Shown piece after piece: positions 1 through 64,000 of a DNA stretch of 64,000 nucleotides (position 1 is the first letter of the stretch; each line of letters begins with the position of its first letter). The stretch is taken from positions 124,001 through 188,000 of the forward strand of contig JAHBSK010000005.1 of assembly GCA_019639175.1 (NCBI GenBank), given 5' to 3'. The notes beneath the pieces are model-generated. The model worked only from the letters and a program-made list of their open reading frames with translations, searched no databases and was not told where the DNA came from. This DNA comes from Acidobacteriota bacterium (lineage in GTDB: Bacteria; Acidobacteriota; Blastocatellia; Pyrinomonadales; Pyrinomonadaceae). The position numbers and the translations under genes are program-made.

Positions 1-314
1 GATGTGAATGTCTTGCCGTTATGAAACTTCACATTCTCACGCAATCTCAGCGTGATCGTCTGTCCGTCTTCAGAGGTTTCGACACTTGATGCCAGTTCGC
101 CGACATACTCAAATTTTTCGTTCTTCTTTATCAGAGCATTGAACATCAGGTTCCTGACCCTCTCGGCAGCCGAGTCGGACGAAGCGGATGTCAGCGTATC
201 AAGTGATGAAAAACTTTCGGGCAGGGCAACGGTGACGAACTCTGAGTTCGATCTGCGGCAGGCAGGAGCTAATGCCAATGCGGCAAGCGTCAAAATGATA
301 ACTAATCTATTCAA
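1..314 (-). CDS. Substrate-binding lipoprotein of an ABC transporter, family 5 (5' part only)
   Basis: The N-terminal ~104 residues of a gene that runs off the left edge of the window. Reading leftward from a TTG start at 314 there is an N-terminal hydrophobic stretch ending in a lipobox (LAPAC), then sequence typical of the mature start of DppA/OppA-type binding proteins: PESFSSLDTLTSAS, then RNLMFNALIKKNEKFEYVGELASS, ending TITLRLRENVKFHNGKTFTS. The family binds peptides, nickel or sugars outside the inner membrane and hands them to an ABC permease. The start is supported by a GGAGG ribosome-binding site (complement of 322-326), 7 nt upstream. It lies 22 nt after the NagZ-like gene on the same strand, so the two are probably co-transcribed; a muropeptide or oligopeptide ligand is an attractive guess. 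The rare TTG start makes this gene easy to miss. Confidence 0.85.
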   Translation of the reverse strand, partial: MNRLVIILTLAALALAPACRRSNSEFVTVALPESFSSLDTLTSASSDSAAERVRNLMFNALIKKNEKFEYVGELASSVETSEDGQTITLRLRENVKFHNGKTFT

Positions 315-335
315 AAAAGAACCTCCGAAAACTAT

Positions 336-1442
336 TTAATTTAGGCGAGACTTTAATACTCTGACCTGAGCGGACATTTCATCTATCACTGCCTGGTCAA
401 ATTCCGGCACCGGCGGCAGATCAGACCTGAGAGTTTCGATCCTTGAGACTGCCAGGTCAATTGTTTCCTGTTCGATCTGGCCGCTTTGAACCGCGTCCAG
501 CACGGCAGAAAATCCGGTCATGATCGCATCCCGGCTTGCACATATCGCGAGCATGTCTTCACCCGCCTGAACCGCCATGCGGCAGGCATCGGCTATACCG
601 AAATCTTTCAATATAGCTCCCATTTCAAGGTCATCTGTGATGGCAATGCCGTTAAATCCCATCTCTTCCCGCAAAAGGCCGTGAACCACCGCACGACTCA
701 GGGAAGAAGGTAAAAGTCTGCCATTTTGGGCCGTTTCCTGCAAGCGCAACCCCGGAAATGCGGCATGTGCGACCATCACCATTCTAACATCTCCGGCGGC
801 AAAAAGTTCACGATAAGGACGCAATTCGACATTATACAACGCCTCTTCGGTTATGTTCACTTGCGGCAGTTCTTCGTGCGAATCGACCTGCGCACCGCCG
901 AGACCCGGAAAATGTTTAAGGCAGCCGATGCAGCCGCCCGCCTGCAATGTACGCAGAAAAGCCCCGGCAAACTCCGTCACTTCCTCAACACTTGAGCCAA
1001 AGGTTCGCGACCGGAGTCCGTTGGAAAAAGCCTGTCTTTCCTCTGTGGCAACATCAACGACGGGCGCGAAATTCATATTAAAGCCCAATGTCCGCACTGT
1101 TTTGGCGATCATGCCCGCAAGCTGAACGGCATCATCAACGGATCGGATCGAGCCTGCAGCGGGCATCGGTTCGACGATCCGCCGCAGCCTGTCAACGGTG
1201 CCGCCTTCCTGATCCAGACTGAGAAAAGGCTCATAACCAAGCAGGGAACTGATCGAATCAAGCAGTTCTCTGGTCTGTCGGGCTTCTTTTATGTTCCTTG
1301 CAAAAAGACAGACTCCGCCCGGCCGCACGGTCTCAAGCAGCCGTACCGTATCGGCATCAAGTTCCGGACCGGGAATGCCGATAAAAAACATTCTGCCAAC
1401 CTTTTGCTCGGTCGAGAAATTTTCTAAAGAAAGGTCGCTCAT
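336..1442 (-). CDS. nagZ: Beta-N-acetylhexosaminidase, glycoside hydrolase family 3 (NagZ-like)
   Basis: 368 aa, the usual length for single-domain NagZ enzymes. They remove N-acetylglucosamine from muropeptides during cell-wall recycling. Visible family motifs are LSLDQEGG (~75-81), the KHFPGLGG loop with following DSHEELP (~176-193) that carries the catalytic His/Asp dyad, and the nucleophile segment ITDDLEMGAI (~268-277). No signal peptide is evident, so a cytoplasmic location is expected. It sits 79 nt downstream of mutS and 22 nt upstream of a peptide-type substrate-binding lipoprotein on the same strand. That arrangement suggests, without proving, a cell-wall recycling or peptide-uptake unit. 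Other GH3 activities cannot be excluded from sequence alone. Confidence 0.93.
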   Translation of the reverse strand: MSDLSLENFSTEQKVGRMFFIGIPGPELDADTVRLLETVRPGGVCLFARNIKEARQTRELLDSISSLLGYEPFLSLDQEGGTVDRLRRIVEPMPAAGSIRSVDDAVQLAGMIAKTVRTLGFNMNFAPVVDVATEERQAFSNGLRSRTFGSSVEEVTEFAGAFLRTLQAGGCIGCLKHFPGLGGAQVDSHEELPQVNITEEALYNVELRPYRELFAAGDVRMVMVAHAAFPGLRLQETAQNGRLLPSSLSRAVVHGLLREEMGFNGIAITDDLEMGAILKDFGIADACRMAVQAGEDMLAICASRDAIMTGFSAVLDAVQSGQIEQETIDLAVSRIETLRSDLPPVPEFDQAVIDEMSAQVRVLKSRLN

Positions 1443-1521
1443 TTATTTACTGCTCTCAGCGGACTTAAAGTTATGGTTTAGCGTTCGGATGCCGACATTT
1501 AATGTGTTTCCTTAAACAATT

Positions 1522-4188
1522 TCAGATGACCCTCTGCTTCAGATCCTGCAAAAAAGCATGAGCATTTTCAGGCGACATATCATGGACATCAATGTTTCTA
1601 ATCTCGTCCAGCAATCCGTCATTTGCCATTGTGAAAAGCGAGGTCTGGGTAGCCGCCGCCCGGCCCGCGGCAGCCTTTAGCCCGGCGGTATCTCCTTCTG
1701 AAAACACCGCCAGTTCATATCGCTCCAACCGGCTTAAAACTTCCTTCGCCCTTTCCACCACTTCATGCGGAAGCCCTGCCAGCCGAGCAACGGCGATCCC
1801 GTATGATTTTGACGCCTTTCCTTTTTTAAGCTTGTGCAGAAACACGACATCACCGTCCTTTTCGGTGGCGGTCATCTGATAGTTCTTTGCTCCGGGCAGT
1901 TGCTCGGCAAGCTCCGTCATTTCGTGATAATGCGTGGCGAAAACGGTCTTGGCGGCGTGCCTTGGCGAATTGTGCAGATATTCGGCAACCGCCCACGCGA
2001 TGGAAAGGCCGTCAAAAGTCGAGGTGCCGCGCCCGATCTCATCCAAAAGCACAAGGCTTCGGGCCGTTGCCGCGTTCAGTATCGCGGCGGTTTCCGTCAT
2101 TTCGACCATAAAGGTCGATCTTCCCGATGCCAGATCGTCCGAAGCTCCGACACGCGTGAATATGCGGTCAACTATCGGTAAACGGGCCGAATCGGCAGGA
2201 ACAAAAGACCCGATCTGCGCAAGTATCTGAATAAGAGCTATCTGCCGCAGCACGGTCGATTTTCCGCCCATGTTGGCTCCGGTCACTATCAGCAAGCGGT
2301 CGGTCGAATTGTTCAGATAAACGTCGTTCGGAACGAACGCAGCACCGAGGAATGATTCAACCACGGGATGCCGTGCATTCTTTATCTCGATCTCATCGCC
2401 TTCGTGCAGAACCGGCCGGACATAATTGCGAACCGCCGCAGTTTCCGCAAGCGCGGCCAATGCGTCCAGCGTCGCCAAAGCTCTGGCGGTCGCTTGCAAA
2501 AGCTTTGTTTCAGCCCGCACCTTTTCTCTGACCTCGGCAAAAAGAGCCGTCTCTATCTGGATGATACGCTCTTCCGCACCGAGTACCTTTTGCTCCCATT
2601 CCTTAAGCTGCGGGGTCGTATATCGCTCCGCGTTTGCAAGCGTCTGTCTTCGCTCGTAATCATCGGGAACACGCGAACTTTGTGCTTTTGAAACCTCGAT
2701 ATAATATCCGAACACATTGTTGAAGCGGATCTTTAACGTCGGAATGCCCGTGCGTTCACGCTCCTTTTCCTCAAATCCTGCGATCGAGCGTTTTACCGAT
2801 CCGGCTAAAATACGAAGTTCATCCAGTTCTTCGTTAAATCCTTCACGGATAACACCGCCGTCGGAAATATTTATCGGCGGATCGTCAGCTATCGCATTGG
2901 AGATAAGATCGCGTATTTCTGGAAGTTCATATATGTTCTCAGAAAGAACCTGAAGCAAAAGTGACCGGGCATCTTTAAGAACATCATTTATGACCGGCGT
3001 TTGCTCAAGCGACCGGTGAAGCGCAAGCAGTTCCCTCGGCGTGATCGAAGAAATGTTGAGTTTTCCCACCAGCCGTTCGATGTCCAGAATGCTTTTCAGC
3101 AAAAACCTGATCTTGTCGCGAAATATTGTGTCGGACAATTCATCGACAGCCGAAAGGCGTGTCTCTATCTCACCGCGTTTTATCGAGGGCCTCAACATCC
3201 ACGACCGCAGTAAACGCGATCCCATTCCGGTAACAGCCTGGTCAATGACACCAAGAAGCGTTCCGCTCCGGTTATTGCTGCGAGACTCAGTTACTTCGAG
3301 ATTGGACAGCGTGACTGAATCGAGCAGCAAAAAATCATTTGATTCAAAGAAATTTACTGAAAGAACATGATCCGCATCGGCTTTTTGCGTATGACGGACG
3401 TAGCTGAGACACGCTCCGGCGGCAGAGGCGGCCGCATCCTTTCCATCAAATCCCGCACCACTTAGGCTTGCTAACTTAAAGTGATGCTTTAATATATTCT
3501 CGGCAACTTTCAGGTCAAATGCATCCGCATCATAAGATGTGAAGAGCAATGCCGCGTCACCAACCGTCGTCCGCTCATTCAAAAGCCCTGCATCGTCGGC
3601 GTAGCCAAAGACAAGTTGCCGCTTGACGCTTTCCGCCTCTTTTTCGGAAACGATCACCTCTTTTGGTGAAAATGACCGTAAAAGGTCCCGAACCTGCATC
3701 CAGGCATCATTGCCCTGAAACTCGGTCGCGGAAAACTCGCCTGTGGAAAGATCAAGAAAAGCTGCTCCAACCGTGTTCCTGACAGCCGCGACCGCACATA
3801 GAAACATCGGCTCTCCGGCTTCCGTCACCTGCGAATCTATCGCCGTTCCCGGCGTCACGATCCTGACGACCTCGCGCTTTACGAGTTTCGTTCCCTTGGT
3901 TGCGGGTTCGGCCTGTTCACAGATAGCGACGCGATAGCCTTTTTTGATCAGTCTGGAAATATATCCCGCTGCCGCATGGTGCGGAACGCCGCACATCGGC
4001 ACCGGATTTTTCGAATCCTTATGTCTGGCTGTCAGGGTTATCTCAAGTTCACGCGAACCGATGATGGCGTCCTCATTGAACATCTCATAAAAATCGCCAA
4101 GCCGGAAAAACAGCAGTGTTCCGGGATACTTCGACTTTATGTCGAGATACTGCCTTAACATCGGTGTCATGTTTTCCATAATCCGCAA
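1522..4188 (-). CDS. mutS: DNA mismatch repair protein MutS
   Basis: 888 aa, full length for MutS1. The N-terminal mismatch-binding domain begins MTPMLRQYLDIKSKYPGTLL and continues into FFRLGDFYEMF, which carries the Phe-x-Glu mismatch wedge (FYEMF). A long clamp/lever region follows, then the ABC-type ATPase with Walker A TGANMGGKST, the signature-like ASDDLASGRSTFMVEM, and Walker B LVLLDEIGRGTSTFDG. The C-terminus is the helix-turn-helix dimerisation tail. The protein binds mismatches and recruits MutL. It is encoded opposite the polysaccharide cluster; the 198 nt between its start and the export gene probably holds both promoters. The first Met could be residue 1 or 4 (MRIMENM). Confidence 0.98.
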   Translation of the reverse strand: MRIMENMTPMLRQYLDIKSKYPGTLLFFRLGDFYEMFNEDAIIGSRELEITLTARHKDSKNPVPMCGVPHHAAAGYISRLIKKGYRVAICEQAEPATKGTKLVKREVVRIVTPGTAIDSQVTEAGEPMFLCAVAAVRNTVGAAFLDLSTGEFSATEFQGNDAWMQVRDLLRSFSPKEVIVSEKEAESVKRQLVFGYADDAGLLNERTTVGDAALLFTSYDADAFDLKVAENILKHHFKLASLSGAGFDGKDAAASAAGACLSYVRHTQKADADHVLSVNFFESNDFLLLDSVTLSNLEVTESRSNNRSGTLLGVIDQAVTGMGSRLLRSWMLRPSIKRGEIETRLSAVDELSDTIFRDKIRFLLKSILDIERLVGKLNISSITPRELLALHRSLEQTPVINDVLKDARSLLLQVLSENIYELPEIRDLISNAIADDPPINISDGGVIREGFNEELDELRILAGSVKRSIAGFEEKERERTGIPTLKIRFNNVFGYYIEVSKAQSSRVPDDYERRQTLANAERYTTPQLKEWEQKVLGAEERIIQIETALFAEVREKVRAETKLLQATARALATLDALAALAETAAVRNYVRPVLHEGDEIEIKNARHPVVESFLGAAFVPNDVYLNNSTDRLLIVTGANMGGKSTVLRQIALIQILAQIGSFVPADSARLPIVDRIFTRVGASDDLASGRSTFMVEMTETAAILNAATARSLVLLDEIGRGTSTFDGLSIAWAVAEYLHNSPRHAAKTVFATHYHEMTELAEQLPGAKNYQMTATEKDGDVVFLHKLKKGKASKSYGIAVARLAGLPHEVVERAKEVLSRLERYELAVFSEGDTAGLKAAAGRAAATQTSLFTMANDGLLDEIRNIDVHDMSPENAHAFLQDLKQRVI

Positions 4189-4386
4189 AAAAGTCCGCGA
4201 GGCAAAAGTTTAACTAAAACCGTTCGTTAATCAAAATTGCGGTTTCCAAAGCCATTATGTTTTGTTAAACTTGATTTTTTTGAGGAACGGGCATTTGGAG
4301 GCCATCCGTTTGGGACCGATCGGACTCTAAACCATATATTTATTTATGCGTCCGGCATATAATTTGAATTGGGAGAGTTCCAAATA

Positions 4387-5337
4387 ATGAGAATGAATTA
4401 TTTATTTATTTTGTGTCTTGGCTTGATGCTGATGTCCGGCACTGTGGCTTCGGCACAAACGCAGATCCGTGATGATCGCTACAGGATCGGCTATCAGGAC
4501 ACCATAGATATTCAGGTCTTCCGACAGCCGGGCCTTTCACAAAGGGTCAACGTCAATGCCGACGGTACGGTCAACCTTTACAGGCTCAAGGAACCGGTCG
4601 TCGCCGTGTGCAAGACCGAGCGTGAACTTGCCGACGACATCGCCGCCGCCTACTCAAAGGAATATCTCCGCAACCCCGAGGTCAACGTGGTTGCCGTGGA
4701 GCAGCGTTCGCAATCGTTTGCAATTATCGGAGCGGTTAAAAAACCCGGTAATTATTATGTGAACCGTCCGATCCATCTGCTTCAGCTTCTGGCCCTGGCT
4801 GAAGGGCAATCAGAGGATGCGGGTTCACGCATTCTGGTCGCAAGAACAGGAAGCACGGCAAACTGTAAATTGAATGAGGCCCCCGATCCGACGGGAGTTC
4901 CGGAAGAATCATTAACATTACTTGATTACAAATTAAAGGACATCATCGAACTCAGAAAGACCCTTATGCTGCGGGCGGGTGACGTTGTGTATGTGGCGGA
5001 AGCTGACATTGTGTTCGTTTACGGCAATGTGAATAAACAGGGACAGGTCACAATGCGCGAACCGCTCACGCTGACACAGGCAATTGCCTCCGCCGAGGGA
5101 TTGAAACCGGCAACCAGAAAAGACAATATCCGTGTTCTGCGGCAAAAACCGGGAAGTACGGAAAGAGAGGAGCTTGTTTTTGACCTGAGAGAGATAGACC
5201 AAAGAAAGGTAGCAGACCCGATATTGGAGCCAAACGATGTTGTCGCTGTTGGTGAGGACCGCACAAAGAGCGTGCTGAACAGTATTGGGAAATCGTTGAC
5301 GAACGGCATTCCATCGATCTTTTATCGCATACCATAG
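4387..5337 (+). CDS. Polysaccharide export protein, Wza/SLBB family
   Basis: About 316 aa from ATG 4387, chosen because GGGAGAG at 4371-4377 is a good ribosome-binding site; a TTG at 4369 in the same frame overlaps that site. A cleavable signal peptide ends at TVASAQTQ. The mature protein has the Poly_export domain (YRIGYQDTIDIQVFRQPGLS, VNADGTVNLY) and two SLBB repeats (FAIIGAVKKPGNYYV and VFVYGNVNKQGQVTM). Such proteins form the periplasmic/outer-membrane exit channel for capsule or exopolysaccharide and dock on the Wzc-type kinase encoded next, 9 nt downstream. It lacks a clear lipobox, unlike E. coli Wza. It is the first gene of the cluster. A TATAAT at 4358-4363 lacks a convincing -35 and is too close to the ribosome-binding site to be assigned. 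Confidence 0.93.
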   Translation: MRMNYLFILCLGLMLMSGTVASAQTQIRDDRYRIGYQDTIDIQVFRQPGLSQRVNVNADGTVNLYRLKEPVVAVCKTERELADDIAAAYSKEYLRNPEVNVVAVEQRSQSFAIIGAVKKPGNYYVNRPIHLLQLLALAEGQSEDAGSRILVARTGSTANCKLNEAPDPTGVPEESLTLLDYKLKDIIELRKTLMLRAGDVVYVAEADIVFVYGNVNKQGQVTMREPLTLTQAIASAEGLKPATRKDNIRVLRQKPGSTEREELVFDLREIDQRKVADPILEPNDVVAVGEDRTKSVLNSIGKSLTNGIPSIFYRIP

Positions 5338-5346
5338 ACACTTTTA

Positions 5347-7848
5347 ATGAAAGAGACCAGAGATATTATTCAGAAACTCCCTGAACCGGCGACTGAGATC
5401 GAACGCGGCTTTGACCCGCAGATCATAGGCCCGTCGGGCCGTTATCCTGCCTATCGTGATACTTACGGACAGGAAGGATTTCAGCTTTTGGACTATTGGC
5501 GTGCGGTCAGAAAACGGCTGTGGCTGGTGGTCGGCATTGCGGTGCTTGCCACGACGCTCTCGGCCATCTATATGGCCCGAAAACCCAATATTTATCGTGC
5601 CACGTCAAAGATACAGGTCGATCTTGAACAGACCAATCCCGATCTGGTTACAAACGACCGTCAGCGTCCGCTTACAAATCTCGATCCCTCATATTTCAAC
5701 ACACAACTCCAACTTCTGAACAGCGACACGCTGCTCAGACGGGTCATAAAGGATCACAGCCTGGATACTAACAGAGAATTCCAGGCGGAATTGTCAGGCT
5801 CTTCGCCCTCCGCTCTTCGTTCCATACTGCGCTCTATCGGCCTTTCCGGCAATGAGCCTTCATCCGGCTCGGTAAGCGAGAACGGCAATTCGCTTAATTC
5901 GAGTTTGGTTTCGGCGGAAGAGATCGAAGAGGCAGTACGGCTGGCTCCGTATGTCGATATGATCAAACGCAGCATGGAGGTTGAACCGGTTAGGGAACCG
6001 AGAACGACAATGAAGGACACGCGCCTGATCGATGTTTCCTACCGTCATACCGATCCGGAATTGGCGGCATTTATCGTCAACAGTGTTGGTGAAACCTTTG
6101 CCATGGCAAACCAGGAACAGCGGACAGGTACATCGCGAAAGACAAGTGATTTTTTGCAGGAGCGTATTTCCGATCTGCAGGCCGAGATCAGGTCGGACGA
6201 AATAAAACTGGTCGAGCTTGAAAAAACCGAGGGAATATTGAAAACACCCGGCGACCAGACCATCGTGCTTGAAAGGCTGGCGGGATTGAACAAGGACCTT
6301 CTGACAGCAGAGAACGAAAGAAAAACTGCTGAGGCTGAATATAATTCTGTTAAAGGCTCGCCGGACAGAATAAAATCGCTTGCCGAGGCCGAGAGTGCAA
6401 GATTTATCACCGAAAGGGAAAATTTTCTTATCGCTTTCCGAAGCGATACCCAAAAAAAAGTAGCGGATCTTCAGGCTGCTCGTTCACGCCTTCTTGTAGA
6501 ATTTCAGGAATCCGCCCCTGAAATAAAGGAGATCGATGACCAGGTCGCAAGCCTTGAGCGCTCTTTGGCAGACGCGACCGAAAAGGCCAATAAGGAGATA
6601 CAGACGTTTCGCGAAAGAACCGCCAGCACATTACTTAAGGTTCTCGAGACAAAATATCTTCGCTCAAAGGAAAAAGAGGACAAGATCAGGGCTTCATTTA
6701 ACGTTCAGTTCGAGGAGGCTCAGGGACAAAATGCCGGAGCGGTCATGTTGCGGCTGCTCCAGCAGAATATCGAAACCAACAAAGGGTTCCTTGATAATCT
6801 CCGGCGACAGCAAAGCTCAAATGACGTTGCCTCGCAGGGTTCCGATAACAACATACGTGTTGCCGAATATGCGATTCCGCCCAAGCAGGCGGTTTCACCG
6901 CGTCGCGTCACTACCGTGATCGGAACATTGATGCTTTCAACACTTTTCGGTATCGGGCTGGCGCTTTTCCTTGAATATCTTGATGACACCATCAGGTCAG
7001 CAGAAGAGATCGAAAGCCTTCTGCAGCTTCCTGCCCTTGCCGCCATCCCGGCACTTGATTCCATGCCCAAACGGCGGCTTCTGCTCGTTGGCGGATCGGA
7101 TAAACCGGATGAGGGAAATGCTGAGGTATCTGAACTGCTGATACACGCCGACCCGCGTTCATCGCTGGCTGAAGCATACAGACAGCTTAGGACGTCGATA
7201 CTTCTTTCGACCGCCGGCCACGCTCCCAAATCGCTTTTGATAACATCGGGGCTTCCGGCCGAGGGCAAAACGACCACGGCGACAAACACAGCGATAAGCC
7301 TGGCCCAGACAGGCGCCCGAGTGCTTTTGATAGACGCCGATATGCGGCGGCCGAGAATGCATTCCGTTTTTGGCATCGGCAACAACACCGGCCTCAGCAC
7401 GCTGCTTTCAAGCACGCTGGTCGAAAGCGAGGTGCTGACCACAATAAAGATGGACGACAGGACAAAACTGAACGTCCTTACATCAGGCCCGATCCCGCCG
7501 AACCCGGCAGAACTTATCGGTTCGGAACAGATGGCAAACCTGCTGAAGATAGTACAGCGTCACTACACGCACGTTGTCGTGGATTCGCCGCCGATCAATT
7601 CATTCACTGATGGCGTGCTTGTGGCCTCGATGGTCGATGGTGTGATACTGGTGGTTCATTCCGGCAGAAGTTCGCGGCAGGTCGTCCGCCGGGCAAAACA
7701 GATATTGCAGGATGTCGGTGCCAGAATATTCGGTGTCGTCCTGAATAATATCGACATTCATTCACACGATAACTATTATTACTATCAAAGCTATTACGAC
7801 CGTAACTCCTATTTTTCCGAGGATGACCCGGAAAATATCGGAAAATGA
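5347..7848 (+). CDS. Polysaccharide co-polymerase / bacterial tyrosine autokinase (Wzc-like)
   Basis: 833 aa combining a Wzz chain-length domain and a BY-kinase in one chain, as in proteobacterial Wzc. First transmembrane helix at ~60-80 (LWLVVGIAVLATTLSAIYMA), a long periplasmic coiled-coil region, the GNVR-type PPKQAVSPRRVTT motif, a second helix (TVIGTLMLSTLFGIGLALFLEYLDD), then the kinase with Walker A GLPAEGKTT (~634-642), Walker A' LLIDADMRRP (~660) and Walker B HVVVDSPPI. The C-terminus is a tyrosine cluster with eight tyrosines in 14 residues, the autophosphorylation tail. It controls chain length and export together with the preceding Wza-like protein. No cognate phosphatase gene is seen in the window. 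Confidence 0.95.
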   Translation: MKETRDIIQKLPEPATEIERGFDPQIIGPSGRYPAYRDTYGQEGFQLLDYWRAVRKRLWLVVGIAVLATTLSAIYMARKPNIYRATSKIQVDLEQTNPDLVTNDRQRPLTNLDPSYFNTQLQLLNSDTLLRRVIKDHSLDTNREFQAELSGSSPSALRSILRSIGLSGNEPSSGSVSENGNSLNSSLVSAEEIEEAVRLAPYVDMIKRSMEVEPVREPRTTMKDTRLIDVSYRHTDPELAAFIVNSVGETFAMANQEQRTGTSRKTSDFLQERISDLQAEIRSDEIKLVELEKTEGILKTPGDQTIVLERLAGLNKDLLTAENERKTAEAEYNSVKGSPDRIKSLAEAESARFITERENFLIAFRSDTQKKVADLQAARSRLLVEFQESAPEIKEIDDQVASLERSLADATEKANKEIQTFRERTASTLLKVLETKYLRSKEKEDKIRASFNVQFEEAQGQNAGAVMLRLLQQNIETNKGFLDNLRRQQSSNDVASQGSDNNIRVAEYAIPPKQAVSPRRVTTVIGTLMLSTLFGIGLALFLEYLDDTIRSAEEIESLLQLPALAAIPALDSMPKRRLLLVGGSDKPDEGNAEVSELLIHADPRSSLAEAYRQLRTSILLSTAGHAPKSLLITSGLPAEGKTTTATNTAISLAQTGARVLLIDADMRRPRMHSVFGIGNNTGLSTLLSSTLVESEVLTTIKMDDRTKLNVLTSGPIPPNPAELIGSEQMANLLKIVQRHYTHVVVDSPPINSFTDGVLVASMVDGVILVVHSGRSSRQVVRRAKQILQDVGARIFGVVLNNIDIHSHDNYYYYQSYYDRNSYFSEDDPENIGK

Positions 7849-7860
7849 TCTGTATATTTT

Positions 7861-8883
7861 ATGAGTGACAAGGTAAGGGTTTTGGTCACAGGAGCCGGAG
7901 GTTTTATCGGCAGCCACCTGGTGACCGATCTAAAAAAACGCGGTTATTGGGTCAGGGGAGTTGACATAAAACTTCCTGAATTCCAAAGCAGCGATGCCGA
8001 CGAGTTTCTTTTGCTTGATCTCCGTTTTTGGGAAAATTGCCTGACGGCAACCAAAGGCATTGGTGAGGTGTACGCACTGGCGGCTGACATGGGCGGAATG
8101 GGATTTATCTCTGCCCATCATGCACAGATACTGTACAACAATTCTCTGATAGATCTGCATACGCTTGAGGCGTCGCGGACGAATGGCGTCAAACGCTATC
8201 TCTATACAAGCAGCGCGTGTATCTATCCCGAATACTTGCAGGAAGAGACAAATGTCACGCCGCTAAAAGAAGAAGACGCATATCCGGCAATGCCGCAGGA
8301 CGCGTACGGCTGGGAAAAACTTATATCAGAGCGTCTTTGTATGCATTACGCCGAGGATTACGGCTTTGAAACGCGAACTGTGCGTTTCCACAACATTTTC
8401 GGTGAGAACGGCACATGGCAGGGCGGACGCGAAAAGGCTCCGGCGGCATTGTGCCGCAAGGTGGCTACGGCAAAACTGTCCGGCAGGAACGAGATAGACA
8501 TTTGGGGCGACGGAGACCAGACACGTTCGTTTTGCTACATCAGCGATTGCATTGAGGGCATATATCGTCTGATGCGGTCAGATCACCGAGAGCCGATAAA
8601 TCTGGGGCAGGACAGGATGGTTTCGATAAACGAGCTTGCCGACATCATCGCGGACATTGCCGGTATCGAGATCGTTAAAAAGCATGTTGAAGGCCCGCAG
8701 GGCGTTCGCGGAAGAAATTCCGATAACAGCAGATTACGTGATGTGCTGGGCTGGGAACCGTCTGTCTCGCTTGAAGAAGGCCTGGCGCTCACATATCGGT
8801 GGATAGAAGAACAGGTCAGGGAAGCCGGAGAGTTTGAGACTGCGGCCACTGCATCCGCAAATAAGGCTGCCAAACGTGTCTGA
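7861..8883 (+). CDS. NAD-dependent sugar epimerase resembling GDP-mannose 3,5-epimerase
   Basis: 340 aa extended SDR. Rossmann motif GAGGFIGSH near the N-terminus; the signature LAADMGGMGFISAHH, the catalytic Cys segment SSACIYPE, YGWEK (YxxxK) and REKAPAALCRK match GDP-mannose 3,5-epimerase almost motif for motif, including PQGVRGRNSDN near the C-terminus. That enzyme converts GDP-D-mannose to GDP-L-galactose (and GDP-L-gulose). It is best known from plant ascorbate synthesis, with scattered bacterial homologues. Here it lies between the tyrosine kinase and a glycosyltransferase, so GDP-L-galactose as a polysaccharide precursor is the likely use. The C-terminal ~20 residues are Ala/Lys rich and dispensable-looking. 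The stop overlaps the next gene's GTG start by 8 nt. Confidence 0.88.
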   Translation: MSDKVRVLVTGAGGFIGSHLVTDLKKRGYWVRGVDIKLPEFQSSDADEFLLLDLRFWENCLTATKGIGEVYALAADMGGMGFISAHHAQILYNNSLIDLHTLEASRTNGVKRYLYTSSACIYPEYLQEETNVTPLKEEDAYPAMPQDAYGWEKLISERLCMHYAEDYGFETRTVRFHNIFGENGTWQGGREKAPAALCRKVATAKLSGRNEIDIWGDGDQTRSFCYISDCIEGIYRLMRSDHREPINLGQDRMVSINELADIIADIAGIEIVKKHVEGPQGVRGRNSDNSRLRDVLGWEPSVSLEEGLALTYRWIEEQVREAGEFETAATASANKAAKRV

Positions 8884-9766
8884 ACCTGTAAAGATCGCCC
8901 TCGTTATTCCCGTTTTTAATCGAAGGGACACCACGCTGCAGGCCCTTCGGAGCCTTTCGCGCATAGATGCTGCCGGTATGGACATTCGTATCCATATTGT
9001 GGATGACGGCTCAACGGACGGAACCTCCGAGGCTGTGGCAAGGGAATTTCCCGACGTTGTTATCGTTCCCGGAACAGGCGATCTGCACTACGCCGGCGGA
9101 ACCAATGCCGGTATCGAGGCCGCGGCAGCGTGGAACCCGGATCTCTATTTACTGATGAATGACGATTCCGTTTTTCATGAGCAGTTCCTGCAGCGTTTGG
9201 TAAGGACCGCCGTCGAAAACCCGCGTTCTGTTGTCGGAGCGCTTTTGCTCTTATGGGACGAACCGCATAAGGTTTTTCAGGTGGCTCCGGTGTGGAAAAC
9301 GCTTCGCGGCGGCTGGCAGATACCCGATGACCTGACCGCGTTCAATGTGCCAAAAGAGGCTTTTGAGGTCGAAGGATTGGTTGGCAACTGTACGCTTGTC
9401 CCGGCCGCGGCAATCAAGGAATGCGGCGTTATGGATGCCGAGCGTTTCCCGCACGGCTGGGGCGATGCCCAGTATTTTCGCAAACTCAGCAACGCCGGCT
9501 GGAAACTGATGGTGGAACCCCGCGCCTATGTCTGGTGCGAACCGAACACATACCCGCCGCCGCTTCATTCACAGGGTTTTCGACAGGTAATGCGGATACT
9601 TTTTGCCGACAAAAGGCACCCGAACAACCTTCAGCGGCAATTCGCGGCACGATGGCACTCTGCTCCCAACAAATTCAAGGCTGCGGCCTCTTTCGGGGCA
9701 TTTCTTTTTCACCTGACAGGCAAAGCGGTGAAATTGAGAATTTTTCGCCGAACCGGTCAAAGCTGA
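8876..9766 (+). CDS. Glycosyltransferase family 2
   Basis: About 296 aa from GTG 8876, which overlaps the end of the epimerase gene; an ATG at 8834 would add 14 uncharacteristic residues. GT-A fold start KIALVIPVFNRRDTTLQALRSL, nucleotide-binding VDDGSTDGT, and the metal-binding MNDDSVF in place of a plain DxD. The order and the later PHGWGDAQYFRKLSNAGWKL segment resemble rhamnosyltransferase-type GT2 enzymes. It presumably adds one sugar of the repeat unit on the cytoplasmic face. Donor and acceptor cannot be read from sequence. It is followed by a 29-nt gap to a GT4 gene. Confidence 0.9.
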   Translation: MSEPVKIALVIPVFNRRDTTLQALRSLSRIDAAGMDIRIHIVDDGSTDGTSEAVAREFPDVVIVPGTGDLHYAGGTNAGIEAAAAWNPDLYLLMNDDSVFHEQFLQRLVRTAVENPRSVVGALLLLWDEPHKVFQVAPVWKTLRGGWQIPDDLTAFNVPKEAFEVEGLVGNCTLVPAAAIKECGVMDAERFPHGWGDAQYFRKLSNAGWKLMVEPRAYVWCEPNTYPPPLHSQGFRQVMRILFADKRHPNNLQRQFAARWHSAPNKFKAAASFGAFLFHLTGKAVKLRIFRRTGQS

Positions 9767-9795
9767 GACACATCTCGCAGCCTTTATTCTTATCT

Positions 9796-11010
9796 ATGTC
9801 TCGTCGAAGAGTTTTATACGCATGGAACTATGTTAACTGGGGCGGCGCTCAGATATACTTTCTGTCCATCATCAAACTCATTCGTAAGGACTGGGATGTG
9901 ATGATGGTGCTTCCACAGGGAACATCAGAGGAGTTTCTCGGGTTTCTCGACGAATTGAAAGTGGAGCGTGTGTTTTTTGAATACGCACTCGACAAGGAAA
10001 CACCTGCCAATTTATACGGAAAGCTGCTGCGTCAGGCTCGAAGGATCCGCTCGGAAATAAGCATGTACAAAAAGCTGCGAGAGTTGGGAACTCGCGGCAG
10101 CGTCGTGCATATCGAAGCGGCGCCGTGGCAGTCATGGCTGCTCCTGACAGCCCTTGTAACTAGCGGAGCCAATGTTTTTGTGACACTGCATAATTTTCTC
10201 ACTGACGCGGCATGGCCGAGGCGGCTGTTGTGGAAGGCGAGGATGAGGTTTTTGGCCATGCTGCCGCATTTTAATGTGTTCACTTCCAATCAGGACGGGA
10301 AAGAACGTTTTGCGGAATACTTTGGCACAGAGTTCTCAAAAACCATTGATGTAACATATACCGCGGTCGATCCGGCTCAGATCGCGGATGCCGCCGCAAC
10401 CGCCGACCGATCATCTCAAAGAAAAGCTCTCGACATTCCCGAAGATGCTTTCGTCATACTTACGGTAGGCCAGTTCATTGATCGAAAAGGAAGATGGATA
10501 TTGCTTGACGCTGCGAAAAAGGTATTGGATGAGGTTCCCGACGCGTTGTTTTTATGGCTCATGCCCAGCCTGCCGGACGGCAGGACATTGTCACAGATAG
10601 AAAAATACGGATTGGGCGATTCATTCCGGCCTGTCCTTTCGGCGGATGTCGGGACGAACCGGATCGAGATACTTCGATTTTTCAGTGTCGCGGATATATT
10701 TGCTCTGCCCAGTTTTATTGAAGGATTGCCGATAGCATTGCTTGAGGCAATGGCTCTGGGAATACCGTCGGTTTCAACCAATGTCTTTGCAATACCTGAA
10801 GCAATAAAACATGAGCAGACAGGCTTGCTGGTCGAATCCGGAAATCCCGCCGAGCTTTCAAATGCCGTCATCCGCCTTGCACGCGATCCCGAACTGAGAA
10901 AACATATTGCAATGAACGGCCGCGAACACGTTTTGAGGAGTTTTGACGAGAATCAGGCGGCACGGACGGCTTTGCAGGCCTACGAAAAAGCGCTTGAATC
11001 AACAACGTGA
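9796..11010 (+). CDS. Glycosyltransferase family 4
   Basis: 404 aa from ATG 9796 (MSRRRVLYAWNYVNWGGAQIYF). The frame stays open upstream to 9421, but that part lies inside the preceding GT2 gene and is not protein-like. GT-B fold: N-terminal acceptor domain with the WGGAQ loop, and C-terminal donor domain with ILTVGQFIDRKGRWILLDAA, then FALPSFIEGLPIALLEAMALGIPSVST, the E-x7-E nucleotide-sugar motif of GT4 retaining enzymes. Probably adds a repeat-unit sugar. Its TGA overlaps the GTG start of the flippase gene, indicating translational coupling. Confidence 0.9.
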   Translation: MSRRRVLYAWNYVNWGGAQIYFLSIIKLIRKDWDVMMVLPQGTSEEFLGFLDELKVERVFFEYALDKETPANLYGKLLRQARRIRSEISMYKKLRELGTRGSVVHIEAAPWQSWLLLTALVTSGANVFVTLHNFLTDAAWPRRLLWKARMRFLAMLPHFNVFTSNQDGKERFAEYFGTEFSKTIDVTYTAVDPAQIADAAATADRSSQRKALDIPEDAFVILTVGQFIDRKGRWILLDAAKKVLDEVPDALFLWLMPSLPDGRTLSQIEKYGLGDSFRPVLSADVGTNRIEILRFFSVADIFALPSFIEGLPIALLEAMALGIPSVSTNVFAIPEAIKHEQTGLLVESGNPAELSNAVIRLARDPELRKHIAMNGREHVLRSFDENQAARTALQAYEKALESTT

Positions 11011-12524
11011 GCAATTTGCCTTCACAAAGCTCGGCCAGCATAGCGCGCAATACTATATATGGCGCGCTGACGTGGCTTTTGCCCCTGGCCCTCAGCCTGG
11101 CGGTCACGCCTCTGCTTTATCGGTCACTCGGAACGGAAACCTACGGTATCTATGTCCTTGTGATCGGGCTTATTTCCTATTCGTTCAACTTTGGCATAGG
11201 ACGCGCGGTCGTAAGGTACATTTCCGCTTATCGCTCAACCAATGAGGGGGCGATGATCCGCGGGATCTTTTCCGCAACTCTGATCATTGCTGCGGTCATC
11301 GGATCGTTTGGAATGATCTCGATCCTTTTGCTGGCAGATGTGCTTGTATCGGACGTTCTAAGGATCGACGCTCATCTTGCCGCCGAAGCCGCCTCGGCAA
11401 TACGGATCGCGGCCATAATAATATTTTTCTCCACGATCAATCAGGTCTTTTGGTCGGTTTTGCAGGGAGCTCACCGTTTTGACATATACTCAAAGCTCTT
11501 TAATGCGAACAGTTTTTTGACGCTTGGCGGCACGCTGGTACTCGCTATACTGAGGGCCGAACTGCTGTATATTTTTCTCTGGAATCTTTTATCAATGGTC
11601 GTGGTCACGGCCATTTCCGCGTTTGCCTCAAAAAAAGCCGTGCCGGAGATCCGTCCTGATGTAGGACAGGCAAAATTGCACCTTATGACGGTGCTGCGAT
11701 TCTCATCCGGCATCATCGGCTATCAAATACTTGGGAATGTTCTGCTCCTGTTCGAACGCGGCTGGATCGTCAGGACGATGGGGGCTGATGTTCTGGCTTA
11801 TTACGTCATCGCAATGTCAATGGGAATGTACCTTCATGGATTTTCCACAAGCCTGACGCTGACGATCACGCCTCTTGCAAGTGAGACCCAAAAGGATCCT
11901 GAACGCCTGCTGTTGCTTTACAAAAGAGCGACAAAATTCATTCTGATAATTGTGGCCTTTATCGCTTCTGCTCTTCTGGCTTCGAGCGGGACATTTCTGA
12001 CCGTATGGATAGGACAGGATGTGGCGGCCAATGCTGCAATACTTATGGCGATCCACGTTGCCGCCTTTTCTCTGCACGCGATAAGCATAATCTCATGGCA
12101 AATGCGTGAAGGACTTGGCGTTCCCGGACAGAACTTCCTCGTTTATCTTCTCGCTTTTTTGGTCAATGTATTGCTGCTGATATGGCTGTCACAAAGCCTC
12201 GATGCAACCGGTGCGGCTATTGCCCGTTTTGTCAGCTGCGCCATCATTTTTCTGTCGATCCTTCAGTTTGAGCTGTGGCTTTTCAAGCGGATCCAGACAG
12301 CATTTTGGGCAAGGCTGATTGGAGTGGTTGGCATTGCTTTCATTCTTGGCGGTGTCTGCAATTACTTATTGCTTTCGCAGCTTCCGGCAAGTTGGATCGG
12401 GCTGTTGACCGCGTCTCTGGCAAACGGCATCATTTATGTTTTGGTATTATGGATGCTGCGTATCCTGACCACCGAGGAAAGAGCTTTGTTAAAGGCATTT
12501 CTTGGCAAATATCGCAATGTATAA
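11007..12524 (+). CDS. Oligosaccharide flippase (Wzx-like, MATE/MVF superfamily)
   Basis: 505 aa with about 12-14 hydrophobic helices spread over the full length, starting TWLLPLALSLAVTPLLY after a short polar N-terminus (SIARNTIYGALTWLL). Such proteins move the undecaprenyl-pyrophosphate-linked repeat unit across the inner membrane. The GTG start at 11007 shares the GTGA sequence with the stop of the GT4 gene. The YRSLGTETYGIYVLV motif after the first helix is typical of the polysaccharide-biosynthesis flippase family. Together with the Wzy-like polymerase downstream this marks a Wzx/Wzy-dependent pathway. Confidence 0.92.
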   Translation: MSNLPSQSSASIARNTIYGALTWLLPLALSLAVTPLLYRSLGTETYGIYVLVIGLISYSFNFGIGRAVVRYISAYRSTNEGAMIRGIFSATLIIAAVIGSFGMISILLLADVLVSDVLRIDAHLAAEAASAIRIAAIIIFFSTINQVFWSVLQGAHRFDIYSKLFNANSFLTLGGTLVLAILRAELLYIFLWNLLSMVVVTAISAFASKKAVPEIRPDVGQAKLHLMTVLRFSSGIIGYQILGNVLLLFERGWIVRTMGADVLAYYVIAMSMGMYLHGFSTSLTLTITPLASETQKDPERLLLLYKRATKFILIIVAFIASALLASSGTFLTVWIGQDVAANAAILMAIHVAAFSLHAISIISWQMREGLGVPGQNFLVYLLAFLVNVLLLIWLSQSLDATGAAIARFVSCAIIFLSILQFELWLFKRIQTAFWARLIGVVGIAFILGGVCNYLLLSQLPASWIGLLTASLANGIIYVLVLWMLRILTTEERALLKAFLGKYRNV

Positions 12525-13194
12525 ACAATTTTCGTCAATTCAACGACTGGATTTTTTACGTGAACGTGTCGAGGGCAGATCAGTGCTGCATCTTGGCTGC
12601 ACGAACCATCCATATACGCATGAATCTATCGAAAAGGGGACGTTCCTTCACAAGGATATTGTCGAAAAGGCATCGGTGACATGCGGGTTCGATTTTGACG
12701 AGGAAGGGCTTGAGACCTTGAGAGCGTTGGGTTACACAGATCTCTATAGGGCCGACCTTGAAAAACTGGAAGATGTCGGTCTCGATACGACGTTCGATGT
12801 AATAATTGCCGGTGAGGTCATAGAGCATCTAAAGAATCCCGGTTCATTCCTGGAAGGCATAAAACGATTTATGCATAATGGAACCGAACTTATCCTGACC
12901 ACCGTTAATGCCTATGCGGCGTTTAGATTTGCGGCCTACGCCCTTCGCGGCCGGGGCGGTGTAAATGAACCGGTACACCCCGATCACGTTTTCTATTTTT
13001 CATACAAAACAATAAAAAAGCTTGTTGAATCGGCGGGCTTTAAGGAAACGGAATTTTATTTTTATGACATAGGCACGGAACACCGTCCCACTAACCGATG
13101 GTATTACAATATGATAAACGATGTGGCGGTGAAGATCTCGCCGCACCTCAGCGATGGCGTGATAATCGTCTGCAAATTAAAGAATGCTCCATAG
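12517..13194 (+). CDS. Class I SAM-dependent methyltransferase
   Basis: About 225 aa from ATG 12517, which overlaps the flippase stop (ATGTATAA). Motif I is VLHLGCTNHP rather than the usual E/DxGxGxG: a Cys and Asn replace the second and third glycine. Then FDFDEEGLETLRALGY, and motif IV FDVIIAGEVIEHLKNPGSFL. The DxxxxGEVIEHL pattern is typical of methyltransferase type 11/23 proteins in polysaccharide clusters. It may O- or N-methylate a sugar, which sometimes terminates chain growth. The substrate cannot be inferred from sequence. Confidence 0.85.
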   Translation: MYKQFSSIQRLDFLRERVEGRSVLHLGCTNHPYTHESIEKGTFLHKDIVEKASVTCGFDFDEEGLETLRALGYTDLYRADLEKLEDVGLDTTFDVIIAGEVIEHLKNPGSFLEGIKRFMHNGTELILTTVNAYAAFRFAAYALRGRGGVNEPVHPDHVFYFSYKTIKKLVESAGFKETEFYFYDIGTEHRPTNRWYYNMINDVAVKISPHLSDGVIIVCKLKNAP

Positions 13195-13262
13195 CGGACA
13201 GGCTATTAATGTTTGCGGCAATACCCGCAACACATAAAATCAGGTAAAATAAAGACCGACAC

Positions 13263-14816
13263 ATGGCCGCAGCAAATATACATCAGATCAAAGTGACGCG
13301 TGGAACACGCGGCGGAATGCTCGTGCCCGCGTTGATCCTTTGGGCCGTGGTACTGATCGCTTTTTTTGTATTTGTTTGGGTAAGTACCGACATATCGGAA
13401 CTGTACCCCAATTTTTATATCCTGCCCTGGGTTTTACTGACCGGTGCCATTATTCTGAGTCCAAGCATTTATCTTTGGTACAAAGGGCGTTTCGATCTTT
13501 TCCATCCTCTTGTTTTTGCAGCCTGGATATACCTTTTCCCGGCATTTGTCATCGGCGGCATCATCGTGGCGTTCGGCTGGGTTGAATGGTATTTTCTGTC
13601 TTTTATTGAAGACCCGCGCTATACGCTGCCTTTGACCCTGGTGTATATCTCTGTTGGTTTTATCGGCCTTACGCTCGGATACTTTCTACCGGTTGGCCGC
13701 TGGGGGGCAGATCTCGTCTCTCCTCGACTGCCGGTTTCCTGGAACTGGCGTCCCGAACAGCTATGGATCGGAGGCTTGATACTTCTTGCACTCGGCATCG
13801 GTATAAACATACTGGGTTTTCTGCAGGGGGTACTCGGATTTCAGAGAAACATAGATATAGGCATTTTTGACGGATTACTGTATTATCTGGTCATTTTTTT
13901 CACCATGGGAACGATAGTTCTATGGATATCCATATTTTCTGTCGAGAAAAAGACCGGGACCTTTTATATAGTTCTGGCTATACTACTGCTTTTCATCCCG
14001 CTGAGGACCGCTTTTATGGGCAGCCGGGCTGGACTTCTCATAGGACTTTTGCCGATAGTGTTTGGATATTACTGCTCAGGCAGAAAACTTGATCTGAAGA
14101 CCGGCACCGTTTTCGCCGTACTCGGGGTTATTTCAGTAATAATTGGCATCGCCTACGGAACCTCATTCCGCAATTTGAAGGGAGGGGAAGGCAGTGCTGA
14201 CGCCGCCAGCTATACCGAAAAGGTCGGAGCTACCGTTGATCAGCTGATAGATATGGATACCTCCATTCTCGCGGCAGAGACCGCTCAGAGCCTTGCGAAC
14301 CGTCTTGAAAACCTGACATCAGTGGCTGTTGTCGTTTCCAATTATGAAAAGCTCGCTCCATATGAGGCAAGTTACGGGCTTGAAAATAATATAATCAACG
14401 ACCTTTACACATCCTTTATCCCTCGGTTCATTTGGGCAGACAAACCCCCGACCTCGGATGCCCGAAGCTACAGTGATCTTTACTTTTCTTATGGCGAGAA
14501 TTCGTTCGCTATTTCTCCTTTTGGTGATCTTCTGCGCAATTTTGGCGTGATCGGCATACCGCTGGGAATGCTGGTGCTTGGATTCTATCTGCGGCTGATC
14601 TATTCCTTATTGATAGAAACTCAGTCTCCGGCGATATGGAAAAAGACCGCATATTATCTCTTGCTTGGTGTCGTCTCATACGAATCGTTCTATGCTCTGA
14701 TATTTCCTTCAATCATAAGGACACTGTTCGTCCTCATTATAGGACTGATGATTCTTCGTTTCTTCTCCAGTTCGACCGTTAACACGAGTTTTCCTAAAGG
14801 AATTGCATCCAGATGA
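13263..14816 (+). CDS. O-antigen/exopolysaccharide polymerase-like membrane protein (Wzy-type)
   Basis: 517 aa, ~12 predicted transmembrane helices with a large polar loop at ~300-390 between helix groups, the general shape of Wzy polymerases, which join repeat units in the periplasm. Sequence identity within the family is low, so the call rests on topology and on position between flippase and sugar-activation genes. A 68-nt gap separates it from the methyltransferase gene; it contains a TAAAAT hexamer at 13245-13250 and a short hairpin (TTGCGG/CCGCAA, 13213-13230), so an internal promoter is possible. The stop overlaps the next ATG (ATGA). Confidence 0.78.
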   Translation: MAAANIHQIKVTRGTRGGMLVPALILWAVVLIAFFVFVWVSTDISELYPNFYILPWVLLTGAIILSPSIYLWYKGRFDLFHPLVFAAWIYLFPAFVIGGIIVAFGWVEWYFLSFIEDPRYTLPLTLVYISVGFIGLTLGYFLPVGRWGADLVSPRLPVSWNWRPEQLWIGGLILLALGIGINILGFLQGVLGFQRNIDIGIFDGLLYYLVIFFTMGTIVLWISIFSVEKKTGTFYIVLAILLLFIPLRTAFMGSRAGLLIGLLPIVFGYYCSGRKLDLKTGTVFAVLGVISVIIGIAYGTSFRNLKGGEGSADAASYTEKVGATVDQLIDMDTSILAAETAQSLANRLENLTSVAVVVSNYEKLAPYEASYGLENNIINDLYTSFIPRFIWADKPPTSDARSYSDLYFSYGENSFAISPFGDLLRNFGVIGIPLGMLVLGFYLRLIYSLLIETQSPAIWKKTAYYLLLGVVSYESFYALIFPSIIRTLFVLIIGLMILRFFSSSTVNTSFPKGIASR

Positions 14817-15832
14817 CCAGGACCGTATTCACAAACGGGTGCTTTGACATTCTCCACCCGGGACATATCGAACTTCTCACACAAGCGAGAAAGCTTGGTG
14901 ACAGGCTGATCGTCGGAATCAACAGCGATCTCTCCGTTAAGGCGATAAAAGGCCCTGAGCGTCCTTTTAATTCGGCCGAGGACCGGAAAGCGGTCTTGCT
15001 TTCTCTAAAGCCGGTTGATGAAGTACTTATTTTTGAAGAACTTACGCCTGAAAAGCTGATACATGACATTAAACCTGACGTGTTGGTAAAGGGCGGCGAT
15101 TGGAAACCGAATGAGATCATCGGAGCTGACTTTGTCATCGCGAATGGCGGTGAAGTCCATTCGATCCCGCTTTTCGGGTCATATTCGACAACTGCTTTGG
15201 TGAACGATCTGCGAAAAGACACCGTAGAATTGGATACCGGCGACAAGACTGACGATTCAACGGTCTCACGATCCTTAAAGGAACACCTTAAGGTTTTTGA
15301 GGAACTTGCAGCAGGTGGAAAAGGGCCGATAGAACAGTGTGCCGAGGTCATTCTTGACACTGTGCGAGCCGGAGGAAAGATACTGATCTGCGGCAATGGA
15401 GGCAGCGCGGCTGACGCCCAGCACATAGCAGCGGAATTTGTCGGCAGATATGAGACCGAGCGCAAGGCGCTTCCGGCCATCGCTCTGACGACAGACACAT
15501 CGGCACTTACGGCGATCTCCAATGATTATTCATTCGAGTCCGTCTTTTCCCGACAGGTCTTGGCGCTTGCCAGGGAAGGAGACTGCCTTATTGCGATCAG
15601 CACAAGCGGAAATTCGCCCAATGTTATCGCCGCAGTAATGGAAGCTCGGAAACTTGGCTGCAGCATTGTCGGAATGACGGGAGCAAAAGGGAAAAAACTC
15701 GCCTCGCTTTCTGACGCAGCGATACTGGTTCCGTCCGAGCGAACGGCCCGTATCCAGGAAGCACACATCACTATCGCACATATTTGGTGCGAGTCCGTTG
15801 ACAGAATGATCGCAGAAGAGAGCGGCCAATAG
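14813..15832 (+). CDS. Fused heptose nucleotidyltransferase (HldE C-domain) and sedoheptulose-7-phosphate isomerase (GmhA)
   Basis: 339 aa in two catalytic halves. Residues 1-~137 are a nucleotidyltransferase with FTNGCFDILHPGH (HxGH at 15-18) and VLVKGGDW, matching the C-terminal domain of HldE/RfaE2, which adenylylates D-glycero-beta-D-manno-heptose-1-phosphate. After a polar linker (~138-155), residues ~156-339 are a SIS-domain phosphoheptose isomerase with GNGGSAADAQHIAAEF (194-209), ISTSGNSPNV and the C-terminal EAHITIAHIWCE. The first and last steps of the pathway are thus on one polypeptide, while the kinase domain usually fused to HldE-C is the separate gene 6 nt downstream. GmhB phosphatase and HldD epimerase are not in the window. 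Confidence 0.93.
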   Translation: MTRTVFTNGCFDILHPGHIELLTQARKLGDRLIVGINSDLSVKAIKGPERPFNSAEDRKAVLLSLKPVDEVLIFEELTPEKLIHDIKPDVLVKGGDWKPNEIIGADFVIANGGEVHSIPLFGSYSTTALVNDLRKDTVELDTGDKTDDSTVSRSLKEHLKVFEELAAGGKGPIEQCAEVILDTVRAGGKILICGNGGSAADAQHIAAEFVGRYETERKALPAIALTTDTSALTAISNDYSFESVFSRQVLALAREGDCLIAISTSGNSPNVIAAVMEARKLGCSIVGMTGAKGKKLASLSDAAILVPSERTARIQEAHITIAHIWCESVDRMIAEESGQ

Positions 15833-15838
15833 CAGAAC

Positions 15839-16843
15839 ATGGGAAAACTGGACAGATTTTCTGAAAAAAAGATATTGGTTGTCGGCGACGTGATGTTGGA
15901 CCGCTACTGGTGGGGCGATGTCACGCGGATCTCGCCGGAAGCTCCCGTGCCTGTGGTTCGGATAACAAATGACACTTTCGCAGCCGGAGGAGCGGCCAAC
16001 GTCGCGGCAAACATTGCAGGATTGGGGGCGGAACCGATACTGCTTGGGATCGTCGGCGATGACCCCGAGGCACAGGAATTATCTTCTGCTCTAGAAAAAC
16101 AAGGGGTTTCTTCTGAATTTTTAAGTCTTTCCGAGGCCCGATCTACCATCGTAAAAACAAGGGTCGTCGCCCACGGGCAGCACGTCGTAAGGGTTGACCG
16201 GGAAGCGATCACGCCATTGTCAGAAAACGAGGAAACCGCGATCACCGAAGCGTTCGCATCGCAGGTCGCAGTTGCAGACGCTCTGCTGATCTCGGACTAC
16301 AACAAGGGCCTTTTGACAGTAAATTTGGTCGCGAATTTCATTGCAGCGGCTAGGGACAGAAATATACCGGTCTTTGCCGATCCTAAGGGCAACGACTATA
16401 CGAAATATTCCGGCTCGACCGTGATAACGCCTAACCGTCGCGAGGCCATTGAGGCGTGTTCGCTCAGCGACGATTCCGCCGACGCGGTGCGGTTAGCGGG
16501 AGCGATGCTTCTGCAAACCGCGGATGTTGAGAATGTGCTGATCACACAAGGAGAGAACGGAATGACCCTGTTCAGCCGTACCGAATCGCCATTTCATCTG
16601 CGGGCCACGGCGGTTGAAACATTTGATGTCACAGGTGCAGGCGACACGGTAATAGCCACGCTGGCCGTCGCTCATGCATCGGGCTTTTCGCTTGAACAAA
16701 GTTCTGCTCTTGCCAACATAGCTGCAGGCCACGTTGTTCAGCAGGTCGGCACCAGCATCATTCATCGGGACGAACTGGAGCGACTTTTCGTTGAAGCTCT
16801 TGATGACGAAAGCTCGGAAACTGCTTTAACTTTCGGACTCTGA
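15839..16843 (+). CDS. hldA: D-glycero-beta-D-manno-heptose-7-phosphate kinase (RfaE1/HldA type)
   Basis: 334 aa PfkB/ribokinase-family protein: ILVVGDVMLDRYWWGDVTRISPEAPVPVV at the N-terminus is diagnostic of the RfaE domain I group, then GGAANVAANIAGLG and the C-terminal anion-hole/catalytic motif DVTGAGDTVIATLAVA. It phosphorylates heptose-7-phosphate at C1, between the isomerase and nucleotidyltransferase steps carried by the fused gene just upstream (6-nt gap). In proteobacteria this domain is the N-terminal half of HldE; here it stands alone. The gene supports activated heptose as a precursor for lipopolysaccharide core or this polysaccharide. Confidence 0.94.
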   Translation: MGKLDRFSEKKILVVGDVMLDRYWWGDVTRISPEAPVPVVRITNDTFAAGGAANVAANIAGLGAEPILLGIVGDDPEAQELSSALEKQGVSSEFLSLSEARSTIVKTRVVAHGQHVVRVDREAITPLSENEETAITEAFASQVAVADALLISDYNKGLLTVNLVANFIAAARDRNIPVFADPKGNDYTKYSGSTVITPNRREAIEACSLSDDSADAVRLAGAMLLQTADVENVLITQGENGMTLFSRTESPFHLRATAVETFDVTGAGDTVIATLAVAHASGFSLEQSSALANIAAGHVVQQVGTSIIHRDELERLFVEALDDESSETALTFGL

Positions 16844-16873
16844 CACATTAAGTTTACCTTTAAGAAAACGATC

Positions 16874-17761
16874 ATGCGGATCTTGATAATAGGCGGCACC
16901 GGAATGCTCGGACACAAGCTGGTTCAGGTATTAGGTGAGCATCACGATGTTTATGCTCTTTGCCGGACCTCGGCGAACCGACTGTCGTCGCTCGACCTCC
17001 TGGCCACTGAGAAGATCTTTGGAGGAATTGACGTTCGTGACTTTGACGCTGTCCGCTCCGCCATCACGTCATCCGGTGCTGAGGTCGTCATAAACGCCGT
17101 CGGGATCGTAAAACAGTCCTCGGCAGCCGCCAATATTCTGGAAACGATTGAGCTGAACACCGTTTTTCCGCAAAAACTGGCACAGACTGCACAGGAGCTT
17201 GGAGTAAGAGTAATATCCGTTAGCACCGATTGTGTATTCGATGGTAAAGCAGGAAATTATTCTGAAACGGACACGCCAAACGCGTTAGACCTATACGGCC
17301 AGAGTAAACGCTGGGGCGAAATAACCGGCCCGAATTGCCTTACGATACGAACCTCAATTATCGGCCGGGAATTAGCCGGTCAGCATGGCCTGATAGAATG
17401 GTTTCTTTCAAAAAAGGGAACTGCCGTCGAAGGTTTCACCGAAGCGATCTTCTCAGGTTTCCCTACCATCGTTTTAGCGGATATAATCAATGCTTTGGTT
17501 TTAGATCAGCCGGAACTTTCAGGCATTTACCATATTTCATCGCTGCCGATCAGCAAATATGATCTTTTGGTTTTGGCGAAAGAATCTTTCGATGTTGATA
17601 TCCACATTGAGCCGTCATCAAAACTGCGGATAGACAGAAGTTTGAATTCGGAGCGATTTGCAGCGGTGACTGGTTTCAAACCCGAGAGTTGGCCGGAATT
17701 GATGAAAAGAATGGTATCGGATCCCGCTCCTTACGATAAATGGAAAAGCATAGGTCGTTAG
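16874..17761 (+). CDS. RmlD-like NAD(P)-dependent sugar reductase
   Basis: 295 aa SDR with IIGGTGMLGHKLVQVL at the N-terminus, VVINAVGIVKQ, STDCVFDGKAGNYSETD and LYGQSKRWGE, which carries YxxxK. This pattern is typical of dTDP-4-dehydrorhamnose reductase relatives. No rmlA, rmlB or rmlC is nearby; the next two genes encode a WbjB-like dehydratase and a WbjD-like 2-epimerase. In that context it most likely reduces the 4-keto group of the UDP-L-sugar intermediate. It lacks the extra C-terminal cupin region of WbjC/CapF, so it fits the shorter WbvR-type reductases described for UDP-N-acetyl-L-quinovosamine better. The final sugar remains an inference. Confidence 0.85.
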   Translation: MRILIIGGTGMLGHKLVQVLGEHHDVYALCRTSANRLSSLDLLATEKIFGGIDVRDFDAVRSAITSSGAEVVINAVGIVKQSSAAANILETIELNTVFPQKLAQTAQELGVRVISVSTDCVFDGKAGNYSETDTPNALDLYGQSKRWGEITGPNCLTIRTSIIGRELAGQHGLIEWFLSKKGTAVEGFTEAIFSGFPTIVLADIINALVLDQPELSGIYHISSLPISKYDLLVLAKESFDVDIHIEPSSKLRIDRSLNSERFAAVTGFKPESWPELMKRMVSDPAPYDKWKSIGR

Positions 17762-18816
17762 AAAACAAAAGAGTGCTTGTAACGGGCGGCACCGGATCGC
17801 TCGGACAAACGCTTGTAAACAGATTGCTGTCGGGCCGTGACGGACTCCCGTCAAAGGTGGTTGTTTTTTCGCGTGACGAGGCAAAGCAGCATTATATGCG
17901 GCTGGAACATCTGGAACGCAAAGCGGCGACCGATGACATCATATATCAGAATTCTCAGGACAGACTGGCGTTCCGCATCGGAGATGTTCGCGATGAATCG
18001 TCGCTTTCCGCCGCATTGCGTGACATTGACGTGGTGTTTCACGCCGCAGCTTTGAAACAGGTCCCTTCGTGCGAATATTTTCCATACGAAGCTGTCCAGA
18101 CCAACATTCATGGAGCCGAAAATCTTGTCAAAATTATACGTGACCGCAGCCTTCCGATAGAGGCGGTTGTCGGAATTTCAACCGACAAGGCATGCAAACC
18201 CATCAATGTAATGGGCATGACAAAGGCGATACAGGAACGAATTCTTATTGAAGCGAACCGCGACATACCGCAAACAAGTTTTATGTGCGTAAGATACGGT
18301 AATGTCATCGCTTCGAGAGGCTCCATCGTGCCGTTGTTCGTTCAGCAAATAAAGGAAGGCCGTCCGCTGACGGTGACGCTTCCGGAAATGACCCGCTTTC
18401 TGCTGAGCCTGGAACGCGCGGTCGATACGGTGATCGCAGCTTTTAGCGAAGGTCAACGCGGTGAAACATACGTGCCAAAGGTAAAGGCCGCAAAAATAGC
18501 GGATGTCGCAAAAGCGCTTATGGGAAATAGGGAATTGCCCATAACATTTAACGGTATTCGTCCGGGCGAAAAGGTCCATGAAATAATGGTCTCTGAAGAG
18601 GAGTGCTTCAGGACGATCGAACGCGGCGATCATTATGTGATACTGCCTGTGCTGCCGGAACTGCGTGAAACGGCTGAGGTCAAACCGGCATTGACATCGG
18701 AATATTCCTCTAAAAACGATAATATCGATATACCTGAACTTTTGGAGCTTCTTCGCTCGGCGGGCGGCGAGATCGAACAGTTCATCAGCGAGATCTCGAT
18801 CTCCCGCTCAATTTGA
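17740..18816 (+). CDS. UDP-N-acetylglucosamine 4,6-dehydratase/5-epimerase (WbjB/FnlA/CapE-like)
   Basis: 358 aa extended SDR of the polysaccharide-biosynthesis CapD/FlaA1 family: RVLVTGGTGSLGQTLV, VFHAAALKQVPSCEYFPYEAV, and ISTDKACKPINVMGMTKAIQE, in which Met replaces the catalytic-site Tyr as is usual for this family. VRYGNVIASRGSIVPLF and RPGEKVHEIMVSEEE follow. The length and C-terminal extension fit WbjB-type enzymes that convert UDP-GlcNAc to the 4-keto-6-deoxy-L-arabino sugar. It starts inside the end of the RmlD-like gene (22-nt overlap) and is followed at once by the 2-epimerase, forming the three-enzyme set for UDP-L-FucNAc or UDP-L-QuiNAc. Confidence 0.92.
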   Translation: MEKHRSLENKRVLVTGGTGSLGQTLVNRLLSGRDGLPSKVVVFSRDEAKQHYMRLEHLERKAATDDIIYQNSQDRLAFRIGDVRDESSLSAALRDIDVVFHAAALKQVPSCEYFPYEAVQTNIHGAENLVKIIRDRSLPIEAVVGISTDKACKPINVMGMTKAIQERILIEANRDIPQTSFMCVRYGNVIASRGSIVPLFVQQIKEGRPLTVTLPEMTRFLLSLERAVDTVIAAFSEGQRGETYVPKVKAAKIADVAKALMGNRELPITFNGIRPGEKVHEIMVSEEECFRTIERGDHYVILPVLPELRETAEVKPALTSEYSSKNDNIDIPELLELLRSAGGEIEQFISEISISRSI

Positions 18817-18818
18817 TT

Positions 18819-19919
18819 ATGAAAGTTGCAACGATATTTGGCACCAGGCCGGAAATAATCCGGCTTAGCCTGATCCTGAAAATAGTGGATCAGCATTGCG
18901 ACCACCTCACGATCCACACAGGACAGAATTTTCAGTCTAACCTCAGTGATATTTTTCTTCGTGAACTGGATGTAAGAACGCCGGACATTCACCTCGGTAT
19001 CAGGTCAAAGAGTTTTGGCGATCAGGCCGGTCAGATAATCTCTGCCGTCGATCAGGTCCTCGCAGATCAGAAGCCCGACAAGGTGCTGATACTCGGCGAC
19101 ACGAACAGCGCTCTTTCGGCAATACCGGCCGCGCGGCGCGGGATACCGGTGTTTCACATGGAAGCCGGAAACCGCTGCTACGATGACCGCGTCCCGGAAG
19201 AGATCAACCGCCGGATCATCGACCATTCCAGCACATTTCTTTTGCCCTATACCGAACGAAGCAAGGAGAATCTGGTTCGTGAAGGCATTGAACGGGAGCG
19301 CATTTTCATCACGGGCAATCCCATAAAGGAAGTTCTGGATAATTACGCGGAAAGTATTGATAACAGTGATGTTCTGGAAACGCTGAAGCTCCGGCCATTT
19401 GACTATTTTCTGGTCACGCTGCATCGCGCGGAAAATGTTGACCTCGAAGGCAGACTTAAAGTGATACTTGAAGGGCTAAACGCCGCTGCAAAGCAGTATG
19501 ACAAAAAAATGGTGGTCAGCGTTCACCCGAGAACAGCCGACCGGCTCAAAGAATTTGGCGTGGACACCAATTCGTCGAACATAAGTTTTCTCGACGCAAT
19601 GGGATTCTTTGATTTCGTAAAACTGGAAAAGAATTCTCTGGCAGTCTTGACCGACAGCGGAACCGTGCAGGAAGAATGCTCGATCCTTGGCATTCCGAAT
19701 GTCACCGTAAGGGATGTCACAGAACGCCCGGAAACCATTGAATGCGGAAGCAATATCCTTAGCGGTGCCGATCCTGATCTGATCCTGAAGGCGGTCGAAC
19801 TCGCCATTTCACAACCCGCAAACTGGACGCCTCCGCAGGAATACTCCGTTACCAATGTTTCTCAAACCGTCAGCCGCATTGTGCTTGGGTTTTCAAACAG
19901 CCGCCGTTACGGATCTTAA
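18819..19919 (+). CDS. UDP-N-acetylglucosamine 2-epimerase family (WbjD/FnlC-like)
   Basis: 366 aa from ATG 18819; a TTG two codons earlier (18813) overlaps the previous stop. Non-hydrolysing 2-epimerase: ATIFGTRPEIIRLSLIL, LGDTNSALSAIPAARRGIPVFHMEAGNRCYDDRVPEEINRRIIDH, and LTDSGTVQEE. The EAGNRCYDDRVPEE form resembles the WbjD/CapG subgroup acting on UDP-6-deoxy-L-talNAc or L-rhamNAc more than housekeeping WecB. It would complete UDP-L-FucNAc or UDP-L-QuiNAc synthesis with the two genes upstream. Confidence 0.92.
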   Translation: MKVATIFGTRPEIIRLSLILKIVDQHCDHLTIHTGQNFQSNLSDIFLRELDVRTPDIHLGIRSKSFGDQAGQIISAVDQVLADQKPDKVLILGDTNSALSAIPAARRGIPVFHMEAGNRCYDDRVPEEINRRIIDHSSTFLLPYTERSKENLVREGIERERIFITGNPIKEVLDNYAESIDNSDVLETLKLRPFDYFLVTLHRAENVDLEGRLKVILEGLNAAAKQYDKKMVVSVHPRTADRLKEFGVDTNSSNISFLDAMGFFDFVKLEKNSLAVLTDSGTVQEECSILGIPNVTVRDVTERPETIECGSNILSGADPDLILKAVELAISQPANWTPPQEYSVTNVSQTVSRIVLGFSNSRRYGS

Positions 19920-19925
19920 GTCAGA

Positions 19926-21095
19926 ATGAAACCCAGGATCTTAGTTCTTTGCGATTTTTATTTACCGGGCTTCAAGGGCGGCGGCGGTATGTGGACCGTC
20001 GTCAATCTGGTGAACAGATTTTGCGACAAATACGATTTTTTTGTCGTGGCACGAAATTATGACGGCCGCGACGACATGAAGCCATATTCAGAAGTAAAAA
20101 CCGGTGAATGGAACGATGTCGGGAATGCAAAGGTTTTCTATCTCTCGGACAGCATGATGCGTGAGTCGGTGCTGACCGAGATCGTCACCGAAGTCAGTCC
20201 AAAGATCGTGTTTCTGAACGCTTTTTTCGCAACACCATCGATCCTTTTCTCATTTGCCAGATGGAAAGGAAAAAATGCGGAGGTGCCGGTGATCTTGGCT
20301 CCGTGCGGTAATCTTTCCGAAGAGGCGATAAACTTAAAACCATTCAAAAAACGTGCATTCATTGTGTTGTCCCGGTTCATCGGATTTCACAAAGACATCA
20401 TTTGGAAAGCCTCTTCAGATCTTGAAAAAAAAGAAATACTAAATGCGGTCGGTTCACAGGCTGATGTCAGGATTGCTCCCGATCTCCCGCCGCAAGAAAT
20501 ATTACCGGAATTCTCCTTTGAGCAAAAACCGGCCAAAAGCCAGGGTGAGGCCAGGCTTGCATGTGTCTCGCGTGTAGTAAAAAAGAAAAATCTCGATTTT
20601 TTGCTTACCGCCCTTTCCACGATAACCGACCGCAATATCACCCTCGATATTGTAGGATTGCAGGAAGAACAGTGGTATTGGGAAAAATGCCGTTCGATCA
20701 TAAGCACGCTACCGCCCAACATAAAAGTTAATGCGGTCGGCGGCGTCAGATATGACGAGGCCCTCAAATATATGGTAAATTCTCACTTTTTCGTATTGCC
20801 CACCTTAAACGAAAACTTCGGATATGTTTTTATAGAAGCGATGGCAGCAGGCTGTCCGCTCATGATCAGCGACCGCACTATGTGGAACGGTTTGCGGGAA
20901 AAGGGCATCGGCTGGAATCTGCCGCTTGATTCCGCCGAACGATGGGTGGATGTGATAAGGAAATGCTGTGACATGGGCCGGGATGAATATGCTGTTATGT
21001 CGCAAAATGCCCGTAAATATGCCGTTGAATGGCTTTCGGACCCGAGTGTCGAGGCAGCGACAGCAAAAATTTTGGAAGAGGTTATAGGTTCCTAG
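19926..21095 (+). CDS. Glycosyltransferase family 4
   Basis: 389 aa GT-B fold. The N-terminus ILVLCDFYLPGFKGGGGMWTVVNLV carries the Gly-rich acceptor loop. The donor domain has LACVSRVVKKKNLDFLLTAL and FVLPTLNENFGYVFIEAMAAGCPLMISD with the E-x7-E motif (ENFGYVFIE). It starts 6 nt after the 2-epimerase stop and is followed by another GT4 one base later, so it belongs to the same operon. It probably adds one of the sugars made by neighbouring genes; specificity is unknown. Confidence 0.9.
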   Translation: MKPRILVLCDFYLPGFKGGGGMWTVVNLVNRFCDKYDFFVVARNYDGRDDMKPYSEVKTGEWNDVGNAKVFYLSDSMMRESVLTEIVTEVSPKIVFLNAFFATPSILFSFARWKGKNAEVPVILAPCGNLSEEAINLKPFKKRAFIVLSRFIGFHKDIIWKASSDLEKKEILNAVGSQADVRIAPDLPPQEILPEFSFEQKPAKSQGEARLACVSRVVKKKNLDFLLTALSTITDRNITLDIVGLQEEQWYWEKCRSIISTLPPNIKVNAVGGVRYDEALKYMVNSHFFVLPTLNENFGYVFIEAMAAGCPLMISDRTMWNGLREKGIGWNLPLDSAERWVDVIRKCCDMGRDEYAVMSQNARKYAVEWLSDPSVEAATAKILEEVIGS

Positions 21096-21096
21096 A

Positions 21097-22335
21097 ATGT
21101 CCTATTCACCGCCTGAAAATGAGACCATTAAAGAGCGGCTATGGGTCGTTTCGGAGTTGTATTACCCGGAAGAGACCTCGACCGGATACTATTTGACCAA
21201 GATCGCAGAGGGCCTTGCTGATGAATTTGATGTCAAGGTCTTGTGCGGACAGCCAAATTACTTTCGGCGCGGTGTTCGTGCGCCAAAACACGAGATACAC
21301 AGATCGGTCGAGATATTCCGTGCCGCCGGAACGACCTTTGATAAGAACGTCATCCCGCTAAAGCTGATCAACATGGTCACACTGGGTATCTCTGTTCTTT
21401 TTCACGCCATGCGGCGATTTAAAAAAGGCGACAGGGTTCTTGTCGTTACAACGCCCCCGATAATGCCGTTTATAATATGCATCGCCTCACTGCTGAAAGG
21501 GACGAGCTATACGCTGCTGATACATGATAATTATCCTGAGATGATCTACGCGGTGGGAAAAACGACCGAAACGTCGCTTCTCACCAGAACTGTTAATTAT
21601 TGCAACCGCTGGCTTTATAAATACACAGCAAAAATTATCGCCGTTGCCCGCGACATGAGGGAATTGCTCCTGAAAAAAACTCAAGGCCTGGACATTCCGA
21701 TAGATGTCATCCCAAATTGGGCGGAGCTTGATTCTGTTTCGCCGATGCCCCGATCCGAAAACACGTTGTTAAAAGAGCTTGGGCTTGAAGACAAGTTCGT
21801 TTTTCTTTATGCGGGCAATATGGGACGGCCCAATGACCTTGAAAGCATCATCGAGGCAGCCGCAAGGCTGATAGATCGTCCTGAATTTCACTTCATCTTT
21901 CTCGGCAACGGGGCAAAGCTTTCGTGGCTTGAGGAAACCGTCAGCACCCGCAAGCTCAAAAATGTTACCATTCTGCCTCCCAGTCCGCGCTCAAAGCAGA
22001 TAGTGTTTCTGAATGCCTGTGACGTTGCATTGGTGACGCTTGTAAAGAAAATGAAAGGCGTTTCAATGCCCAGCCGGACATACAACATTATGGCCGCAGG
22101 CAAACCGATCCTTGCCATAGCGGAAAAGGGATCGGAGCTTGATCTGGTGGTAAACGAGGAAGGAATTGGCCGGTTGGTAGAGCCTCACGACCCGGATGCG
22201 CTCATTGAGGCAATAAAAGATCTCCATCAGAATAAAGCTCAATTACCGGAAATGGGAGAAAATGCAAGAATAGCGGCTTTGGAAAAGTATTCGCTTGATG
22301 CGGCCCTTGCGGCTTATAAGGAGGCTCTGAAATAG
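21097..22335 (+). CDS. Glycosyltransferase family 4, WbuB-like
   Basis: 412 aa. The start ERLWVVSELYYPEETSTGYYLTKIAEGLADEFDVKVLCGQPNY resembles WbuB, the transferase that adds N-acetyl-L-fucosamine to GlcNAc-PP-undecaprenol in E. coli O-antigen clusters. Donor-domain motifs FVFLYAGNMGRPNDLESIIEAA and CDVALVTLVKKMKGVSMPSRTYNIMAAGKPILAIAE follow. Its place between the 6-deoxy-amino-L-sugar pathway and the WecA-like initiating enzyme supports a role as second transferase of the repeat unit. The exact donor is inferred from context only. Confidence 0.88.
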   Translation: MSYSPPENETIKERLWVVSELYYPEETSTGYYLTKIAEGLADEFDVKVLCGQPNYFRRGVRAPKHEIHRSVEIFRAAGTTFDKNVIPLKLINMVTLGISVLFHAMRRFKKGDRVLVVTTPPIMPFIICIASLLKGTSYTLLIHDNYPEMIYAVGKTTETSLLTRTVNYCNRWLYKYTAKIIAVARDMRELLLKKTQGLDIPIDVIPNWAELDSVSPMPRSENTLLKELGLEDKFVFLYAGNMGRPNDLESIIEAAARLIDRPEFHFIFLGNGAKLSWLEETVSTRKLKNVTILPPSPRSKQIVFLNACDVALVTLVKKMKGVSMPSRTYNIMAAGKPILAIAEKGSELDLVVNEEGIGRLVEPHDPDALIEAIKDLHQNKAQLPEMGENARIAALEKYSLDAALAAYKEALK

Positions 22336-22346
22336 TTCAGGCTGAG

Positions 22347-23387
22347 ATGGTTTTCACTGCGGTCATTCTATTGATTTCAGGCGGTTTGCTGTCATATCTC
22401 GGCACGCTGGCCTTTCTGCGATGGAGCAGGAAACGCGATCTTCTGGACATCCCAAACGAGCGAAGTTCCCATACTGTACCCGTTCCGCGCGGGGCCGGTC
22501 TGGTGATCGCCATTGTCTGTCTTGTCGGCTACAGCCTGGCCGGCATCTTTTTCAATGTGCCTTTTTCGTTGGTGTTTCTGGCCGCCGGTGCCGTTATCGC
22601 TTTGATCGGATGGGCGGACGATCTTTACTCAGTTCCTCGCATTTTGCGTGTCAGCATTCAGGGCATTTGCGGACTGGCTCTGATCTACGCAGTCGGCTAC
22701 TTTGACTCGGTAACATTTGGCCCAAAGACACTGGCCGTCACGCTCTGGGTATTTGGTATTGCCGTAACGTTTTGCTGGTTCATCTGGGTCGTAAATGCCT
22801 TTAATTTCATGGACGGCATTGACGGCATTGCCGCCGGAACGGGAACAGCGGCTGCTGTTTTCTGGTTGATATTCGGCTATTACTATCATGCTCTGGGCAT
22901 TGTGGTTTTTGCAGGTTTGTGCGGCGGGGCGTGTCTGGGATTTTTATTCTTTAACCGGCATCCGGCAAAGGTATTCATGGGCGATGTCGGGAGTTCATTT
23001 CTGGGATTTGCGTTTGCGGCGCTTCCGATACTGGCGTTGTCGCAATCGGATGCGGAGCGTGAAAACGTCCTTTTATTTGCCGCCGCAAGCATTTGGCCGT
23101 TTATCTTTGATACGCTGTTTACATTTGTCAGGCGGCTTCCCAAAATGGGGATCAGCGTTTGGCGGCCGCACAGATCGCATATTTATCAGGTTATGGTCGA
23201 TCACGGAATGACGCATTCACGCGTTGCCGTGATATATATAGGATGCTCCCTGGCAACAGGAGCGGCTGCATTGGGGTCGATGATGTTCCGAGGCTATCTT
23301 AGTTACGCACCGGCTGCTGCAATGGTTTTCGTTTCCGTGATACTGGTATTGTTTTATATGCGATGCAAAAAGCCGCGGTCAACTTAG
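22347..23387 (+). CDS. Undecaprenyl-phosphate sugar-1-phosphate transferase (WecA/WbpL-like)
   Basis: 346 aa polytopic protein of the MraY/WecA family, ~10 helices. It has the early RSSHTVPVPRGAGLVI motif, IGWADDLYSVPRILR (the DD pair), NAFNFMDGIDGIAAG (NxxNxxDGIDG) and the cytoplasmic HRSHIYQ histidine loop. These enzymes start glycan assembly by putting a sugar-1-phosphate, usually GlcNAc- or FucNAc/QuiNAc-type, on undecaprenyl phosphate. It is the last classical polysaccharide gene in the cluster, and a WbpL-like role fits the neighbours. A 41-nt gap leads to the HprK-like gene. Confidence 0.93.
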   Translation: MVFTAVILLISGGLLSYLGTLAFLRWSRKRDLLDIPNERSSHTVPVPRGAGLVIAIVCLVGYSLAGIFFNVPFSLVFLAAGAVIALIGWADDLYSVPRILRVSIQGICGLALIYAVGYFDSVTFGPKTLAVTLWVFGIAVTFCWFIWVVNAFNFMDGIDGIAAGTGTAAAVFWLIFGYYYHALGIVVFAGLCGGACLGFLFFNRHPAKVFMGDVGSSFLGFAFAALPILALSQSDAERENVLLFAAASIWPFIFDTLFTFVRRLPKMGISVWRPHRSHIYQVMVDHGMTHSRVAVIYIGCSLATGAAALGSMMFRGYLSYAPAAAMVFVSVILVLFYMRCKKPRST

Positions 23388-23428
23388 ATACTGAGCGCCT
23401 TGGGCCTGGAACGCTGTAAAATTAAATA

Positions 23429-24289
23429 ATGGATCAAAATTTTGAACACGCATTTGTTATGGAGTCGTTCGGCGTCCGCATCCGTATAGAAAGCAATGAT
23501 GAAGAACTTCTGACGGATGCCGCTGAAAACCTTCGCTGGGCCTTTGCAGAAAAAATGGAAATTTCTGACGATGACGGAGATGTTGCCCTCTCATTTGGGC
23601 TTGAAAAGAGCGGAAAGGAATTCATTCTTTACAGAGACGGTGAATATTTCTCAAAAGGCGAGATAAAAAAAATATTTCTGAAATATATGAATTCGGTCGT
23701 CAGAAACCGCGTTGCCGAATTTGCACCGGATCATACTTTCATTCATGCCGGTTCGGTGGGATGGAAGGGAAGATCGTTTATCTTTCCCGCCAAAAGCTTT
23801 AAAGGAAAATCGACGCTGGTAAGCGAATTGGTAAAGCTTGGGGCCGATTATTACTCCGATGAATATGCCGTTATTGATGATAATGGCCTGAATCACCCTT
23901 TTCCGAGGCCGCTTTCATTGAGAACCGGCGAAGGGAAGGACCTCAGAGAAGATGAGGTGCCGGTGGCGGAAATAAACGGCATCGCGGGAACTGAACCGAT
24001 ACCCATAGGCATGGTGGTTTTGACTGAATTTGACCCCGAGTCAGCGGAACAACTCCGCCGACTCACCACCGGCGAAGGCATCCTTGAAACGCTGGTTCAC
24101 ACGATACCTTTTGCGCGTGACCCGGAAACTTCGTTAAAACGCTTGAAATCATCCTTGAACCGTGCAATAATCCTGAAAGGTATCAGAGGTGACGCTAAAG
24201 ATTTTGCGCTCACTGTTTTATCTAATATTGATAACAACCTGGACTCTGAACTAATATCGGAGTCATTTTTTGGAGGAGATAATGAATAA
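23429..24289 (+). CDS. HPr kinase-like (HprK-related) kinase
   Basis: 286 aa. Residues ~104-150 match the HprK-fold ATPase: FIHAGSVGWKGRSFIFPAKSFKGKSTL with a P-loop at ~121-129 (Ala at the first Gly position, GKST intact), then the metal-binding SDEYAVID. The N-terminal ~95 residues resemble no family I know. HprK-related kinases of this type sit beside PqqD-like and nucleotidyltransferase genes in exopolysaccharide clusters and in lasso-peptide clusters such as paeninodin, where they phosphorylate the peptide. Here the next gene (8-nt overlap) is a PqqD fusion, a natural candidate substrate. A TAAAAT at 23417-23422 lies just upstream. The function is inferred. Confidence 0.8.
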   Translation: MDQNFEHAFVMESFGVRIRIESNDEELLTDAAENLRWAFAEKMEISDDDGDVALSFGLEKSGKEFILYRDGEYFSKGEIKKIFLKYMNSVVRNRVAEFAPDHTFIHAGSVGWKGRSFIFPAKSFKGKSTLVSELVKLGADYYSDEYAVIDDNGLNHPFPRPLSLRTGEGKDLREDEVPVAEINGIAGTEPIPIGMVVLTEFDPESAEQLRRLTTGEGILETLVHTIPFARDPETSLKRLKSSLNRAIILKGIRGDAKDFALTVLSNIDNNLDSELISESFFGGDNE

Positions 24290-24764
24290 CCCGCAGTATC
24301 CCGTTGCTCGCAGCACGAACCTGGTGGTTCAGGAAGTGCCGAACGAGGTTCTAATTTTTGATATTGATACAAACAAGGCGCATTGTTTAAATAAAACCGC
24401 AGCTTTGGTATGGAAGTCATGTGACGGAAAAAGATCTGTCAGTGAGATCGCAGAATTTGTCGGCAGCGAAACAGGGGAGCAGGTTTCGGACGACCTTGTA
24501 TGGCTTGCAATTGATCAGCTTAACGAAACAAATCTGCTTGAAGATCAAGTAACAGTAGATTTTAAAGGACAGTCCCGCCGTGATGCACTGAAAAAGATCG
24601 GTTTGGCATCCGTGATCGCTTTGCCGATAGTCGCATCACTTGCCGCACCGCAGAATGCACTGGCGAATATGTCTTGCGGTTGTATAACCATCACGGACTG
24701 TAATCCATTAGATGGATGCCCAACAAATAATTGTGGTCAAGACGTTAGCGGACTTTGTAGATAG
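24282..24764 (+). CDS. PqqD domain fused to a Tat-like segment and a six-cysteine C-terminal tail
   Basis: 160 aa from ATG 24282 (GGAGGA at 24272-24277; the start overlaps the previous stop as ATGAATAA). Residues 1-~92 form a PqqD/RRE-like domain (VLIFDIDTNKAHCLNKTAALVW, GKRSVSEIAEFVG). At 98-128 comes SRRDALKK, a hydrophobic run (~107-122) and an AxA site (ALA, 126-128), i.e. a Tat-type signal in mid-protein. The last 31 residues hold six cysteines at 132, 134, 140, 146, 151 and 159. PqqD domains normally bind precursor peptides for maturation enzymes; here recognition domain, export-like segment and core-like tail are one chain. It could instead be a membrane-anchored regulator. Confidence 0.85.
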   Translation: MNNPQYPVARSTNLVVQEVPNEVLIFDIDTNKAHCLNKTAALVWKSCDGKRSVSEIAEFVGSETGEQVSDDLVWLAIDQLNETNLLEDQVTVDFKGQSRRDALKKIGLASVIALPIVASLAAPQNALANMSCGCITITDCNPLDGCPTNNCGQDVSGLCR

Positions 24765-24792
24765 TGTAGCCAAATAAAACTTACTGAATTTT

Positions 24793-24819
24793 GGCGGGAG
24801 AATGTCTTGTTCTTCCGCC
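24793..24819 (+). terminator. Stem-loop after the PqqD-fusion gene (possible attenuator)
   Basis: Ten-base arms GGCGGGAGAA (24793-24802) and TTCTTCCGCC (24810-24819) pair throughout with one G-U, around a 7-nt loop. Only a weak T-rich run (ATTTCATT) follows, so read-through is likely. It lies 28 nt after the stop of the PqqD gene and covers the first possible ATG (24802) of the nucleotidyltransferase-like gene, so it could limit expression of that gene. Confidence 0.6.
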
Positions 24820-25725
24820 ATTTCATTGTGGACAATCAAGTTGATCGACGACATTAAGATAAGTTCAGCGGAACTTATGTTCGCTACTCTCGAAAGGAAG
24901 GCATTCGAGGTAAAGATCGCTGAATACACATCGTTACTTCAGCGAAACGGTATCAACTCTCTTACTTTTAAAGGCTGGCTCGCCGCAAATAATTATCCTG
25001 AAACTCATTATCGTCAATACACTGACATAGACTTGGCTGTTGCTCCCGAATACTATGATCGGGCGATTGCGCTGATCCGGGCAGCTAAACCGAAAGGCAT
25101 CGCGGTCGATCTTCACAAAGGCTTTCGACATCTCGACAGGCTTTCGTGGGAGCAGATATTCTCACGCAGCCAAACGGTCATCCTCAACAATACTGAGGTT
25201 CGCGTTCCGTGTCCTGAAGATCACCTGCGTATAATGTGTGTTCATTGGCTGACCGACGGCGGTGAGTATAAACATAGGCTGTGGGACATTTATTACGCGG
25301 TCGCAAATCGCCCTGATGATTTCGACTGGGACAAATGTCTGCAACCCGTTAGCGCCGTTCGGCAGGAATGGGTGATCACCTGCATCGGCCTTGCCCATCG
25401 CTATCTCGGCCTTGAGATAGAAGACCTGCCATTTGCCGAAAGGGCAAAAGATCTGCCTGAATGGCTCACGAAACGCCTCGAATACGAATGGGAGAACAGA
25501 GTTCCGCTTCGTCCTTTGAGGATAGTTTATCGTGACCCGTCTCTTTTGATACAACAATTGAGAAAGCGTTTTCCGCCCAACCCGATCTATTCGACCATTG
25601 ATATGGAAGGCTCCTTTGCAAGTCGGACAAGGTTCTTCTATCATCTCGGTAGTATGCTGAAACGATCCCGAAACACAGTCAGGGATTTTTACCACATTAT
25701 CCGGCATCGCTCCTCACGGAAATAA
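24802..25725 (+). CDS. Nucleotidyltransferase-like protein (NTP_transf_5 type)
   Basis: 307 aa from ATG 24802. The core LLQRNGINSLTFKGWLAA, then YRQYTDIDLAV (DxD at 75-77) and VDLHKGF is the minimal nucleotidyltransferase signature of the uncharacterised PF14907-like family, which often accompanies PqqD and HprK-like genes in polysaccharide clusters. The start is uncertain: 24802 lies inside a stem-loop, and TTG 24826, TTG 24841 or ATG 24877 are in frame and would trim only poorly conserved residues. The N-terminal part before the LKG-type motif is shorter than usual for the family. Its stop overlaps the tsaB ATG (TAATG). Target unknown; modification of the PqqD-linked peptide or of a sugar carrier is conjecture. 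Confidence 0.75.
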   Translation: MSCSSAISLWTIKLIDDIKISSAELMFATLERKAFEVKIAEYTSLLQRNGINSLTFKGWLAANNYPETHYRQYTDIDLAVAPEYYDRAIALIRAAKPKGIAVDLHKGFRHLDRLSWEQIFSRSQTVILNNTEVRVPCPEDHLRIMCVHWLTDGGEYKHRLWDIYYAVANRPDDFDWDKCLQPVSAVRQEWVITCIGLAHRYLGLEIEDLPFAERAKDLPEWLTKRLEYEWENRVPLRPLRIVYRDPSLLIQQLRKRFPPNPIYSTIDMEGSFASRTRFFYHLGSMLKRSRNTVRDFYHIIRHRSSRK

Positions 25726-26399
25726 TGACGCTTCCTTTGGAACCTTCTTACATCCTTGCATTGGAAACCGCCATCACCGGCGGCAGCATCAGCCTTTTGC
25801 GGGACAGCGTCGTTATTGATTCGATGGCAGGAAATGATTCTCTTTCCAGAGCAGAGGAACTTTTACCCAATATCACGTCCATTCTGGATAAAAACGGCAT
25901 ATCGCTTGACCAGATCGAGCGAATAGCCGTATCGGTCGGGCCGGGCAGCTATACCGGCATTCGCATCGGAATGGCATCGGCAATGGGCCTGAGTACGGCC
26001 ATCGACAGCAAATGCGTCGGTGTTCCGATCCTTTATGCGATGACGCTGTTGGCTGACAAAGGCTCCAAACGTTGCCTGACAGCCGTTCCTGTCGGTCGCG
26101 GAGACACCGCATATCAGCTTTTCATGCTTGACGATGATCGCGGGCTGCGGCCGCTTGATGCTCCCGGAATAGCGGCAAATGCGGATTTCGACAATATCGT
26201 CGCCTGCCTTGAACCGGACTGTGTGATCGTCCATGGCCAAATTCACGGACTGTTGGGCGATCTGTCGGGAATGAAACTCATTCTCACGGGAAATGATCTG
26301 GCAAGCCTGATAGGGCGTGCGTCAGGAGACGATTGGATCCCACACGACCTCGTTCCCATATATCTTTTGAACAAAAACCGCAACAATGGTCTTTTCTGA
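25725..26399 (+). CDS. tsaB: tRNA threonylcarbamoyladenosine biosynthesis protein TsaB
   Basis: 224 aa, normal length. The actin-like ATPase fold begins ILALETAITGGSISLL, followed by VSVGPGSYTGIRIGMASAMGLS, the TsaB signature. TsaB pairs with TsaD and TsaE to make t6A37 in ANN-reading tRNAs. Its start codon shares bases with the upstream stop (TAATG), so it is translationally coupled to the nucleotidyltransferase-like gene, and rimI follows at once. tsaB-rimI is a widely conserved pair. Confidence 0.95.
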   Translation: MTLPLEPSYILALETAITGGSISLLRDSVVIDSMAGNDSLSRAEELLPNITSILDKNGISLDQIERIAVSVGPGSYTGIRIGMASAMGLSTAIDSKCVGVPILYAMTLLADKGSKRCLTAVPVGRGDTAYQLFMLDDDRGLRPLDAPGIAANADFDNIVACLEPDCVIVHGQIHGLLGDLSGMKLILTGNDLASLIGRASGDDWIPHDLVPIYLLNKNRNNGLF

Positions 26400-26903
26400 G
26401 TGCTTCTTATGCAAGTTTTTACCGTCGAGGACGCTGCGAAAAGCGACATTGCCGCCGTTATGGAAATTGCGGAATTATGCGGCCTGAGTCACTGGTCCAA
26501 ACGCGACCTGACCGAAGAAATAGAGATGGAAAAGGCGATCTTTCTTCGGCTGATGGATAAGAACGGCTCGTGTGTCGGCTTTGTTTTGGGGCGTGTCGTC
26601 CCGGGAGCCATCAGGGATTGGGACGCGGACCTCTACAATATCGGGGTAATTCCACATGAGAGAAGAAAAGGCGGCGGCGAGCTGCTGTTGGCGGAATTTG
26701 TCCGCCGGTCTCATAAACTTGGGGCCAAAAACGTGTGGCTGGATGTAAGAGTGTCCAATGCATCCGCGATAGATTTTTATTCAAAATTCGGCTTCGTCAA
26801 CGAAGGGAGGCGCAAAAATTTTTATCGTACTCCAACCGAGGACGCACTTTTGATGAGCCTCAAGATAACCGCACGGCACCGGCAGCCCCTGAAAGATACA
26901 TGA
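26400..26903 (+). CDS. rimI: Ribosomal protein S18 alanine N-acetyltransferase (RimI-like)
   Basis: 167 aa GNAT enzyme: IGVIPHERRKGGGELLLAEFVRRS is the acetyl-CoA binding R/Q-x-x-G-x-G/A loop (RRKGGG) and LDVRVSNASAIDFYSKFGFVNEGRRKNFY is the RimI-type C-terminal motif. It acetylates the N-terminal residue of S18. The GTG at 26400 directly follows the tsaB stop; ATG 26409 is an equally good start and matches the usual N-terminus slightly better. No clear ribosome-binding site for either. Confidence 0.9.
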   Translation: MLLMQVFTVEDAAKSDIAAVMEIAELCGLSHWSKRDLTEEIEMEKAIFLRLMDKNGSCVGFVLGRVVPGAIRDWDADLYNIGVIPHERRKGGGELLLAEFVRRSHKLGAKNVWLDVRVSNASAIDFYSKFGFVNEGRRKNFYRTPTEDALLMSLKITARHRQPLKDT

Positions 26904-27022
26904 AATTAACAGCTTGAAAAATATATGCCTTTTAAGATAAAATTCAGATTACACTCAATGCTTTTTGACCCGCTCATCTTGCCATGAGTGTATAAACTTG
27001 AAAAAGTGAGGAACAAGACCTT

Positions 27023-27253
27023 ATGGACCTGCAAACACCTGATCCGGTGCGTGACGAACTGCTGAAAAACAACCCTGCGTTTCGTGATATGGTACACAAA
27101 CACCAGAACTATGAACAACGCCTAACTGAACTTGCAAGCCTTACATATCCAAGCGATGACGAACAGCTTGAGGAATCCACACTTAAAAAGAAGAAATTGA
27201 TGTTGAAAGATGAGATCTATGCAATGATGCATGATTTCTCGGTATCACATTAG
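27023..27253 (+). CDS. Small DUF465 (YdcH-like) protein
   Basis: 76 aa, charged and mostly helical: DELLKNNPAFRDMVHKHQNYEQRLTELAS, then TLKKKKLMLKDEIYAMM. The HxxYExRLxEL pattern and the KKxxLKDEIxxMM end are the DUF465/YdcH signature, a short coiled-coil protein of unknown function in many Gram-negatives. GTGAGGAA at 27006-27013 serves as ribosome-binding region. It is followed by a hairpin terminator and appears monocistronic. Confidence 0.85.
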   Translation: MDLQTPDPVRDELLKNNPAFRDMVHKHQNYEQRLTELASLTYPSDDEQLEESTLKKKKLMLKDEIYAMMHDFSVSH

Positions 27254-27271
27254 AATGTTCATCACTATTGT

Positions 27272-27306
27272 AAAAGGGCTGTCCGGCAATATTCGGCGGC
27301 CCTTTT
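27272..27306. terminator. Bidirectional rho-independent terminator
   Basis: AAAAGGGC (27272-27279) pairs with GCCCTTTT (27299-27306), extended inward by four further pairs including two G-U. The plus strand ends in TTTT after the stem; the minus strand also gets a U run from the AAAA. It sits between the DUF465 gene (plus) and the convergent beta-propeller gene, whose stop overlaps the last base. Confidence 0.8.
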
Positions 27307-28505
27307 CAGTTTGCCGCGGCTTCCTGGCCGCCGCACCGTCCTTCGCTGAAAAAGGTAATAGAGGATAATAACGGTACGGCCAGCAAGCCGTTCCCGGGCA
27401 AAATAACGGGGCCGGCAAGTGTCATGTTCTCTCCGAGCGGCAGACGATTGACGACGGCTCCTCGGGAGCGATCTATCGCAAACACCTCATCATCACCGAT
27501 CCCGGACACGAAGATCGCGTTTTCCGCAATAGCGGCTGGAATGATGACACGGTTCGGCACGCGCCGTCGCCATATCACATCTCCCGATCCGGCTGACAGT
27601 TTATAAACAAAATTATCCAAAGAGGTCAGATATATCTCATCCTTTGAAACACCGATGCCTGTAACGGCGGCACCGGCCTTGAACTTCCACGAAGGCCTTC
27701 CTTCAGATGAAGCGACCCTGCTGACCCCGCCGCCGTTGTCAGAAACGAATATGCCATGTTCCGTGTCGGCGGCAATGCTTCTGATGTCCCTGCCCAAACT
27801 CCCCTGGGCAATTATTTTTCTTTCTGAAAGGGAAATACTTGAAAATATGCCCGATCTGTTGACCATCCACAACACACCGCCGGAAACCGTAGTATGGAAC
27901 GGCCCTTCAACAGGTATCGCGATCCTCCAAACAGGTTCCTGAGAAGCCGCTGACATTAAAATGACCGAACCATCGTCTCCCACAATGACAAGGCCTTCGT
28001 CCGACACGGCAAGGTGGAAACGGTCGGCAGACGATAGGGAAATGCTCCTTGACGGAAGGCCAGTTACGGGATTTATCTCCCGCAGTTGTGACGTTTTTTT
28101 ATCGTTAGTGTCAGTGCCGCCGGAATTCGTCACGAAAAAAATGCGTTCGCTCCATTGCAAAAGGTTCGAGGCCGTCGTCCCTCCCAATTCGGCTTTCCAC
28201 GCCAGTGTCCGCGAGCCGACATCAACGGCGTTGACCGTCCCGGCATCATCCGTAAAAATGACGGTGTCCCCAACCGCAAGCAGTTCTCCGCTTATCGGCC
28301 TTTCAAGCGTAAAAACACCGCAGGCCGCGAACGGATTCCCCGCCTCGCCAAGAGCCGGCTGTTCCTGCGCATCCGCCCTAAATGTCGTGACGGCAAGAAC
28401 CACCGACAATTGAAGCAGCCCGGCCATCGTAACCAAAAATATTTTTTCTATCGGCTCAAACATCCCGTATATCGTCATATTTACCGTGGACGCAGGCCGA
28501 TTCAT
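27306..28505 (-). CDS. PQQ-like beta-propeller repeat protein
   Basis: 399 aa. An N-terminal hydrophobic helix (~22-41, FLVTMAGLLQLSVVLAVTTF) precedes ADAQEQ, probably a signal peptide; the true start may be an internal Met (10 or 15). The rest is built from ~40-residue WD/PQQ-like blades (VIFTDDAGTVNAVDVGSRTLAWKAELGG, EIYLTSLDNFVYKLSAGSGDVIWRRRVPN, IFVSGIGDDEVFAIDRSRGAVVNRL). Relatives include BamB and assorted periplasmic propellers without enzyme activity. The last residues GRCGGQEAAAN are not blade-like. Divergent from ssb, convergent with DUF465; function unknown. Confidence 0.85.
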   Translation of the reverse strand: MNRPASTVNMTIYGMFEPIEKIFLVTMAGLLQLSVVLAVTTFRADAQEQPALGEAGNPFAACGVFTLERPISGELLAVGDTVIFTDDAGTVNAVDVGSRTLAWKAELGGTTASNLLQWSERIFFVTNSGGTDTNDKKTSQLREINPVTGLPSRSISLSSADRFHLAVSDEGLVIVGDDGSVILMSAASQEPVWRIAIPVEGPFHTTVSGGVLWMVNRSGIFSSISLSERKIIAQGSLGRDIRSIAADTEHGIFVSDNGGGVSRVASSEGRPSWKFKAGAAVTGIGVSKDEIYLTSLDNFVYKLSAGSGDVIWRRRVPNRVIIPAAIAENAIFVSGIGDDEVFAIDRSRGAVVNRLPLGENMTLAGPVILPGNGLLAVPLLSSITFFSEGRCGGQEAAAN

Positions 28506-28516
28506 TAAGCAGCAAC

Positions 28517-28546
28517 TTGACCACCATATATTGATGAATGTAACAT
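28517..28546 (+). promoter_or_regulatory. Possible ssb promoter
   Basis: TTGACC (28517-28522), an 18-nt spacer and TAACAT (28541-28546) lie 35 nt before the ssb start, which has AGGAG at 28573-28577. The -10 matches the consensus at four of six positions. Weak but well placed. Confidence 0.35.
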
Positions 28547-28580
28547 CCCCTAAAGTTTACAAGATAAATTTCAGGAGCCT

Positions 28581-29039
28581 ATGTCATTTAACAAGATTAT
28601 CATTGTAGGGAATTTGGGACGAGACCCGGAGCTTCGATATACACCGCAGGGCGTCGCCGTTTGCGATCTTTCTGTTGCCACGACCGAACGCAAACGTGAC
28701 AAATCAGGTGAATATCAGGATGTGACGACATGGTTCAGGGTCACGTTATGGCGTCAGCAGGCGGAAAATGCCGCGAAATATCTGGCAAAAGGACGCCAGG
28801 TCTATATCGAAGGGCGTCTGAGCGTGGGCGAATGGACGGACCGCGACGGAAATAACCGCTATACGCTTGAGGTGCAGGCCTCGGACATGCACTTTATCGG
28901 CAGCCGTGGAGATGCTCAGGCTTCGTCGGGTGATGAACCTGAATTTGCAGGCCCTGCGTCGAGTTCGGCGGCATCAGGCTCTGCCGGACAATCAGGCTCG
29001 GCCCCATCCGCTGCGGTCGATGACGATATTCCGTTCTAA
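28581..29039 (+). CDS. ssb: Single-stranded DNA-binding protein
   Basis: 152 aa. OB-fold at ~1-110 starts FNKIIIVGNLGRDPELRYTPQG and includes TTWFRVTLWRQQAENAAKYLAKGRQVYIEGRL. A Ser/Ala/Gly-rich linker follows and the protein ends with the acidic tip DDDIPF, which recruits partner repair and replication proteins. It acts in replication, recombination and repair. Good ribosome-binding site AGGAG. Divergent from the propeller gene; no terminator with a U-run on its own strand is obvious. Confidence 0.97.
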   Translation: MSFNKIIIVGNLGRDPELRYTPQGVAVCDLSVATTERKRDKSGEYQDVTTWFRVTLWRQQAENAAKYLAKGRQVYIEGRLSVGEWTDRDGNNRYTLEVQASDMHFIGSRGDAQASSGDEPEFAGPASSSAASGSAGQSGSAPSAAVDDDIPF

Positions 29040-29060
29040 ACGGGCAGCGAGAATATACAC

Positions 29061-29098
29061 AAAAAGCCTGAGCATTGGCCGCATGTCATTGCTCAGGC
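29061..29098 (-). terminator. Rho-independent terminator of accA-dnaE
   Basis: GCCTGAGCA (29066-29074) and TGCTCAGGC (29090-29098) form a perfect 9-bp stem. On the minus strand the stem is followed by five U residues (29065-29061), as expected of a terminator for the leftward dnaE-accA operon, whose last stop is at 29108. Confidence 0.85.
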
Positions 29099-29107
29099 CG
29101 CATACCG

Positions 29108-29950
29108 TCAAACCCACATTCCCATTTTTCGGAATTTTTCATATCTGCGCCTGACCAGTTCATTCGGCGGTTCTTTTGACAGCTCGGCCAAATGGCGTAT
29201 GAGCGTGGCGGAAAGAACATTTCCAATTTCTGTAAAATTACTTTCGTCTGTCTGATCTGCAGCCTCAGCGGAAACAGACCATGATGTCGGCTCAGGTATC
29301 ACCTCGTCGATCAGCCCAAATCCGTTCAGGTCTTTTGCCGTGAGTCTCAGGCTTCCGGCTGCAGTTGACGCCTGTGCCGCGTCCTTCCACAGAATGGCAG
29401 CGCAGCCCTCAGGCGAGATCACCGAATAGACCGCATTTTCCATCATCAATATGCGGTCGCCGATGCCGATAGCCAAAGCTCCGCCTGAACCGCCTTCGCC
29501 AACGACAACAACCACTATCGGAACCTTTAACCGTGCCATTTCGCGCAGATTGAACGCTATAGCTTCGGCCTGTCCGCGTTCCTCTGCGTCAATTCCGGGA
29601 TATGCTCCCGGCGTGTCGATGAAAGTCACGATAGGCCTTGAAAACTTTTCGGCCAGCTTCATCACGCGAAGAGCTTTCCGATAGCCTTCCGGTTTCGGCA
29701 TCCCGAAATTCCGTTTTTGGCGCTGTTTGGTGTCGCGTCCTTTCTGCTGCCCGATAACGGCAACCTCCATGTCACCAAGCCTGGCAAAACCGCTAACCAT
29801 AGCGGCATCGTCGCCAAACCTGCGGTCACCGTGGATCTCAACAAAATCCGAAAAGACATTGGAAAATATATCCAACGCATACGGCCTTTCCGGATGGCGT
29901 GCATTCAGAACACGTTCAAAAGCTGTGTTTGCTGCGTCATTCATAAACAA
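29108..29950 (-). CDS. accA: Acetyl-CoA carboxylase carboxyltransferase subunit alpha
   Basis: 280 aa, shorter than the ~319 aa E. coli protein because the N-terminal helical region is trimmed. Conserved core: [77 protein letters not shown] and [35 protein letters not shown], the oxyanion and biotin-binding regions. It makes malonyl-CoA together with AccD and biotinylated AccB (none in the window). It is 4 nt downstream of dnaE, a gene order also found in enterobacteria. Confidence 0.97.
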
Positions 29951-29954
29951 TTAC

Positions 29955-32900
29955 CTAGTAATCCCATTCTACCGCGCATCCGCGTTCTTTCAGAGCCTTC
30001 TCAACGTTTCTCGCTCCTTCTATCCTCAGAGGAATTGATCTGACCTTCAGATCGAGGTCGTTAACGTTCAAATTCATGAACACCTCACAGCGGCCGCTGC
30101 TCGCGCTCAATATCGAATAGACCTCCTCAATAAATGTCTGGTCAACACCTTTTCGTGGAAAGGTTATTGTCACAGAACGCGCGTTTCTGGAGACCGACTC
30201 GGTCAATGATGTCACATCGTTGACGATGAGCGTCGGTTCCTGCCCGTCGGAAGTTTCCGCGCGTCCTTCCACGATCAAAAGGGCGTCATTTTCAAGCAGC
30301 GAAGAGAATTTGTTGAATGCCTCGCTCCACATCAGGCATTTAAGGCCGGTCGATTGATCCTCTATGCGAAACTGTGCAAAACGATTGCCTTTTTTACTCC
30401 AGCGCGCCTGAAAATCAGATACGATGCCGGCGAGGCGGAGCTGTCCACCGCTTTTTATATCTCCCAGATCGGCAAAATTCACAATGCCCATTCGCTTAAG
30501 TATCTCTGAGTAATCATCCAGCGGATGCGCGGAAAGATAAAAGCCGAACGAAGCCTTTTCGTGAGACGAAAGCTGCGCCACGCTCCACGGCTCAACCGTC
30601 GGAAGCATATTCGCATCTTCATTTGCGGCTGACCCATTGTCGCCGAAAAGTCCCGTTTGCCCTGTCATGCGGTCTTTCCATGCGGTCTGGCCAAAGGCAA
30701 TGGCCGCGTCTATCGCGGCAAAATTTGACGCCCGCCATTGCGTCAGAGAAGTGCCATCAGGCCGGAGCGAATCGAAAGCACCTGCGCCGACCAGGCTTTC
30801 AAGGTTTCTGCGGTTCACCGCTCCCTGATCGACACGTGATGCCAGATCGAAGATCGATGAGAACGCCCCGTCTGTTTTCCTGGCCTCGATAATTGCGTGT
30901 GCCGAACTTGCCCCCAGGCCTTTTATCGCGGAAAGGCCATATCTTACCGAATTGTGCGATGGAGTGAAGCCTTCGTCGCTTTCGTTCACATCCGGCGGAA
31001 GAAGTTCCAGGCCGATAGATTTTAACTCATTGGAATATTTATAGACCTTGGCACTGTCACCGGCTTCGTGTGACAGCACGGCGGAATAGAAGAACGCGGG
31101 GTAATGTGCTTTTAAATACGCCGTCTGAAACGCCAGATAGGCATACGCGATACTGTGGCTGCGGTTAAAACCATAGTCCGCGAACTGCGCCATCAGCTTG
31201 AATATCTCATCCGCTTTTTGTTTCGGGATGCCGCGTTCAACGGCCCCGTCAACGAACTTTCTTTCGTGAGGGAGCATCTCTTCGGGCTTCTTTTTACCCA
31301 TTGCCCGGCGCATCATGTCGGCCTCGCCGAGCGTGTATCCGGCCAGTTCCTGCGCGAGCTGCATTATCTGTTCCTGATAGACAAGAACGCCGTAGGTATT
31401 CTTCAGGATGCCTTCCATCTGTGGGACAAGATATTCAACTTTTTTCTCGCCCCGATGACGAAGAATAAAATCCTCGACCATTCCGCCATCAAGCGGACCC
31501 GGACGATAAAGAGCATTCAATGCCGCCAGATCTTCAAGCTCACGAGGTTTTAGCCGACGGCAGATGTCCTGCATTCCCGACGATTCAAATTGGAATACCG
31601 CGTCGGTCTTGCCGTCGCCGAATATTTCCATCGTCTTTTCGTCACGAAGCGAGACCGTTCCCCAATCGATCTCGATGCCTGCCTTTTCCTTTAGGGCCGT
31701 CAGACAATCCGTGATGATCGTCAATGTCGTCAGCCCGAGAAAGTCCATCTTGAGCATACCGACCTTTTCCAGATCGCCCATCGGATATTGACTCGTCAAT
31801 TCGTTTTTGGCGGAGATCGCAACAGGAACCAGTTCGTGAAGCCGACGTGGAGAAATAACGACACCGGCAGCGTGAACGGAAGTGTGGCGGGCACAGCCTT
31901 CCACCTTGAGAGCAAGTTCTATCAGGTCATTGACCGACGTATCGGCATCCATCGCGGCAACCAGTTCAGGGACCTGTTTCATCGCCTGCGAAATGCTTAT
32001 ATTCCTGCCGCGAAACGGCGGCGGGATCATTTTCGCTATCTTTTCGACATTGCCCAAAGGAATGTTCAAAGCACGTCCGACGTCCTTGATCGCGGCCTTG
32101 GACGCCATTGTTCCAAAGGTTATGATCTGACAGACCGAATCACGGCCATAAAGCTCCGATACGTGATTTATCACCTCGCCTCGGCCGCGAATGCAGAAAT
32201 CAATGTCGATGTCGGGCATCGAGATACGTTCTGGATTCAAAAATCGCTCAAAGAACAGATCGTACTGGATCGGATCGATGCCCGTAATGCCCATGCAATA
32301 CGCGACCAGCGAACCGGCCGCCGAACCTCGGCCCGGGCCGACGGGAATATCACGCTCTTTCGCATATTTAATGAACTCCCAAACGATCAGGAAGTATCCC
32401 GCATATCCCATTCGCTCAATGACGGAGATCTCCAGTTCCAGCCTGTCATTATATGACTCAAGCGGATATTTAAGATCACCGCCGGCTTCCATCGGCTCAA
32501 GAACGGTCTTTTTTATCTCGGCAAATCCGTCATAGATGACCTTGCGGAAATACTCATTTTCGGTGGAACAGCCTGATGCGGGCGGAATCGGGAACGTCGG
32601 CAATGTAAGATTGGTGCCGGAGACCGACAGTTCAACGCTGCACCGTTCGGCAATGGAAACCGTGTTCGTCAGGGCCTCCGGCAGATCGGCGAACAGGCCC
32701 CACATTTCCTCGGCGCTTCGCAAATAATAGGATTCATTCGGAAGCCGCGAACGGCTTGGGTCGTTCATCGTCTTGCCCTCGCCTATGCAAAGCAAGACCT
32801 CGTGCGCTCTGGCGTCTTCCTGCCGCAGATAATGAACATTGTTCGTGGCAACGAGGCCTATGCCCAGTTTCCGGCCCATTTCCACATGTTTCTCGATTAT

Positions 32901-33488
32901 CTCTTTTGTGTTTTGAAGGCCATGATCCTCGATCTCAAGGAAAAAGTTCTGCGGTCCGTAGATCTCCAAAAATTGCTCGGCAACCTCATAGGCCCGTTTG
33001 TCATTTCCGTATTCAAAATGATGCCAGACCGCTCCGCCGACACCGCCGGAAAGACAGATCACACCGGCCTTTTTTTCGTTCAAAAGCTCTCTGTCAACAC
33101 GCGCCCGCTGATGATGAAGGCCCTCAGTAAAAGCCTTCGATGAGACCTCGACCAGGTTGTGATATCCCTCTAAATTCTCGGCAAGCAGGACCAGCGGATA
33201 AAAGGCACGTTCACCGGCTTCGACCGCCGACGAGCGATCAAAACGGCTGCCGGTGACATAAACTGCTTCGTATCCGATGATCGGATGGAGTCCGGCGCCT
33301 TTCATTTCCTTGTAAAATGAAATGGCCCCGTACATATTCCCCTGATCGGTCACGGAACAGCTTGCCATTCCCAATTCCGACAGGCGGCGAGAGAGTTGTT
33401 TGAGTTGGATTGTGCTTTGTAAAAGGCTATAATCCGAATGCAAATGCAGGTGAACGAAATCGCGGTCTTTGAACTTCGGTTGTTCCAT
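29955..33488 (-). CDS. dnaE: DNA polymerase III subunit alpha
   Basis: 1177 aa DnaE1-type replicase. Order of domains: N-terminal PHP (FVHLHLHSDYSLLQSTIQLKQL), polymerase palm with VGPGRGSAAGSLVAYCMGI and MPDIDIDFCIRGR carrying the metal-binding aspartates, fingers (VLVYQEQIMQLAQELAGYTLGEADMMRRAMGKKKPEEM), helix-hairpin-helix, and the OB fold near the C-terminus (RLAGIVSDFQARWSKKGNRFAQFRIEDQ). No intein or frame break. Its start codon is only 14 nt from the divergent miaB start. Confidence 0.98.
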   Translation of the reverse strand: MEQPKFKDRDFVHLHLHSDYSLLQSTIQLKQLSRRLSELGMASCSVTDQGNMYGAISFYKEMKGAGLHPIIGYEAVYVTGSRFDRSSAVEAGERAFYPLVLLAENLEGYHNLVEVSSKAFTEGLHHQRARVDRELLNEKKAGVICLSGGVGGAVWHHFEYGNDKRAYEVAEQFLEIYGPQNFFLEIEDHGLQNTKEIIEKHVEMGRKLGIGLVATNNVHYLRQEDARAHEVLLCIGEGKTMNDPSRSRLPNESYYLRSAEEMWGLFADLPEALTNTVSIAERCSVELSVSGTNLTLPTFPIPPASGCSTENEYFRKVIYDGFAEIKKTVLEPMEAGGDLKYPLESYNDRLELEISVIERMGYAGYFLIVWEFIKYAKERDIPVGPGRGSAAGSLVAYCMGITGIDPIQYDLFFERFLNPERISMPDIDIDFCIRGRGEVINHVSELYGRDSVCQIITFGTMASKAAIKDVGRALNIPLGNVEKIAKMIPPPFRGRNISISQAMKQVPELVAAMDADTSVNDLIELALKVEGCARHTSVHAAGVVISPRRLHELVPVAISAKNELTSQYPMGDLEKVGMLKMDFLGLTTLTIITDCLTALKEKAGIEIDWGTVSLRDEKTMEIFGDGKTDAVFQFESSGMQDICRRLKPRELEDLAALNALYRPGPLDGGMVEDFILRHRGEKKVEYLVPQMEGILKNTYGVLVYQEQIMQLAQELAGYTLGEADMMRRAMGKKKPEEMLPHERKFVDGAVERGIPKQKADEIFKLMAQFADYGFNRSHSIAYAYLAFQTAYLKAHYPAFFYSAVLSHEAGDSAKVYKYSNELKSIGLELLPPDVNESDEGFTPSHNSVRYGLSAIKGLGASSAHAIIEARKTDGAFSSIFDLASRVDQGAVNRRNLESLVGAGAFDSLRPDGTSLTQWRASNFAAIDAAIAFGQTAWKDRMTGQTGLFGDNGSAANEDANMLPTVEPWSVAQLSSHEKASFGFYLSAHPLDDYSEILKRMGIVNFADLGDIKSGGQLRLAGIVSDFQARWSKKGNRFAQFRIEDQSTGLKCLMWSEAFNKFSSLLENDALLIVEGRAETSDGQEPTLIVNDVTSLTESVSRNARSVTITFPRKGVDQTFIEEVYSILSASSGRCEVFMNLNVNDLDLKVRSIPLRIEGARNVEKALKERGCAVEWDY

Positions 33489-33502
33489 GTTTTCTGTTGG
33501 CT

Positions 33503-34831
33503 ATGAAAAAAGTGTACATCGAAACTTTCGGCTGTCAAATGAATGTCTCTGATTCGGAGCGTGTGGCAAGCACGCTTGCCGAAAAAGGTTACAAACTCAC
33601 CGACAACGAAAAGACCGCCGATATCATAGTCATCAACACTTGTTCGGTCAGGGAAAAAGCCGAGCAGAAGCTATATACCCAGATAGGAAGGATAAGAAAG
33701 GGCCGCAGCGAAAAGCCTGTTATCGGTGTGATGGGCTGTGTCGCACAATTAGAGGGCGAAACGCTTTTTAACAAGATAAACGGTGTCGATTTTGTATTGG
33801 GCACGCGCGCCGTCGGACGAATACACACTGCCATTGAAAAGGTGATGGCGGAAGGTTCCGGCCACACCGACCTTGGCGAAAGGGAACCGGACTATGACTG
33901 GTCGGTGTCCGATGCCCAACGCCATTCGCCGTATGTCGCGTTCGTGCCGATCATTGAGGGCTGCAATAAGTTTTGCACCTACTGCATTGTTCCCTTCGCC
34001 CGCGGCAGGGAAGTCAGCCTTTCAGGCTCTGAAATAATCCGTCAGGTTCTTGAACTGCGTCGGCAAGGTGTCAAAGAGATCCATCTCATCGGCCAAAATG
34101 TGAACAGTTATAAGCCAAAAACGGATTCCGGCCTTGAGGATTTTAAAGGATCGACATATTTTTCACGGCTTTTGCGTGCCGTGGCCGCTACAGGCATCGA
34201 GCGAATAAAGTTCACAACGTCGTTCCCGAGGGATTTTCACCCTGATATCGTTGATGCAATGGATGAGAACGAAAATCTCTGCAACTGGGTTCATCTTCCT
34301 GTCCAATCCGGCAGCAACAAGGTGCTTAAGGACATGCGCCGGCTCCACACGATAGAACGCTACTTTGAACGTATCGACAAAATAAAGGCATCAGGCCGCG
34401 ACATTGCCCTGACCACAGATATAATCGTCGGCTTTCCCGGCGAGACCGACAAGGATTTCCGGGACACCGTAAAAATGGCGGAATACTGCGAATTTGACTC
34501 TGCTTATATATTCAAATATTCGCCGAGGCCCGGAACACCGGCTTACGAAATGGATGACGACGTCCCGGCAGAGGTGAAAACCGAACGTTTCAGAGAGTTG
34601 GAGAGAGTGCAAAAGTCCATTCAAACCAGACACTTACAGCGTTATCTTAATAAAACGCTTAAAGTTTTGGCGGAAAAGGTCTCCGCAAAATCCGATGAGG
34701 ATATTTCCGGACATTCAACTTGTCACAAGGTTGTGAATTTTCGGGGAAGTAATGTTATTCTTGGAAACATCGTCGATGTCCGGATAACCGAGATAAAGGC
34801 CAATTCACTTTACGGAGAGGTTTGCAGTTAA
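33503..34831 (+). CDS. miaB: tRNA-2-methylthio-N6-dimethylallyladenosine synthase MiaB
   Basis: About 442 aa from ATG 33503 (MKKVYIETFGCQMNVSDSERV); a TTG two codons upstream is less likely. The N-terminal methylthiotransferase domain has three cluster cysteines (FGCQMN, INTCSVR, VMGCVAQ), the radical-SAM domain has CNKFCTYCIVPFARGRE (CxxxCxxC), and the C-terminal TRAM domain follows. It adds the 2-methylthio group to i6A37 of tRNA using two 4Fe-4S clusters. It sits divergent to dnaE and 3 nt upstream of the bifunctional nuclease gene. Confidence 0.97.
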   Translation: MKKVYIETFGCQMNVSDSERVASTLAEKGYKLTDNEKTADIIVINTCSVREKAEQKLYTQIGRIRKGRSEKPVIGVMGCVAQLEGETLFNKINGVDFVLGTRAVGRIHTAIEKVMAEGSGHTDLGEREPDYDWSVSDAQRHSPYVAFVPIIEGCNKFCTYCIVPFARGREVSLSGSEIIRQVLELRRQGVKEIHLIGQNVNSYKPKTDSGLEDFKGSTYFSRLLRAVAATGIERIKFTTSFPRDFHPDIVDAMDENENLCNWVHLPVQSGSNKVLKDMRRLHTIERYFERIDKIKASGRDIALTTDIIVGFPGETDKDFRDTVKMAEYCEFDSAYIFKYSPRPGTPAYEMDDDVPAEVKTERFRELERVQKSIQTRHLQRYLNKTLKVLAEKVSAKSDEDISGHSTCHKVVNFRGSNVILGNIVDVRITEIKANSLYGEVCS

Positions 34832-34834
34832 AAA

Positions 34835-35326
34835 GTGAGCGAAGATACCCAATTGGTCGAGATGCGAATAGGCGCCCTGATAATGGACCCTAACACCAAT
34901 TCGCCCATCGTTGTCCTTAAGGGCATTGATTCGGAGACGGTGCTGCCCATTTGGGTCGGTGCGTTTGAGGCGAACGCCATAGCGCTTGAAATAGAAAAGA
35001 TCGTTCCTCAGCGTCCGATGACGCACGACCTGCTCAGAAACGTCATCCTGGAATGCGGATTAAGATCCAACAGGGTCATTGTGACCGATCTGTTGGAAAA
35101 TACTTTCTACGCATCTATCGAATTAAGCGACGCCAACGGCGATCCCGTCGTATTGGACGCTCGTCCTTCGGATGCAATAGCTCTGGCGTTAAGGCTCGAT
35201 TGCCCCATTTTTGTTGATAGGAACGTGCTTGAGCTTTCTGCCGCGAACCAGTCCGACGAAGGAGATCATTCGTCAGACGATGAAAGCGACCTTCCCGCCG
35301 AAGAGTGGCCGGAGGTTATCGGGTAG
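34835..35326 (+). CDS. Bifunctional nuclease family protein (DUF151)
   Basis: 163 aa from GTG 34835. The DUF151 core is complete: PIVVLKGIDSETVLPIWVGAFEANAIALEIE, RPMTHDLLRNVILECG, then VVLDARPSDAIALALRLDCPIFVDRNVLE. The C-terminal ~30 residues are acidic (SDEGDHSSDDESDLPAEEW). Members have DNase/RNase activity in plants and occur in many deep-branching bacteria, usually with unassigned roles. The 3-nt spacing to miaB suggests one transcript. No catalytic motif is firmly established. Confidence 0.93.
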   Translation: MSEDTQLVEMRIGALIMDPNTNSPIVVLKGIDSETVLPIWVGAFEANAIALEIEKIVPQRPMTHDLLRNVILECGLRSNRVIVTDLLENTFYASIELSDANGDPVVLDARPSDAIALALRLDCPIFVDRNVLELSAANQSDEGDHSSDDESDLPAEEWPEVIG

Positions 35327-35364
35327 CCAATCTAGTAAAGATATCTGTTCCCGTTTAAGATCAA

Positions 35365-36156
35365 ATGATAGTAGCGATCGCAAATCAAAAAGGTGGTGTG
35401 GGCAAAACGACAACGGCGATCAATCTGGCCGCAGCCGCCGCTCAGCGAAAGAAACGCGTCCTGTTGATAGACCTTGACCCGCAAAGCAACAGTTCGATGT
35501 CGTTCATCGATCCGATGCAGGTCACTGCCGGTTCATACGAACTGTTTACGCAGCCGGACAAACCGGTCGCCGAGTTGGTCTATAAAACCGGGATCGAAAG
35601 CCTTGACCTGATACCGGCCAGGATAAATCTGGCAAAGCTTGAGGCAAAGCTCATAGGTGATTTTGACGCGGCTTTTCGACTTCGTGACCGGCTAAAGGAT
35701 ATTGAGTCCGCATACGACCTTGTCCTTATAGATACGCCACCGACCCTCGGGATGATAACCGTCAATGCTCTGGTTGCGGCAAAATATGTGCTTATTCCCA
35801 TACAATCATCCTATTTTGCATTGGAGGGAACTGACGACCTGCTGGAAACCATCGAAAAGATAAGGTCGCGGCCAAATCCCGACCTTGAACTTCTGGGCGT
35901 TCTGGTCACATTGGTCGATAAAAGGACGGCCCTTTCCAGAGATGTCGAATCACACATTCGCAATGTCTTTGGCGATAAGACATTTAAGACCGTGATAACC
36001 CGCAGCGTCCGGCTTGAGGAAGCTCCGGCCCATAAACTGCCGGTTACATCCTACGCACCAAGGTCGTCCGGTGCGGTGGAATACGAAGAACTTGCGAAGG
36101 AGGTATTGAAACGTGTCGAAAAGAGGACTACCGGCCGGCGTGCAAATGCGGCATGA
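35365..36156 (+). CDS. parA: Chromosome partitioning ATPase ParA/Soj
   Basis: 263 aa, the short chromosomal Soj type without an N-terminal DNA-binding extension. Deviant Walker A KGGVGKTTTAINLA at ~9-22, Walker A' LLIDLDPQSNSS and Walker B LVLIDTPPTLG. It binds DNA in the ATP form and moves ParB-parS complexes. It overlaps parB by 44 nt. No parS-like palindrome was seen in the window. Confidence 0.96.
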   Translation: MIVAIANQKGGVGKTTTAINLAAAAAQRKKRVLLIDLDPQSNSSMSFIDPMQVTAGSYELFTQPDKPVAELVYKTGIESLDLIPARINLAKLEAKLIGDFDAAFRLRDRLKDIESAYDLVLIDTPPTLGMITVNALVAAKYVLIPIQSSYFALEGTDDLLETIEKIRSRPNPDLELLGVLVTLVDKRTALSRDVESHIRNVFGDKTFKTVITRSVRLEEAPAHKLPVTSYAPRSSGAVEYEELAKEVLKRVEKRTTGRRANAA

Positions 36157-36997
36157 ATCTCACTATGTGGACATGCTGGCGGCACCCAGCCAGACCATAG
36201 GCAGAAAGATAGCCATTGACCTGATAGAACCAAACCCCGAACAGCCGCGACGGGAGATAGGCGACCTGACCGAATTGTCCGCGTCCATCAGGGAAAAAGG
36301 CGTTTTGGAGCCTTTGCTCGTAAAACCTGTTGCCGGAACAGGCAAATGGATGATAATTGCCGGTGAACGCAGGTGGCGTTCGGCAAAGCTGGCCGGACTC
36401 AAAGAGGTTCCATGCATAGAAATGGACCTGAATGAGAACGACATCGCCGAAATAGCTCTTATCGAAAACCTTCAGCGCAAAGACCTGAACGTTTGGGAAG
36501 AGGCCGACGGCCTGAGATCGCTGATCGAGCGATTTGACTACACTCAGGAACAGATCGCGCAAAAGATCAGTAAAAGCCGTTCTACGGTCTCCGAATTTAT
36601 GTCCATCGCCAATCTGCCCGAGTTGATTCGGGAACGATGCAAAAGCGCTGACATAACGTCAAAATCCGTATTGCTCGAAGTGGCCCGCCAATTCGACGAC
36701 GCGGCGATGAACGAGTTTCTGGATGGCGTAATTACCGGAAAGGCCACGCCGAAGGCAAAACAGTCTCAGCGGACATCCAAAGCGGAAACTAAAAAAGGGG
36801 CTTTAGCGCTTAAACCTGAGGATGCCGTTCTAAACGGAAAAGAGAATGCCGAGAATGTGTTTAAATACCAAGGAAGTGATCCGAAGTTTGATCTGTATAT
36901 TGAATTCACTTCGGGCAAAGGGCCATCGCGCAATGAGATACTCCGGGCGCTTAAGCAAGCTTTCGATGCGGTAAAATCCGGCACCACTCCGGTTTAG
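36113..36997 (+). CDS. parB: Chromosome partitioning protein ParB/Spo0J
   Basis: 294 aa from GTG 36113, supported by GAAGGAGG at 36096-36103. The N-terminal ParB/Srx CTPase domain has PNPEQPRREIGDLTELSASIREKGVLEPLLV and the GERRWRSAKLAGLKEVPC box; ENLQRKDLNVWEEADG and the helix-turn-helix YTQEQIAQKISKSRSTVSEFM follow, with a C-terminal dimerisation segment. ParB loads at parS and spreads along DNA. It starts well inside the end of parA, so translation is coupled. Confidence 0.95.
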   Translation: MSKRGLPAGVQMRHESHYVDMLAAPSQTIGRKIAIDLIEPNPEQPRREIGDLTELSASIREKGVLEPLLVKPVAGTGKWMIIAGERRWRSAKLAGLKEVPCIEMDLNENDIAEIALIENLQRKDLNVWEEADGLRSLIERFDYTQEQIAQKISKSRSTVSEFMSIANLPELIRERCKSADITSKSVLLEVARQFDDAAMNEFLDGVITGKATPKAKQSQRTSKAETKKGALALKPEDAVLNGKENAENVFKYQGSDPKFDLYIEFTSGKGPSRNEILRALKQAFDAVKSGTTPV

Positions 36998-37085
36998 TTA
37001 ACGGATGCTTCGGCTATTTCATTGCAATGTGCCGAAACCGCCAGGTTCTTGTCAGGCCTTGTGAGTACAGCTATTTTATCAACAC

Positions 37086-38552
37086 ATGGTGAAAGGTATA
37101 TTCACAACTTTGCTTTTATTGCTGCCGCTGGGTATGATACCGGCCTTTGCCCAGTCTAAACCGTTGAGCGGACTGCCTCAGCACTGTTCTCACATCATAG
37201 TCATAGAAGGAGAGAAAGACCGCCATCTCGTCAAGGGCGCATCCTACGGGGACGTACAAGATCCTGTATTGATGTATCCCGGCCCCAATACTCTCGCTGC
37301 CACTAAAGAAGCTCTCTTGCGTATGACTCCGTTCCTTTGCCGAAGCATCAGGCGAATAGCTTTTGTAAGAATTCCCAAATACGAAGATAAGCCCGGTTAT
37401 GTGGATTCATACGGCCACGGAGATCTGGTGATGGTAAATATGGCTCACTCGCGCTTTTCAGAAGAGGAGTTTGAAACAAGGCGCAGCTCCAGTCTCCTGT
37501 TCCAGAATAATCTAATTCACGAAGCAGCCCACTCAGCAGAAACACTCCTCGGAGTTGAAAGCAAAGACGGCGCGGGAAAGTCAGGGGGATCGTGGACCTT
37601 TGAAGCTCGCACCATGGCTCGGAACATTATAGAAAAAACCCGGCTTGAAAAAGGGTTTTACAAAGAGTGGCAAAGGATGCACAGGTCGTTCGTTGCGCAA
37701 AAGTGGGCGCAGCGCTATGACAATGACGGCTATGAAAGGGTGTTCCAACAGCCCATTCGGGATATGCTTAATAAACCGCGTTGGAAAAATGCTTCATTTG
37801 AGCAAATAGCTAATAGCGGGTTCATGAATGCTTACGGGGCAAACTCCTGGGCAGAGGATATCGGTACTTTTGCGGGCAATGTTTACATCGGCCCTGAAAT
37901 GGCTGCCGGAATTAAAGGATCGGACAATCCCAACGAGGATCTCCGGGAAGATATGGCCTGCCGCGCAATGCAGGCTCACGGTACGCAAAATATTCCGTCT
38001 AAACTGGCGGCTGTTTATACAAAGCTGATGTTTCTGTTGGACGTTGAGATCTTAAAGGAAGCAGATGTAGCTAAGTGCATCGGCTCTAACCTCGGAATGA
38101 ACAAGGTCAGTGGCCAGGGGTTTTATTTCTTTGAAGAGGATAAATTACTTCGAAGTTTTGAGAACAAGGTCGAGGCAGGCATGGGCAGCAAGGGAGTTGG
38201 CAATGTTTTTGAGATGAGGGCCGAAGGCAGCGCAGCTTTCGGCGGCAAGTCCTATCCGGCCAGTATGAAGCTTAGTCTCGGTGTCGGAGTTGGCTCTATG
38301 GATACCGCATCCTGGCCTCGCGGAGTGTACTCGCTTGGACTCATTGGCCCAAATAATCTCTCATTGCGGCTGGATGGAGCACAGGCCGGGAACTTCGATG
38401 CCAAGGATGCCTACGTATTGGTTGCGTCTTCCTCAAATAAACTCATCTCCGGTTCGATCTTTCTCACACAAGCGTGGCGTCCCAATGCTCCGATCCCGGT
38501 TCCGCAGGTCTTTGCTCCTCCGCTTAATATACGTTTTCAACTCAAAAAGTAA
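37086..38552 (+). CDS. Secreted protein with a HExxH zinc-metallopeptidase motif
   Basis: 488 aa, signal peptide (GIFTTLLLLLPLGMIPAFAQS). LIHEAAHSAETLLG at ~143-156 is a HExxH motif (H145, E146, H149), and WAEDIGTF places a glutamate at ~257 that could be the third zinc ligand, as in gluzincin-like enzymes. Four to five cysteines (33, 85, ~300, ~344) may form disulfides. The last ~130 residues look beta-rich and are perhaps a separate domain. I do not recognise the family; proteolytic activity is inferred from motif only. Flanked by parB and the metK regulatory region, apparently its own transcription unit. Confidence 0.7.
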   Translation: MVKGIFTTLLLLLPLGMIPAFAQSKPLSGLPQHCSHIIVIEGEKDRHLVKGASYGDVQDPVLMYPGPNTLAATKEALLRMTPFLCRSIRRIAFVRIPKYEDKPGYVDSYGHGDLVMVNMAHSRFSEEEFETRRSSSLLFQNNLIHEAAHSAETLLGVESKDGAGKSGGSWTFEARTMARNIIEKTRLEKGFYKEWQRMHRSFVAQKWAQRYDNDGYERVFQQPIRDMLNKPRWKNASFEQIANSGFMNAYGANSWAEDIGTFAGNVYIGPEMAAGIKGSDNPNEDLREDMACRAMQAHGTQNIPSKLAAVYTKLMFLLDVEILKEADVAKCIGSNLGMNKVSGQGFYFFEEDKLLRSFENKVEAGMGSKGVGNVFEMRAEGSAAFGGKSYPASMKLSLGVGVGSMDTASWPRGVYSLGLIGPNNLSLRLDGAQAGNFDAKDAYVLVASSSNKLISGSIFLTQAWRPNAPIPVPQVFAPPLNIRFQLKK

Positions 38553-38794
38553 ATAAAACGGATCGTCGCTCGCCCGTTATTACATAATCTTTATTATCAG
38601 ACGCAAAGAGTGTGTTATAGATTTTAGAATTTTCCTTATGACCCCAACCTTGACCGCATCACTGACACCTGCCTATCCGAGTTCCCCGATAAAACCTCTG
38701 ACACAACCTCTGATACCAATGCCAGGACTTGGACAACCTCGACGGCACCACTGACCAACTCGCTGATAGCACCTCAAATGCAATAAAATTCACT
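38553..38794. other. Intergenic stretch upstream of the metK promoter
   Basis: No coding potential on either strand beyond short open frames. From ~38640 to ~38780 the DNA is C/A-rich with recurring CTGACAC/CTGATA words, including a near-tandem 12-mer pair (ACCTCTGACACA/ACCTCTGATACC at about 38692-38715). It may be decayed tandem-repeat DNA. No riboswitch fold was recognised. Confidence 0.4.
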
Positions 38795-38823
38795 TTGACA
38801 CGACACTGGAACAAAGTTACTAT
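38795..38823 (+). promoter_or_regulatory. Strong sigma-70-type promoter for metK
   Basis: A consensus -35 TTGACA (38795-38800), exactly 17 nt, and -10 TACTAT (38818-38823). Transcription would begin near 38830, inside the palindrome that follows, about 50 nt before the metK start. Confidence 0.75.
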
Positions 38824-38828
38824 TATAG

Positions 38829-38848
38829 TTTTGTTACAAGTAACAAAA
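38829..38848. promoter_or_regulatory. Candidate operator at the metK transcription start
   Basis: Perfect palindrome of nine-base arms TTTTGTTAC and GTAACAAAA separated by AA. It lies immediately after the -10 element, where a bound repressor would block initiation. Regulator unknown; methionine/SAM-responsive repression is a guess. The sequence is AT-rich and lacks a following U-run, which argues against a terminator. Confidence 0.6.
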
Positions 38849-38880
38849 TCTAACTATATACAAAGGAGAGTTGCACTAAC

Positions 38881-40032
38881 TTGAGTAACGGAAATTATTT
38901 ATTCACGTCCGAATCGGTCACAGAAGGCCATCCGGACAAAATTGCTGACCAGATCTCAGATGCCGTTCTTGACGCGATACTTGCTCAGGATCCGACAGGA
39001 CGAGTTGCCTGTGAAACCCTTGTCACCACGGGTTTAGCGGTCATTGCCGGTGAAATCACAACCAAGGCTCACATCAATTACAAGGACATTGTCCGCGACA
39101 CCATCAACGAGATCGGCTATAACGACGCCACCTATGGCTATGATTGCAACACGCTTTCGGTCATGGATGCCGTCGGCACACAGTCGCCGCATATCGCGCA
39201 GGGCGTAGATACGGGCGGCGCGGGCGATCAGGGGCTGATGTTCGGTTTTGCGTGTAATGAAACGCCTGAATTGATGCCGATGCCGATAAAGCTTTCGCAC
39301 GACCTGACAAAGAAGCTTTCTGACGTACGCCGTTCAGGTGAGATCGGCTATCTTCGCCCTGACGGCAAATCGCAGGTCACGGTCGAATACAAGGACGGAA
39401 AGCCGGTCCGCATAGATGCTGTCGTTATTTCGACGCAGACAGGCCCGGTCGATATCGAGACCATTCGCAAAGACATCAAGGAGAAAGTGATCCTGCCGAC
39501 ACTTCCCTCTGAGCTTTTGGACGAAAACACAAAGTATCATATAAATCCGACCGGAAAATTTGAGATCGGCGGACCGATGGGCGATGCCGGACTCACGGGC
39601 CGCAAGATCATCGTTGACACCTACGGCGGATATGCTCCGCACGGCGGCGGTGCTTTTTCGGGCAAAGATCCGACGAAAGTTGACCGTTCAGCCGCTTATA
39701 TGGCCCGTTACATTGCAAAAAATGTGGTTGCGGCCGGATTGGCTGATAAAGTTACAGTGCAGCTTGCCTATGCCATCGGCGTTGCTGAGCCGGTATCGGT
39801 TCTGATAGACACGCACGGCACAGGAACTGTCGATGAGACAAGGCTTTCTGAGGCAGTTCGCAAGAATTTTGCCCTGAATCCGGCAGGCATTATCGAATCG
39901 CTCGATCTTCGCAAGCCTATCTTTAAGGAAACCGCCCGTTTCGGGCATTTTGGCCGTGACGGATTTTCCTGGGAAAAGACCGATAAGGTCGAAGCTCTTC
40001 GCGGTGCGCTGAGCGACGCCGCAACCGTATAG
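38881..40032 (+). CDS. metK: S-adenosylmethionine synthetase
   Basis: 383 aa from TTG 38881, with AAGGAGAG at 38863-38870 as ribosome-binding site. All family blocks are present: [49 protein letters not shown], the [26 protein letters not shown] phosphate-binding loop, and [13 protein letters not shown] at the C-terminus. It makes SAM from methionine and ATP. The next gene encodes SAH hydrolase, so the pair supplies and recycles the methyl donor. Confidence 0.98.
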
Positions 40033-40036
40033 ATCG

Positions 40037-41418
<1,382 letters not shown>

Positions 41419-41421
41419 GTC

Positions 41422-41442
41422 AGTCTGGAGTCTGGAGTCTGG
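41422..41442. repeat. Short tandem repeat, three copies of AGTCTGG
   Basis: Three perfect 7-bp units right after the ahcY stop, leading into the larger 34-bp repeat array. Probably slippage-prone intergenic DNA; no function assigned. Confidence 0.85.
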
Positions 41443-41449
41443 AGTGCTT

Positions 41450-41616
41450 GTCAGAACCGCCTGCGTCAGCAGGCGGCCAAGTCAGAACCGCGAGCGATAG
41501 CAACCGGGTTCCTTGTCAGAACCGCGAGCAGTAGCGACCGGGTTCTTTGTCAGAACTGCGAGCAGTAGCGACCGGGTTCCTTGTCAGAACCGTGAGCGAT
41601 AGCGACCGGGTTCCTG
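41450..41616. repeat. Tandem array of ~34-bp hairpin-forming repeats
   Basis: Four contiguous 34-bp units start at 41481, 41515, 41549 and 41583, each beginning GTCAGAAC and carrying GAACC...GGGTTC arms around a GCGAGC(A/G)(A/G)TAGC core. Units differ at one to four positions. A diverged fifth unit (41450-41480) starts the same way but holds the perfect hairpin CCGCCTGC-GTCA-GCAGGCGG (41457-41476). There are no unique spacers, so it is not CRISPR. It resembles REP-like palindromic DNA and could terminate ahcY transcription. Confidence 0.85.
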
Positions 41617-41634
41617 GAAAGAAATTAAGTTCTG

Positions 41635-41777
41635 TTGACATTTTTCTGAACGCGGATTAAGCGGATCGGGCAGATCCGATCGAATATAGAATTTCATCTC
41701 CGCTCCTATCCGCCCGATCCGCCTGATCTGCGTTCAAAAAAAAACTTTTGCCGGTATGTCTTCCTGCAAAATGTCAA
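41635..41777. mobile_element. MITE-like element, copy 1
   Basis: Outer inverted ends TTGACATTTT (41635-41644) and AAAATGTCAA (41768-41777) enclose a long imperfect inverted repeat (arms 41647-41671 and 41712-41736; TGAACGCGGATTAAGCGG and CCTGATCTGCGTTCA sides). No coding capacity. A related element lies at 46577-46733. Probably a non-autonomous or structural dispersed repeat. Confidence 0.6.
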
Positions 41778-41783
41778 AACAAC

Positions 41784-42194
41784 CTAGAAAGATATGCCGA
41801 AGATCTCCATCCCGGGCATTCTGTACAAGATATAAAACAGTATGACAATGATGGCGGCATGTGTGGCGATGATGGCCCATCCGGCGCGGTCAAAGCGTTT
41901 TGTCTCTATCCAGCCGCTCTGCGCGCTTTGAAGATATGTCCAGTAAATAAGGCCGACGTAAGGTAAGAACCTGAGAAAAACGAACCATTGGCTGATGCCG
42001 ATATTGCGTAATCGCATCACGTCCAAAACAAAACTTGCCACAGTAGCCGCGAGCGAAAGAGGGCCGATAACACCGCTGCCGGGGCCAAAATAAAAAACAG
42101 CCGCGATAATTAGAAAAAGCATCAGCACTTTGGCAAGAAAATAATTTAGCCTGCCAATACCTGGGTATGCTTTCTCTGAATATCCGTCCTGCAT
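41784..42194 (-). CDS. Small inner-membrane protein, DUF805-like
   Basis: 136 aa with four hydrophobic segments: VLMLFLIIAAVFYF, GPLSLAATVASFVLDV, WFVFLRFLPYVGLIYW and WAIIATHAAIIVILFYILY. GRLNYFLAKVL near the N-terminus and MRLRNIGISQWFVFLRFLPYVGLIY in the middle echo the DUF805 pattern (R-L-R-D-I-G-x-S-x-W). Function unknown. It lies alone between repeat-rich DNA and the LptF/G fusion gene on the same strand, 163 nt downstream of it. Confidence 0.6.
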   Translation of the reverse strand: MQDGYSEKAYPGIGRLNYFLAKVLMLFLIIAAVFYFGPGSGVIGPLSLAATVASFVLDVMRLRNIGISQWFVFLRFLPYVGLIYWTYLQSAQSGWIETKRFDRAGWAIIATHAAIIVILFYILYRMPGMEIFGISF

Positions 42195-42357
42195 ATTAGC
42201 TAATGATGATAACAGACGTTTTCTTGCTAGTAAAAGTTTTTTCTTTTGATAATACCGATCTTCAGATCACTCTTGCCAATATTCTGACAGTTCTAGAAGA
42301 TGGAGTGAACATTGCAGTTTTCCACAGGTGGAAAACTAGAGATCGAGACACGAACCG

Positions 42358-44673
42358 TCACGTCCTCACGCGGGAAAGCAAAAAGAGGCCGAACATGGTG
42401 AAGAGAAACAGCGGCGACCAGACCGCGATGGCGGGCGGCAACAGGCCGTTCTGGCCGAATTGTTCAAAGACGGCGCTTGTCCCGACAAAGACCAGCCAGA
42501 GGCCGACCGCGTAACCGACCGTGACGACCTTGCCTTTGCGGTCAAGTGAAAGTGCGAACGGAGCGGTGAAAAGAGCTATGACAAAAGGCACAATGAATGT
42601 TGTGTATTTTTTCTGCAAGGCAACGCCGAGAACGCGTTGTTCTACCTCAGACGCTGTGTTTCGGAGCAGCGAACGGATGTCCGAAATGGTCATCTGACTG
42701 GACCTTTTGCCGATGTCCGCACCGGGATCATTGAGCGTCAGCAGAAAATCTTCATTCAATCTTTCCTCACGAATATCTCCGTTGCCAAAGACCGTCCGGC
42801 TCGCGGCCCCGTTTGCCCGAATTCCCTCTTTGCCGACAATGCCGGAAGAAATACGGTACAGGGCTTGCAATCTTTTGTTATCACCGTCAAATTCGATCAC
42901 CTCGACATTATTCACAGCGCATCCCGCCGAGCAATCCGCAGTAACCGTCATCTCGTTATCAGACGCACTCGTATTTTTGATGTAAGTAACGATCTTTGAG
43001 CCTTCAGCAAGCCAGACACGTCCGTCAACCGTCTTTGCCACGCCCCGGCTGCGGAGCCGATTGCGAAGTTCGTCCTGTATCTGATTGGTGCGGTATGCGA
43101 TGTTGTCTTCGATCTGCCAGTTCAAAAGGCCGACCGCGAGCGTGAAAATGAATGCCGGAACCAAAAGCCGATATATGCTCTGCCCTGCTGCTGTCCATGT
43201 GACTATCTCGTTCTGTCGGGATTTGATCACATAGGTTGCCAAAACGGCGATCATTGCCGCCGAAGGAGCAAGTTGAAGATAAACGAACGGCATCAGATAA
43301 ACAAGATATCTGACCAGAAGCACCATGCCGCCGTCCATCGTCCCGGCAAAACGCCAAAGCTCAAATGCGGTGAATATAATAAAGACCGCTGCAAGAAAAA
43401 AGATCGTGAGTGCGAAATAACGGGCCAGGTTAGCCAACAGCTCAAAATCACGAAGCCCGGTCGTCAGGTCCATCCAAAAGTTTCGCCGCGCGACCTTTTC
43501 TTTGCCGCCAAGTTTGAAAGCCGGAATGACCGAGCGAAACCAGTTGCCCAGTTTTGAAAAAATATCGAACCGATAACCGTAATTGAACCAGAGTATCAGC
43601 AAAATGCTGCCGACGATCGGGATAAGGCCGGAAGCCAGTACCGAAAGCCTCTGTGTGCGGGCAAGCTGTTCGCCCAAAAAGGTCATCAGGTAAAAACCGA
43701 TAAGCGTGATCAGCGCCATGAGAATGCCGAAACCACGTCCGCCGCGATTGAACCTGAGTATCAGCGATCCGCCCAGAACCGTAAAAATAAGCGGGGCGAT
43801 GGAAAGCAGGACGCGACGCTGCCACAAGATCTCAGCCTCAGTCCGCTCTCTTCCTTCTTTTCCGGCCGCGTATGCCGCCAGTTCGCGCAGGCCAAGCTCC
43901 TCGGGAACCGGTTCTGACGAATTGAGCCGTTCGATCAGTTCCTCCCTGCGTGTCTTTATCGCAAAGCGAAAATCACCGATCTGTTCTACGGTATATTTAG
44001 TTTGAGCATCCGTAAGGCTGTAGCTCGTCACCATCGCGTCATCCAGGACAAGCTCCGAAACCGACTGGTTGGAATCTATCCGCCCACGGCTGCTCGTTAT
44101 CAGACGCACCGTATCATTCGCCTTGTCTTCGTTGTAAATAAAGATCTGCCGCCATTCACCGGTCTCAAGGTCGCCCGACCGAACATAGATCGTGTAACCG
44201 GCGATCTCGGAGTTAAATGTAGCGGGTTCAATGGGTGATTCGAGCTTATAGAGCGCCGAACGCAGTCCGACGCTTTTGACGACGCTTGCCGCCGCCGGAA
44301 CGCCGAAAAGGTTGATCAGAACCGTGAAAACAGACAAGGCCAGCCCAAGAAAAAAAAGCGGCAGCAGTATCTGGGCATTCCCCAGCCCGGCGGAGCGTAT
44401 GGCGACGAGTTCGCTGTCGCCCTGCATTTTGGAAAGCCCGATGATGACGCCGACAAGCACCGCCATCGGCGCCGTGAACGCGATGACATTCGGCACAAGG
44501 GCCGCCGCCAGTTGCCATATCAGAAAGGACGGAAGGCTGGTACTGAAAAATATCTCGGTGAACTTGCTTCCCTGCTGGACAAAAAGTATCACGCTCAGCA
44601 GCAGCCATGAAAACACAAAATATGACTGTACCGAACTGAGAATGTATCGTGATATTTTCCAGCTAAATTTCAT
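42358..44673 (-). CDS. Fused LptF-LptG-type lipopolysaccharide export permease
   Basis: 771 aa, about twice the length of LptF or LptG. The first unit (~1-375) starts ISRYILSSVQSYFVFSWLLLSVILFV and has the YjgP/YjgQ features: APMAVLVGVIIGLSKMQGDSELVAIRSAG, a periplasmic beta-jellyroll region (~140-250) and three C-terminal helices. The second unit (~400-771) repeats the plan: LVYLMPFVYLQLAPSAAMIAVLATYVIKSRQNEIVTWTAAG, a jellyroll and terminal helices ending ALFTAPFALSLDRKGKVVTVGYAVGLWLVF. Such permeases pair with the LptB ATPase to pull LPS from the inner membrane. The fusion would enforce the 1:1 heterodimer. It is 21 nt downstream of recO. Confidence 0.9.
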   Translation of the reverse strand: MKFSWKISRYILSSVQSYFVFSWLLLSVILFVQQGSKFTEIFFSTSLPSFLIWQLAAALVPNVIAFTAPMAVLVGVIIGLSKMQGDSELVAIRSAGLGNAQILLPLFFLGLALSVFTVLINLFGVPAAASVVKSVGLRSALYKLESPIEPATFNSEIAGYTIYVRSGDLETGEWRQIFIYNEDKANDTVRLITSSRGRIDSNQSVSELVLDDAMVTSYSLTDAQTKYTVEQIGDFRFAIKTRREELIERLNSSEPVPEELGLRELAAYAAGKEGRERTEAEILWQRRVLLSIAPLIFTVLGGSLILRFNRGGRGFGILMALITLIGFYLMTFLGEQLARTQRLSVLASGLIPIVGSILLILWFNYGYRFDIFSKLGNWFRSVIPAFKLGGKEKVARRNFWMDLTTGLRDFELLANLARYFALTIFFLAAVFIIFTAFELWRFAGTMDGGMVLLVRYLVYLMPFVYLQLAPSAAMIAVLATYVIKSRQNEIVTWTAAGQSIYRLLVPAFIFTLAVGLLNWQIEDNIAYRTNQIQDELRNRLRSRGVAKTVDGRVWLAEGSKIVTYIKNTSASDNEMTVTADCSAGCAVNNVEVIEFDGDNKRLQALYRISSGIVGKEGIRANGAASRTVFGNGDIREERLNEDFLLTLNDPGADIGKRSSQMTISDIRSLLRNTASEVEQRVLGVALQKKYTTFIVPFVIALFTAPFALSLDRKGKVVTVGYAVGLWLVFVGTSAVFEQFGQNGLLPPAIAVWSPLFLFTMFGLFLLSRVRT

Positions 44674-44694
44674 AAGGACCGTTTCCGGGACAGG

Positions 44695-45444
44695 TCAAAA
44701 GCCCGTCACACGCCTTTCCCTGCCGCCGCCGATCACATTTTGGATGATCTTCCCCAATATTTCCGCTAACTCTTTTACTGCCATCTCGTTATCAGACGCA
44801 GAGGTGCGTTTTGCATATTCCTCCGGCGAAACCGACCTCGCAAGCAGGAATTGTTCGCGGACATTCGGGCTGACGGCCGTTCCCGAATGGCTGCGGGCGC
44901 ACGTCGAACACAAAAGATGCTGATCGCTGTCGGTTCGGGCCGTTTCCGTCGGCTCAACCTTTCGCCCGCATCGGAAACACGTTGACCAATCCGGTAAAAA
45001 ACCGCCCAGACGCAAAAGCCAAAGCTCGAAATAGACCTTCAGGGCATTCAGTTCCCTTTCCGACGTGATGTTTGCCGTAACGCACGCCTTTACCATGCGA
45101 AAAAGCGTTTCGTTCGGGTCCTGCGGCGGAACAAACGCCATCAACAGGTCTGCCATCTCAGAAAAAACCGATAAAAAAGCCGGTTCTGCGGCAACGTCAA
45201 AGAGAGACCTCTCAATCTCAATGCTCCTTATTGAAACAAGTTCCCTGTCCTCTTTCTGGAAATATTCGACATTGACCAGAGAGAACGGTTCAAGCGAACC
45301 GCCGAATTTGCTGTTGAGCCGTTTTGCCCCTTTTGCCACACCGCGGACAATGCCGTGGCCGCGTGTGAAAAGCACAACAATGCGGTCCGCCTCCGCCAGC
45401 GAATAGGTCCTCAATACGATGCTTTCCGTTTGAACAAGAGGCAT
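44695..45444 (-). CDS. recO: DNA repair protein RecO
   Basis: 249 aa. N-terminal OB fold (TESIVLRTYSLAEADRIVVLFTRGHGIVRGVAKGAKRLNSKFGG), a helical middle, and a zinc-finger-like CFRCGRK...LCSTCARSH with four cysteines (CxxC-x~20-CxxC), as in RecO proteins of many non-enteric bacteria. RecO loads RecA on SSB-coated gaps with RecR. It starts a leftward unit with the LptF/G fusion gene. Confidence 0.95.
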   Translation of the reverse strand: MPLVQTESIVLRTYSLAEADRIVVLFTRGHGIVRGVAKGAKRLNSKFGGSLEPFSLVNVEYFQKEDRELVSIRSIEIERSLFDVAAEPAFLSVFSEMADLLMAFVPPQDPNETLFRMVKACVTANITSERELNALKVYFELWLLRLGGFLPDWSTCFRCGRKVEPTETARTDSDQHLLCSTCARSHSGTAVSPNVREQFLLARSVSPEEYAKRTSASDNEMAVKELAEILGKIIQNVIGGGRERRVTGF

Positions 45445-45544
45445 AAGCGGCCGGCGGCGTTAAATCAGAAATGCGCGATTTCGTTGGCCGAGACCGCGCA
45501 TCGCCGAGATCGAATTGATACGTAAGAACAACATCAAACCTTGC

Positions 45545-45715
45545 TTACCACGGAATAAAATATAGCAGCCAGGCGATGGCAAGACTGATGCCGATGAACT
45601 GAAAGAACAGTTTTATCCCGTAAATTACACACTCTTTTGCGTCACCGTCCTTAAACACGGCGAACGCCGCCGAGACGAACACTGCGAAACCGACCAGGTA
45701 GAGAAAATGGTTCAT
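45545..45715 (-). CDS. 56-residue membrane protein coupled to the DUF6677-like gene
   Basis: Reads MNHFLYLVGFAVFVSAAFAV, then FKDGDAKECVIYGIKLFFQ and FIGISLAIAWLLYFIPW. Two hydrophobic segments flank a short charged loop, so a two-helix hairpin membrane protein is likely. Its ATG overlaps the TGA of the upstream gene (ATGA), a classic coupling arrangement. No family recognised. Codon use is like its neighbours, which supports a real gene despite its size. Confidence 0.7.
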   Translation of the reverse strand: MNHFLYLVGFAVFVSAAFAVFKDGDAKECVIYGIKLFFQFIGISLAIAWLLYFIPW

Positions 45716-46092
45716 TTCTTCCTCCCCAGATAGATGTCAATGGCGTCAATGATCGCCAGATAATTGAGCAAACCGGCCGTTTCAATGAACTTTCCGCCGT
45801 ATTCAAAGGTGGAAAGAGCGGCGGCCTTCGGGTCAGGCTCCATTGAAAAAAGATAGCTCAGGCCCGTGCCGAGGCCGTTCCCTGCCTTGGCAAAAAGGTT
45901 CAGCATATACAGCAACTGGCCGTCATCAAATCCAAAACCGGGGAAATATGCCCCGCCACTGAAGATGGCGATGATGATCATCGACCATATCGCCGCCGAA
46001 AGAATAAGGCCGCGAACATGTTTTCCCTGAAGAAAATGCCCGGCGCCGGGAAAGAGCCATGCCAAAAAACCAATTACGACCGGATTATTCAT
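45712..46092 (-). CDS. Membrane protein, DUF6677/TM2-like
   Basis: 126 aa. Starts VVIGFLAWLFPGAGHFLQGKHVRGLILSAAIWSMIIIAIFSGG, the WLxPGxGHxxxGxxxRGxxL pattern seen in DUF6677- and TM2-like proteins, with a last hydrophobic segment near the C-terminus (FIETAGLLNYLAIIDAIDIYLGRKK). Function unknown; the family is common in Acidobacteriota genomes. It overlaps the 56-residue membrane protein gene by 4 nt and is preceded by ~690 nt of repeat-rich non-coding DNA. Confidence 0.7.
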   Translation of the reverse strand: MNNPVVIGFLAWLFPGAGHFLQGKHVRGLILSAAIWSMIIIAIFSGGAYFPGFGFDDGQLLYMLNLFAKAGNGLGTGLSYLFSMEPDPKAAALSTFEYGGKFIETAGLLNYLAIIDAIDIYLGRKK

Positions 46093-46209
46093 AGGAAATC
46101 AGAAAAATTCTCCCTATAGTTTACTTTAAATGTCGAACTGCGAACACTGGAAACTGCTATAAATATTCTTTTGAACCTATTGAAAAGAAACAAGTTACAG
46201 GCTTTCAAG

Positions 46210-46259
46210 AAATGACTTTAGATAAGCTCATACCTCATCCATCACCCTTAAAGTCATTT
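46210..46259. repeat. Perfect 11-bp inverted repeat
   Basis: AAATGACTTTA (46210-46220) and TAAAGTCATTT (46249-46259) with a 28-nt spacer, in the non-coding region 46093-46306. The rest of that region shows no gene. No U-run follows, so it is not an obvious terminator. Confidence 0.7.
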
Positions 46260-46306
46260 AGCAAGCAGTTACATAACACCTTTTATATCAAGGGGTTAAG
46301 GCTCTC

Positions 46307-46545
46307 TTGACATTTTATGCGATGCATTTTGCGGCAAAGCTTAGCCACGTCGTTTACTGCGTGGTAAAGGGGGAATTTTGTCCCGAAAGGGCGTTTACAC
46401 CCTTACCGCGTGCTTCCATCTCAATGGCAGGCCCGTGAACGGGCCGAATGCGTTGAATCGCAGATCTCTCCACACCGTAAACGGCGTGGCTATGCTAAAA
46501 CACAAAATACAACAGCTTACGAAAACCCCCTGAAATAAAATGTCA
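46307..46545. mobile_element. MITE-like element, copy 2 (different interior)
   Basis: Ends TTGACATTTTAT (46307-46318) and ATAAAATGTCA (46535-46545) are inverted copies. Inside lies a second inverted pair, 46343-46364 (AGCCACGTCGTTTACTGCG...) with 46470-46491 (...GTAAACGGCGTGGCT), plus short hairpins such as CCCGAAAGGG and GGCCCGTGAACGGGCC. No coding capacity. The palindromic interior resembles REP/BIME-type sequences. Confidence 0.6.
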
Positions 46546-46576
46546 GCAGAACCTAGCAATCACTACCCCTGCACTA

Positions 46577-46733
46577 CTGACATTTTACATTAACACCTGT
46601 CAACGAACGTTTTCTTGAACGCGGATCTGACGGATCTATCGGATAGGAGCGGATATGAGATCCCAGACCCGTGCGAATCCGCCCGATCCGCTTAATCAGT
46701 GTTCAAAAAAATGTCAAAAATCGAAAATGTCAA
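46577..46733. mobile_element. MITE-like element, copy 3
   Basis: Left end CTGACATTTTA (46577-46587); right ends AAAATGTCAA at 46708-46717 and again 46724-46733. The interior holds TTGAACGCGGATC (from 46615) and the inverse ...CTTAATCAGTGTTCAA (to 46706), clearly related to copy 1. It sits 32 nt after copy 2, so two elements are clustered between the DUF6677-like and peptidase C26 genes. Confidence 0.6.
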
Positions 46734-46784
46734 TAAAACCTGTCAATACCGAATACACATCGACAGATTTTTCAAAGAACTCTG

Positions 46785-47528
46785 TCATTCACTTCGACAC
46801 GCATCAACGAGCTTTTCAAATATCGCCGCGGATACCGGATCGGTTCGCCACGAAAGTTCGGGATGCCATTGAACGCCGAGGACAAATCTGTCATTTCGGT
46901 CGTCCTCTATCGCCTCGATGACACCGTCGGACGCCGCCGCACTGTTTATCAAATTTCTCCCCATCATTTTTACGGCCTGATGATGATGAGAGTTTACTTT
47001 AAGTCTTTGCGAGCTTTCACCCGCTGCACCGGTCGAAGCCAATATCTCTGAAAGCCTGCTTTCATGCCTTATCATCACAAAGTGCGAGGCTCTTTCCAGC
47101 GGCACGCCTTGTCGATGCTTGATCGGGTTTTCGACCTGGCTTTCTATATCCTGTATCAAAGAACCGCCGCGAAAAACGTTCAATATCTGCATCCCAAAGC
47201 AAATACCCAAAACCGGCAAGCCTCTTCTTTCACCAGCCGTTAGCAATAAAAGGTCGGTTTCGTCCTTTTCCGGTATCACGCGCCCAAGCTTTGGATGCGG
47301 ATCTTCGTCATATCGTGCCGGGTCGGGATCGCAATCGGCTCCGGGAAGCAAAATGCCGTCAATGCCGTCCACTATATCATTGATATAGCTTTCGTCCGCG
47401 ATCAGCGGAATATGCACGGGCAAACCGCCGGCGGCATATATCGCCTCGCTGTAATCGCGCCCGAGATAAAAACGCCTTGTCTCAAGCTCCAGCCTCATGC
47501 TGATTCCTATCTTTGGGCGCACAGCCAT
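46785..47528 (-). CDS. Gamma-glutamyl-gamma-aminobutyrate hydrolase family protein (peptidase C26)
   Basis: About 247 aa from ATG 47528 (MAVRPKIGISMR); a GTG at 47534 is also in frame. Class I glutamine-amidotransferase fold: GIDGILLPGADCDPDPARYDE, nucleophile elbow VLGICFGMQILNVFRGG and catalytic FVLGVQWHPELSW, supplying the Cys, His and Glu triad. PuuD-type enzymes cleave gamma-glutamyl-GABA in putrescine breakdown, but neither puuA nor puuC is nearby, so the substrate is open. Confidence 0.9.
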   Translation of the reverse strand: MAVRPKIGISMRLELETRRFYLGRDYSEAIYAAGGLPVHIPLIADESYINDIVDGIDGILLPGADCDPDPARYDEDPHPKLGRVIPEKDETDLLLLTAGERRGLPVLGICFGMQILNVFRGGSLIQDIESQVENPIKHRQGVPLERASHFVMIRHESRLSEILASTGAAGESSQRLKVNSHHHQAVKMMGRNLINSAAASDGVIEAIEDDRNDRFVLGVQWHPELSWRTDPVSAAIFEKLVDACRSE

Positions 47529-47633
47529 AAACACTCAATGTTCAAATAAAATCGAGGTAGTGTCAATTTGAGCATTTCAAAATAAAGCCCTATGATTTAC
47601 TTTTAACATAATATGCCAAGCAAAGAACAAAAT

Positions 47634-48164
47634 ATGCCTATCCGTTCGACGACGGTTCTGCTTGTCCGGCGAAACGGAAAGGTCGCCATGGCCGGTGACG
47701 GACAGGTCACGCTGGGCGAAACGGTCATAAAGGGCAGTGCCCGAAAGATAAGACGCATCTCTAACGGCGATGTGATAACGGGTTTTGCCGGAGCGACGGC
47801 TGATGCATTCACGCTCTTGACCAGATTTGAGGCGAAGCTGGGCGAATTTCAGGGCCAGTTGGAACGCGCCGCCATAGAACTCAGCAAGGATTGGCGCACC
47901 GACCGTTATCTGCGGCATCTGGAGGCGTTGCTGATCGTCGCGGACAGGGAGAATGAATTTCTCATCTCCGGCAAAGGCGACGTAATTGCCTCTGACGACG
48001 GGCTTTTGGCGGTTGGCTCCGGCAGCATGTATGCCCTTTCGGCTGCCAGAGCTTTGATGAAGCATACTGATCTTTCGGCGGCTGAAATTGCCGGCGAGTC
48101 ACTGAAAATAGCAGCAGATATCTGCATATACACAAATTCGAACATAATTATCGAAGAGCTTTGA
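47634..48164 (+). CDS. hslV: ATP-dependent protease subunit HslV
   Basis: About 176 aa from ATG 47634 ([13 protein letters not shown]); an in-frame ATG at 47613 would add seven residues. Proteasome-beta-like fold: the Thr-Thr pair after the short propeptide is the nucleophile site, followed by [28 protein letters not shown] and [22 protein letters not shown], all HslV hallmarks. The dodecamer degrades proteins unfolded by HslU, encoded 16 nt downstream. The short propeptide favours the 47634 start. Confidence 0.96.
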
Positions 48165-48180
48165 TCCAGGAAAAATTCCA

Positions 48181-49584
48181 ATGGCGATATATCTGGGCGG
48201 TGAAACAAAAGAGGCCGCCGTGAAACCAAAACTTGATGAACTGACGCCTCGACAGATAGTTGAGGAACTGGACAAATATGTCGTCGGCCAAAAGGACGCG
48301 AAACGCGCCGTGGCGGTCGCGCTCCGCAACCGCGTCAGGCGGCATCGGCTTCCGGCCGAGATCGCCCAGGACGTTCTGCCAAAAAATATCCTGATGATCG
48401 GTTCGACCGGCGTCGGAAAGACCGAGATCGCCCGCAGGCTTGCCCGTCTGGCCGATTCGCCTTTTATAAAGATAGAAGCTTCGAAATTTACCGAGGTCGG
48501 TTACGTCGGCCGCGATGTTGAGAGCATGATCCGCGAACTGACCGATGTTGCCATCGACATGACCAAACAGGCGGCGTATGAGAGCGTCAAAGCACAGGCC
48601 GAGGCAAATGCAGAGGAAATGATCCTTGATATTCTGCTGCCGCCGACGGCATTGCATTATCAGACGCAGCCCGATGCGGACGATGCCATTGGCGATCCGC
48701 CGCAAAACCGTACGCGTGAAAAGCTCCGCGACCAGTTTCGCCGAGGCGAACTGGACGACCGGATGATCGAGATGGAAACGCAGGACCGTTCGCCGGCGAC
48801 GATAGATTTTGTCGGCGGACAGGGAATGGAGGAAATGGGCGTAAACCTGAAGGATATGTTCGGCAATATATTTCCGAGCAAGACCGTCAGGCGAAAACTC
48901 CGCGTTGCCGACGCCAGAAGTTATCTGATCCGCGAACAGCAGGAAAACCTGATAGATATGGAGCAGGTGACGCGCTCCGCGATAGACAGAACGCAGAATG
49001 CAGGCATCATTTTTTTGGACGAGATAGACAAGGTCGCGGGCCGCGAATCGGGAGGGAACCCGGACGTGTCGCGCGAAGGTGTTCAGCGTGACCTTTTGCC
49101 GATAGTCGAGGGAACCAACGTCAACACGCGCTACGGCATGGTCAGCACCGAGCATATTCTTTTTATCGCCGCAGGTGCTTTTCATGTGGCAAAACCCTCC
49201 GACCTGATACCGGAATTGCAGGGAAGATTTCCCATCCGCGTTGAACTGGAGGCACTGACGGTCGATGACCTTAAGCGCATCCTGACCCAGCCAAAAAATT
49301 CGCTTATAAAACAGTATCAGGAGCTTTTAAGCACTGAGGGAATTAAGCTCGATTTCACTGACGATGCCATCTCAAAACTTGCCGAGATGACGGCAGAGCT
49401 TAACCGCTCGACCGAGAACATCGGCGCCCGGCGGCTTCACACATTACTTGAGAAACTGCTTGAAGAGATAAGCTTTTTGGGCGGTGAATTGGACGAAAAA
49501 ACACAGAGCATCACGTCAGAATATGTCGAGGCAAAATTAAGCAGCCTGATAAAGGATCAGGATCTTCGTCAATACATTTTATAG
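48181..49584 (+). CDS. hslU: ATP-dependent protease ATPase subunit HslU
   Basis: 467 aa AAA+ unfoldase. LTPRQIVEELDKYVVGQKDAKRAVAVALRNR, Walker A IGSTGVGKTEIARR, the EVGYVGRDVESMIRELTD pore region, the intermediate I-domain (~110-240), Walker B GIIFLDEIDKVAGRE, and the C-terminal tail ending DQDLRQYIL, which inserts into HslV. Normal length and order. Forms an operon with hslV. Confidence 0.97.
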   Translation: MAIYLGGETKEAAVKPKLDELTPRQIVEELDKYVVGQKDAKRAVAVALRNRVRRHRLPAEIAQDVLPKNILMIGSTGVGKTEIARRLARLADSPFIKIEASKFTEVGYVGRDVESMIRELTDVAIDMTKQAAYESVKAQAEANAEEMILDILLPPTALHYQTQPDADDAIGDPPQNRTREKLRDQFRRGELDDRMIEMETQDRSPATIDFVGGQGMEEMGVNLKDMFGNIFPSKTVRRKLRVADARSYLIREQQENLIDMEQVTRSAIDRTQNAGIIFLDEIDKVAGRESGGNPDVSREGVQRDLLPIVEGTNVNTRYGMVSTEHILFIAAGAFHVAKPSDLIPELQGRFPIRVELEALTVDDLKRILTQPKNSLIKQYQELLSTEGIKLDFTDDAISKLAEMTAELNRSTENIGARRLHTLLEKLLEEISFLGGELDEKTQSITSEYVEAKLSSLIKDQDLRQYIL

Positions 49585-49644
49585 TTTAAGCACTTTGCAA
49601 ATATGTCGAGCCTCGCAACCCTTCGCCGGTTTAAGCACCTGAAA

Positions 49645-50715
49645 ATGAATAAAGCAGCTCTCATTCTTATAGCGCTTACGGTGCTTATCGGCTTAAGCTG
49701 CGGCAAGCGGCGGGCGCCGTCGCCGCCGAAAGAACGCGTCCAGCAGCGTGCCGTCATAAGCGGTTTTCAGCGCGGCAGCGAGGTGATACTTTCATGGCAG
49801 ATGCCGGCGCGCGATGCCGCCGACACAAGCCTGCTTAACATCGACCGCATAGACGTTTATCGGCTGGCCGAACCGCTGACCGCTCCGCAGGCAATGTCCG
49901 AAGAGGATTTTGCTTCGCGAAGCCTGATCATTGCCGGGATACCTGTAAAAGAAACAGATTTCGGAATGAAGCAAATGACCTATCGCGACGAACTCCGGTT
50001 TGCCGGCCAGCCTGTCCGCCTGCGTTACGCCGTTCGCTTCGTAAATAAATTCGGGCAAAAGGCGCAGTTCTCCAATTTCTTTATGATGGAGCCTGCGGCG
50101 CGAGTGGCAACTGCCCCGACTTCCCTTACGGCTACGCTGAGCCAGGAACGCGTGGCCCTGACATGGACTCCGCCGACGGCGAACGTCGATGCGTCAACAC
50201 CGCCAAATATTCTTGGATACAACATTTACCGTTCTGCATCGCCGACCGCAGCCGCGACAAAGCTGAACCCTCAGCCTGTCATCGACACGCAATACGCCGA
50301 CCGCACTTTTCAGTTTGAAACTGAATATTTCTATTTTGTAAGGGCACTCTCGCTCGGCACGGACGGCAACCCGGTAGAAAGCCTGGAATCGAACATCATT
50401 ACACTAAAGCCGGTCGATACATTTCCGCCATCGCCGCCGTCTTCTATAACTATCGCGGCGACGCCGACATCAATTTCACTGTTCTTCCCTGCCAACCCCG
50501 AAGACGACGTTGTCGGTTATAAAATATACCGCTCGACCGATCCCGATCTGCCGCCTTCACAATGGGAGCCGATGACCGTCGAACCGCAGGAAGAGACAAC
50601 TTACCGCGACGACCGCGTCGAATCGGGCAAACGCTATCACTATTACATCACCGCCATTGACCGCTTTGGCAACGTCAGCAACCCCAGCGATGTGGTGAAT
50701 GAAATAGTGCCTTAG
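49645..50715 (+). CDS. Lipoprotein with fibronectin type III repeats
   Basis: About 356 aa from ATG 49645 (MNKAALILIALTVLIGLSCGKRR); a start at 49603 would add 14 residues before the signal. The signal peptide ends in a lipobox-like GLSC, so the protein is probably lipidated. At least two clear FN3 domains follow (ATAPTSLTATLSQERVALTWTPP...GYNIYRS and PPSSITIAATPTSISLFFPA...GYKIYRSTDP), and a degenerate one precedes them. FN3 lipoproteins bind other proteins or polysaccharides at the envelope; no enzyme motif is seen. It follows hslU by 60 nt. Confidence 0.82.
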   Translation: MNKAALILIALTVLIGLSCGKRRAPSPPKERVQQRAVISGFQRGSEVILSWQMPARDAADTSLLNIDRIDVYRLAEPLTAPQAMSEEDFASRSLIIAGIPVKETDFGMKQMTYRDELRFAGQPVRLRYAVRFVNKFGQKAQFSNFFMMEPAARVATAPTSLTATLSQERVALTWTPPTANVDASTPPNILGYNIYRSASPTAAATKLNPQPVIDTQYADRTFQFETEYFYFVRALSLGTDGNPVESLESNIITLKPVDTFPPSPPSSITIAATPTSISLFFPANPEDDVVGYKIYRSTDPDLPPSQWEPMTVEPQEETTYRDDRVESGKRYHYYITAIDRFGNVSNPSDVVNEIVP

Positions 50716-50809
50716 CAAAGCGTTACAAATTGTAACTGTTTGAAATATCGGGCAGAGATAAATAGAATGCCTTTATTTCTGAAATAACCTACATTGTCCG
50801 AAAAAGAAG

Positions 50810-51328
50810 ATGAAGAACTCGATAGCATTATTTGAAAGGAACCGGATTCGTCGAATCTATGATGAAGAGAGCGAGACGTGGTATTTTTCCGTGATCGACG
50901 TGATAGCCGCCCTGACCGAAAGCGATAACCCGAGAGATTACTGGTTCAAAATGAAAATACGCGTCAAAAGCGATGACGGGCTTGAACTGTCGACAATTTG
51001 TCGACAGTTCAAATTAGAGGCTCAGGACGGGAAAATGCGTGCGACAGACACCGCGAACGTCCAAGGATTGCTGCGAATAATTCAGTCAATTCCCTCGCCA
51101 AAGGCGGAGCCTTTCAAACAATGGCTGGCGCGGGTCGGGTATGAACGTATGCAGGAGATAGCCGACCCGGAGCGTTCGATGAACTGGTTAGCTCCTCCGA
51201 AAATGAACATCCTTAAACTTATAAATTGCTTTAAGTGTCGGGCGGCAACAGTTCAATCAGTATTTCATGTGCGGATTTATCCTGTGTGGTCACAACGGTT
51301 AGCATTTAGCATCAGTCTTACATCATAG
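50810..51328 (+). pseudogene. Truncated BRO-N/DinD-like protein gene
   Basis: 172 aa open frame of which residues 1-~127 match the N-terminal BRO domain of phage antirepressor/DinD-like proteins: IALFERNRIRRIYDEESETWYFSVIDVIAALTESDNPRDYW, then GLLRIIQSIPSPKAEPFKQWLARVGYERMQEIADPE. Full-length relatives continue for ~130 more residues (a YxxxGYxxxWIxxRmxGI block); here homology stops at about 51190 and the rest (SMNWLAPPKMNILKL...) is unrelated and cysteine-poor. This looks like a 3'-truncated remnant, possibly still producing a DNA-binding domain. It carries a large perfect palindrome (50982-51012). Confidence 0.7.
50982..51012. repeat. Perfect 14-bp inverted repeat inside the BRO-N gene
   Basis: TTGAACTGTCGACA (50982-50995), centre ATT, TGTCGACAGTTCAA (50999-51012). 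It encodes the LELSTICRQFKL part of the domain. Much longer than expected by chance; a DNA-binding or recombination site embedded in coding sequence is possible. Confidence 0.85.
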
Positions 51329-51381
51329 TTAAAGCAAGTTATAAGGTTAGATTTGGTCAATTTTAGGCCTCGCCCATAATG

Positions 51382-51885
51382 TCACTCCCTTTCGGCGACG
51401 GTGTATGCCCACCATTCGCCTGTTCCTTTGCCCCAGGATGACCAGTACCAGGATGAGACGTCGGTCCATTCGTTTGAGAGGTTGTCTTCTATCCGTTCGC
51501 AGACGGTCAGGTTATCGCCTGCTTTTGACGCGGTAAAGCACGACCATCGTTTGCCGTCGTCACCGACCCTTAAAGGCAAGGGAGACGTTCTGTAACCGAC
51601 GGCTTCAAAACAATCGACAGCGGGGTGCAGCATTCGTGTTGCTTCGGTAACGCGGCGAATAATAATTTCGCGTTGGCCGTCGGTGAAACGTCCTATCTGT
51701 CCGGGAAAGCCGCGCAGGAAAAACCCCTCTCGTTCTGAAAGCCCGATGTTCCTTAGCTCACGGCCTTCAAATTCATGCGGAAATTCAAAATGGGCCGTGC
51801 CGTTATCCGGCGGCGCATTTGCCGTAAGAATGAACGGAGCGAAAAATGCCGCAAGGCATGAAAATATAAATGCTATTTTTTCCAT
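51382..51885 (-). CDS. Small exported protein of the exosortase operon
   Basis: 167 aa from ATG 51885 (MEKIAFIFSCLAAFFAPFILTANA), which overlaps the exosortase stop by 13 nt; the frame is open further upstream but that part lies in the exosortase gene. Signal peptide, then ~145 exported residues: HFEFPHEFEGRELRNIGLSEREGFFLRGFPGQIGRFTDG and a Trp-rich C-terminus (SSWYWSSWGKGTGEWWAYTV). Size, position after an exosortase and the aromatic tail recall EpsI-type exosortase-associated proteins, but similarity is too weak to assign. It may help recognise or mature the sorted substrate. Confidence 0.65.
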   Translation of the reverse strand: MEKIAFIFSCLAAFFAPFILTANAPPDNGTAHFEFPHEFEGRELRNIGLSEREGFFLRGFPGQIGRFTDGQREIIIRRVTEATRMLHPAVDCFEAVGYRTSPLPLRVGDDGKRWSCFTASKAGDNLTVCERIEDNLSNEWTDVSSWYWSSWGKGTGEWWAYTVAERE

Positions 51886-52763
51886 TGTTGTCCCGCAAGT
51901 TTTTTCACGATCCAAATTATCGCCAATGAAGTAAGGGCAAAAACGATCACGCCCACTGCGGAATGAAGCCATTCGGGGCCTTCGATCAATTTTGCCTCAA
52001 GATAAAAAAGTGACGCCGCTCTAAATACATTCCCAAGCATGATCGCCGCAAATGCCGCTGCCATTGCCGCAACGATCCGTAAATTACCGAGCCTCACGAA
52101 CGTAGAAAGAGCCATGGCAAGAAACATCCCGAACCACAGCATCTTCACGCCGCTGCACGGAGCATCTATCGAAACCGCCTGCTGTCCGAAATGCAGTATC
52201 ACGCCCTCGCGCAAAACGTCTAGGCCCTGCATTCTCAGCAAAATACTAACCGCTTCGCCCACCACGACGCGCATCGGAAAACCAAGATAAAAATTGAGTG
52301 AATCCGCAACCGGCAGGCTGAGCAAAAGCAGTATGAGAACACCGATATGAATCAGACGGCCAAACCTCCACCGGCTTAAAATAAAAGCGACCGAGACAAG
52401 CGCAAAAGCCGCTCGAGCCAAAGGCGGAGCAAACGCAAAACTCGCAGCATATAAGATCGCAAACGCTGAGGCGAATAAAAGTGAGGCTGTGGTCAACGAG
52501 GACGAAGTTCCCTTCCCCGCAAACCATGCCAAAAACACAACGGAAACCAGCGGAAGCAATTCCCAGACAGGCTCGCCGGTGAAGCTGACCCTGTAAGCCA
52601 TTGACCGCCACGCGCTCCAGAATGCTGCCATCTGCAGCAAAAGAACCGCGACCGGGCCGGAAATGAGATCGCCGGCAAATGAGGACCGGCTCTTGTCGGT
52701 TTCCGATATTGTGGCGGCCATAGACTTTAAACCGTCCGCAATCTGCTGCCGCGAAAACGCCAT
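51873..52763 (-). CDS. Exosortase/archaeosortase family transpeptidase
   Basis: 296 aa, about eight transmembrane helices. The catalytic triad of the family is present: Cys203 in DAPCSGVKMLWF, Arg248 in GNVFRAASLFY and His267 in EWLHSAVGVIVF. Exosortases cut C-terminal PEP-type sorting signals after transfer across the inner membrane. The gene overlaps the upstream VIT/vWA gene by 37 nt, and that protein ends with a PEP motif, a hydrophobic helix and arginines, so it is the probable dedicated substrate, as in XrtN-type systems. Which exosortase subfamily this is needs a profile comparison. Confidence 0.9.
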   Translation of the reverse strand: MAFSRQQIADGLKSMAATISETDKSRSSFAGDLISGPVAVLLLQMAAFWSAWRSMAYRVSFTGEPVWELLPLVSVVFLAWFAGKGTSSSLTTASLLFASAFAILYAASFAFAPPLARAAFALVSVAFILSRWRFGRLIHIGVLILLLLSLPVADSLNFYLGFPMRVVVGEAVSILLRMQGLDVLREGVILHFGQQAVSIDAPCSGVKMLWFGMFLAMALSTFVRLGNLRIVAAMAAAFAAIMLGNVFRAASLFYLEAKLIEGPEWLHSAVGVIVFALTSLAIIWIVKKLAGQQWKK

Positions 52764-55147
52764 ATGAAATACACAAATGCTGCCAGGATCACGCCGAACA
52801 GAAGATATTCCTCAGGCTCGGGTATCGTGGGGACGGTATTTGCATCCACAGGTTTTAACCCGAACTGGTCATACTGCTGCTGCGTTTCCAGAACAACTGC
52901 CCCGCTGACGCGCGTGACAAGCTGATTTTTGACGGCAAGGTTTATTGCTTCGGCCTCATCACCTTTTCGCAGCAGCCGCAGAACCTCATCATTTGCCCAA
53001 AGCCGGACAAGATGCTGTGACGTTTCTTTTGCATTTGCGGACGCCGACGCGGCAGAGGTTTCGATCGTGCGGACGGCCTTTACGACGGCTTCCTGTTTTA
53101 GGATGCGGTCAAAAAGGCGTGTCAGGTCTTCGGACAATTTGCCGTATCGCATCACGGTAAAAATGGCGTCGCTTTCATTCAAAGAACGTCCAACGGCATT
53201 ACGGCCAATGCCGTGCTGAACGGAATAGATCGGCATATCCGGTTTCCGGCGGCGCAGATATTGAGACAATCGCTCCGCCGGTTCAAGTTCCGTAGGTTGT
53301 GGGCCGTGTACCCATATTATCACCGTCTCCGGCGACGAAACGGCATCCATTGCAGCCACAAGCGTAGGAACAGCGTCGGTTCCGCCGCCGAACTCAGCCG
53401 ACAAAATGCGCTCCGCAGTTTGTTCCGCCGTGTCTCCGGGAAGCGGAACGTCGGTATTTCCCAAATTCAGCCCGCTGCCACCAGCTAGCATCAGCGTGAC
53501 CTTTGTATCCGAAGAAATATTCCTGACCGCTTCGGCGATTTCTTTCTGGGCACCAGCCATGCCGGAAGACGTATCGACCACCAGAAGGATATCCTTGACC
53601 GACGGTTTCGGGATCTCCTTCAACTCCTGCCGCACTATCACGCTGTCATTAAGTTTGTCGCGTGTCCACGCGTTCAGGATGTTTTCATCGCGTGTTATTT
53701 TGACAGGTGACCTGAGTCCGATGTCACCGATGCGGCCGCGAAGACCGAACACGCCGTCACGGTTTTCGTGCTTTAGCTCATCGTTCGCAATATCCAGATC
53801 GTTCTTTGATTCGATCCAGACCGAATGCTCAGCGGACACGGCAAAATTCCTGTCCTGAAAATAAGGCAGCGTCATATAGCCCGTCTTCATACTCTCAAGC
53901 GCGACAGGCACGGTAATGCCGATCCTCACTTTCATCTCGCCGTTTGCAGGCACCGGAAAACATTTTAGCTGGATGCGGTCCTTCCCCGTAACGGTCACAA
54001 GAGCCGGATCGCGTTTTGTTGCGGTGATGGTTTCGTATGCCTCAATGACCGTCGCGCTTTTTGCAAATGCCGCTTCGCGCTCCTCGTCATTTATCCAAAG
54101 CGTTAATCTCGAAACGACCGAATCAGGCGGCAATTGTATCTGCGAGACCGCTTCCTGCATCCGCTGAGTTTCGTTGTTAAAGACCAGTGTCCATTCCAAA
54201 TATCCAAGCGCGGCATCAGGATCGACAGAACCGTCAATTTGCGAAATCTCGAGCGATAATCCGTTATTTACGCGGAACGGCCCCTCGGCATCAAGCTGAT
54301 CCCAACTGTCAAAACGATCCCAGTGGCGAATGCCTCGCGGCGTCGGCATCTGCCGATAATTGAGGCCCGTAAGCCGGTAGAACGCGTTCCTTGCCTGAAC
54401 GGACAGCGAATTATCAAGCCTTTGCTCTCCGCCAAAGCCACCGAACCTCAACAGGAACTCAAAAGGCGATGCCGTTCCCGATCCTTCATAACTTAGCTTT
54501 AGCAGATAGTACTGGTCGCCAAACCGGCGCAAAAGCGAAAGACCCTCGTCCCGTACCGCAGCATCAGCTGAATTTGCCTTTGCGATGCCGGCCCTTGTTA
54601 TAAGAAATCTAAGTTCGGCAATTCCAAACGCCGCGACCACAAAGACAAAAGCGGCGGCAAAAGCTTTCCAGTGGAACCAAACGGAAGCCGATCCCGGCCG
54701 AAGGGCCGATAATTTCCACCGCATCGAGATCGATGCGATAAGCGAAAGAAGCGGAGCGAGCGGCAAAAGCCCGATAAGGAAATAGATGATAGCAATGATC
54801 GCTATCGGCGTTACTGGCGCAAAGATAAGTGTGTAATAAAGAGCAACAAACAGGGCGACGCCGTTTGCAAAACTAAGCCAGAACGGCCGCTTTGTTTCGC
54901 CGTTTCGCAGTGCCATCCATGTTTGCAGATTCGTCACCGGAACAAACACTATCAGCAGCACATGCCACCACGTTGGGATCGGGTCAAAAAGCACCTCGGC
55001 GCACCATTGTGTGCCGAGTTCGATCAGAAGAACAAGAACCGGGAGAATTACGCCGAATCCAATGTAAACAAAACTTGCAAAACCGCCCGGCTTACGTGGC
55101 CCCGCTTCCTCGGCCCCAAATATCGGGCCTGTGTGCTGCTCGCTCAT
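52727..55147 (-). CDS. VIT/vWA membrane protein with C-terminal PEP-type sorting signal
   Basis: 806 aa. Several helices at the N-terminus (~22-195, including FASFVYIGFGVILPVLVLLIEL), then a large extracytoplasmic part with a VIT domain (~305-440; EWTLVFNNETQRMQEAVSQIQLPPDSVVSRLTLWINDEERE) and a vWA domain (~515-690; ILLVVDTSSGMAG, a degenerate MIDAS). The end reads TIPEPEEYLLFGVILAAFVYFIWRFRGSR: PEP motif, hydrophobic segment, basic tail, the hallmark of exosortase substrates. The downstream exosortase overlaps it. Resembles VIT-domain partners of single-substrate exosortases. Role unknown, perhaps envelope or export assembly. Confidence 0.88.
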   Translation of the reverse strand: MSEQHTGPIFGAEEAGPRKPGGFASFVYIGFGVILPVLVLLIELGTQWCAEVLFDPIPTWWHVLLIVFVPVTNLQTWMALRNGETKRPFWLSFANGVALFVALYYTLIFAPVTPIAIIAIIYFLIGLLPLAPLLSLIASISMRWKLSALRPGSASVWFHWKAFAAAFVFVVAAFGIAELRFLITRAGIAKANSADAAVRDEGLSLLRRFGDQYYLLKLSYEGSGTASPFEFLLRFGGFGGEQRLDNSLSVQARNAFYRLTGLNYRQMPTPRGIRHWDRFDSWDQLDAEGPFRVNNGLSLEISQIDGSVDPDAALGYLEWTLVFNNETQRMQEAVSQIQLPPDSVVSRLTLWINDEEREAAFAKSATVIEAYETITATKRDPALVTVTGKDRIQLKCFPVPANGEMKVRIGITVPVALESMKTGYMTLPYFQDRNFAVSAEHSVWIESKNDLDIANDELKHENRDGVFGLRGRIGDIGLRSPVKITRDENILNAWTRDKLNDSVIVRQELKEIPKPSVKDILLVVDTSSGMAGAQKEIAEAVRNISSDTKVTLMLAGGSGLNLGNTDVPLPGDTAEQTAERILSAEFGGGTDAVPTLVAAMDAVSSPETVIIWVHGPQPTELEPAERLSQYLRRRKPDMPIYSVQHGIGRNAVGRSLNESDAIFTVMRYGKLSEDLTRLFDRILKQEAVVKAVRTIETSAASASANAKETSQHLVRLWANDEVLRLLRKGDEAEAINLAVKNQLVTRVSGAVVLETQQQYDQFGLKPVDANTVPTIPEPEEYLLFGVILAAFVYFIWRFRGSRLRTV

Positions 55148-55262
55148 AATTTATACCTGCTGTATGATCGTTCGTCCCACAAACATTTTTGACATTTTAC
55201 ACGAAAAAACGGCGCGCATGATGCAAAAGTTCTGCCAAGTCACCGATTTTCGCCGGCTGAGG

Positions 55263-55296
55263 TTCGATATTTCCGTAGCTTCGATATTTCCGTAGC
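55263..55296. repeat. Tandem duplication of 17 bp
   Basis: TTCGATATTTCCGTAGC occurs twice back to back (55263-55279, 55280-55296) in the 199-nt gap between the VIT gene and the FAH-family gene. A lone TTGACATTTTA, the end sequence of the MITE-like elements, is at 55189-55199. Probably replication slippage. Confidence 0.85.
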
Positions 55297-55346
55297 ATTG
55301 CAAAATGGACAAATACTCTAATGAAAGTTAAAGTTTTTCAAAAGCT

Positions 55347-56096
55347 ATGAAAATTGCAAGATTTTGGGCGAATGGGCAGGTTGGGATCGGCATTGTCGAG
55401 GGCGAGGAGATATGGGAGTGCGATGAGCGTCTGCAAAAAACGCAGGTGCTTTGGTATATGGATGAAGTGAAGCTGCTTGCGGCGGCGGCCCCGTCTAAGG
55501 TCGTGTGTGTCGGGCGAAACTATGCCGAACATGCAGCGGAGTTGGGTAACGAAGTGCCGAAAAGCCCTCTTCTCTTTCTGAAAGCTCCCTCGTCGATCAT
55601 CGCCGGCGGCGACAACATCATAATTCCCTCTCAATCCTCTCAGGTAGAACACGAAGGCGAGCTTGCTATCGTTATCGGACGCAGGGCAAAAGACATCGGC
55701 GACGACGAAAATGCCTTAAAGTATGTTCTCGGCTATACGTGCTTAAATGATGTGACTGCAAGAGATATACAGCGTGCAGATGTGCAGTTTACTCGCGGAA
55801 AATCTTTCGATACGTTTTGCCCGATAGGGCCGTTTGTTGAGACGGAACTTGATGTTTCGGACGTTCGCGTGACCTGTTCTGTCAATGGCGAGATACGTCA
55901 GGACGGCCGCACGTCGCAGATGGTCTTCCCTATCGAATTCCTCGTGCGCTACATTTCGCTCCAGATGACGCTTATGCCCGGCGATGTCATCGCCACGGGA
56001 ACACCGTCCGGTGTTTCAAAACTGGAACCGGGCGATGTCTGCGAAGTAACGGTCGAAGGCATCGGCACGTTAAAAAATGCGGTCAGCACCGCTTAA
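55347..56096 (+). CDS. Fumarylacetoacetate hydrolase family protein
   Basis: 249 aa. A short N-terminal domain (MKIARFWANGQVGIGIVEGEEIW), then the FAH barrel: VVCVGRNYAEHAAELGNEVPKSPLLFLKAPSSIIAGG, metal ligands in QVEHEGELAIVIGRRAKDI (two Glu) and NDVTARDIQ (Asp), and VIATGTPSGVSKLEPGDVCEVTVEGIGTL. Members hydrolyse acylpyruvates, oxaloacetate or catechol-pathway intermediates; YcgM-like acylpyruvase or oxaloacetate tautomerase/decarboxylase is plausible. No linked pathway genes, so the substrate is unassigned. Confidence 0.92.
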   Translation: MKIARFWANGQVGIGIVEGEEIWECDERLQKTQVLWYMDEVKLLAAAAPSKVVCVGRNYAEHAAELGNEVPKSPLLFLKAPSSIIAGGDNIIIPSQSSQVEHEGELAIVIGRRAKDIGDDENALKYVLGYTCLNDVTARDIQRADVQFTRGKSFDTFCPIGPFVETELDVSDVRVTCSVNGEIRQDGRTSQMVFPIEFLVRYISLQMTLMPGDVIATGTPSGVSKLEPGDVCEVTVEGIGTLKNAVSTA

Positions 56097-56183
56097 AAAG
56101 ACAACATCCGTCTAAGGTGAATTGTCCGCCGAACGAGAAAGTTTTAGAATTAGAAAAACCGCATTTTTAAAAAGGAAACCGTA

Positions 56184-56831
56184 ATGAAATTTTTTATTGA
56201 TACCGCAAATTTGGATGAGATCCGCGAAGCGAATGAGCTTGGGCTGATCGACGGCGTAACGACCAATCCGTCGCTGGTCGCGAAAGAGGGCGACGTTGAT
56301 TTTAAGGAGCATATCGCCAAGATCTGCTCGATCGTAAAAGGAGACGTATCCGCCGAAGTGACCGCCTTGGACACGGAAGGAATGCTGGCAGAGGGACGCG
56401 AGCTTGCCAAAATTGCTCCGAACGTCGTCGTCAAATGTCCGCTTACGCTTGACGGCCTGAAAGCAACGCGTGTCCTTTCGGAAGAAGGCACGGGCGTCAA
56501 TGTAACGCTGTGTTTTAATGCCGCCCAGGCGATACTTGCGGCAAAGGCCGGGGCAAAATACATTTCGCCATTCATCGGACGCCTTGACGATATTTCGATA
56601 AACGGAATGCAGCTGATCGAAGAGATCGTGCAGATCTATCAAAATTACGATTACGACACACAGGTGCTTGCGGCTTCGATCCGCCACCCGATGCACATTG
56701 TCGAATCCGCTCTGGTCGGCGCCGATGTCGCGACAATTCCCTTTAAGGTCATCCAACGGCTTGTAAAGCATCCGCTGACCGATAAAGGTATAGAATCTTT
56801 TCTTTCTGATTGGAAGAAGAGCGGACGTTAG
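56184..56831 (+). CDS. Small transaldolase / fructose-6-phosphate aldolase (TalC/Fsa type)
   Basis: 215 aa, the length of the single-domain subfamily. [36 protein letters not shown], catalytic Lys in [15 protein letters not shown], and [31 protein letters not shown] are diagnostic. It is either a transaldolase of the pentose-phosphate pathway or a fructose-6-phosphate aldolase; the two cannot be separated confidently here. It could supply sedoheptulose-7-phosphate to the heptose enzymes encoded at 14.8-16.8 kb. Single gene followed by a strong terminator. Confidence 0.93.
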
Positions 56832-56850
56832 GAATATCGGAAAGAAAAAA

Positions 56851-56905
56851 GCCTGTAAGCATTTCTCATTTAACGGCACATTGCCGCCCGAGAGAGTTTA
56901 CAGGC
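56851..56905. terminator. Bidirectional terminator between convergent genes
   Basis: GCCTGTAA (56851-56858) pairs with TTACAGGC (56898-56905); the plus strand continues CTTTCTTTATCTTTT and the minus strand has six U from 56850-56845. It separates the transaldolase gene from the leftward 56925-57317 gene. Confidence 0.8.
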
Positions 56906-56924
56906 CTTTCTTTATCTTTTCGAT

Positions 56925-57317
56925 CTATTCTGTCGTTGTCAGCATCGTGCGAAGCTCGCCGTGAATGGCGGCCACCTCAGGCAGTTGCTGAAGCGCGGCG
57001 CGGAATTTTACGGAAAAATCATCCTCAAGATCGGTCTTATCGACCGCTATCCATTCCCGCATCGCGTTTAGATGGGCCGTGACGGCGTCTTCCGAAAAAC
57101 CGTCACGCTGTGCGAACATCTCATCGATATCCACAATGAGCGTCGAAAATCGCCGCAGCCACGACAGTTCCCGGTCTTCGAGCAGCATGGTCAAAAACCG
57201 GCTGGGCGAAATAGGGCCGTCCACCATTTCGCGAAGCCGTTTTTCGTTATCTATCAAAACCTTGTGCATTTGCAGCGTCAGGTCACGCGCATTTTTAAGC
57301 AGTTGAGCGTTGTGCAT
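56925..57317 (-). CDS. Conserved-looking helical protein of unknown function
   Basis: About 130 aa from ATG 57317 (MHNAQLLKNARDLTLQMHKVLID); an upstream ATG at 57341 is in frame. Predicted all-helical and charged, no signal or membrane segment: EKRLREMVDGPISPSRFLTMLLEDRELSWLRRFSTLIVDIDEMFA. I do not recognise the family. It is divergent from the marR gene, and the marR operator-like palindromes (57349-57406) lie immediately in front of it, so it may be a target of that regulator. Confidence 0.65.
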   Translation of the reverse strand: MHNAQLLKNARDLTLQMHKVLIDNEKRLREMVDGPISPSRFLTMLLEDRELSWLRRFSTLIVDIDEMFAQRDGFSEDAVTAHLNAMREWIAVDKTDLEDDFSVKFRAALQQLPEVAAIHGELRTMLTTTE

Positions 57318-57348
57318 AAAGAAATTATATACCGGTTTCAAAATTAAA

Positions 57349-57406
57349 GATACCGTGCTAATCTTTGATTATTAGCTGGCTAATAATATATAATTAGCGT
57401 GCTAAT
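57349..57406. promoter_or_regulatory. Triple palindromic operator array for the MarR-type regulator
   Basis: A perfect 20-bp palindrome ATTATTAGC-TG-GCTAATAAT (57368-57387), a perfect 14-bp ATTAGC-GT-GCTAAT (57393-57406), and a degenerate site at 57349-57362 with an intact right half GCTAAT. Dyad centres are at 57355.5, 57377.5 and 57399.5, i.e. exactly 22 bp or two helical turns apart, so dimers would bind on one face. Located between the divergent marR and unknown genes. Confidence 0.75.
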
Positions 57407-57471
57407 AAATTCTTTTTCGCCTGCTAAGTGTTTACATAAAGCGTTTAAGCCAAAGCATTTAGCACTTGCTT

Positions 57472-57909
57472 ATGCAATTTCATCAGACGGTCAATCATCT
57501 GCTTTCCCGCGTTGCCACGGCACATCGTTCGCGGATAGAAAAGCGCCTCGCCGCCATCGGCATCCACAGCGGACAGCTTGCCATACTGTTCGAACTCTGG
57601 AAAACCGACGGCCGCAGACAGGTCGATCTGGCGAGCGAGCTTCGGCTGGCCCCGCCGACCATAAACAAGACCCTGACCGGAATGATCGACCTCGGGCTTG
57701 TGACCCGCGAACGGTTAGAGGACGACGCCCGCTCGACACGTATTTTTTTGACCGATGCCGGAGAACAGATGCGGCAGGTCATTGAGGCCGAATGGCTTGA
57801 GATAGAAGAAGAGATGCTGACCGCCCTGACCGAAACCGAAAGGCTTATCCTGTTCGACCTGCTTACCAAGCTAAAGCATTTCTACTTTGGCACCGAACCT
57901 GAGGAATAA
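57472..57909 (+). CDS. MarR-family transcriptional regulator
   Basis: About 145 aa from ATG 57472; a TTG at 57466 is also possible, neither with a clear ribosome-binding site. Winged helix: SGQLAILFELWKTDGRRQVDLASELRLAPPTINKTLTGMIDLGLVTRERLEDDARSTRIFLTDAGEQM, with the DxRxxxxxLT wing (DARSTRIFLT). MarR dimers bind palindromes and respond to small phenolics, oxidants or other ligands. The three 22-bp-spaced palindromes upstream suggest autoregulation and control of the divergent gene. Confidence 0.93.
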   Translation: MQFHQTVNHLLSRVATAHRSRIEKRLAAIGIHSGQLAILFELWKTDGRRQVDLASELRLAPPTINKTLTGMIDLGLVTRERLEDDARSTRIFLTDAGEQMRQVIEAEWLEIEEEMLTALTETERLILFDLLTKLKHFYFGTEPEE

Positions 57910-57999
57910 TGGCCGCCGCTTTCTTGGCTGTCGCGGCGAATCGGGTTAGAATACCCTCATATTCGCAAAGCAACGATAGTGTAACGGGAGGCAAATTGT

Positions 58000-58452
58000 A
58001 TGAAGATCCTGCTTGCAACGGACGGCTCGGTTCAGAGCGAGGCTGCCATCGCCATGCTGCGGTCGTTTTCTTTCAAACCGGGCGACGAGATACGGATAAT
58101 CAGCGTTGTTGACATGGCGGTTCCGCTTGCCATAGACATTTACGGTGGCTATCTGCCGGACACGACCGAAATGGAAAAAACGGCTCGTGAACACGCCGAC
58201 AAGGTGCTGCGTGAAACCTGCGAAAAGCTGGAAGGCATCTGCAAGGACCTGACGGTGACGAGCGACGTTCTGTTCGGTTCGCCGGAAAGCCGCATTGTCG
58301 AAACGGCCGAAGAAACGGGCTGTGACCTTATCATCGTCGGCTCACACGGTTACAGCCGCTGGGAAAGGCTCCTGCTCGGTTCCGTGTCGCAATCTGTCGT
58401 ACAGCACGCTCATTGCTCGGTACTTGTGGTGAGGGCGGACACCGCTGAATAA
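58000..58452 (+). CDS. Universal stress protein (UspA family)
   Basis: 150 aa single Usp domain. N-terminus MKILLATDGSVQSEAAIAML and the ATP-binding signature GSHGYSRWERLLLGSVSQSVVQHAHCSVLVV (G-2x-G-9x-G-S). ATP-binding Usp proteins act in stress tolerance, often by nucleotide-dependent switching. Clear ribosome-binding site GGGAGG at 57985-57990. The DUF402 gene starts 6 nt after its stop. Confidence 0.93.
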   Translation: MKILLATDGSVQSEAAIAMLRSFSFKPGDEIRIISVVDMAVPLAIDIYGGYLPDTTEMEKTAREHADKVLRETCEKLEGICKDLTVTSDVLFGSPESRIVETAEETGCDLIIVGSHGYSRWERLLLGSVSQSVVQHAHCSVLVVRADTAE

Positions 58453-58458
58453 AAGCCG

Positions 58459-58974
58459 ATGACCGATCAGGTTTTTACCATAAATTCGCGGAGTTTCGAT
58501 AACAGCATCAGGCGTTCGTGGCATTGTGAACTTGTCAGCCGCGAGGGCGGCCTGATGGTTTTCGTCGGCACGTTCGACAAGGAAGTTCGCCATCCCGATC
58601 TCGGCACGGTGCGAAAAGGCACCGTTTCCTACGAATATTACTGGCTCGACCGCTGGTACAACGTCTTTTGCTTTTACGAACCCGAAGGCGCTTTTCGCAA
58701 CTGGTACTGCAACGTCAATATGCCGCCGGTGCTGAACGGCTCGACGCTCGATTATGTCGATCTGGATATCGACGTTCTTCTATGGCCGGACGGAACGCTG
58801 AATGTTCTGGACATGGATGAGTTCGAGAGCAATTCCAAGCGGTTCGGCTATCCCGACAACGTGCGTTCATCCGCAAAGACAGCCTGCGATGAGATCCTCG
58901 CGATGATAAAAGCAAAAGCCTTTCCCTTCGACCTGAAAACAACGGAAATGCCCGACATTCGCATGGCGGTCTAA
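58459..58974 (+). CDS. DUF402 family protein
   Basis: 171 aa. Beta-barrel core typical of DUF402: GTVSYEYYWLDRWYNVFCFYEPEGAFRNWYCNVNMPPVLNGSTLDYVDLDIDVLLWPDGTLNVLDMDEFE. The DxDID...VLDxDEFE aspartates are the conserved metal-binding set; some members hydrolyse nucleoside phosphates, for example Ntdp-like enzymes. Probably co-transcribed with the Usp gene. It converges on the FHA gene with 5 nt between stops. Confidence 0.87.
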   Translation: MTDQVFTINSRSFDNSIRRSWHCELVSREGGLMVFVGTFDKEVRHPDLGTVRKGTVSYEYYWLDRWYNVFCFYEPEGAFRNWYCNVNMPPVLNGSTLDYVDLDIDVLLWPDGTLNVLDMDEFESNSKRFGYPDNVRSSAKTACDEILAMIKAKAFPFDLKTTEMPDIRMAV

Positions 58975-58979
58975 GCGTT

Positions 58980-59966
58980 TTACGACTGCATCTGAACGCG
59001 GAGGACGTAGCTGCAGATGGTGAGGCCGGCGCCGGGAGCAAGCGGGACGCGTTGGCCCTGCGGCAATTCGTATGACGCGATCGCCGCCGGATTGCGGCCT
59101 TCGTTGACGACCCAGAAATTTCCGGTTCCGTCGGTCAAAAGCCTTAGATGTCTGCGGCTGATCTCCGAATCGCCGGACAGCGCTATGTCAACCGGTTTTG
59201 ACCGTGAACCGCGCCCGACGATCATCTCTTTTTTGAACACAGGAATGACGTTTTGCCTGACGCCGTTCTGCCATATCTCCAGTTTATAAAGAGCGGCGGC
59301 GCGTGGACGGACATTCGTCATCACCTCGCCTTCTGATGACCTGACGGACGGCTTTTGAAGCCGTTCCGCCTGTGTTATTGCGGGCCGATGCGAACTTGGC
59401 AGCGAGCTTTGGGTAAAGTTTGGTGCGGCCTGATGCGATGGCGGAGAATAAGGCTGCGGCGACGCGGACGGAGCCGGAACATTCGGCGCGGCAGCAGGCT
59501 GCGGTTCGGCGGCGGCTTTTGGCCGGGCAAGGACACCTGTTTTGTTGGAAGAAGTGTCCTCCCAACTGTGCTGAACGCGGACATTTCCCTTTTCCAGAGT
59601 GCCGTCTATGCGGAGTTCGATGACGAAAGACTTTGTCTCGAGCTTTTTCTTTCCGGCGATCTCCTTCGCACGTTCGGCAAGGATATGATAAAGACCCTGT
59701 TCCAGTCCGCGACGCTTTGCTCCCTGCCATTCCTTGTCGTCCTCGTCGCTCAGAAAAATGGTGTATTCGGTAGGGATTATCGCCGTCCCTTGCGGCAAAG
59801 GCAGCATCTCGTTCTGCATGACGGATTCGACCGCGCGGGCTATCTTGACGATAAATTCTTCGGCTATCGAGCGCGGTTTTACCTGTGCGTCACGCGCCGC
59901 CTGTTCCAGCACCAGTTCCGCAGAATCGCCGTCTATCCAGGTTCTTACCTTGTCCAGAATACTCAA
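58980..59966 (-). CDS. FHA-domain protein with DUF3662-type N-terminus
   Basis: 328 aa. Residues ~1-130 resemble the FhaA N-terminal domain (VKPRSIAEEFIVKIARAVESVMQNEMLPLPQGTAIIPTEYTIFLSDED...GLEQGLYHILAERA). A Pro/Ala/Ser-rich linker (~150-205) follows, then a C-terminal FHA domain with VGRGSRSKPVDIALSGDSEISRRHLRLL (GRG, S, SRRH), which binds phosphothreonine. It lies 31 nt downstream of a Ser/Thr kinase on the same strand, so it is a likely reader or substrate of that kinase. FhaA relatives act in cell-wall regulation in actinobacteria. Confidence 0.9.
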   Translation of the reverse strand: MSILDKVRTWIDGDSAELVLEQAARDAQVKPRSIAEEFIVKIARAVESVMQNEMLPLPQGTAIIPTEYTIFLSDEDDKEWQGAKRRGLEQGLYHILAERAKEIAGKKKLETKSFVIELRIDGTLEKGNVRVQHSWEDTSSNKTGVLARPKAAAEPQPAAAPNVPAPSASPQPYSPPSHQAAPNFTQSSLPSSHRPAITQAERLQKPSVRSSEGEVMTNVRPRAAALYKLEIWQNGVRQNVIPVFKKEMIVGRGSRSKPVDIALSGDSEISRRHLRLLTDGTGNFWVVNEGRNPAAIASYELPQGQRVPLAPGAGLTICSYVLRVQMQS

Positions 59967-59997
59967 ATCAGATCTCCCGTTCTTTCATTGCAAACTG

Positions 59998-61548
59998 TCA
60001 TTCAACGCTGACGTATCGCCCGTTCAGCCAGCCTCTGCCGGCGTTAGTCTGTTCCGCCAACTGCCTTCCCTGTTCGATGATATCGACCTCGTGCCAGATG
60101 CCGTCCGTCTTTAATATCCTCACCCGCGAATCGCGCGTCACAAGCCCGATCAGTTCTGAATTTGCGCTTGGCCCGGCCCGCAGATTCACGTCGGTCGTCG
60201 CCTTTGCCATCTGTCCCGACGAGAACAGCGAAGGAAACGTCGGCAGCACGTTGGCGGAACGAAGGTAAACAGAAGTAACGTAAAGCACCCCGCCGAACAT
60301 TGCAAGCAGAATGACGGCAAAAGCGGCACGGCTGAGCATCCGGCGGAGCCTTTTTGGTTTTGCGTCCGCATCGGCTCCGTCGGTCAGGTCTATATGTATC
60401 GCAGTGCGGCCGTTTGGCGTGTCGTCCGAATGAGGCCAGTAATTCTCGACGCGTGCCATCGGCTGATGGGCTGCGTCCACAGCGATGGGCTGCGCGGCGT
60501 CCTGCTGTTTTACGGCGTTCTGAGCTATCAGCGGATGCCGCGATCTGAGGTCACGCGAGGTGTCAAAATCAGGCTTTCGCGGAGCCAGAGCAACATAGCC
60601 TTTTGAGATGCGCGGCTGCGGCACGGCGTGCAGTTTCGGACGGACACTCGTCGCAGTTTCGGCGTCGGCTATCATCCGCCTTAGTTCTGTCAGGTCCTGC
60701 CAAAATTCGTCTATCGACTGCGGCCTGTCATTTGGATCGTCCTGCGTTGCCCTGCTCAGAACGCGCTTTAATTCGTCTGCCCAATCTTCGTTGCGGACGG
60801 TTATCGGCAGATCGGTCACGGGGCTGTTCGCGTAAAATCGCGGAGCTTCGCCCGTAAGCAGCGTGTAGATCGATTTTGCAAGCGAATAGATGTCGGCAGA
60901 CGGTTTTAGCTCACCGGTCGATGGCCGTTCGTCCGTCACAACAGAAAGCGGGCTGTGTTCGGGCGGTGCGTAGATATTTGTGCCGACGCGTGTTATCGGC
61001 GCGTCGCTCTGATGAACGCGGGCGACGCCGAAATCGGCAATTTTTACAGTTGAGCGGTCTTTGGTAAGCAAAAGATTTGACGGCTTTATGTCGCGGTGGA
61101 TGATGCCGTGACTGTGTGCGTGACGCAGCCCGGCACAGACCTGTTCGATATAGCCGAACGCCGATCTTGGTGTCAGCGTACGCTCGCGGCAGGCCTGCTG
61201 AAGGTCGCCGCCGGCCATGTATTCCAAAACAAGGTAATGAAAGACCGTGCCGTTAAGGTCGCGGGCAGTGCCGTGGCCGAGGCGGCTGATGATATTCGGG
61301 TGGCGGACGCGGTCAAGAGCTATTGCCTCGTTCTGAAAATTTTCGACAAGCGTGCGTTCCAGATCCTGATCGAGGTCGTTCTGTAAAAAGACGTTCAGGG
61401 CCTTTATGACGACCTCGTAGTGCGGCGAATGCGGCGAGGCGACCGTGTCGCGGGCAAGGAAGATCTCGGCGTAGCTTCCGCGTCCAAGCGCACGCACTAT
61501 GTCGTAACGCTTGTCCAGCCGCGAATTTGTCAGTAAAAGCTCCCGCAT
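59998..61548 (-). CDS. Serine/threonine protein kinase with C-terminal SH3-like domain
   Basis: 516 aa. Kinase domain ~13-290: Gly loop GRGSYAEIFLARD, VAK-type lysine VVIKALN, HRDIKPSNLLLTKD catalytic loop (~150), ADFGVARV and the APPEHSP activation-segment end. A disordered region with Ala/Pro stretches follows, a single transmembrane helix (AFAVILLAMFGGVLYVTSVYL, ~412-432), and an extracytoplasmic SH3b domain (TTDVNLRAGPSANSELIGLVTRDSRVRILKTDGIWHEVDI). Hanks-type kinase with a sensor that might bind cell-wall peptide. Paired with the FHA gene downstream. Confidence 0.93.
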   Translation of the reverse strand: MRELLLTNSRLDKRYDIVRALGRGSYAEIFLARDTVASPHSPHYEVVIKALNVFLQNDLDQDLERTLVENFQNEAIALDRVRHPNIISRLGHGTARDLNGTVFHYLVLEYMAGGDLQQACRERTLTPRSAFGYIEQVCAGLRHAHSHGIIHRDIKPSNLLLTKDRSTVKIADFGVARVHQSDAPITRVGTNIYAPPEHSPLSVVTDERPSTGELKPSADIYSLAKSIYTLLTGEAPRFYANSPVTDLPITVRNEDWADELKRVLSRATQDDPNDRPQSIDEFWQDLTELRRMIADAETATSVRPKLHAVPQPRISKGYVALAPRKPDFDTSRDLRSRHPLIAQNAVKQQDAAQPIAVDAAHQPMARVENYWPHSDDTPNGRTAIHIDLTDGADADAKPKRLRRMLSRAAFAVILLAMFGGVLYVTSVYLRSANVLPTFPSLFSSGQMAKATTDVNLRAGPSANSELIGLVTRDSRVRILKTDGIWHEVDIIEQGRQLAEQTNAGRGWLNGRYVSVE

Positions 61549-61702
61549 TATTCAGAAAAACCGTCTGAAGGCATTATAGGTCGAACCGCTCGTGTTCGCA
61601 TAGTCGCGTTAAATGCCAACAAGACTTAGAACGAACCCAAAGCATTACAGGTTGCATCAATCGTCTCCGGGTCCGGGCGGCTTGCCGCAAGACGGAAAAG
61701 AA

Positions 61703-61743
61703 AAAAGGCGAGGCCCGAAATATCTTATCGAACCTCGCCTTTT
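61703..61743 (-). terminator. Rho-independent terminator of the large secreted-protein gene
   Basis: AAAAGGCGAGG (61703-61713) and CCTCGCCTTTT (61733-61743) form a perfect 11-bp stem. On the minus strand the hairpin leads into U residues, 47 nt after the stop of the leftward gene at 61790. The rest of 61549-61789 contains no gene. Confidence 0.85.
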
Positions 61744-61789
61744 ACTTATTTTTGAAACACTCTCATGTAAGAAAGCTGTTTCCAACCGC

Positions 61790-64000
61790 TTATTCGTTCG
61801 TTCGCATAAACCCGGTCGTCTGCACGTAGTGGAAATACGGCGTTCCCGGCGGCAGCCTGTTCGGATTAAGGAACGTGCTGTCAAACACCCAATTACGACG
61901 CGGCGGGTTATACACCAACGCACAGCATTTGAATGCACCGTTGGCATTTCGTGAGTTATACAGATTGATCAGTGAACCCGCATAATCAAGCCTTTGCCCT
62001 GCCCAGTGTTCAAGGAAACGCTTGAAGTTATGAACACCGCCGTTCGTTCTTTCACCGCTTACGGAAGAACCCTGATGAGGAGTTTCCGATCTTGTAGCTA
62101 TCGTATCGCCGGAGATCATAGCAAATCGGATGGTGGTTGTGGCAGCGATCCTTGATTGGCTTGGAGCAGAAGGCAGCAATACCGTTGTAAAGCTCTGCCC
62201 GTCATTCCATGCATTCGACAGGATCGTAACACCATCGGCAACTATTGAAGCGGGAATATGCGTTGCCGTATCAAACGGTCTGTAATTATTATACGGCGAG
62301 TTCGCATTCGATGCAGGAGCCGTGGAAAGCCCCGTCGCATTGTAATTGCCCTTTACATACACACCATTCTCGGATGAAACGGTAAAACCTTTGGTATTTG
62401 CAGGTGTGGCAGAATCATATATACCCGGCAAAACCGTACCGTTGATCAGGCGGATCCCGCGTCTGTAATACCTATAATCCTGCGTTGCCGCCATTTCTGG
62501 TGTGATCGTATGACGGTATCTGGCAGCTTCCCTATTGTCAGACTCATTGTTGCCATAGCGTCTGTTCAACACGCCGTCTCCATTAGCGTCCTCACCATTC
62601 TGAAGAATGCCGTCATTGCCGATGCTGCCGGAAGCTCCGTAAATATCCTCCATGTCGTATTCACCGTCGAAATCAAAGTCGCCGCGTCGATCAGAGACGT
62701 AGAGAACCCAGCCGCCGTCTTCGGGAATGTCAGTATTTCTCAGCGTGTTGCCCGTCGTTTGCTCAAAAACTGTATCGCTCGGAAACAGAGCATTAAAATC
62801 GCCCCTGAGGAATCTGCGGATATTGGCGACATCGATATCAACCATGCTCATGACTCCATTACGCGAGAGATCATTGTAGCTGTTAAAATATGTGTTCGGA
62901 TAATAGGTTGTGCTTCTCTGATCGTAATACAGTCCTTCACGGCCATCGAACATTTTTATGGGAATAGGCTCAACCGTTATATCATGTACGGAAAGCGCAC
63001 CGGAGTTGGCAGTATTGCCGTGGACTCTCATATTTTCAGAGATACCGCCCGTTGCATTTCGATAGTAGAACCACTTATTACTATCTGTTTGACGATATCC
63101 GAGAATGTCAGTTCCGGTAAGTTTGTAATCGTTGTTTGTTCGGCCCGGTATTGAAAACCGCTGCAGTTTAATTATTGAACGACTGTCTTTATAGACCGAT
63201 GCCGTCTGAGCAGAAGTGGCGGTTAAGTTGCTGCTGGGGCTTGTAACAGTTCCATTAACTGCCAAATACCCGCTCCGACCTACAAAGCATGACCTGCCGC
63301 TACTCAACCCGGAACAAGTGTCCGCCAGATTCTCAGGTAGATCAGTAACACCCAGACTTAAAAACTCTTCGGTAATATCCTGAGTTACAATGGCGCCGGT
63401 CGTATCGTCCACTCCAACCGATTCAACCTTTACCCAAAGTCCTTTGGTATCGCTTTCAGAAGTTGGTAAGTCTATATCAGAAGATTGTGTAAATCGCAGA
63501 GCATTCAATGGAGTGATATCATAACCTGACATCCTCTGAACACGTGTGTCACTGTTTACTCCAGTACCGATCATCCCGCCCATCAAGTTCTTTCCGCAGA
63601 CAGCAGATCCAGCAGCGGCACATCCGGGCAGGCGTCGTTTTGTGTCTGCAAGGCTAATGCGAATGCCGGGTTTATTGGCATAGCGCGATTCCTTCATTAT
63701 ATCGTCATCGGCATTTGCTGCCGTTACAGGCGTCACGGTCGGGTTTGTGTTGTTCTTCGTCGCATCCGTGACTGCCATATCAGTCCCGATATTCTTCGGG
63801 CGTTTGATGATCTCGATAAGGTCGCCCATTGAATCGCAATCATTGCCGATCTTTAGCGGGAGCCTCAATTCAGGTGCGCGGTTTATTAGATTTCCGCCGA
63901 ATTTTGCCTGTGCGGTCGTCCAGCCTGCATTATTCACACTTCCCGGAAAATCTTCCACCGCGGTGCATTTCGGAGTAGGCTCATTACGCAGAATATTTCC
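61790..64000 (-). CDS. Large secreted protein with calcium-binding-like repeats (5' end outside window)
   Basis: At least 736 aa, open to the right edge of the window; the GTG at 63958 is internal, since in-frame codons continue without a stop to 64000 (GNILRNEPTPKCTA). Rich in Asn, Asp, Gly and Thr, with few cysteines (CAAAGSAVCGKN, CSGLSSGRSC). DFDFDGEYDMEDIYG and NGEDANGDGVLNRRYG are DxDxDG-type, EF-hand/dockerin-like calcium loops. Repeated hydroxyl-rich segments suggest a surface or pilus-associated protein. I do not recognise the family. Its own transcript ends at the hairpin 61703-61743. Confidence 0.75.
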   Translation of the reverse strand, partial: GNILRNEPTPKCTAVEDFPGSVNNAGWTTAQAKFGGNLINRAPELRLPLKIGNDCDSMGDLIEIIKRPKNIGTDMAVTDATKNNTNPTVTPVTAANADDDIMKESRYANKPGIRISLADTKRRLPGCAAAGSAVCGKNLMGGMIGTGVNSDTRVQRMSGYDITPLNALRFTQSSDIDLPTSESDTKGLWVKVESVGVDDTTGAIVTQDITEEFLSLGVTDLPENLADTCSGLSSGRSCFVGRSGYLAVNGTVTSPSSNLTATSAQTASVYKDSRSIIKLQRFSIPGRTNNDYKLTGTDILGYRQTDSNKWFYYRNATGGISENMRVHGNTANSGALSVHDITVEPIPIKMFDGREGLYYDQRSTTYYPNTYFNSYNDLSRNGVMSMVDIDVANIRRFLRGDFNALFPSDTVFEQTTGNTLRNTDIPEDGGWVLYVSDRRGDFDFDGEYDMEDIYGASGSIGNDGILQNGEDANGDGVLNRRYGNNESDNREAARYRHTITPEMAATQDYRYYRRGIRLINGTVLPGIYDSATPANTKGFTVSSENGVYVKGNYNATGLSTAPASNANSPYNNYRPFDTATHIPASIVADGVTILSNAWNDGQSFTTVLLPSAPSQSRIAATTTIRFAMISGDTIATRSETPHQGSSVSGERTNGGVHNFKRFLEHWAGQRLDYAGSLINLYNSRNANGAFKCCALVYNPPRRNWVFDSTFLNPNRLPPGTPYFHYVQTTGFMRTNE

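Follow-up and report, generated by a model that had tools for sequence, protein, structure and literature searches.

The stretch of DNA analyzed here as a whole, hereafter the window, comprises 64,000 nucleotides from an Acidobacteriota bacterium (Pyrinomonadaceae; assembly GCA_019639175.1, contig JAHBSK010000005.1, positions 124,001 to 188,000). Three overlapping or near-adjacent genes are located on its + strand at the coordinates originally predicted: an HprK-like kinase gene (23429..24289, 286 residues), the gene of a PqqD-Tat-Cys6 protein (24282..24764, 160 residues), and an NTP_transf_5 nucleotidyltransferase-like gene (24802..25725, 307 residues). The PqqD protein starts at the ATG at 24282, where the first two genes overlap by 8 nucleotides, the longer form with a TTG start at 24270 being only the choice of the ORF lister. 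The original prediction also placed this trio at the end of a polysaccharide cluster. This is correct with respect to function, since polysaccharide genes detected with Pfam and NCBIfam extend upstream from Poly_export at 4369 to a WecA-like polyprenyl-phosphate sugar transferase (22347..23387, + strand; PF00953, with a sub-threshold TIGR02380 match), which gene order identifies as a conserved upstream neighbor in the genus. However, tsaB, overlapped by one base by the end of the nucleotidyltransferase-like ORF, and rimI come immediately after the trio.

The middle protein, defined by its ORF, Pfam, homologues, and alignment, consists of a PqqD/RRE domain (residues 3-92, 24288..24557), a Tat-type segment (residues 98-128, 24573..24665), and a hypervariable tail of 32 residues (129-160, 24666..24761). 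The Tat-type segment contains the motif S98-R99-R100-D-A-L-K-K105, a hydrophobic stretch, and A126-L-A128 as the predicted cleavage site. The translated tail harbors six cysteines (132, 134, 140, 146, 151, and 159) and, 32 residues past R99, the predicted phospho-acceptor Ser131 (24672..24674). The architecture first described was confirmed exactly, base by base, and goes beyond the oddity of a single genome. A search with the 160-residue protein returned 1742 matches, and the family is present in 68 of the 104 genomes of the window's class, frequently in several copies per genome. The twin arginine and at least six tail cysteines were found in all of the best 120 of the 1742 homologues, and R99, R100, A128, C132, C134, C146, and C159 are invariant across an 84-sequence alignment. 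The homologue search that had been proposed along with the architecture thus showed that the Tat motif and the Cys tail are kept within the class.

The window protein combines an RRE fold with a PqqD PF05402 score above the gathering threshold (32.1 bits versus a cut-off of 23.4). Modelling of the PqqD domain against RRE structures, also proposed at the outset, identified lasso RREs as the nearest: the RRE part of the model is closest to TbiB1 and lasso-peptide B1 proteins by fold comparison only, in VIA-align lists from which the absence of a fold carries no weight. Searches of PDB sequences with phmmer and hmmsearch, using the peptide, the kinase, the nucleotidyltransferase, or alignments, returned no convincing match, the best related entry being PqqC/D (5sxy_A, E 0.22).

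The model TIGR01409 matched the window protein with 13.6 bits in one scan and with 16.1 bits in another; in the latter, the score of 16.7 obtained with neighbors was counted as reaching the cut-off of 16.7. The twin arginine was kept in 256 of 257 family ORFs, which were picked by a profile that itself covers this region. Four of these ORFs were set aside, three fragments with the twin arginine and one truncated ORF lacking both the twin arginine and the tail. The 61 non-redundant proteins were drawn from the remaining 253 ORFs, and the presence of the twin arginine in 61/61 is therefore by construction. An AxA motif was detected in 37 of these 61 proteins versus 8/61 for the control, and TatC is present. 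An internal Tat signal located behind a folded domain of 97 residues is unusual, and both signal and tail were modelled at low confidence in the predicted structure. From its sequence, the twin-arginine segment is a candidate Tat export signal, borderline by TIGR01409.

The tails diverge extensively. The mean pairwise identity was 0.236 at their non-Cys positions versus 0.683 for the RRE, and dN was 0.34 and 0.59 for the tail versus 0.04 for the leader in the two closest distinct pairs. Positive selection (dN/dS > 1) is not claimed because synonymous changes (dS) were saturated. The number of cysteines, which ranged from 4 to 14, was even in 119/119 and 132/134 tails and in 60 of the 61 non-redundant tails; the two exceptions among the 134 contained seven cysteines (L131) and, in a tail cut short, three (L110). 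This parity is consistent with disulfides, which require an even number of cysteines. A loose pattern resembling the inhibitor cystine knot (ICK), CXnCXnCCXnCXnC, fitted 15 of the 61 non-redundant tails; the window tail, with its CxC-C-C-C-C spacing, did not fit.

A serine is located 32 residues beyond the first arginine in 119 of the best 120 of the 1742 Cys-tailed homologues and, at the identical offset, in 115 of 117 Pro-rich-tailed sister proteins from the best 120 of 886, both sets comprising closely related members. It is also invariant in the 34 rows of alignment A7. One Pro-tail homologue belongs to Tunturiibacter lichenicola. In the diverse Cys-tail set, a serine or threonine just ahead of the first cysteine was found in 44/61 proteins, with serine at offset 32 in only 15/52 and at offset 31 in 24/52. 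Nine sister copies were fetched: the serine was at offset 32 in seven and one place later in another, and the ninth was unread by the script. The sequences thus designate Ser131 as a candidate phospho-acceptor, a prediction to be set beside the possibility that its conservation may have another cause, such as O-glycosylation or export. Of the best 120 sister-family tails among the 886, 88 were devoid of any cysteine. With most of its tails free of cysteine, the sister family shows that these proteins are defined by the RRE-Tat-Ser scaffold and not by a Cys tail.

The HprK-like protein had no Pfam match at E 0.1, and neither this protein nor the nucleotidyltransferase matched an NCBIfam model above its cut-off. 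For TIGR04352, the window kinase scored 41.1 bits and three relatives 42.1, 51.1, and 52.8 bits, all below the cut-off of 200. The AF2 model of the kinase (pLDDT 88.6) adopts a PEPCK/HprK fold, with matches to both, and its motif has the spacing found in lasso kinases: H106 (23744-23746), P-loop residues 120-128 (23786-23812), and D144/E145 (23858-23863), all on the + strand. Relative to the P-loop lysine (K), H(K-21), G(K-1), K, S/T(K+1), and D(K+17) were found in 60/60 relatives and D/E(K+18) in 59/60. The residues kept match the spacing of the H-G-G-G-K-S-D-D motif given for BsfK in the available text of PMC10368454. The conservation does not extend to the other two glycines of the BsfK P-loop: among the 60 relatives, K-6 is G in 41 and A in 19, and K-3 is G in 7 and F/Y in 39. 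The third protein of the trio scored 68.1 against PF14907 (cut-off 31.2), and its residues D75, D77, and D103, which we take to be the catalytic aspartates, are invariant in a 26-sequence alignment.

Co-occurrence of the three genes, which the original prediction had singled out as a check, extends far beyond chance in the 104 genomes of the class. The HprK-like kinase gene was detected in 68/68 genomes carrying the peptide family versus 2/36 others (Fisher 2e-25), and NTP_transf_5 in 65/68 versus 5/36 (Fisher 7e-18), the genomes being related in both comparisons. Of 23 loci from the same genus, 19 kept the gene order. In the otherwise positive genera g18, g30, and g32, some genomes lack both peptide and kinase, which may reflect repeated joint loss or gain. 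The Pro-tail sister family likewise pairs with an HprK-like kinase: in the family of genome G396, Pro-tail peptides were found in 7/150 genomes, with a kinase in 6 of these 7 versus 4/143 of the rest. The kinase and Pro-tail genes were less than 1 kb apart in 6/6; next to the seventh copy, the contig ends after 228 bases.

Kinase and nucleotidyltransferase genes are often unlinked from peptide genes. Within four genes of the peptide, NTP_transf_5 was found in 30/80 and HprK in 25/80 stretches, many of which come from the same genomes; two of the 80 stretches (L153 and L173), and two of a 14-stretch set (L228 and L231), lost the peptide gene in the simple gene caller. A short PqqD gene between HprK and NTP_transf_5 was considered at unlinked loci (G031, G035, G084, and others) and rejected, the DNA there being without a PqqD match. 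Genome G055 contained 36 peptide-family matches (36/36 scored among 48 candidates, some partial) versus one kinase match.

The presence of the kinase gene in nearly all family-bearing genomes searched suggests that the tail is likely phosphorylated on the conserved serine and exported. On balance, we favor, by a modest degree of confidence, the proposal that the 24282-24764 protein is a secreted-peptide precursor carrying its own RRE, whose Ser131 would be phosphorylated by the partner kinase prior to export. The RRE domain would recruit the kinase in cis, in a manner reminiscent of the stimulation of BsfK by the separate RRE BsfB1 in the lasso system, and the kinase would then modify Ser131. 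The phosphate might subsequently receive a hexose or a nucleotide from the NTP_transf_5 protein, a step performed, or apparently performed, by PsmN in pseudomycoidin. The whole protein would be exported by Tat and cleaved past A128 by signal peptidase, leaving the RRE and the signal behind, and the cysteines would pair into disulfides outside the cytoplasm. The kinase and the nucleotidyltransferase would serve many tails in trans, since they are often unlinked from the precursors and a single kinase match accompanies 36 precursor matches in G055.

Even parity and the loose ICK-like spacing in 15/61 tails require no further modification if the products are plain secreted disulfide-rich mini-proteins, the PqqD-like part being a pro-domain or docking module and the target of the kinase being the RRE part or a different protein rather than the tail. 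The kinase gene of G055, which does not adjoin a peptide gene, would also suit this explanation. We nonetheless consider it improbable, albeit worth serious attention, since kinase presence follows the peptide family almost perfectly and the serine position is common to a sister family in which most tails contain no cysteine. Binding of metal (copper, zinc) by the cysteines instead of disulfide formation would account for their high share of tail residues (14% in the non-redundant set). It is very unlikely in view of the near-strict even parity, of the scarcity of histidine (0.4%), and of the disulfide-type MauE-thioredoxin fusion found beside one family copy.

Polysaccharide genes recur near the peptide genes, including the cluster of the window. 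Neighbor clusters, whose annotation comes from a single scanned member (or from two, in the case of the oxygenase), included one present in 7 stretches (Wzy_C) and another in 3 (Poly_export), and Wzz was found at L230 and L231. This recurrence raises the possibility that the signal is an uncleaved anchor, with the RRE inside and the Cys tail outside, and that the protein senses or regulates polysaccharide synthesis from the membrane, together with the kinase and the nucleotidyltransferase. Such a role is unlikely: hypervariable tails and many paralogues are ill-suited to a regulator, AxA is enriched, and many copies have no recognized polysaccharide neighbor, although few neighbors were annotated. 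Finally, RRE, kinase, and nucleotidyltransferase have counterparts (B1, K, and N, respectively) in the bsf cluster and in related lasso clusters, and the locus might be a remnant or relative of these making a threaded lasso from the tail. We regard this as extremely improbable, since the precursor is fused to an RRE and a Tat signal and neither an asparagine-synthase-like cyclase nor a transglutaminase-like B2 was found among the neighbors scanned with Pfam.

Returning to the self-guided precursor, we infer that the kinase and the nucleotidyltransferase may act on the tail, that Tat may export it, and that it may be covalently linked to a glycan. The latter linkage is the weakest part of the interpretation because the enzymes are often unlinked and many copies are without a recognized polysaccharide neighbor. 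A more speculative extension, which we consider rather doubtful, is that these proteins form a new Acidobacteriota class of ribosomal secreted peptides with precursor and RRE in one chain. One kinase and one NTP_transf_5 protein would serve many precursors, the single invariant serine of each receiving a phosphate-linked sugar (or nucleotide) before Tat export, and, in polysaccharide loci, the phospho-sugar would prime or anchor a surface glycan carried by a peptide that is either disulfide-knotted or Pro-rich. If the self-guided precursor proposed above is real, a single kinase would serve dozens of peptides that one genome encodes for export, rich in disulfides and possibly phosphoglycosylated, which would represent a novel route to secreted peptides. 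The analysis also proposes a concrete substrate and residue, Ser131, for NTP_transf_5 and distant HprK-like proteins.

RiPP clusters have been reported in Pyrinomonadaceae in an Atacama study (PMC11520301), in which the terms RRE and PqqD are absent. No description of the RRE-Tat-tail architecture or of the HPr-rel-A system was found in the accessible portion of the open-licence PMC literature. In the available text of RRE-Finder (2020) and of a structure-based survey (2025), RREs are discrete proteins or parts of larger biosynthetic proteins; here, the RRE is fused to the apparent substrate. In the HPr-rel-A system (TIGR04352 kinase and TIGR04353 PqqD_rel_X), a kinase is likewise paired with a PqqD protein, and the window kinase has a sub-threshold TIGR04352 match; this match is, however, far below the cut-off (41 bits versus 200), and TIGR04353 did not match the window PqqD protein at E 1. 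Bufferin-type RiPPs are Cys-rich ribosomal peptides with signal peptides and modified cysteines. The window protein is also Cys-rich with a predicted export signal, but differs by an RRE in the precursor, by a predicted signal of Tat rather than Sec type, and by the absence of a DUF692/MNIO enzyme among Pfam-scanned neighbors. Knottins share with a minority of the tails the loose pattern that the window tail does not fit. The closest parallel is the tailoring of lasso peptides (paeninodin PadeK, pseudomycoidin PsmK/PsmN, bsf BsfK/BsfB1/BsfN). In the accessible parts of the reports, BsfK phosphorylates Ser3 of BsfA in a reaction greatly accelerated by BsfB1 (PMC10368454), and hexoses on phospho-Ser are attributed to PsmN (PMC9266682). 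The window shares a B1-type RRE (by fold only), a kinase keeping most motif residues at the same spacing, a nucleotidyltransferase gene adjoining the kinase and RRE genes, and a candidate acceptor serine at the head of the tail comparable to BsfA Ser3 near the core start. It differs from lasso clusters, where a separate short leader-core precursor is found, in uniting the RRE and the putative substrate in one chain, in the replacement of the ABC exporter by a Tat-type signal, in the lack of cyclase or B2 among scanned neighbors, in a kinase sequence unmatched by Pfam, and in Cys-rich or Pro-rich tails with often unlinked enzymes.

The trio of kinase, peptide, and nucleotidyltransferase genes closes a polysaccharide cluster, as the original prediction had proposed. 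In the window (G000:C17:124001-188000), this cluster extends from a Poly_export gene (4369) through genes for a Wzz-type chain-length protein (5347), glycosyltransferases, and sugar epimerases to a WecA-like transferase gene (22347-23387). It is followed by the genes encoding the HprK-like kinase (23429-24289), the PqqD-Tat-Cys6 protein (24282-24764), and the NTP_transf_5 protein (24802-25725), and then by tsaB and rimI. The cluster also encodes a 517-residue protein (13263-14816) with no Pfam match at an E-value of 0.1. TatC is encoded in the same genome.

Homology searching with the window peptide returned 1742 proteins (E ≤ 1e-3). The RR pair and at least six tail cysteines were present in all of the best 120, which were at least 59% identical to the query. 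Named relatives were Acidobacteria, chiefly Pyrinomonadaceae or Blastocatellia MAGs. The family was found in 31 of 40 relatives (own genome counted) and in 68 of 104 genomes of the class (completeness of at least 90%), covering 25 of 41 genera. One class genome gave 36 matches (36 scored of 48 candidates) and others as many as seven; tandem copies were seen. Across the phylum, class included, 80 of 395 genomes matched; many of the weaker matches were PqqD proteins lacking the tail. Full-length members outside the class were sporadic, and were accompanied by the kinase and NTP_transf_5 (loci L229 and L232), NTP_transf_5 and a Wzz gene (L230), or the kinase (L233). In other classes, loci L234, L235, and L238 encode PqqD-RR proteins with tails of Thr/Pro/Gly repeats or poly-Thr, a composition suggestive of glycosylation. 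HprK and NTP_transf_5 adjoin the gene in L234 and HprK does so in L235; neither was called in the vicinity in L238.

Co-occurrence in the class sample was assessed by Fisher's test on genome counts, with match thresholds set at 1e-4 (peptide) and 1e-6 (both enzymes). The kinase was detected in 68/68 genomes containing the peptide family versus 2/36 lacking it (in G054 at the start of a contig; in G083 with a stop within the match). The corresponding proportions for NTP_transf_5 were 65/68 (absent from G058, G037, and G107) and 5/36 (G077, G054, G104, G026, and G029). The three genes were together in 19 of the 23 same-genus loci returned, the others being cut on one side by a contig end (two), devoid of a nearby NTP_transf_5 gene (one), or limited to the peptide gene (one). 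These results bear out the proposed association of the trio. Outside the genus, the enzyme genes may be separate from the peptide genes: G055 has a sole kinase match, in a 14-kb stretch containing no peptide match, and a weak, partial one to NTP_transf_5.

The number of tail cysteines was even in 119/119 listed homologues (6, 8, or 10) and in 132/134 tails from loci (range 4 to 14), the two odd tails being those of L131 (7 Cys) and L110 (3 Cys, short). After removal of similar tails, 60 of 61 were even; in the pre-RR part of the same 61 proteins, the number was even in 44 and odd in 17. Even parity is what paired disulfides predict. A loose knottin-like pattern fitted 15/61 tails, that of the window not among them. 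RR was present in 256 of 257 ORFs picked by profile, the remaining one being truncated, and positions +5 (32 Lys, 20 Arg of 61) and +6 (36 Lys, 13 Arg of 61) were mixed, which argues for a Tat motif over simple positive charge. In an alignment of 84 sequences, mean identity was 24% at non-Cys tail positions, 68% in the RRE, and 68% in the signal. In the two closest distinct pairs, dN was 0.04 for the leader and 0.34 and 0.59 for the tail, dS being saturated.

The residue at offset 32 from the first Arg, Ser131 in the window, was Ser in 119 of the best 120 of the 1742 homologues, in which +30, +31, and +34 were variable. At the eight located other above-cut-off Tat-motif places of the window's genome, this offset was never Ser and once Thr. 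In a diverse Cys set, drawn from loci only, Ser was at offset 31 in 24/52 and at offset 32 in 15/52; the residue before the first Cys was Ser in 39 and Thr in 5 of 61, and that before later Cys was Ser in 19 and Thr in 42 of 376. The Ser/Thr position slides in this set and is anchored to the first Cys.

Locus L236, in G396, led to a sister family (Tunturiibacter and Edaphobacter are among the names) that combines PqqD, a textbook [ST]RRxFL motif, AxA, and a Pro-rich tail. Among the best 120 of 886 proteins, the Phe was present in 96 and the tail was devoid of Cys in 88. Ser occupied offset 32 in 115/117 listed proteins, in 34/34 rows of a diverse alignment, and in 7 of 9 copies fetched from genomes (one place later in another; the ninth was not scored). 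Of 150 genomes from the taxonomic family of G396, 7 contained the sister peptide; the kinase was present in 6 of these 7 versus 4 of the 143 others, and its gene adjoined the peptide gene in 6/6 genomes holding both. In the class sample, the sister peptide was found in 2/101 genomes and the kinase in both of these (unlinked in G401) versus 2/99 others. NTP_transf_5 was adjacent at both loci checked (L236 and L237).

Other genes neighbor the peptide genes across the class. Those for 2OG-Fe(II) oxygenases occur beside PqqD-Tat-Cys genes in three stretches, all of G055 (L097, L098, and L176), as if their products hydroxylated the peptides; the two types of genes alternate in L097 and L098. A PrmA/PRMT-like methyltransferase gene (L129:6199-7260, equivalent to L062:10639-11700, where it was scanned) lies between PqqD-Tat-Cys and HprK-like genes, and has cluster mates in three further stretches. 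A protein fusing MauE and thioredoxin-like domains (L115:5761-7311, beside a peptide copy; cluster mate in L097) may catalyze disulfide formation in the tails. Thirteen stretches (L127:1537-4602 and 12 others) share a large gene cluster near the copies; its scanned member is a C25-family (gingipain-like) peptidase, which may be a processing enzyme or an unrelated secreted protein. That of a cluster in seven stretches is a Wzy_C ligase. Proteins of 420-450 residues are encoded near several copies (L113:5014-6294, L109:293-1645, L110, and L136), with a weak C-terminal PqqD-like match in L113 (E = 0.009) and no Pfam match in L109.

We infer that the tail is a putative kinase substrate, with Ser131 as candidate site, and that the peptide is exported by Tat, with predicted cleavage and disulfide bonding to follow. 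Linkage of the tail to a glycan would be a further step, suggested by the gene neighborhood. According to PMC9266682 and PMC10368454, the kinase of some lasso clusters phosphorylates a core serine, a reaction sped by the RRE, and the nucleotidyltransferase adds hexoses to the phospho-serine or readies it for them; PMC10368454 describes the role of BsfN as not known. The RRE, kinase, and nucleotidyltransferase described here match this B1-K-N tailoring set. In contrast to lasso clusters, the RRE shares one chain with the putative substrate. Recognition would therefore be intramolecular, which would leave the tail free to vary. Since the proposed tailoring is lasso-like but the fused precursor falls outside the lasso definition, we regard the system as a new variation on the maturation of peptides guided by an RRE.
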